Part shown: piece after piece, positions 1-24,869 of the stretch
Layout: each line of letters opens with the position of its first letter
How positions within the stretch are numbered: the stretch's first letter is position 1
Assembly (NCBI GenBank): GCA_022579005.1
Contig: MU401830.1
Span: 1 to 24,869 of the forward strand
Reading direction: 5' to 3'
DNA: 24,869 nucleotides
DNA from: Poronia punctata
Taxonomy: Eukaryota; Ascomycota; Sordariomycetes; Xylariales; Xylariaceae
Program-made: the position numbers and the translations under genes
Notes under the pieces: generated by a model
What the model was told of the DNA's origin: nothing
The model's database searches: none
The model's input: only the letters and a program-made list of their open reading frames with translations

Positions 1-1960
1 AAATTAATTTAGTAGTAAAAATAATAATAAAACTAATTTAAAAGCTTAAGTTAGTATTGTTAGTAAATAATCTATTTATAAAAATAAATAGCTTTACTTT
101 TATTAAGTTTAAAAGTATATACGTTAATTTATAATGCTTATTTTTAATTTACTAGTTAATTTACTTATTTAATGCTTAAATATTGTTTTTTATAAGTTTA
201 ATAACTTATATAGCTATTAATAAGTTAAATATAGCTTTAAGTTAATATATATTGCTAATATATATACTATATACTTTTTAGCTAACGTATTACTAAAAAG
301 TATTAACTAAAATAAGGTTAATTTTAGTTAGATTTTTTGCTTAACTTTTTTGCATAAAAATTACTTTTTTATTTTAAAAAGTAACTTTTATATTATTAAA
401 TTTAATAGCTTGTTTTTTATTAAAAAATTGCTTTAGTTTTGCTTTAAATTTAGCTTTAAAAAGTTTGCTTTTTTTTTTAGCTAAAAACGTTAATATAGCA
501 AATAATAAAATATTATTTATTTATATTATAATAATACTAAATTTATTATGTTTACTTTTTATAAATAATAAGCAAAGGTTATAAGTTAATATTATTATTT
601 TAAATTAATTTTAATAATGTTTATAATAAGTTTAAAACTAGTATAAACTAAATTTAGCTAAATTATAAAAAAAGCAAAGTAATTAAAAAATAGTACCTTT
701 AAAGTACTTTTTTTTAAGTTTAATAAGTAAATGTATATATATAATATAAAAAAAAGTATTTTTTAATTATATATATGCTTATATAATGTTTTTTAGCTTA
801 CTATAAGCATTATAGTTTTAAATTAAAAATAGTATAAATATAAGTATAACTTATTAACTTATTTATTAAATAATTAAAGCTTAATATAAAACTGTTTTTT
901 TTTTATAGTTATTATAGCCTTAAACTACTAGTTATAATTTTTTATAAAGCTAAGTAGTTTTACTTTTAATTTTATATACTATTTAAAATAAAAATAGCTT
1001 AATATTTAAGTATATTTTAAAGTTAAAATAAATAAACTTAAATACTTTTATACTTAAAAAATTATTAATTTTTAAAGTGTTAAACTTTTTAAAAAGTAAA
1101 CTAAAAGTAAAGATAATGCGTTTATTTTTTAACTTTAAATATAATTAAAAATCTACTTTCTTTTTTACGTTTAAGTACGTTTTTAGTACTATTATATACT
1201 TAAATTATATTGTTAAAAAGTATTATAATATAATAATTATTGTTTTTTTTTTAATCTTTTATAAAAGTAGTAAATAACTACTAAAGTAGTAAAAGGTTAT
1301 AAGTTTTTTACTTTTACTAAAAATATATTTTAATTTATACCTATTTTATAATTAATTTAGTTTATATTTACTAAAAATTTGTTTATACGTTAATATAGTT
1401 TTATTTAAATATAATAAAACTTTATTAGTTTATTTACTATATTAATAATAACCTTTTTGCTTTTAATTGCTTAAACCTTAAAAAAACTATTTTATTTTTG
1501 CTTCTTTTATTAAATAAAAACTTTACTTTATAAAAAAAAAGTAAAAATAAAAAGTAAATTAAAGCTATTTTAAATATTAAGCGTATATAATACGTTTATT
1601 TTTACTTTTTTATTTTAAATAGCTTTTATAGCTTTTTAAATAGCTTTTATATACTAAATAATTTTAAGTAATAGTAGCAAATTATAATTAATTTATAAAT
1701 AAGTACTAAATATTAATAAAGTAAGTATTAGTTTATTAAGTTTTGCAGTATTATTAAAAAGTTTTACTATTATTTACAAAATTAATTTATTATTATTTTA
1801 ATAGCTAATCTTTTTTTAATTATATTAAAAGTGCAGCATAAAAAAGCATATACGCATTTAATTTTGCTAAGTGCTTAATATACTTTAATAAGCATTTTTT
1901 TATATATAATTTTTATAATTTTAATACTAGTTTAAAACTTTTTTAAAGTAAAGTTAGTAC
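1..1960. other. AT-rich RIP-type block, no genes
   Basis: This stretch is overwhelmingly A and T with no protein-like reading frame on either strand. By hand count the first 960 nt hold 5 CA dinucleotides (all in GCA) against 17 TG, and the first 350 nt have no CA at all, while TA is extremely frequent. That is the signature of repeat-induced point mutation pushed near saturation, as in the AT isochores of RIP-active ascomycetes. The ancestral sequence is no longer recognisable. The block ends sharply at about 1970, where GC-richer tandem repeats begin. Confidence 0.85.
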
Positions 1961-1972
1961 TAGGGTTATATT

Positions 1973-2410
1973 AATTCACTTTATAGGTTTATGACAGCGC
2001 AGGTTTTCTGACTTAGTCAAATTTTTTTTTTGTTTTCTACACAGACCACACAGCCCACACAGCCAATACCTACGCTGCGCGCCCCACCCTGCACCACTAC
2101 ACCCTACAGCAACATATCAATTTACTTTATAGGTTTATGACAGCGCAGGTTTTCTGACTTAGTTAAATTTTTTTTTTGTTTTCTACACAGACCACACAGC
2201 CCACACAGCTAATACCTACGCTGCGCGCCCTACCCTGCACCACTACACCCTACAGCAACATATCAATTTACTTTATAGGTTTATAACAGCGCAGGTTTTC
2301 TGACTTAGTTAAATTTTTTTTTTGTTTTCTACACAGACCACACAGCCTACACAGCCAATACCTACGCTGCGCGCCCCACCCTGCACCACTACACCCTACA
2401 GCAACATATT
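1973..2410. repeat. Three tandem copies of a 146-bp unit
   Basis: Copies lie at 1973-2118, 2119-2264 and 2265-2410. They are nearly identical and locally GC-rich (CTGCGCGCCCCACC in the core), in contrast to the AT block on the left. Every difference I see between copies is C to T at CpA or G to A at TpG, for example GTCAAA/GTTAAA, GCCAAT/GCTAAT, CCCCACC/CCCTACC and TATGAC/TATAAC. No reading frame is evident. The repeat could be a satellite or part of a larger element; I do not recognise it. Confidence 0.95.
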
Positions 2411-2582
2411 CCCATATCTTCTAGGTTAAAATATATACTTTATATAGCTAATTAAAACATATAAAACATGTTTTTATTATTTTAACTTTATATACTGTTT
2501 TTATTGCTTTTTTTAAAAGTTACAAACGTAATATTATGTTAACTGCTATTATATTAAAAGACCTATACTTTGACTGTATATA

Positions 2583-3066
2583 TTGTTGTTAAGCCCCTTG
2601 CTTATTTATAGCGCATTAGTTTAATTATGTATTGCTACCCTTATAAAATTCCTGCAGTTGTGTTATAGCCCTTGTTTTATATAGTTTATTAGTTTAATTA
2701 TGTGTTGCTACCCTTGCCTTATTTTGCGGTTGTGTTGCAGCCCCTGGTTCTATATAGCCTATTAGCTAGATTTTGTATTGCGTCCCTTATAAGTATTTAC
2801 CCTTATATTGCGGTTGTGTTGCAGCCCTTGTTTTATGTAGTCTATTAGCTAGATTTTATATTGCGTTCTTTGCAAGTCTCTACCTTTACATTAAGGTTGT
2901 GTTGCAGCCCCTAGTTTTATGTAGCCTATTAGCTAGATTTTGTATTGCGTCCTTTGCAAGTCTCCACCCTTATATTGTAGTTGTATTGTAGCCCCTGTTC
3001 TATATAGCCTATTAGGCAGGTTATGTATTGCGTCCCTTGCAAGTCTCTACCCTTATATTGCAGTTT
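2583..3066 (+). repeat. Tandem repeat, period about 84 bp
   Basis: About six degenerate units, with the motif TTGTGTTGCAGCCCCT recurring at roughly 2659, 2731, 2815, 2898 and 2982 (spacings 72, 84, 83, 84). Most spacings are multiples of three, so one plus-strand frame carries a 28-residue hydrophobic repeat containing blocks such as SLYPYIAVVLQP. That frame runs directly into the coiled-coil frame that follows at 3066. A partial copy recurs at about 3886-3985. Whether the repeat was ever translated is uncertain. Confidence 0.75.
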
Positions 3067-3640
3067 TAAAAACTAAAGACGATAATAACAGCAGCGAAGT
3101 AGGGGCAGAGATTCTAATACAGCGACAACCTTAGCGTGCTCAAGCTCTTGCACAAAAATAAAGGGGCCAAGGCTAATGCTAGCAATGCAAAACATTAAAA
3201 ACAGATTAGAAAAACGAGGTTAAAGAACTTAATAGCACAATTAAAGTTTTTAAGGAAAATATTAAAAAACTTTGGGCTAAAGTTCAAAAACTTGAAAGAA
3301 AACTTTAAAAAACACCTAAGCAAGTAAGAAGAGAATATCAGAAAACTTCGGGCTAAAGTTCGAGAACTTGAAAAGAGACTTTAAAAGACACCTAAGCAAG
3401 TAAAAGGAAAATATTAGAAAACTTCGGGCTAAAGTTTAGAAACTTAAAAGAAGACTTTAAAAGACACCTAAGCAAGTAAAAAAAGAATATTAGAAAACTT
3501 TAAGCTAAAGTTCAGGAACTTAAAAGGAGACTTTATTAAAAAACACCTAAGCAAGTAAAAGAAAGATATTAAAAAACTTTAAGCTAAAGTTTAGGAACTT
3601 AAAAGAAAACTTTATCAAAAAACACCTAAGCAAGTAAAAG
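3067..3640 (+). pseudogene. Coiled-coil protein fragment, RIP-damaged
   Basis: A plus-strand frame from the end of the 84-bp repeat gives a charged, glutamine-rich segment (KTKDDNNSSEVGAEILIQRQ, then Q/A-rich) followed by a leucine-zipper-like stretch (ENIKKLWAKVQKLERKL). The interrupting stops are TAA or TAG where glutamine fits. The zipper is repeated about five times in a 76-79 bp tandem array; because 76 is not a multiple of three, the coiled-coil reading moves to a new frame with each unit, so array expansion happened after, or independently of, coding constraint. A C-terminal coiled coil of this kind is found in several fungal transposases, but no transposase core is visible nearby, so the parent family is unknown. 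Confidence 0.4.
3236..3640 (+). repeat. Tandem repeat, period 76 bp
   Basis: The anchor GGGCTAAAGTT (or its mutated form AAGCTAAAGTT) occurs at about 3274, 3350, 3426, 3502 and 3581, so spacings are 76, 76, 76 and 79. Each unit ends in CACCTAAGCAAGTAA. Units differ largely by C to T and G to A transitions, and the later copies are the more mutated. Confidence 0.85.
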
Positions 3641-4513
3641 TTAGTAGTACCTACCTCTATCTTAAGCTAACGCTATGCTTCTCTCCTATTAGGTACTAAC
3701 TATTTTCCAGCTATAAGGTATATTAATAAAAAAGTTACTTGATGCCTCCGGCAACATAAAAACTAAAGCAAATTGCAAGTTATATAAAAAAATCTACAAC
3801 TAAGCATATAAGCAAGGCATTATATCTTAAGATCTTAAAAATATCTATCTAGATTTAAAAATAAACGTAATGCATTATTTGTTTTACCCCTTGTTCTATA
3901 TAGCTTATTAAGCAAATTATATATGTTGCATCCCTTACAAGTCTCTACCTCGGTATATTTTTATCGCGTTTATGTTGTTGCCCTTACAATATTAAATTTA
4001 TTTTTTATTATTAAAATAATGCATCTCTCTACCTTGCAATGCCCGTTTCTTACTTATTATTTTGTTAATTACGTATATATATATTATCTATTTAACAGCG
4101 TAGCAATTACATCCTGCCAAGAGTACTTCGAGGTTAAGGATGCAAACTAATTAGATACGCTAATTATAGTACCTAATTAACTTTTATCTTACACTATTTT
4201 ACTTTATTCTAAGTATATTAAGGTATATTTAAGGTACACGACTAAAAGAAAGGTAAGCTACTATAAAACTTATACCTTTAATATTACTAACCTATTACAA
4301 GGATAGCATAGGGGGGCGGCGATGTTTTTATAGACTAATGTAATTGCTACGCTGTTAAACAAATAGCCTTTAATTTTATCTTGTCTATTTACAGCGTTTA
4401 TATTATTACCCTTTAATAATACTTACTTTAAAATTAAAAAGTAAGTATACTATTTTGTTTTGCATTATAAACCTTTGCTTTTACTAGTCTTGTTTATGTT
4501 GTTACCCATATAC
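3641..4513. other. No recognisable gene
   Basis: AT-rich sequence with a stray copy of the 84-bp repeat at about 3886-3985 and a short open segment at 3923-4150 that looks like chance coding. A plus-strand frame continues from the coiled-coil array for about 200 nt with Lys/Ser/Tyr-rich sequence but no recognisable domain. I see no RNA gene here. Confidence 0.5.
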
Positions 4514-4725
4514 AGCGCTTGCCCTAATTCAGTTTATTAGTAGTTTTTATATTATAACCTTTGTATAGCGCTTGCCCTAATTCACTTTATTAATAGTCTT
4601 TATATTGTAACCTTTATACAGCGCTTGCCTTAATTCAGTTTATCAGTAATCTTTGTATTAAAACCCTTGTACAGCTCTTGCCTTAATACAGTCTTACTTT
4701 ATATTGTAACCCCTATAGTACTGCC
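4510..4725. repeat. Tandem repeat, period 53 bp, four copies
   Basis: The motif AGCGCTTGCCCTAATTCA recurs with its first base at 4514, 4567, 4620 and 4673, an exact 53-bp period. The last copy is degraded (AGCTCTTGCC). Differences are mainly CA to TA. No coding function is evident. Confidence 0.85.
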
Positions 4726-5333
4726 TTTACTAGTTATATGCATATCGCAACCTTTGCCTCTATCTAGCACATTACGTATATAGTAGTTTACCTAGTTAGG
4801 TATTTGTTATGATTCTAATTTTGGTATAAGGCAAATTTTAAATCACTACTATTAAGGTATTTATCTGCATTGTTTTATATAAACCTTTTAATATAACTTT
4901 TTATTTACGCTAATGTTTATCTAGGTTATCTTACAACTATTACAATACCTAGCCTATTAGTTATGTTTATGTTGCAACTATTGCACATATTTAGCCTACC
5001 TAATAGTATAATCTTTTTAGTGTTGCAGCTAGCCCCTATATGTAAGTACTTATTATCTAGGCGCACTTGCACCTAGGCCCTTGCATATATCTAGATTACC
5101 GGGCTCTTTAGTTGCAAGGCCTTATTTAATACTATAAGTGCACAACAAGCAGCCGGTCTATTAGTATTTTTAAGATTAGGTTCTTTGCTTAGCTTAGTAG
5201 GCTAGCTTATTTATTAGTTGCCTTCTCCTACTATATTAGTTTAAATCTACTTAGAGATTCTTAGCGTTATTCTAGGTATTTAGTATTTAGATTTGTAGTT
5301 GCTACCTATCTTCACTAACGTACATTGTACCCT
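4726..5333. other. No recognisable gene
   Basis: Moderately AT-rich sequence in which no frame gives a convincing protein even when TAA and TAG are read through. The hairpin intron candidate that starts at 5334 suggests that coding sequence may once have ended here, but I cannot identify it. Confidence 0.4.
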
Positions 5334-5391
5334 GTTAGAAACCAAATATTTATAGGCGCAATAAATATTTAGTTTCTTACCCCCCCTACAG
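5334..5391 (+). repeat. Hairpin intron candidate (palindrome family, copy 1)
   Basis: The segment starts GTTAGAAACC, carries inverted arms at 5337-5350 and 5364-5377 that pair over 14 positions with one mismatch, and ends CCCCTACAG. Read on the plus strand it has the GT..AG borders of a 58-nt intron. The base triplet before the donor is CCT, as in other copies at 12698, 14087 and 16257. The flanking exons are not identified, so splicing is inferred only from the resemblance to the frame-supported copies in gene B. Confidence 0.55.
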
Positions 5392-5845
5392 ACTTTTATA
5401 TTCATCTATGCACTGCTTCTTTACTGGTATATGTATATATTTGGTCTAGTACACCTTTATAACCTCAATATCTTCTGCACACAGCCCTTTTATGTCTTTT
5501 ATTTATTCTAGTATAATATATAACATTTAGAATATACTTTTAAATTATTATTAATAATTAAGGTATATTGTTAACAAACACCTTTACATTTATTGTTATA
5601 TATAACATTTATTATTAAATTTTTTTAACGTGTTTTAGTTCAACTTTAGACCTTAAGCCTGTCTACTACTAACTATACTAAATTTATAAAATTATTCTTA
5701 CAATGTCTTCTTTTATAATCAGCTTAATTCCTTATTTTATTGCTAGTATATTTAGCATTTTCCTAATTGCCGTATATATCTATTAGTTTATTCATAACTA
5801 CTAGCACATAGAAGTTACGGAAATTATATAATCTTTTTAGGTACT
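5392..5845. other. Region upstream of gene A, nothing identified
   Basis: No convincing coding frame. It would contain the promoter and 5' leader of gene A if the ATG at 5846 is correct. TTTTTAG lies a few bases before the ATG and could be a 3' splice site of a leader intron, but nothing confirms that. Confidence 0.35.
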
Positions 5846-6622
5846 ATGCCTATCTTAAATGCTGAACGATCCCGTCGCTACTAAGAGAAAAAAAGGCAAC
5901 AACGACTTGCTGCGCTCTACAAGCAAGCGGCAGGCCTAAATTCCTACCTCTACGTTGTCTTAAGCGTTGCCGCTGCTACAATCCTATTTAATTTACCTAC
6001 AATCTCCTATCCTATTAATTCCTACTAACCTTTTCAAAGTTCCTACTAGCATCCTTAATATGGTCTATAGCCTAGTTTTGTTTTGCTATTTAGCAGCAGA
6101 CATTTACAAAGACAGTTTCTCCCTTACTTTACCTCTCTTTTTTCCTAATTACTACTATTTTCTTAGCCTTACTTTTAAGTTACTTAAAACGGTCCTGTTT
6201 AACCTTTCCTTTACTTGTTACTATATATAGTTAACACCCTGCAACCTTTTATTAGCCTATCTGTTTAATCTTTAACCCAAGATAACAACCACCCCGTGCT
6301 GCTGCTCTATGTTATACTAAATATTGTACTATATTTACCTACTTTGCCTAATCTTAACTAACTTAGTAATCTAGGCGTAACTACTGTCCTTAGTTTGTCC
6401 CCGTCTACAGCTAATATATATATAAACACGCATTTTTTTAACAACTATACTACTTTATTACATTTAACCTATCTCCCCAGTCTTGTTAATTACTTTTTAC
6501 CTATACTTAAAGACACGCCTAACTCTCTACTTAAAAACTACTAACTTTACCCTAACAACACCCCATCTTTTAAACCCGCCGCTGCCGGGCTTAATAATAA
6601 TAATAACAATAACAATACCTAA

Positions 6623-7352
6623 TCTTCCGAACTTGTCCCTCCTAGGCCTAACAAATGCCAGTCTCTTGAACCTGCCCTTCCTAAGCCTAACAAGAGGACA
6701 TCTCCTAAACTAGCCCCTTTTAAGCCTAACAAGGGGACATCTCCTAAACTTGCCCCTCCTAGGCCTAATAAATGCCAGTCCCCCAAACCTGCCCCTCTTA
6801 GGCCTAACGAGGGGACATCTCCTAAACCTGCCCCTCCTAGGCCTAACAAATGCCAGTCTCCTAAACCTGCTCCTCCTAGGCCTAACGAATGCCAGTCTTC
6901 TAAACCTGCCCCTTTTAGGCCTAACAAATACCAGTCCCCCAAACCTGCCCCTCTTAGGCCTAATGAGGGGACATCTCCTAAACCTGCCCCTCCTAGGCCT
7001 AACGAATGCTAGTCTCCCAAACCTGCCCCTCCTAGGCCTAACAAATGCCAGTCTCCCAAACCTGCCCCTCTTAGGCCTAACAAATGCCAGTTTCCTAAAC
7101 CTGCCCTTCTTAGGCCTAACAAGAGGACATCTCCTAAACCAGCCCTTCTTAAGCCTAACAAGAGGACATCTTCCAAACCAGCCCCTCCTAGGCCTAACAA
7201 ATGCCAGTCTCCTAAACCAGCCCCTCCTAGGCCTAACGAAGGCCAGTCTCCCAAACCTGCCCCTCCTAAGCCTAATAAATGCCAGTTTCCTAAACCTGCC
7301 CCTCCTAAGCCTAACAAAGGCCAGTCTCCTAAACCTACCCTTCCTAGGCCTA
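6623..7352 (+). repeat. 39-bp coding minisatellite (13-residue repeat)
   Basis: About 18 head-to-tail units, each encoding variants of PKPAPPRPNKCQS or PKPAPPRPNEGTS in the gene A frame. The unit is exactly 13 codons, so copy-number change keeps the frame. In the unit at 7010-7012 the Gln codon CAG has become TAG while neighbouring units keep CAG, which shows directly how the stops arose. Two other frames and the minus strand also look open across this array, but those are shadows of the repeat. Confidence 0.9.
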
Positions 7353-7734
7353 ACAAAAAACTATTACTGCCTACTTTACCGATATCTAATAAGCAATATA
7401 ATTACAAGCCCTCGCAAACAAGACAAAAGAGGAAACTTGCGTTGCAACAAAGTAGTCTAGATGTAAAACGACAAAAGATTAAGGTGCATATAAGACAGAA
7501 AGTGATCGAAGCAGACAATAATAATTCCTTTTAAGAATCTGTTAGCTTTAGCTGTTAGCTAGGCAACAATACACCTGCTTTACTTGCTGCCTTTATTATT
7601 ATTATTTTTAGAGATAACACATCTTCTAAAAACAGCACATCTTCTAAAGACAATAGCAACAACACATCTTTTAAACAAGACTACCTTGTTAGTTTTAACA
7701 ACATATCCTCTAAATAAGACTACCTTATTACTTT

Positions 7735-8205
7735 TAATAATACATTTTTAAACAACAACAGCAGCAACACCCCTTTTAAACGCAACCTTGCTATTGCTTC
7801 TAATAACACATCTTTAAACTACAACAGCAGCAACACCCCTTTTAAACGCAACCTTGCTGTTGCTTCTAATAACACATTTTTAAACTACAACAGCAGCAAC
7901 ACCCCTTTTAAACGCGACCCTGCTGTTGCTTTTAATAATACATCTTCAAACTACAACAGCAGCAACACCCCTTTTAAACGCGACCCTGCTATTGCTTTTA
8001 ATAACACATCTTTAAACTACAACAGCAACAACACCCCTTTTAAACGCGACCCTGCTATTGCTTCTAATAACACATTTTCAAACCACAACAGCAGCAACAC
8101 CCCTTCTAAACGCAACCTTGCTGTTGCTTTTAATAACACATCTTCGAACTATAACAGCAGCAACACCTCTTTTAAACCCAACCCTGCTATTAGTTTTAAC
8201 AACAC
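7735..8205 (+). repeat. 66-bp coding minisatellite (22-residue repeat)
   Basis: Seven units with the marker ACCCCTTTTAAACGC at 66-bp spacing, starting near 7770. In the frame of gene A each unit encodes an Asn/Ser/Thr-rich block including NYNSSNTPFKRDPAIA. Shorter degenerate relatives lie on both sides (about 7610-7735 and 8205-8275). Variation between units is mainly C/T and G/A. The reading frame agrees with that of the 39-bp array 200 bp upstream, which argues that both belong to one protein. Confidence 0.9.
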
Positions 8206-11200
8206 ATCTTCTAAACACGACCCCCCTATTACCTTTAACAACACATCTTCTAAATCCGACGGCTCCGTTATTTTAGACAGTCTACCTTCTAAAGCAAACC
8301 ATACTAACCTTGCTTATAAGTCGCCGCCCAAATTGCCTCTAAATCTTATATATACCTAGTTAAAGTGGCGCTTTAATACTCTGCCTTTAATAGAACACAA
8401 TCGAGTTTTTAGCTAACTTAAGCACATATATGCAAATACTTGCAGTTATAGTATATTATTTCTTTTTATACTTAATTTAAGTTTATTTTGCTAACATAGT
8501 ATTTAAATATAAACAATGCCAACTGCAAACGTAACAGCGCCTCTCTTAAAGAAGTTACCGAGTATTTTAAAAATACGTGCAAGCTTAACGCTACTATATC
8601 CCTTATTATAAATAATTTTTCTAAGCAAAAGGCTACTTAAAAAAAGGCAATATATAAACATTTAAATTATCCTAAGTACCTTTATACGTTTTTTACAAGC
8701 GTGCTATTAAAACCTCTATTGTTTAACGCTACGTTTAAAGCATGTCGGGCTAAGTTAAACAATTTATTTGTTACCTGGTACTACAATGTTAATAGTTATA
8801 TTATATAGTTACGTTTGCTCTAAGCCTTTCCTAACTCTTTGTTTTTCTTGTTATACTTGCTACCGTTTTTTACTTCTATTATATAAAACCTCTATTGTAC
8901 CTTTAAAGGCAAGGCACCTTACAGAACAAGCAACATATTGCTTGGAACTTTTAGTTATTTTAGAGGCAATACGGTCCACCTTATATTCCTAAATGCGCCG
9001 GCATTAAAACTGCGTTAGACACTGTATCTTATATTAAAACGCCAAAAACAATTTGTTAACAATTATGTCTTGCTAGCGCTTAGGTCTTGTACGTGCCCTA
9101 CCCTCGTCTCTAACCACCTTACTAGTTTTACGCAGGCCTAGGCTAAGTTAAAGGCGTTTTATAACAATAACAACCCTACCTAGATGCGCAACCATACCTA
9201 CTTACAATATAGTATTGCCGTAACTAAGACCGCAGCCTTTTAGGTTGCGCTTGTATACAACTACAATAATTATTTTTTTAGTTTCTTTTTTAACCTAATT
9301 CTTTTACTTTAAGAGCACAACATTAAAGACATCACTACAAGCCCAACTAGTAAAAGCGCACTAAAGAAATTTTACGAAACCTTTTTTAAAGCCGCCAACC
9401 TTGCATATTTAAACCCAAGCTCTACTTAAGTAAATGTTGGATTCTATAACGTCCTAGATGTTAAATAGCTGCTACCTAATACCCTTAAGTCACTTACGCT
9501 AGTTTATAAAGCTAAATGCCTTTTTACAATAGCTTTAAATTCCGATAGCGCGTTCTAAAGCTTTACTTTGCAGCAGTATATATAGTATATACTTAGACAA
9601 ATTACGTTAATTAAACTAATCCGACAACATAGCAGAACGCGACAATTATAGCCAACACTATGCTAGCTTAAAGCGTATAGTATTTATAAGCAGCATTTAT
9701 AAATACTAGACAAACACTATTACCTTTTCTACCGCGCAGAATTCGATGATCTTTGTTTTAGGCAGTCGCTTTATAATAAGCACTACAAGGCAAAGGCTAG
9801 TACTAATATGCGCAGCAGGCCACCCCTTAACCTAAAAGCTATAATCTAAGATTTTTAGTTGCACAAAGCCTGATTATATAATATGTTAGCAAACTCCTTA
9901 GGCGCTAACTATAAAACTTGACAAGAATGTCGCATCTTATAGTCCTACTTTATATCCTTTATTAATGTTAGCAAAGCGCTTTTTAATATTACTACGCGCC
10001 CTTTATTGCCTAACGATAGCCTAACTAAGCACGATCCATTCTAGCTTATCCCAACCAAAGCTCTTAACAATCTTATCCTAGTTTTGGCTGTACGCCTTAT
10101 TAAGCCTATTAAAAGGCTTGCCGTTCTTGCCTAAGACAACCTAGCTAATCCAGACATCGGCTTTACCGACTGCAATAAGACAAGCGCTAACCTATATACT
10201 AATTACATCCTGCTTACCTTTCTCCGGCTAACATGCACAGGGGCTATGCCGTCTTGGTACCTTTAGCTTTAGCTTAAAAAGTAGCAACCCTGCTTAGCAG
10301 GCAGAACCCATCGTTAATACCTACGTAGCCTAGGTATAAAGGACATTATAAGTCACTTTAGTATACCTTAGTTACTATAAGAGATAATGTTTATCTTTAC
10401 TGCTACTGTTATATCTGCTGTCTGCAAACTACTTTGCTTATCTTTTCATCATTTGCTTAAAGCCCCTCGTTGCAGCAATTTCAATTTAAGAAATGCCCCT
10501 AGTTAGGTAAAGGCCTAATTAATCCTCTAGACTATAGTAAGCGACACTATTGCACAGATCTATACGCATTGGAAATCAAACAATTATACTAAAGCATTAC
10601 AGCTTAGATCTAAGCTGTTCTACTTATGCCTACAGTTAGTTATGTAAGAGTATAACTACAAGTTTTTAAAAGCCCACAAGTCCTCTCTAAAAAAGCTTAA
10701 CAGCGTTACTCCTGCTATAATTAATACTGCACTATATAGAGGACAGCCTAACAATGCTACCGGCTATATATAAGTCATTACCCCGCTCGAGCTCATAAAG
10801 GTGTACATTAGGCTGTTCGAAGCCATAGGCCCTAAAGGGCCCGCCTTATATAAGGAACTTTAGAAGATAAAGCTTTTTATAATCCTTTACATAGCTATTA
10901 CTAAAGCACGTTAAGGCTATAAAGGGTACAACAAAGCTAATGCTATAAAAGGTGCCTGCACCTAGGCGTCGTATGTAAACACGATACTAAGTAGCATAAA
11001 CAATACTGTATTATAGACAGCAAAGAATTTTGTGCGTTACTACTACAAAATAAACAAATAGTAGCAAGAGGGATTTATATACAATAAGAACGCCCTTAGT
11101 TTTACTTTACTAACTTTAAATAACTAGCGAACATATGCTTAGGTATACGCAAGCGCGTATATTTATATTATACTAAACTACGAAAGAGTTAAGTTTTTTT

Positions 11201-11972
11201 ACGTTTAAACACAAAAGCGATAGAAACTAAAATTAAGTTTCTTTAACCTTAGATATTGTATGCTAGGACTGTCTAGTACTTATATGCTAAAAGGGCATGC
11301 ATTCGACACAGCGATAGCCGCAGCAGTACATTCAGCAATAGCAAGATTGCTACAATAAATAAAACAAGCATATGAGCAAGAGTATCTAAAGCCTTTGTAT
11401 TGCAGTCTTAAAGATCTTGTTAATTTAGCGAAATTTCTTAAAAATCTCAAGATAACTATAAGCTAACAAGTTAACCACTACATTTTTTCGTTTGAGCAAC
11501 CTAGGTTAGGGCCGACTTCTTAGTTAACTAACATTCTACTAAGGGCAAAACGCGCATTCTACGTATACGAAAACAACGCAAAAAAACTGTTCTGGCCTAT
11601 TAAGTTATTGTCCTATAACAGCATACCTAGTGTTACTATAGTTGATAATAACTAGGCAAACCCTACTACACCGTTTATAATAAAAGAATATATAAATTTA
11701 TATGTAGTAAAGGAAAAAAAGGCAATACGTCTTTAATTAGAACTATAGAAAACAAGAATTGCGCAAAACAAGGGCAGTAAATAGGATTTATTGTTAGACA
11801 ATTCTATAAAAGCCTCTAAAATAAATGCAGCTAACAGGTTAGGTGCTAAAAACGCCTATAATTAAGATAACGCTAAATTGTAAGGTTTTAATAACATTTC
11901 GGCTATGTTAAAACATATACCCAATAAACAAAATAAAAAGGAATAAGCAGAACATATAAGCAAAGGAAGGGC

Positions 11973-12212
11973 ATTAAAAACCAAATATCTTTGTAGGTAG
12001 GTATGCAGCCGTAGGTTAGTACACATACTAGTAGCCTAAGTACATTTATAGTTCAGTCTTATCTAGAAACTAAATATTTATACATACGTTTCTTGGGCCA
12101 TTGCAACTTTTTAACTAACCATTCCTACTACATCTTTTTTCCCAGACCTGCGTTAAGACCTTATTGCACAGCTATAAAGATATTTAGTTTCTTATCCCTA
12201 TCTCTAAAGAAG
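11973..12212 (+). repeat. Composite hairpin intron in gene B
   Basis: Left arm at 11973-11989 (ATTAAAAACCAAATATC) and right arm at 12179-12195 (GATATTTAGTTTCTTAT) belong to the palindrome family but are about 190 bp apart. Between them at 12063-12095 lies a second partial copy (CTAGAAACTAAATATT ... GTTTCTTGG). Gene B reads in the same frame before 11973 and after 12212; an intron starting at 11973 and ending at the AG of 12209 or 12212 has a length divisible by three and fits. It looks like one hairpin intron into which another copy has inserted, but the exact splice sites are inferred. Confidence 0.55.
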
Positions 12213-12285
12213 TAATATAGCGTCTCCCTAAACCGACGATGCAGGCGGGGCATTAGCGGACCTACAAGAAACAAAAAACGCGTTG

Positions 12286-12372
12286 TCAGATGCCAAGCCA
12301 GCCGACGCGCTAAAAGCCAAGCTAGCCGACGCGCTAGAAGCCAAGCTAGAGGACGCGCTAGAAGCTAAGCTA
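12286..12372 (+). repeat. 24-bp coding repeat in gene B
   Basis: About three and a half units of GCCGACGCGCTAGAAGCCAA-type sequence encode an 8-residue heptad-like repeat (AKLADALE). The predicted helix is amphipathic and would form a short coiled coil between the N-terminal region and the helicase part. The frame agrees with the exon that begins near 12211. Confidence 0.8.
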
Positions 12373-12697
12373 AACGAGAGGCTCTCCTCTTTAGGTTAGA
12401 ACATGCAAAAAGTAATCAAAGAGCACCAAATAAATTAGCCCAATTAGTATCCTAAACAAGACGCTGTTCCTAAGGCAACAGCCCCGCCTCTTTACACTAT
12501 AGCATTATAAAACGCTATAACTATCGAGAATATAGAGCAGTCTGTAAAAGACTTGCTAATTTACAACATACAAACTCTCTACACAAAGAAGCGTGCCTAG
12601 AAGGCCATCTTTATAACCTCTTTCACGCATTTTGCCCACCAAAATAAGTTCTACTTCTTTGTCGACACATATAGTATGTCTTTTTTTATAGAAGCCT

Positions 12698-12776
12698 ATA
12701 AGAAACTAAATATTTATAACTTTATATATTTAGTTTCTTACCTACCCTCTTACCTACTTTGTTAACTATTTTATAG
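12698..12776 (+). repeat. Hairpin intron in gene B, frame-supported
   Basis: A 79-nt intron. Arms at 12698-12713 and 12726-12741 are inverted copies of GTAAGAAACTAAATAT; the only mismatch is the first base, where the donor G is now A after a T, the exact change RIP makes at TpG. The branch-like GTTAAC and the acceptor TTTATAG follow. Coding before is in frame 1 (window coordinate modulo 3) and coding after is in frame 2; removing 79 nt converts one into the other exactly. The downstream exon begins LSNMLYDYYLFYLQLAQ after Gln is restored at TAA. Confidence 0.85.
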
Positions 12777-14086
12777 TATCAAATATGCTTTACGACTATT
12801 ACCTCTTCTACTTGCAACTGGCCTAAAAAAAGAACCTAAACTTTGCTACCCTTATAGGGATCGTACATGCGATAGGAGAGATCGCTACTGCCGCCAACTT
12901 AACCCCGCAAACAACAATTAACAAACTAGAAACCCGACTTAAAAATGACGAATTACTAGGCAATATTACATATTTAAATATAGTAGCTACTTTGCGCATC
13001 CTTTAACACAAAATGCCCGTAACAAAAAGCAAAGAAAAGGAAAATAAAAACCTAAATCTAACTAACACCTACCTACTAGGCATTAGAACACTTGCAGCAG
13101 CACAAAAACTTATCAATACTTTCCCTACACATTTTAAAATACGCAAAAACAATACCTATTGTATATTTTAGGGTATAGCTAGTAAAGACTAGGCCAAAGC
13201 TGTCTGCTTTATTAGGTTCTGGTAGCATTGCAAAACATTGCAGTCTAACAGCAACTATAGCAATCAAAAATAGTCGGCTCTGCACCTAGAGGCTCTTGCA
13301 GTGTTTTCTGCTAAAAATGCAAGCTTGTCTAACATAAACAAGTTTGCGCTAATAAAATCTAAAGCAGCAAAAATAAAAGGCAAAACCCTAAACGACCCCA
13401 TTAGTAACATTATTAGCGCGACCAAGACAGCAAACACCGACCTTCTCCAGTATGCCCCCTATACTAAAGCAATGGCACATAAGCTTTCTAACATCGACAA
13501 AGAGATTGCCAATATAACCGATTACAAAAAGAAGATAGAGCTACGGTCTATAAGAGACTTACTTATATAAACGCTTATAGTTACAGCGCTCTATAAAAGC
13601 GTTAACACGCTGCTTTACATAAGCAAGGCCGACTTGCAGTTTGTTTATAATTGGACCAAAGTACAAGTTAGACATTTCGAGCGCAGTTATGCTCTACTAC
13701 TCCTAAGAAAGATTAGTAGTACTACAGCAGTTAATATAGTTGTTCGTTTAGAAAACGTCGCTCTGGTTCTTACTCTAGACAAAATGTCCTTAAAACCTGG
13801 TCTAGAAGGCAAAAACGCCGACTTTAGTAATTTAGAAACAGAGGACCAAGTAGTAGTATACGAAAATCCTTTCGTAATAGAAAGCAAGGCAAGAGAGAAA
13901 GCAAAAAACAAGAAAGAGAAATATGACTTTATTACCTAGCAAACTAGTAGCAGCTTGACCAGGCAGCACTTAACTCTAGAGGAAGCTGCTAAGCAACTCA
14001 GACTCTTATAGGACGATGCAAAAACCAGCCCTTAAACTAAGGCAACCTACCGCCCTTACTAGATCATTAGTACGTTTTATTACCCT

Positions 14087-14198
14087 ACTAGAAACTAAAT
14101 ATTTATATTTTTTAAATATTTGGTTTTATATGCATCCTTCTCCGGCCTTATACTAACCCTTCTTATATGGACTAAATATTGCGTTTACCTTGGGCAAG
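14087..14198 (+). repeat. Hairpin intron in gene B, frame-supported
   Basis: Palindrome arms lie at about 14087-14101 and 14115-14130 (ACTAGAAACTAAATATT and AATATTTGGTTTTATA). CTAAC occurs at 14151-14155 and the next AG is GGGCAAG ending at 14198. Removing 112 nt connects the upstream frame (modulo 2) with the Walker A frame (modulo 0). The donor now reads AC and must have been GT or GC; only the G to A step is explained by RIP. Confidence 0.7.
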
Positions 14199-14531
14199 AT
14201 TATTGTCTTCTTTAAATTTGCTTTTATTATAAACAAATGTAGAACAGGCAAGACAATTATATATAGTAGTGTTGCTGTATACTTTTACGCTACAATGTAC
14301 AAAAACACACCTTTTAAAAACTAAGTATTTAAGCCAACACTTATCCTTACTCTATCTTCTATTGTTACGCAAACCTTTAACGCCTTACGCGCATTTTTCC
14401 CTAACATATTAAACGTATATTTAGCATATAAAAATAACCAAACTAAACTAGAAGGTACTAAGAGAACAAAGGTACTTAATAAAAAAGCGTTAGACGCCTT
14501 AATAGGCAGCCTAGAATCCGACAATCTAGTA

Positions 14532-14585
14532 GTAAGTATTACTTTACACTAACCCAAAAAACCCCCTACAACTCGTGTCCAACAG
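14532..14585 (+). other. Ordinary spliceosomal intron in gene B
   Basis: GTAAGT at 14532-14537, CACTAAC near 14547-14553 and CCAACAG ending at 14585 form a textbook fungal intron with no palindrome. Coding is in frame 0 before and frame 2 after. The GTAAGT donor gives 54 nt and would keep the frame; a donor at 14536 (GTATTA) gives 50 nt and fits the observed frame change. Either the second donor was used or a small indel has occurred since. Confidence 0.7.
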
Positions 14586-16149
14586 ATATTTGCTTTTATA
14601 CTGCACTTAAACATACTAACACCTCCTAAACCGGCAAAGTCGTGATCGTGTCTTCTTTTACTACCTTTTATAGCAAACATAGCTTGAAAACTACCAAGGC
14701 ATACAGACAGCTTACTATAAAGGAGCAGGATATCTGTAGCCTTCTTAACCTCGACAACCATGCGCAAGCTTAAAACCTAAAGCTTTCTATACTATTTAAG
14801 TTTATTATAATAGATTTTAAATAGAAATTTGGTCTGCTTGTAGTTGACAAGGCCCACACTTGCAAAAACCCGTTAAGTATAACGCATAGACTTGTTTGTG
14901 CGATTTACAAGGACGCCACCCTATTAAGCTCTGCTACGCCTCTAATAAACTATCTTCAAGACATGCTTAGCTATTTAAAGATTAGGTTTGCAAACCTGCT
15001 AAACTTATTACCTCTTTTAAAAGACTTCGATAGCCTTTATCTGTACTAGAAAACGCTTCTCTTTAACCTATTTATGCGTCTTAGCTATTTGCCCTACCTT
15101 GACGCAGCTAGGACAAAACAAGACCCCGACCTAATTAGCTAGCTATTGCTTGTTGACCTTGACGACCTGCAAATTACGCCTAGCATAAAGGTCCTTACCA
15201 AGGCTTACAACAACAACTACTTTTAGTAGACTTTATTACCTACCCTTTTCTCATACACAGCAAGGCAACATTAGTAGTTTTTTGACCTCTATAAACAAAT
15301 AATTAGCCAGATTTATTAACAAGTTTTCCTTCGCTGCAATATAAGCACTAAGGTAATAACCCTAATAGGCAAGGAAGTTGCACTTAGAGACGACATACCT
15401 AGGGCCCGGTTTACAACCGTCTATCTCTTATTAGATAAAGAAAGTTAGCGCAAGTACGTGTTTTGGTTTAATAACTATGCAAATAAGTTGTTTGCCATAT
15501 TCTTAACTAAATTAATATTCGACGTTATTAAAGCACAGCAAAACAGGACATATGTTAATCGGCACTAGCATAATAAACATAAAGAACTCCTAACCCCTAA
15601 CCCTAGTGTCTGGCGCAAACTGGACATTATTGCATTAAACCTGAACGACGTTAAGATCTTTTGCCTAGACGATAACTTTAAAAAAGATTCGGAAATAGAT
15701 AGCAGCAAAGTAACAACACATCTAGTTAGCTAAAACAAAGACAATGCAGAGGATTACGGTAATCTAGATAGTAAGCCAGATAGTAAGCTAGACAGTAAGC
15801 TAGGTAACGATCTGCTTACTCTAGTAAAGTTAGAAACTGAGAAACTTGCTAATAAAGATAGCGACCCCGGGCTAGTTATTTTTACTGCAAAGAAGGCCGT
15901 TACAATAGGGGTAGACAAGGTCCGAGAACTAATCACAAAGACAAAAAATAGCAGGGCACAATTTGTTTTCCACACCACCAACACAGACAACTAAGCAGTA
16001 TTGCCTGTTGACCAAATTAGCTAGTTCCAGTTTATTATTAAGCGCAGCCCACTACTTGCATATCTTGTAACACAAGTGCTTAACTGTATCAATAGGCCGC
16101 GTAACTCTGAACATCCTCATCTTCCTAACCGCGCAGTCATTATAATAAA

Positions 16150-16204
16150 GTTACCTTAAACATAGCAATAAGTATATCTATCGATTCTAATTTCCTTTCC
16201 CCAG
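16150..16204 (+). other. Ordinary spliceosomal intron in gene B
   Basis: A 55-nt segment starts GTTACC, has TTCTAAT as a likely branch site and ends TTTCCCCAG. Removing it moves the frame from modulo 2 to modulo 0, which is the frame needed for the next hairpin intron (16257) to restore modulo 2 downstream. The two introns support each other. Confidence 0.65.
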
Positions 16205-16256
16205 GCGCAGTCCTACTTAACCCAACCCTAATGTCGTCGATAGTAACATCTACCCT

Positions 16257-16360
16257 ATAAGAAACCAAATATCCGTAGCTAGGATATTTAGTTTCTTATT
16301 GCCCCTAGCCCCTATTATTTCCTTCCCTACGATTGCCTTGTTTGCTAATATCTATGCAAG
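16257..16360 (+). repeat. Hairpin intron in gene B, frame-supported
   Basis: Arms ATAAGAAACCAAATATC (16257-16273) and GATATTTAGTTTCTTAT (16283-16299) form the family palindrome. The donor G has become A after T (CTG to CTA), as at 12698. GCTAAT and the acceptor TATGCAAG ending at 16360 complete a 104-nt intron. Together with the intron at 16150 it joins the frames so that the second helicase lobe begins EIYILLHLLNIEVG at 16361. Confidence 0.75.
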
Positions 16361-17380
16361 GAGATTTATATTTTGCTTCATCTTCTCAACATAGAGGTCG
16401 GCACCATCGCCTCTTATTATTTAAACAAAAAGCGTCTTAAAGTCGTTAAGGATTTTAATAATCCTACTAATAGTATATAAGTTTTAGTTTGCAGCACCCG
16501 CACAGCCGGAGCGGGCATCAATCTTTACAACTGCTGCTGTTGTAAATTTATTATCGCCTTAAAATAAAGTGCAAACATGTTAAACCAGGTCCTAGGTTGT
16601 CTAGTCCACATCAGTCAAAAGCGCTTTGTTAAATAGGAAATATTTGTAGTTGTAGGAACTACATATAAGCACCATAAGGCAATCATGTAGGCCAAGTTTT
16701 CCTAACAGCTGGCCGCCAAGGGTATTATCGACTTAAATATTAGCAGTGCGCTAGGAATTGTTGTTTGTTATAAGTTAATCTGCTCCCTTTATAACTAGCC
16801 TTGCAGCCGGTTTCTTCTTAAGATTGCAGATTACGCTAATAACAGCATCTCTTTCGGGTTCCTTAGCTAAGTTAGCAAAAAGATATCGAAGATTGCTCGC
16901 CTCGCGCTAGCACATCCTAAGGATGCTAACAAACTCCGTAGGTATACTAACATAAACTACGTTGCTTGTGCTACTGTATAGGCCAAAATAGAAAAGCTCG
17001 ACCCCGACTTTAACATTACAACGCTTGCAAAGGTACAAAAATACGGCAATTTAGAGCACTTCAAAATTAAAGCTGTTAAAGACAACTTGCTAGCTAAGGT
17101 ATACTCTGCTCTTAGTGCTGCTATAGAAGAGGAGAACAACGACATCCTTACCTGCAAGAACAAACACAATCGCGCTATAAAACAAAGGAAGAAGTCCGAA
17201 AAGCGGCTATTTAAAAAAAAGGCAGCAAAGATAAAGAAGCAAGAAGCCCAAAGAAAACGGTTAAAGTTAACACAGGCTAAGAGAACTAAACAATCTGTCG
17301 GTTTGGCAAAAAGACAAAAGCGCGGTCTGCCAACTACTCCGCAATCCGTCCCCAGAAAAAAGCCAAAGGTTGGCGAGTAG

Positions 17381-17643
17381 GTAGATAGCAACCATTTGGG
17401 TTCAAGGGCGATCTTTAGGAGGCGGTATTAAGTTGCTAACGTATCTATATAAATATTATTCCATAGCTTTAAGTTTAGTAGGATGCCTGCTACTATAGCT
17501 GTTCTTCTATAGTTTAATTAACTACTATCTGTACTATGACTATATAAAATATGTATATTACATCTATGTCCGCTTATTATTATTAGTTTGCATTATAGCC
17601 CGATATTTCTCCCTTAATTGTTTTCGGTGGCCGCTTGAACACT
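17381..17643. other. 3' flank of gene B, nothing identified
   Basis: Immediately after the TAG at 17378-17380 the gene B frame stays open for about 15 codons to a TAA, so the ancestral stop could be either. No other gene, tRNA or clear terminator was found up to the palindrome. Confidence 0.4.
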
Positions 17644-17687
17644 ATAAAAAACCAAATATCCGTTGCCTAAGATATTTGGTTTCTTAT
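17644..17687. repeat. Palindrome family copy downstream of gene B
   Basis: Arms ATAAAAAACCAAATATC and GATATTTGGTTTCTTAT, about 10 nt of loop. No exon is recognised on either side, although TATAG directly follows the right arm. It lies in the B-C spacer before an ambiguous coding remnant. Confidence 0.8.
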
Positions 17688-17769
17688 AGCTTTATGGTTT
17701 TATACCTCTTTTACGTATTTATTAGGAAGCAAAAAACTACGTTGTCATATTATAGACCTAAAGAATAAT

Positions 17770-18300
17770 ATGTCTCACATTTACCCTGCACCTACTGGCC
17801 TGTTTATCTACCTTTCCCAACATATATATTACTTCCTTGTTTGTTCTCCTATACTTATTAATACAATACCATATAACTGCAACTATTAATTCCGAACATT
17901 ATACCAACGCCTCTAAAAACCTATGTCTTCAAGTACTTATAATCCCTTTACTGCATCTAACAAACTCCTAACGCCGATGCCTTTATAAGAACCATTGCAT
18001 TATTACTCTGTGTTTTAACTGCATTTACCACTACGTCCCTAATATAGACAATAGCTTGTCTCCCGGCCGCAAGCATCTCCCACAACAATGGCAAAGGCTG
18101 TTGTTTATCTTCCTATACGCCGCCAACTATATTACCGTTCCTAGTTATAAGTACTGCACACCCTGCAATATTCGGTCTACCGGCAGTCGGTTAGTAAAGG
18201 GCAAAATAATAGTAGTAGTAAGGATTAAAGCAAGCATAGGGTCCTTCTATCTATTTGTAGTTAACTATATACATATTAGTTAGCAAGTACTTAGAAAGAC
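17770..18300 (+). pseudogene. Ambiguous coding remnant between genes B and C
   Basis: Two overlapping plus-strand frames are plausible. One starts ATG TCT CAC at about 17770 and continues without TGA past 18300 when TAA/TAG are read as mutated Gln; it is rich in Gln, Pro and Ser. The other, truly open at 18056-18280 and readable from about 17940, has CxxC spacing (CFNC, CTPC) and the block SPGRKHLPQQWQRLL. I cannot decide which was translated. No function is assigned. Confidence 0.25.
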
Positions 18301-18937
18301 AATTAACATATGCACCTACATTTGATATAGACGTCAAAGCGTTCGCTGTTAAAAAACATTGCTGCTTTATATGCCGTGCTCTTCAAGCAGGTAATAAGTA
18401 TACTATATCGGAATTAAGTATTATACAAGTAGTTCTAGTTTATATATTGCTTACTGCTACAAAAGTTCTTAGGTTGATTAGAAAACAAACATTAAAACAA
18501 GGTATAGAAAGATGCCCTTTTAATAAAAGCGTTGCTATAGTACGTAGAGAACATATAAACTATGCCTAACTTAAGTAAGCCGCTTATTTAATGCCTAATA
18601 TAGTCTAACAGATGTTGCAACAGCAGGGATATTGTTACAAACTAACGCAACGCATGCTAACGTAACTTGTAGCAAACAGAAAAAAGTAAGGTTAGTAAAA
18701 CTTTATAATTATAATTGCCTTACCTTAACAATAACACTACTTTATAAGTACATATTATATAGCAAGCTTGCTTTTAATATAATAAGGGAACATAGTAACA
18801 AAAAGCCTTCACGCCCTAGTCATTACATTAGATATTTTTAATTTATAAGAGGTCACGTATTTAAAATCCCTATTAAAGCTACCTAGCTAACCTTTGCAAA
18901 ACTACTTACAAACTACCTATATACAGTAGTTTCTATA
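18301..18937. other. Spacer between genes B/E and C, nothing identified
   Basis: AT-rich sequence with only short chance open frames (for example 18632-18841). It separates the convergent genes B and C and should hold their 3' ends, but no polyadenylation signal stands out in this composition. Confidence 0.4.
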
Positions 18938-20258
18938 TTACTTTAAATTTCGAAGCCTATTGCTAGTTCGGGTTTTTAAGGGGCGATCCTCACTGTCCCC
19001 AGAGCTTACCCGGCCTCGCTTCTTTTTAGCAGGTTTAAATATAGCTAGATTGCCACTATTGATTTCTCTTGCATTTAGCGGTTCTCCGCTGCCATTCTTA
19101 GCCACTTTCAGCTCAGGTTCTCCTCCCTAGTCTCTTATGCTCTTATTAGTTATATCGGCACCTTTAGTGTTCCTAACAGGCATAAAGGTTACAGTGTTCT
19201 TGACCTATAAGGTAAATGCTTTAAGCCCTTCCTCGGGGCCTAGTCTAGGGGTCTTTACCTTCTTGTGCTCATTATAGGGAAAGATCTAACCCTTGTTCTT
19301 TGTCGCTAGAGCAAAGGCAAGAGAAGCAGGAGGCTCCTCGACCGCAAGAGCAAGCAGTTTAAGCATGCCTAAGCGCTCTGCAGTATTAAAAAAGCATTCC
19401 ACACTAACCCCCAACTTATTAACAGCGCGTTTATAATAACCCTTATGCTTATAGTTAAGCACTTGCGTATAAAGCAGTCGCAGTAAAAACAAAGCAAGTA
19501 GGCCCGTGCTGATATTATAAAGCGCCTTGTCACTAGGTAGTAACTAGAGCAAGTCTTTTATAAAGTCGAGAGAGCGCTAATAAAGGGCGATTTTAAAGAT
19601 ATCAAGTCTAGACGCCTAGCCTTAAACACTGTTAAAATATCTTCCATTTTTGCACTCCAAGCCTTTGGCAACAAAATCGTTAAGCGCTGTGCAAACTTTA
19701 TATAAGAGTGTATAGCCCTCAGGGTAGCCAGGTAGTAACTGGAACCTAGCATAAATGTACAGATTGTAGTTTATGCCCAGATATTGTTTAAAATGCTAAC
19801 CCAACTTTAGCTGTTCTAGTAGGGTGCTTTTTGTATATTCTAGCCACGCGGCAAAGGCATCTGCAATCTGACTATCGTAAGCAGTATTACTAACAGCAAA
19901 GACTTGCTATAACACTGGTATATTTGTCTCAAGCTAATTCGAATGCGCACTCAAAAAGGTAATTGTTTGCATAAAGCCATTAAATAACCTAGGAGGACCT
20001 AGGTAAAATCTATGTCAACATACTAACAGAATCTCAAACTAATACATACTGCAGGCATCTTTCTCTTTAATAATTAGCATAGCAAGGCGATCATAAGTTT
20101 AGGTAAAAGTACAGACTGCCTCTTTTTAAAGCGTATCTAAGTAGTAAGGCAAGATGTTAAACACACAGAACCCGGCAACAGCTAATATAGTAGCTAACAA
20201 TCTAGACACAATTAAGGTCAATATACGCCTAAAGAAGACTAAGTAATATAGGAAAGGC

Positions 20259-20304
20259 AAAAGAAACCAAATATCTCTAGTTAAAAGGATATTTAGTTTC
20301 TTAT
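20259..20304 (-). repeat. Palindrome family copy in a gene C intron
   Basis: On the minus strand it begins ATAAGAAACTAAATATC at 20304, preceded by T, so the donor G to A change again fits TpG mutation. Gene C coding is clear up to about 20305 and again from about 20240. Candidate acceptors (TTACTTAG, TTCTTTAG) follow, but neither joins the frames perfectly, so a small indel or a different donor is needed. Confidence 0.65.
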
Positions 20305-21727
20305 AATCTTTAAAGAAAAAAACGTAACAATATAATAATAAGAAACTTATACTTATAGGAGCGTTGCAGTTGCTACAACAGTTGCGTAGGTTACCGGACT
20401 TTGACTTCGCATCTTTAGTTTAAGCAAATTTTAGATTATGTAGCTAAATATCGGACTACCGCTTGCTAGGAAGTGCATAAGGCTATAGCAGCTAACTAGC
20501 AAAGGCACCTAAGGGTTAACACAAACACTTTTAAACTAAAGTAAAGCCCCGTAATCCCTAACACTGCCGAAGGGCTGTAAGCTCTCCGAGGCGGCCTGGA
20601 ATGTTTCGATTTTGTCAAAGTACGCCGCCGTTTGCTATGTCGGGCGTAAGAGTCGCATAACGTCCGGGACGATAGCCGCCGATGCAAGGATATCAATACC
20701 TTCTTAATTTTTATAAAAATTATTAGTTTCCAACTCCTTAAAGTAATGCTTATAGTAAAACTGTAACCATAAATCGTATACTTTGCGGGTTTCTGGTGCA
20801 AGGCGAAGTACTAGCCATAGTATTTCTACCGATAGATCACCTAGCTAATCAGTAGTACCAGTAATCTTTGCAAAGCCCTCTAAGTCCGTAAACTAATACC
20901 TTTGCTAGAGATTATAGTCCCGCAGGACACGGTTCTCTTGCACTGCAAAAAAAGTAAGAAGATCTTTTCAAGATTAGATCGTCATCTTTAGCATGTCGGG
21001 GTCCATGTCTTGCAGCACAATACAATTAGGATTTATTAAGACAAAGAGCTCGACGACTCTGTTATAAAAGCGTTTCTACCCTTCCAATTCTTTCTAGTCT
21101 CCCTTATAATAAACTTCTTTATAATCAATCTCCGGACAGAAGGCAAAGAGCTAGGTTCTGGTCCAAGTCCGGGCTAAGAGCAGATAAGGGTCCTAGAAAT
21201 TAAATTGCTCTCGAAAAATGCAGGCTTAGGCGGAAGTAGTAAAATAAGTCAAGGTGCAACCAAGTAGCTTTATTAAGGACAAAAGAACTTTTGCAAATAA
21301 GTACTTGTTCTTCATATTTTAGCGCATCCGGCAATACTGCTGCCAAATAATCCAAGCTTTAGACTAGTCTTTTATTAAGTGCCCCAAAATAATAAAAGAA
21401 CCATAGGGGGCTTAGGATTTTAAAGTCTCTATAAAACGTTGTAGGTTAGACTCCAAGAGCTAAAAAATAGCACAAATATATATTATCAAAACCTGTTCAA
21501 TACTGTTGCAAGGCACTAGGATTTCAGTAGCAGATCAAATATGTATAACAAGCACGGCCCGCTAAGCACCTTATAAAAAAAAGATATTAGTAAAGAGAGT
21601 GCAGGTTAGGGGGCAATATAACGTCCCTTTCTTATCGCCTACAGTAGCAAAGCGCGTATAGTACTAGTAAAACAAGGCAAATATAGCCGCAGCTGTTAAA
21701 TAAGGTTAATATAATATAAAAGAGTAC

Positions 21728-21772
21728 GTAAGAAACTAAATATCTTTAGGGTTGAGATATTTGGTTTCTAAT
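21728..21772 (-). repeat. Palindrome family copy in a gene C intron
   Basis: Arms GTAAGAAACTAAATATC and GATATTTGGTTTCTAAT. On the minus strand the intron would run from about 21772 to the acceptor TTTAACAG ending at 21693. Coding on both sides is strong (upstream FKCYLCTNSTYL, downstream AAIFALFYQ) but in different frames; the exact junction is not resolved. GTACGTA occurs on both sides, at 21724-21730 and 21776-21782. Confidence 0.65.
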
Positions 21773-22097
21773 CAGGTACGTACTATTAGTACATAGGTAG
21801 CACTTAAACAAAACAAAATTAGGAAAATAGGTATATGCTGCAGCAAAGGTTTATATTGTTTGTTTTTGTTTCTTATACAGGTCTTTGTTAAACACCCTAT
21901 TAAAGATAATTTTGTGCTCATCGGTTTCCGTTTCCTATTTAGTTTTAAAAATTGCAACAAGAGCTTTACCTGCCTTGTAAAACTAATTGAGGGTGTCAAA
22001 AAAGTTCTCTACAATCACATCGCGAAAGTTACGGCCGTCGTACTTATTATGTTTGTCTAGATACCGCAGCGGGATCGGGGCTAGCTAGCTACTTTGG

Positions 22098-22098
22098 C

Positions 22099-22138
<40 letters not shown>

Positions 22139-22158
22139 TTAGGCTCCTCGGGCTCCTT
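22098..22158 (-). repeat. 9-bp coding repeat (EEP) in gene C
   Basis: About seven units of CTCCTCGGG on the plus strand encode Glu-Glu-Pro on the minus strand, forming an acidic EPEEPEEP tract preceded by LAEKEAGKEPEEPKEP. After the tract the coding frame of gene C shifts, so an intron or indel lies near 22060-22095. Confidence 0.8.
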
Positions 22159-22196
22159 GCCCGCCTCTTTTTCCGCAAGGCGCTATTCCAAAGAAA

Positions 22197-22309
22197 GTAA
22201 GAAACTAAATATTTGTTAGGAGGGTTCCTAGGCTTTAAAAAAAAGATGTAAAGGGGAAGGTAAAGGTCTAAAAGGGAAACAAAGGCAGAGAGATATTTAG
22301 TTTCTTAAC
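22197..22309 (-). repeat. Long-loop palindrome family copy in a gene C intron
   Basis: Arms GTAAGAAACTAAATATT and GATATTTAGTTTCTTAAC enclose about 78 nt, much longer than in other copies. On the minus strand it starts GTTAAGAAAC after GGTGCCT, contains CTAAC, and is followed by GGAATAG, where coding resumes with the charged segment LAEKEAGKEP. The loop may hold a secondary insertion. Confidence 0.6.
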
Positions 22310-22407
22310 AGGCACCCCATCGGTATAACTCCACAACTGCTAGTAACAAACATTCTATATAGCTACAAAGACGAAGGCGCATATTTATAAGGCCAAGAAC
22401 ATTACAA

Positions 22408-22424
22408 GATATTTAGTTTTTTAT
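22408..22424 (-). repeat. Single palindrome arm at a gene C exon end
   Basis: GATATTTAGTTTTTTAT on the plus strand, read as ATAAAAAACTAAATATC on the minus strand. It sits where the first long coding block of gene C ends, in the position of a donor. I do not find its partner arm within the next 100 nt, so this copy is probably broken. Confidence 0.45.
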
Positions 22425-23013
22425 GCTTTAATTAATTTGTTATCACCGGCAAACGTAGCTATTCCGGCACAGTCTAGTTAGTATACGCATATATTTAAGA
22501 CGGGTCCTAGTCGTACAAAAGGATACTGTAATATATATTTAGTGTTTATTTAATACGTCCTGTCTATTATGCACGTTGCCTGCTATATTAATAGTTTTAT
22601 TTAGATCTTTAATCCATCTTTTTATTCCGTCCCCTTATCTTTTTATACAACATGCCCTCTACCTACGTAGGCGTAAACTCGGTCGCAAACTTAAACTAAT
22701 TACTCCAATAGACGTCCCTGGCTGTATTCTTGCTCCTAAATCAACTATACCTAAGGGAATTAGGCAAGTTTTGCAACGCAACAGTAGGCTTATCCTTTTT
22801 GTCTATTTTAAATAGTGTTAGTAAGACTTCTTCTATAAGGTCGTAAATGCCGGATTGCAGCATGTCGTTGTTGGTTATGTACCTATTATAGAGTAGCCTT
22901 ACGTCGGTAAGGGCCTAGCAGAAGGAGACGGTAATACGTGATTGCATAGGTAAATCTAATTACTAATGCCGCCGGTCGCAGCTGATGTTAGCATATATTT
23001 GTTAGTAGTTCAT

Positions 23014-23387
23014 CGGCAGAACTAAAGACCTAATTACTTTATTTGTTGGTCTAGTTTAATAGCTACATTTTATGTGTTTTGCATTGTTTAGATCGTCGAT
23101 TGCTAAATTATGCAAAGCTTGCTGTTGTAAAAAGTTTTTTTAAGTAAAAGATGTAAAATATAAGCTTGTTAAATTATAATAATTAGCTGCTTGTTATAAT
23201 GCGGGGTAATGTTGGCTACCTACATGTACTTATTAAGTGCTACATTTCGGGTTTATTATTAGGTACCTTGTAAGTACCTATTACTGCATTCTCTAGAAAA
23301 ACTATAACCGGTGCTAAAATAATAATAGTTAGGCCAGTGATTAAAATTGTATCTACTTTATACTTCCTCTTGCTACCTTAATTTTTA
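23014..23387. other. Intergenic region between genes C and D
   Basis: Gene C starts leftward at 23013 and the D remnant is read rightward, so this should contain the gene C promoter. It is AT-rich without a motif I can name. The D frame stays readable back to about 23290 with one possible 40-nt intron (GTATCT to TTTTTAG just before 23388). Confidence 0.35.
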
Positions 23388-23837
23388 GGAAACAAGAAAA
23401 ATCCTTGGAATCCTTTTCCCTACCTCCGCTCTGCCTACAACGCTATTTGCAACTTGTTTTACCTACTAACTCGAATAACAAAAAAGCCTACTATTATATC
23501 CACTTCTATACATCCTTTATTATATAAAAACACTTTAAAGAAACGCTATTTTCCAACGTTATTAGAAATAGAGGTCCAGCTACGGCTAAAGGTTACCATT
23601 GAGTATAAGTAACCGCGTTTTAACCGGCTTTTTCTTTGCTAATAAAGCTATTTGTACTTAAATAAAGCCACCGGCCCGCTGCCTTGCAACAGGTGCTTTA
23701 GGCCCGGCTATTATTATACCGTTGTGCCTAATATACCCTTTTATATAATCCATTTCCGCGGCTGCGCTAAGGTTTACTGCAGCGCCCGTTGCGTAAGCTA
23801 TATAAACGCTAAACAAAACCCACATTTGTTTATTTAG
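23388..23837 (+). pseudogene. Gene D: short Cys-rich protein remnant
   Basis: A plus-strand frame reads GNKKNPWNPFPYLRSAYNAI, then about 80 residues including LEIEVQLRLKVTIEYK, then a cysteine cluster CNRC ... GCAKVYCSARC, ending at TAG 23835-23837. Only three or four TAA interrupt it, fewer than in genes A to C. The last 61 codons are fully open. The cysteine spacing (CxxC, about 25 residues, then C-x5-C-x3-C) suggests zinc binding, but I cannot match it to a family. The 5' end is unclear; it may be an exon of something larger extending left. Confidence 0.45.
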
Positions 23838-23974
23838 TAGAGGTTAAAGGCCGGTCTGCTTGTATTAGTAGTAATAGGTAAAGTAATAAAGCGTTTAATA
23901 AAGATGCAGCTATAAAGATGGGCCGTTAGGTTTGCAACAGCATAAGGTTACTTAGTTACTTGGCCTATTTAATG

Positions 23975-24113
23975 CCTAAGTTTATAAAGGAAATAGTGTT
24001 CTTATCTTGTCTGCTATAACTATAACTACTTTGCTATATTGTGCCCAAGTTTACAAGGGAGATAGTGTTCTTGTTTTGTTTGCCATAACTATGACCACTT
24101 TTGCTATATTGTT
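23975..24113. repeat. Two tandem copies of a 69-bp unit
   Basis: Units at 23975-24043 and 24044-24113 share AGTTTA(T/C)AA(A/G)GG(A/G)(A/G)ATAGTGTTCTT. The left copy has TA where the right has CA or TG (TTATAAAGG versus TTACAAGGG, CTATAAC versus CTATGAC), so the left copy is the more RIP-mutated. Confidence 0.85.
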
Positions 24114-24181
24114 CCTATTTTCTATAGGAGAAAATGCGTCCAAAAGTAGTTAGAGGATTTCCTATTTCGGACGGAAAATGG

Positions 24182-24230
24182 CCAATGCCAAGACATTTGC
24201 ATTTTTATAGAGAGGTTTTCTTAGCATTGG
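24182..24230. repeat. Imperfect inverted repeat
   Basis: CCAATGCCAAGA at 24182-24193 pairs with TCTTAGCATTGG at 24219-24230, with 11 of 12 positions matching and a 25-nt loop. The mismatch is a G to A change. Its function is unknown; it may be a short hairpin or the ends of a small element. Confidence 0.5.
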
Positions 24231-24237
24231 GCACTGC

Positions 24238-24428
24238 TGATAACTACTTAGCCACACTACTTAAAATTAGCCACACTACTTAGAATTAGCTACACTACTT
24301 AGAATTAGCCACACTACTTATAATTAGCCACACTACTTACAATTAGCTACACCACTTACAATTAGCTACACCACTTACAATTAGCCACACTACTTAGAAT
24401 TAGCTACACCACTTAAAATTAGCCACAA
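24238..24428. repeat. 19-bp tandem array
   Basis: About ten units of AATTAGCCACACTACTTAG at an exact 19-bp period. Variants alternate CA and TA (GCCACAC, GCTACAC, GCTACACC), again transitions. It is non-coding in any sensible frame. Confidence 0.9.
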
Positions 24429-24869
24429 CATAGCTACAAGGTCAGGTTAGCTCTATGACCTTTAGAATTTACCTGCTATGGCCATGACCTTTAGAATGAC
24501 CTGAATTAGCCATGACCATTACCTTTTGAATTCACCTGGCAAAGCCATAGCCTTTCGAATGACCTGAATTAGCCATGACCATTACCTTTTAAAATGACCT
24601 GCCATGGCCATGACCTTTGAAATTCACCTGGCAGAGCTATAGCCTTTTAAATGACCTAAATTAGCTATGACCATTACCTTTTAAATTGACCTGGCAGAGC
24701 TATAGCCTTTGGAAATAACCTACTAAGGCTATAACCTTTAAAATTTACCTAGCAAAGCTATAGCCTCTTAAATAACCTAAATTAGCTATAACCATTACTT
24801 TTTAAATAACCTGCTATAGCTATAACCTTTTAAAATAACCTATATTAGCTATAGCTATAACTTTTTAAA
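24429..24869. repeat. Composite minisatellite running off the window
   Basis: Units of about 29 bp (forms of GCCATGACCTTTAGAATGACCTG) are arranged in a higher-order pattern. The marker GAATTAGCCATGACCATTA and its mutated forms begin at 24503, 24566, 24658, 24779 and about 24842, giving spacings 63, 92, 121 and 63. C to T changes increase to the right: GCCATG is common before 24620 and is replaced by GCTATA after about 24640. The array is cut by the window edge. Confidence 0.85.

Follow-up and report, generated by a model that had tools for sequence, protein, structure and literature searches.

A directional palindromic unit within transposons of Poronia punctata and its relation to introns

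Results

A RIP-mutated repeat and its genes

The stretch of DNA analysed here (hereafter the window) is contig C377 of Poronia punctata, 24,869 nucleotides long, in a genome assembly of 45.05 Mb and 573 contigs. From about 2.4 kb onward the window is a single copy, mutated by repeat-induced point mutation (RIP), of a repeat longer than 22 kb that I call E1. Sequence matches place E1 on six other contigs (C203, C254, C152, C257, C223 and C198), and a genome search with gene B, which gave nine matches on seven contigs, adds C421 and C557, bringing the total to nine contigs with C377 counted. The marks of RIP are threefold: stops in the coding-like training frames of the window are 26 TAA, 47 TAG and 3 TGA; TCA and CCA are rare, TTA and CTA being enriched in exchange; and the E1 paralogues differ mainly by transitions. 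Between positions 8400 and 22400 the depletion follows the base that precedes CA: TCA occurs 103 times versus 1142 for TTA, CCA 153 versus 838 for CTA and ACA 470 versus 991 for ATA, yet GCA (530) and GTA (523) are balanced.

Three of the E1 contigs, C377, C203 and C254, stop near one and the same point within a satellite-like array (window 24230-24869, also locus L047) that runs on for kilobases on C417; chromosome ends are perhaps nearby. Elsewhere in the window, a unit of about 150 bp is present in three tandem copies by eye at 1980-2410, and a tandem repeat at 6600-7360 gives, in one frame, proline-rich units such as PKPAPPRPNKCQS.

The genes of E1 are degraded (Table 1). Gene B resembles an SNF2-type helicase, with Pfam matches to SNF2-rel_dom (E 8e-4) and Helicase_C (7e-4 to 1e-3) that both lie below the curated cut-offs. 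No convincing domain was recognised in genes A and C, and Pfam had no match to nine translations from the rest of E1. A viral envelope protein was considered for gene C and rejected, since the weak match, below cut-off, came from the wrong frame and the right frame gave none. With stops written as X, the translations of genes A and B yielded no external homologues at the set E-values among about 8000 candidates scored for each, and Rfam gave no match to the window.

Table 1. Palindromes (h1 to h10) and gene features of the window
Feature	Position	Strand	Context
h1, palindrome, flank TACCCTGTT	5334..5380	+	5' of the first gene-like block; arm match and paralogues
h2, composite	11973..12195	+	outer arms 11973-11989 and 12179-12195, about 190 nt apart; between coding blocks A and B
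Gene B	12262..17380	+	RIP-mutated; resembles an SNF2-type helicase; Pfam matches weak (SNF2-rel_dom, Helicase_C) and under the cut-off
h3, palindrome	12698..12741	+	gap in gene B
h4, palindrome	14087..14131	+	gene B, preceding the helicase Walker A exon; reads ACTAGAAAC, without GT
Gene B intron without palindrome	14536..14585	+	GTATTA...CTAAC...CAG; fits the frame (hand count)
h5, palindrome	16257..16299	+	separates the SNF2 exon from the Helicase_C exon
h6, palindrome	17644..17687	+	downstream (3') of gene B
Gene C	18965..22300 (limits approximate)	-	RIP-mutated; without known domain
h7, palindrome	20259..20304	-	within a gap of gene C
h8, palindrome	21728..21772	-	within a gap of gene C
h9, palindrome, loop about 79 nt	22197..22308	-	gene C side
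h10, lone arm	22408..22424	-	arm match and paralogues

A family of palindromes in E1

A first-pass annotation of the window had described at least nine copies of a palindrome and, at a tenth position, a single arm. The family exists. Searching with the arm pattern GTAAGAAACCAAATATC and up to three mismatches returned 18 matches, compared with 0.15 expected and a maximum of one in 100 shuffles, and nine of the ten positions listed in that annotation fall among them. The tenth, 14087, does hold a copy, but its arm departs from the pattern at 5 of 17 positions and was recovered by the 14-nt core alone. Similarly, the copy at 11973 is present but is composite rather than a simple palindrome, its outer arms enclosing a degenerate copy that begins at 12065. 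The details of the arms fared less well. None of the arms in the window matches exactly the 17-nt arm that had been quoted, many of the differences being of the RIP type (C-to-T or G-to-A), and not one copy carries GTAAGA at both of its outer ends. With the match at 14585 set aside, four of the 17 arms read GTAAGA and six ATAAGA; four of these six are preceded by T and can be read as RIP-mutated GTAAGA.

The E1 paralogues other than C421 and C557 were compared site by site. Every paralogue that reaches a site carries the palindrome there (h1, 6/6; h3, h4 and h5, 4/4 each; h6 and h7, 3/3 each; h8, h9 and h10, 2/2 each), and h2 is complete in four of five, the match of the fifth, C223, ending ahead of the last arm. 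Since the sites are identical, the palindromes were present in E1 before these copies arose; no empty site, that is, an E1 copy reaching the site without a palindrome, was seen among the paralogues compared.

Structure and conservation of the unit

The repeated unit had been taken to be a hairpin of about 43 bp alone. This is contradicted by 8 to 10 bp of flanking sequence that are shared above random on either side. The unit is about 60 bp long and directional, with 14-nt arms (AGAAACCAAATATC and GATATTTGGTTTCT), a loop of mostly about 9-15 nt and weaker flanks, TACCCTG on the left and GCCYCC on the right. In an alignment of ten distinct copies over 61 columns, identity is 0.905 and 0.830 in the two arms, 0.456 in the left flank, 0.464 in the right flank and 0.439 in the loop, to be compared with nulls of 0.271-0.272, of which none in 1000 reached the observed value for any part. 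The left flank TACCCT is common to h1, h4, h5 and the copy at the 3' end of a gypsy element described below.

Of eight folds, six (representing five of the seven units) have strong predicted stems, with z from -4.6 to -7.2, and the other two have weaker ones (z -2.0 and -2.3). Covariation of the stem is not decisive: shuffles reach the covariation score in 29 of 500 cases and the number of paired cells in 78 of 500, and both the LTR copy and the gypsy 3' copy have an uncompensated break in the outer right arm. The arms amount to the terminal inverted repeats of a miniature inverted-repeat transposable element (MITE). Comparison of the flanks by eye gave no consistent target site duplication, TA-sized or longer; TA, which is self-complementary, flanks both ends in three of the ten copies. 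Taken together, conserved stems, free loops and the lack of a conserved duplication fit a foldback element.

A resemblance was also seen at 14570-14601: the end of the gene B intron that lacks a palindrome, together with the exon that follows it (GTCCAACAG|ATATTTGC), looks like the loop and right arm in the 3' copy of the gypsy element (GTCCATCAGATATTTG).

Copies elsewhere in the genome

The palindrome is not confined to the window. A genome search for arm pairs, part of the check proposed with the first-pass annotation, found 73 places per strand and none in the control, and the reversed arm pattern had no match in the genome. At least 57 of the 73 were assigned to E1 or to a chromodomain gypsy retroelement, and one, on C301, to neither. 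Among the 50 matches listed, 29 lie on E1 contigs, 12 in the linker between protease and reverse transcriptase of the gypsy element, 6 in its leader and 3 elsewhere; two of these last (C65 and C132) occupy the leader site of a second gypsy subfamily. Gypsy linker places total 20, and as 8 of these are additional to the 50, 58 of the 73 are accounted for; leader places total 7, C178 being counted in both groups. Linker and leader were assigned by a RIP-tolerant pattern, and some of these contigs were read as well.

The intact arm AGAAACCAAATATC occurs 17 times in the genome: four times in the window, three times in the gypsy element of C178 and ten times in one LTR-like repeat. The unit is thus found in three host repeat families. 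A looser scan for un-RIPped copies gave 16 rows, 12 of which fit the known families and four of which, elsewhere, are single-arm look-alikes; a scan for left flank plus arm gave ten places (control, none), one of which, on C324, is outside the set already placed. In viral_contigs the arm pattern was unmatched, and no relative of the gypsy pol was found.

The gypsy element of C178 has LTRs of 331 bp that are 99.7% identical and a stop-free pol open reading frame (ORF) of 1461 aa with RVT_1, rve and Chromo domains. It carries a perfect, un-RIPped copy of the palindrome. In the leader, one arm lies about 17 nt ahead of the first Met of the gag ORF; in the linker copy, the 1461-aa ORF runs open through the palindrome; and the 3' copy immediately follows the pol stop. 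Leaders of C178 and C98 agree at 176 of 177 positions when scored as purine or pyrimidine, and the perfect 27-bp palindromes of some leaders are the product of RIP on an imperfect leader copy. The length of the linker is similar and variable in homologous proteins (21 of 197 matches aligned), so that the linker copy is not visible as an insertion. A different palindrome (arms ACAATTCATCT, 10-nt loop) lies inside the gypsy pol gene (L031, 2756-2787). A second gypsy-like element on C12 (L046, 119000-125500) has an intact ORF of 1353 aa; the 6.5 kb around it contain no palindrome.

In the LTR-like repeat the unit is present in all ten loci examined, which had been chosen for holding the arm. On C417 (L043, 13720-14220) an LTR copy is broken within the right arm and joined to sequence resembling window 24040-24400, with ATATT shared at the joint.

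No palindrome among those placed (57 of 73) lies in a single-copy gene, strongly diverged copies being beyond the reach of the pattern, and the gypsy copies sit in leader, linker and 3' end. A spread of the unit through genes, which the introner-like interpretation of the first-pass annotation implies, is therefore not supported. Copies lying mainly outside introns had been named there as a refutation of that interpretation, and the gypsy and single-copy-gene results supply this in part.

Position relative to introns

The first-pass annotation held that three palindromes of gene B start exactly at intron donors and that those of gene C fall between coding blocks. The mean coding score at eight E1 sites is 1.59, compared with 3.03 for random placements, 100 of 5000 of which scored as low; there is some circularity in this test, as the blocks between palindromes served to train the scores. 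The best reading frame changes across h3, h4, h7 and h8.

In gene B the donor role is borne out unevenly. At h3, an intron starting with the palindrome (12698-12776) and one starting at a GTATGT 24 nt upstream (12674-12776) fit the frame equally well; the palindrome start reads ATAAGA, possibly a RIP-mutated GTAAGA. At h4, the palindrome start paired with an acceptor at 14198 fits the frame, but the start reads AC, and a branch-like motif is absent within 40 nt of the acceptor; a GTACGT 17 nt upstream misfits. At h5, with a candidate acceptor at 16360, the answer depends on the frame: frame 2 is used upstream to about 16100 and none is clear beyond, while the palindrome start (16257) fits as donor only in frame 0 and a GTAACA 14 nt upstream (16243) only in frame 1. 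As for the gene B intron that lacks a palindrome, a GTAAGT at 14532 misfits the frame as its donor.

In gene C, h7 and h8 do lie in gaps between coding blocks, but their starts misfit as donors. The introns that fit run from 20356 (ATAAGT) to 20202 and from 21783 (GTACGT) to 21693 (AACAG), which puts the palindromes 52 and 11 nt past the donor, respectively. Modelled in this way, a palindrome occupies the stretch from donor to branch site, which in short fungal introns is the free part; that the 3' parts of the introns are unrelated would follow from this.

Orientation of the copies

A leave-one-out score favoured the assigned direction for nine of the ten aligned copies; the exception, the LTR copy, is therefore probably reversed in the alignment. 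Unsupervised orientation made the E1 gene copies sense to their genes; relative to the initial assignment it flipped h2 and the LTR copy, and its second-best solution flipped h7 too. For the sense test, orientation was referred to the two gypsy copies only, which are independent of E1, and the gene-associated set was h2 to h9, h2 and h6 being beside gene B and not within it. The copy h1 was left out since its region scores plus in 68-70% of random places. All eight copies were sense with flanks of 8 or 10 bp, and seven, with one tie, with flanks of 12 bp. Random places in gene regions scored 47 to 51% sense, and 5 and 9 of 3001 draws made all eight sense. However, in the non-coding gaps 59-60% of places scored sense (988 and 963 places, palindromes excluded), so the bias is partly one of composition; at this background, eight of eight would arise by chance about 1.5% of the time. 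Judged by flank similarity, the gypsy linker and 3' copies are antisense to gag-pol, and the leader arm is on the gag-pol strand.

The proposal of an introner-like family thus retains the low coding scores, the frame changes and the uniform sense orientation, and is not supported as regards the donor role and the distribution among genes.

Discussion

Origin of the unit

MITEs and foldback elements are short, non-autonomous palindromes with conserved ends and a free middle. The unit described here is likewise short and palindromic, with conserved ends and a free middle, but it is nested in transposons, and no target duplication and no transposase or source element was found for it. The best explanation, which I hold tentatively, is a foldback mini-element, non-autonomous and once mobile, that is nested within transposons and tolerated where it sits in introns or spacers. 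It is supported by the arms, flanks and loop that copies have in common across three host repeat families, by the identical sites within E1 copies and within gypsy copies, and by the h7 and h8 intron models, in which the palindrome is inside the intron and not at its donor. In a fungus with RIP-like mutation, the unit would have entered several transposon families, presumably through a process acting on DNA that left no clear target duplication behind. It would survive where inserts do little harm: in introns between donor and branch site, in spacers, in the leader and 3' end of a retroelement and in an unconserved protein linker. Passive multiplication together with the host transposons would have followed, RIP setting in later. 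Weak points of the foldback explanation are that neither an empty site nor a source was found, and a sense bias of eight in eight is unexpected for a neutral insert in existing introns; I read it as selection for compatibility with splicing of the surrounding intron, not as proof of intron-making. An open-access literature search, arm letters included, found no description of the unit.

The unit could instead be a functional cis-acting hairpin selected in transposons, for example as RNA or single-stranded DNA to which a protein of the host or of the element binds. A role of this kind has been supposed for the Conserved Hairpin Site of fungal GalEa Copia elements. According to PMC5445492, that site has 9-bp arms, mostly CTGATCAGT or CTAATTAGT, directly past the 5' LTR; it too is a transposon hairpin with conserved arms and a variable loop, but the present unit has another sequence, several sites per element and other host families. 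Arms conserved far better than loop and flanks, the strong predicted stems and the placement in gypsy at gene borders and in the linker favour a selected hairpin. Pair changes not clearly above shuffles and the uncompensated break in the outer right arm speak against it, and the homology of loop and flanks points to copying over convergence. On balance I consider it unlikely, although a serious contender.

Rather less probable is an introner-like unit: it would carry its own 5' splice site (CCT|GTAAGA) and make use of a branch site and acceptor farther downstream, and an exon that it enters would thereby gain an intron. Only sense copies would then persist in genes, and the antisense gypsy copies would avoid splicing of the genomic RNA. 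The sense bias keeps this model alive, and the palindrome start is compatible with the frame as donor at h3 and h4, so that an introner-like origin is possible. However, h7 and h8 require other donors, h3 has a rival donor, h4 lacks GT and h5 depends on the frame; the gaps by themselves lean towards sense; and the copies placed are absent from single-copy genes and, in gypsy, lie outside introns.

According to PMC4457414, the introner-like elements of Dothideomycetes are near-identical spliceosomal introns with hundreds of copies in unrelated genes. The present unit resembles them as a recurrent intron-associated sequence in a filamentous fungus, but it is palindromic, in transposons and partly outside introns, and near-identical introns in many unrelated genes were not what the placed copies revealed. 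For introners derived from DNA transposons, a mode has been described in which the element contributes one splice site and recruits the other (PMC9860276); these introners share with the unit the possession of inverted repeats, but the unit has no target duplication, its spread through genes was not found and its donor role is only putative. Sister stwintrons and cropped introns of Hypoxylaceae have, according to PMC8469720, inverted repeats of 45-55 nt at both (stw)intron ends. The symmetrical sister stwintrons are like the unit in tying inverted symmetry to introns without flanking duplication; unlike theirs, both 14-nt arms here precede the branch site in the intron models, and the acceptor part is unrelated.

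A further reading, which I regard as decidedly unlikely, is a directional foldback unit in transposons that bears a donor: landing in sense would turn a spacer or exon into an intron, and only antisense copies would survive in retroelements whose RNA stays unspliced. Very unlikely is that the unit was itself immobile and reached other transposon families from a first one when repeats recombined or underwent gene conversion. The broken LTR copy of C417, joined to sequence like the right end of the window, and some sequence shared by eye 3' of the unit between gypsy leader and LTR copies would suit such exchange, but at least nine separate E1 sites demand many exchanges and a single joint was seen. 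That look-alike palindromes arose by chance in AT-rich, RIP-mutated DNA is scarcely credible: the gypsy leader copy did become a perfect palindrome only after RIP, but the un-RIPped perfect copy in C178, together with the excess of arms over shuffles and the absence of the reversed pattern from the genome, contradicts it.

Implications

If the unit was mobile, as the foldback explanation holds, it would be a palindromic parasite of transposons, strand-biased in their introns, and the step from palindrome to intron would be testable. If the hairpin is selected instead, it would be a cis-acting element common to different transposons, pointing to a shared host factor. And were the unit to bear a donor, it would parasitise transposons in the manner of an introner and could be a forerunner of introners.
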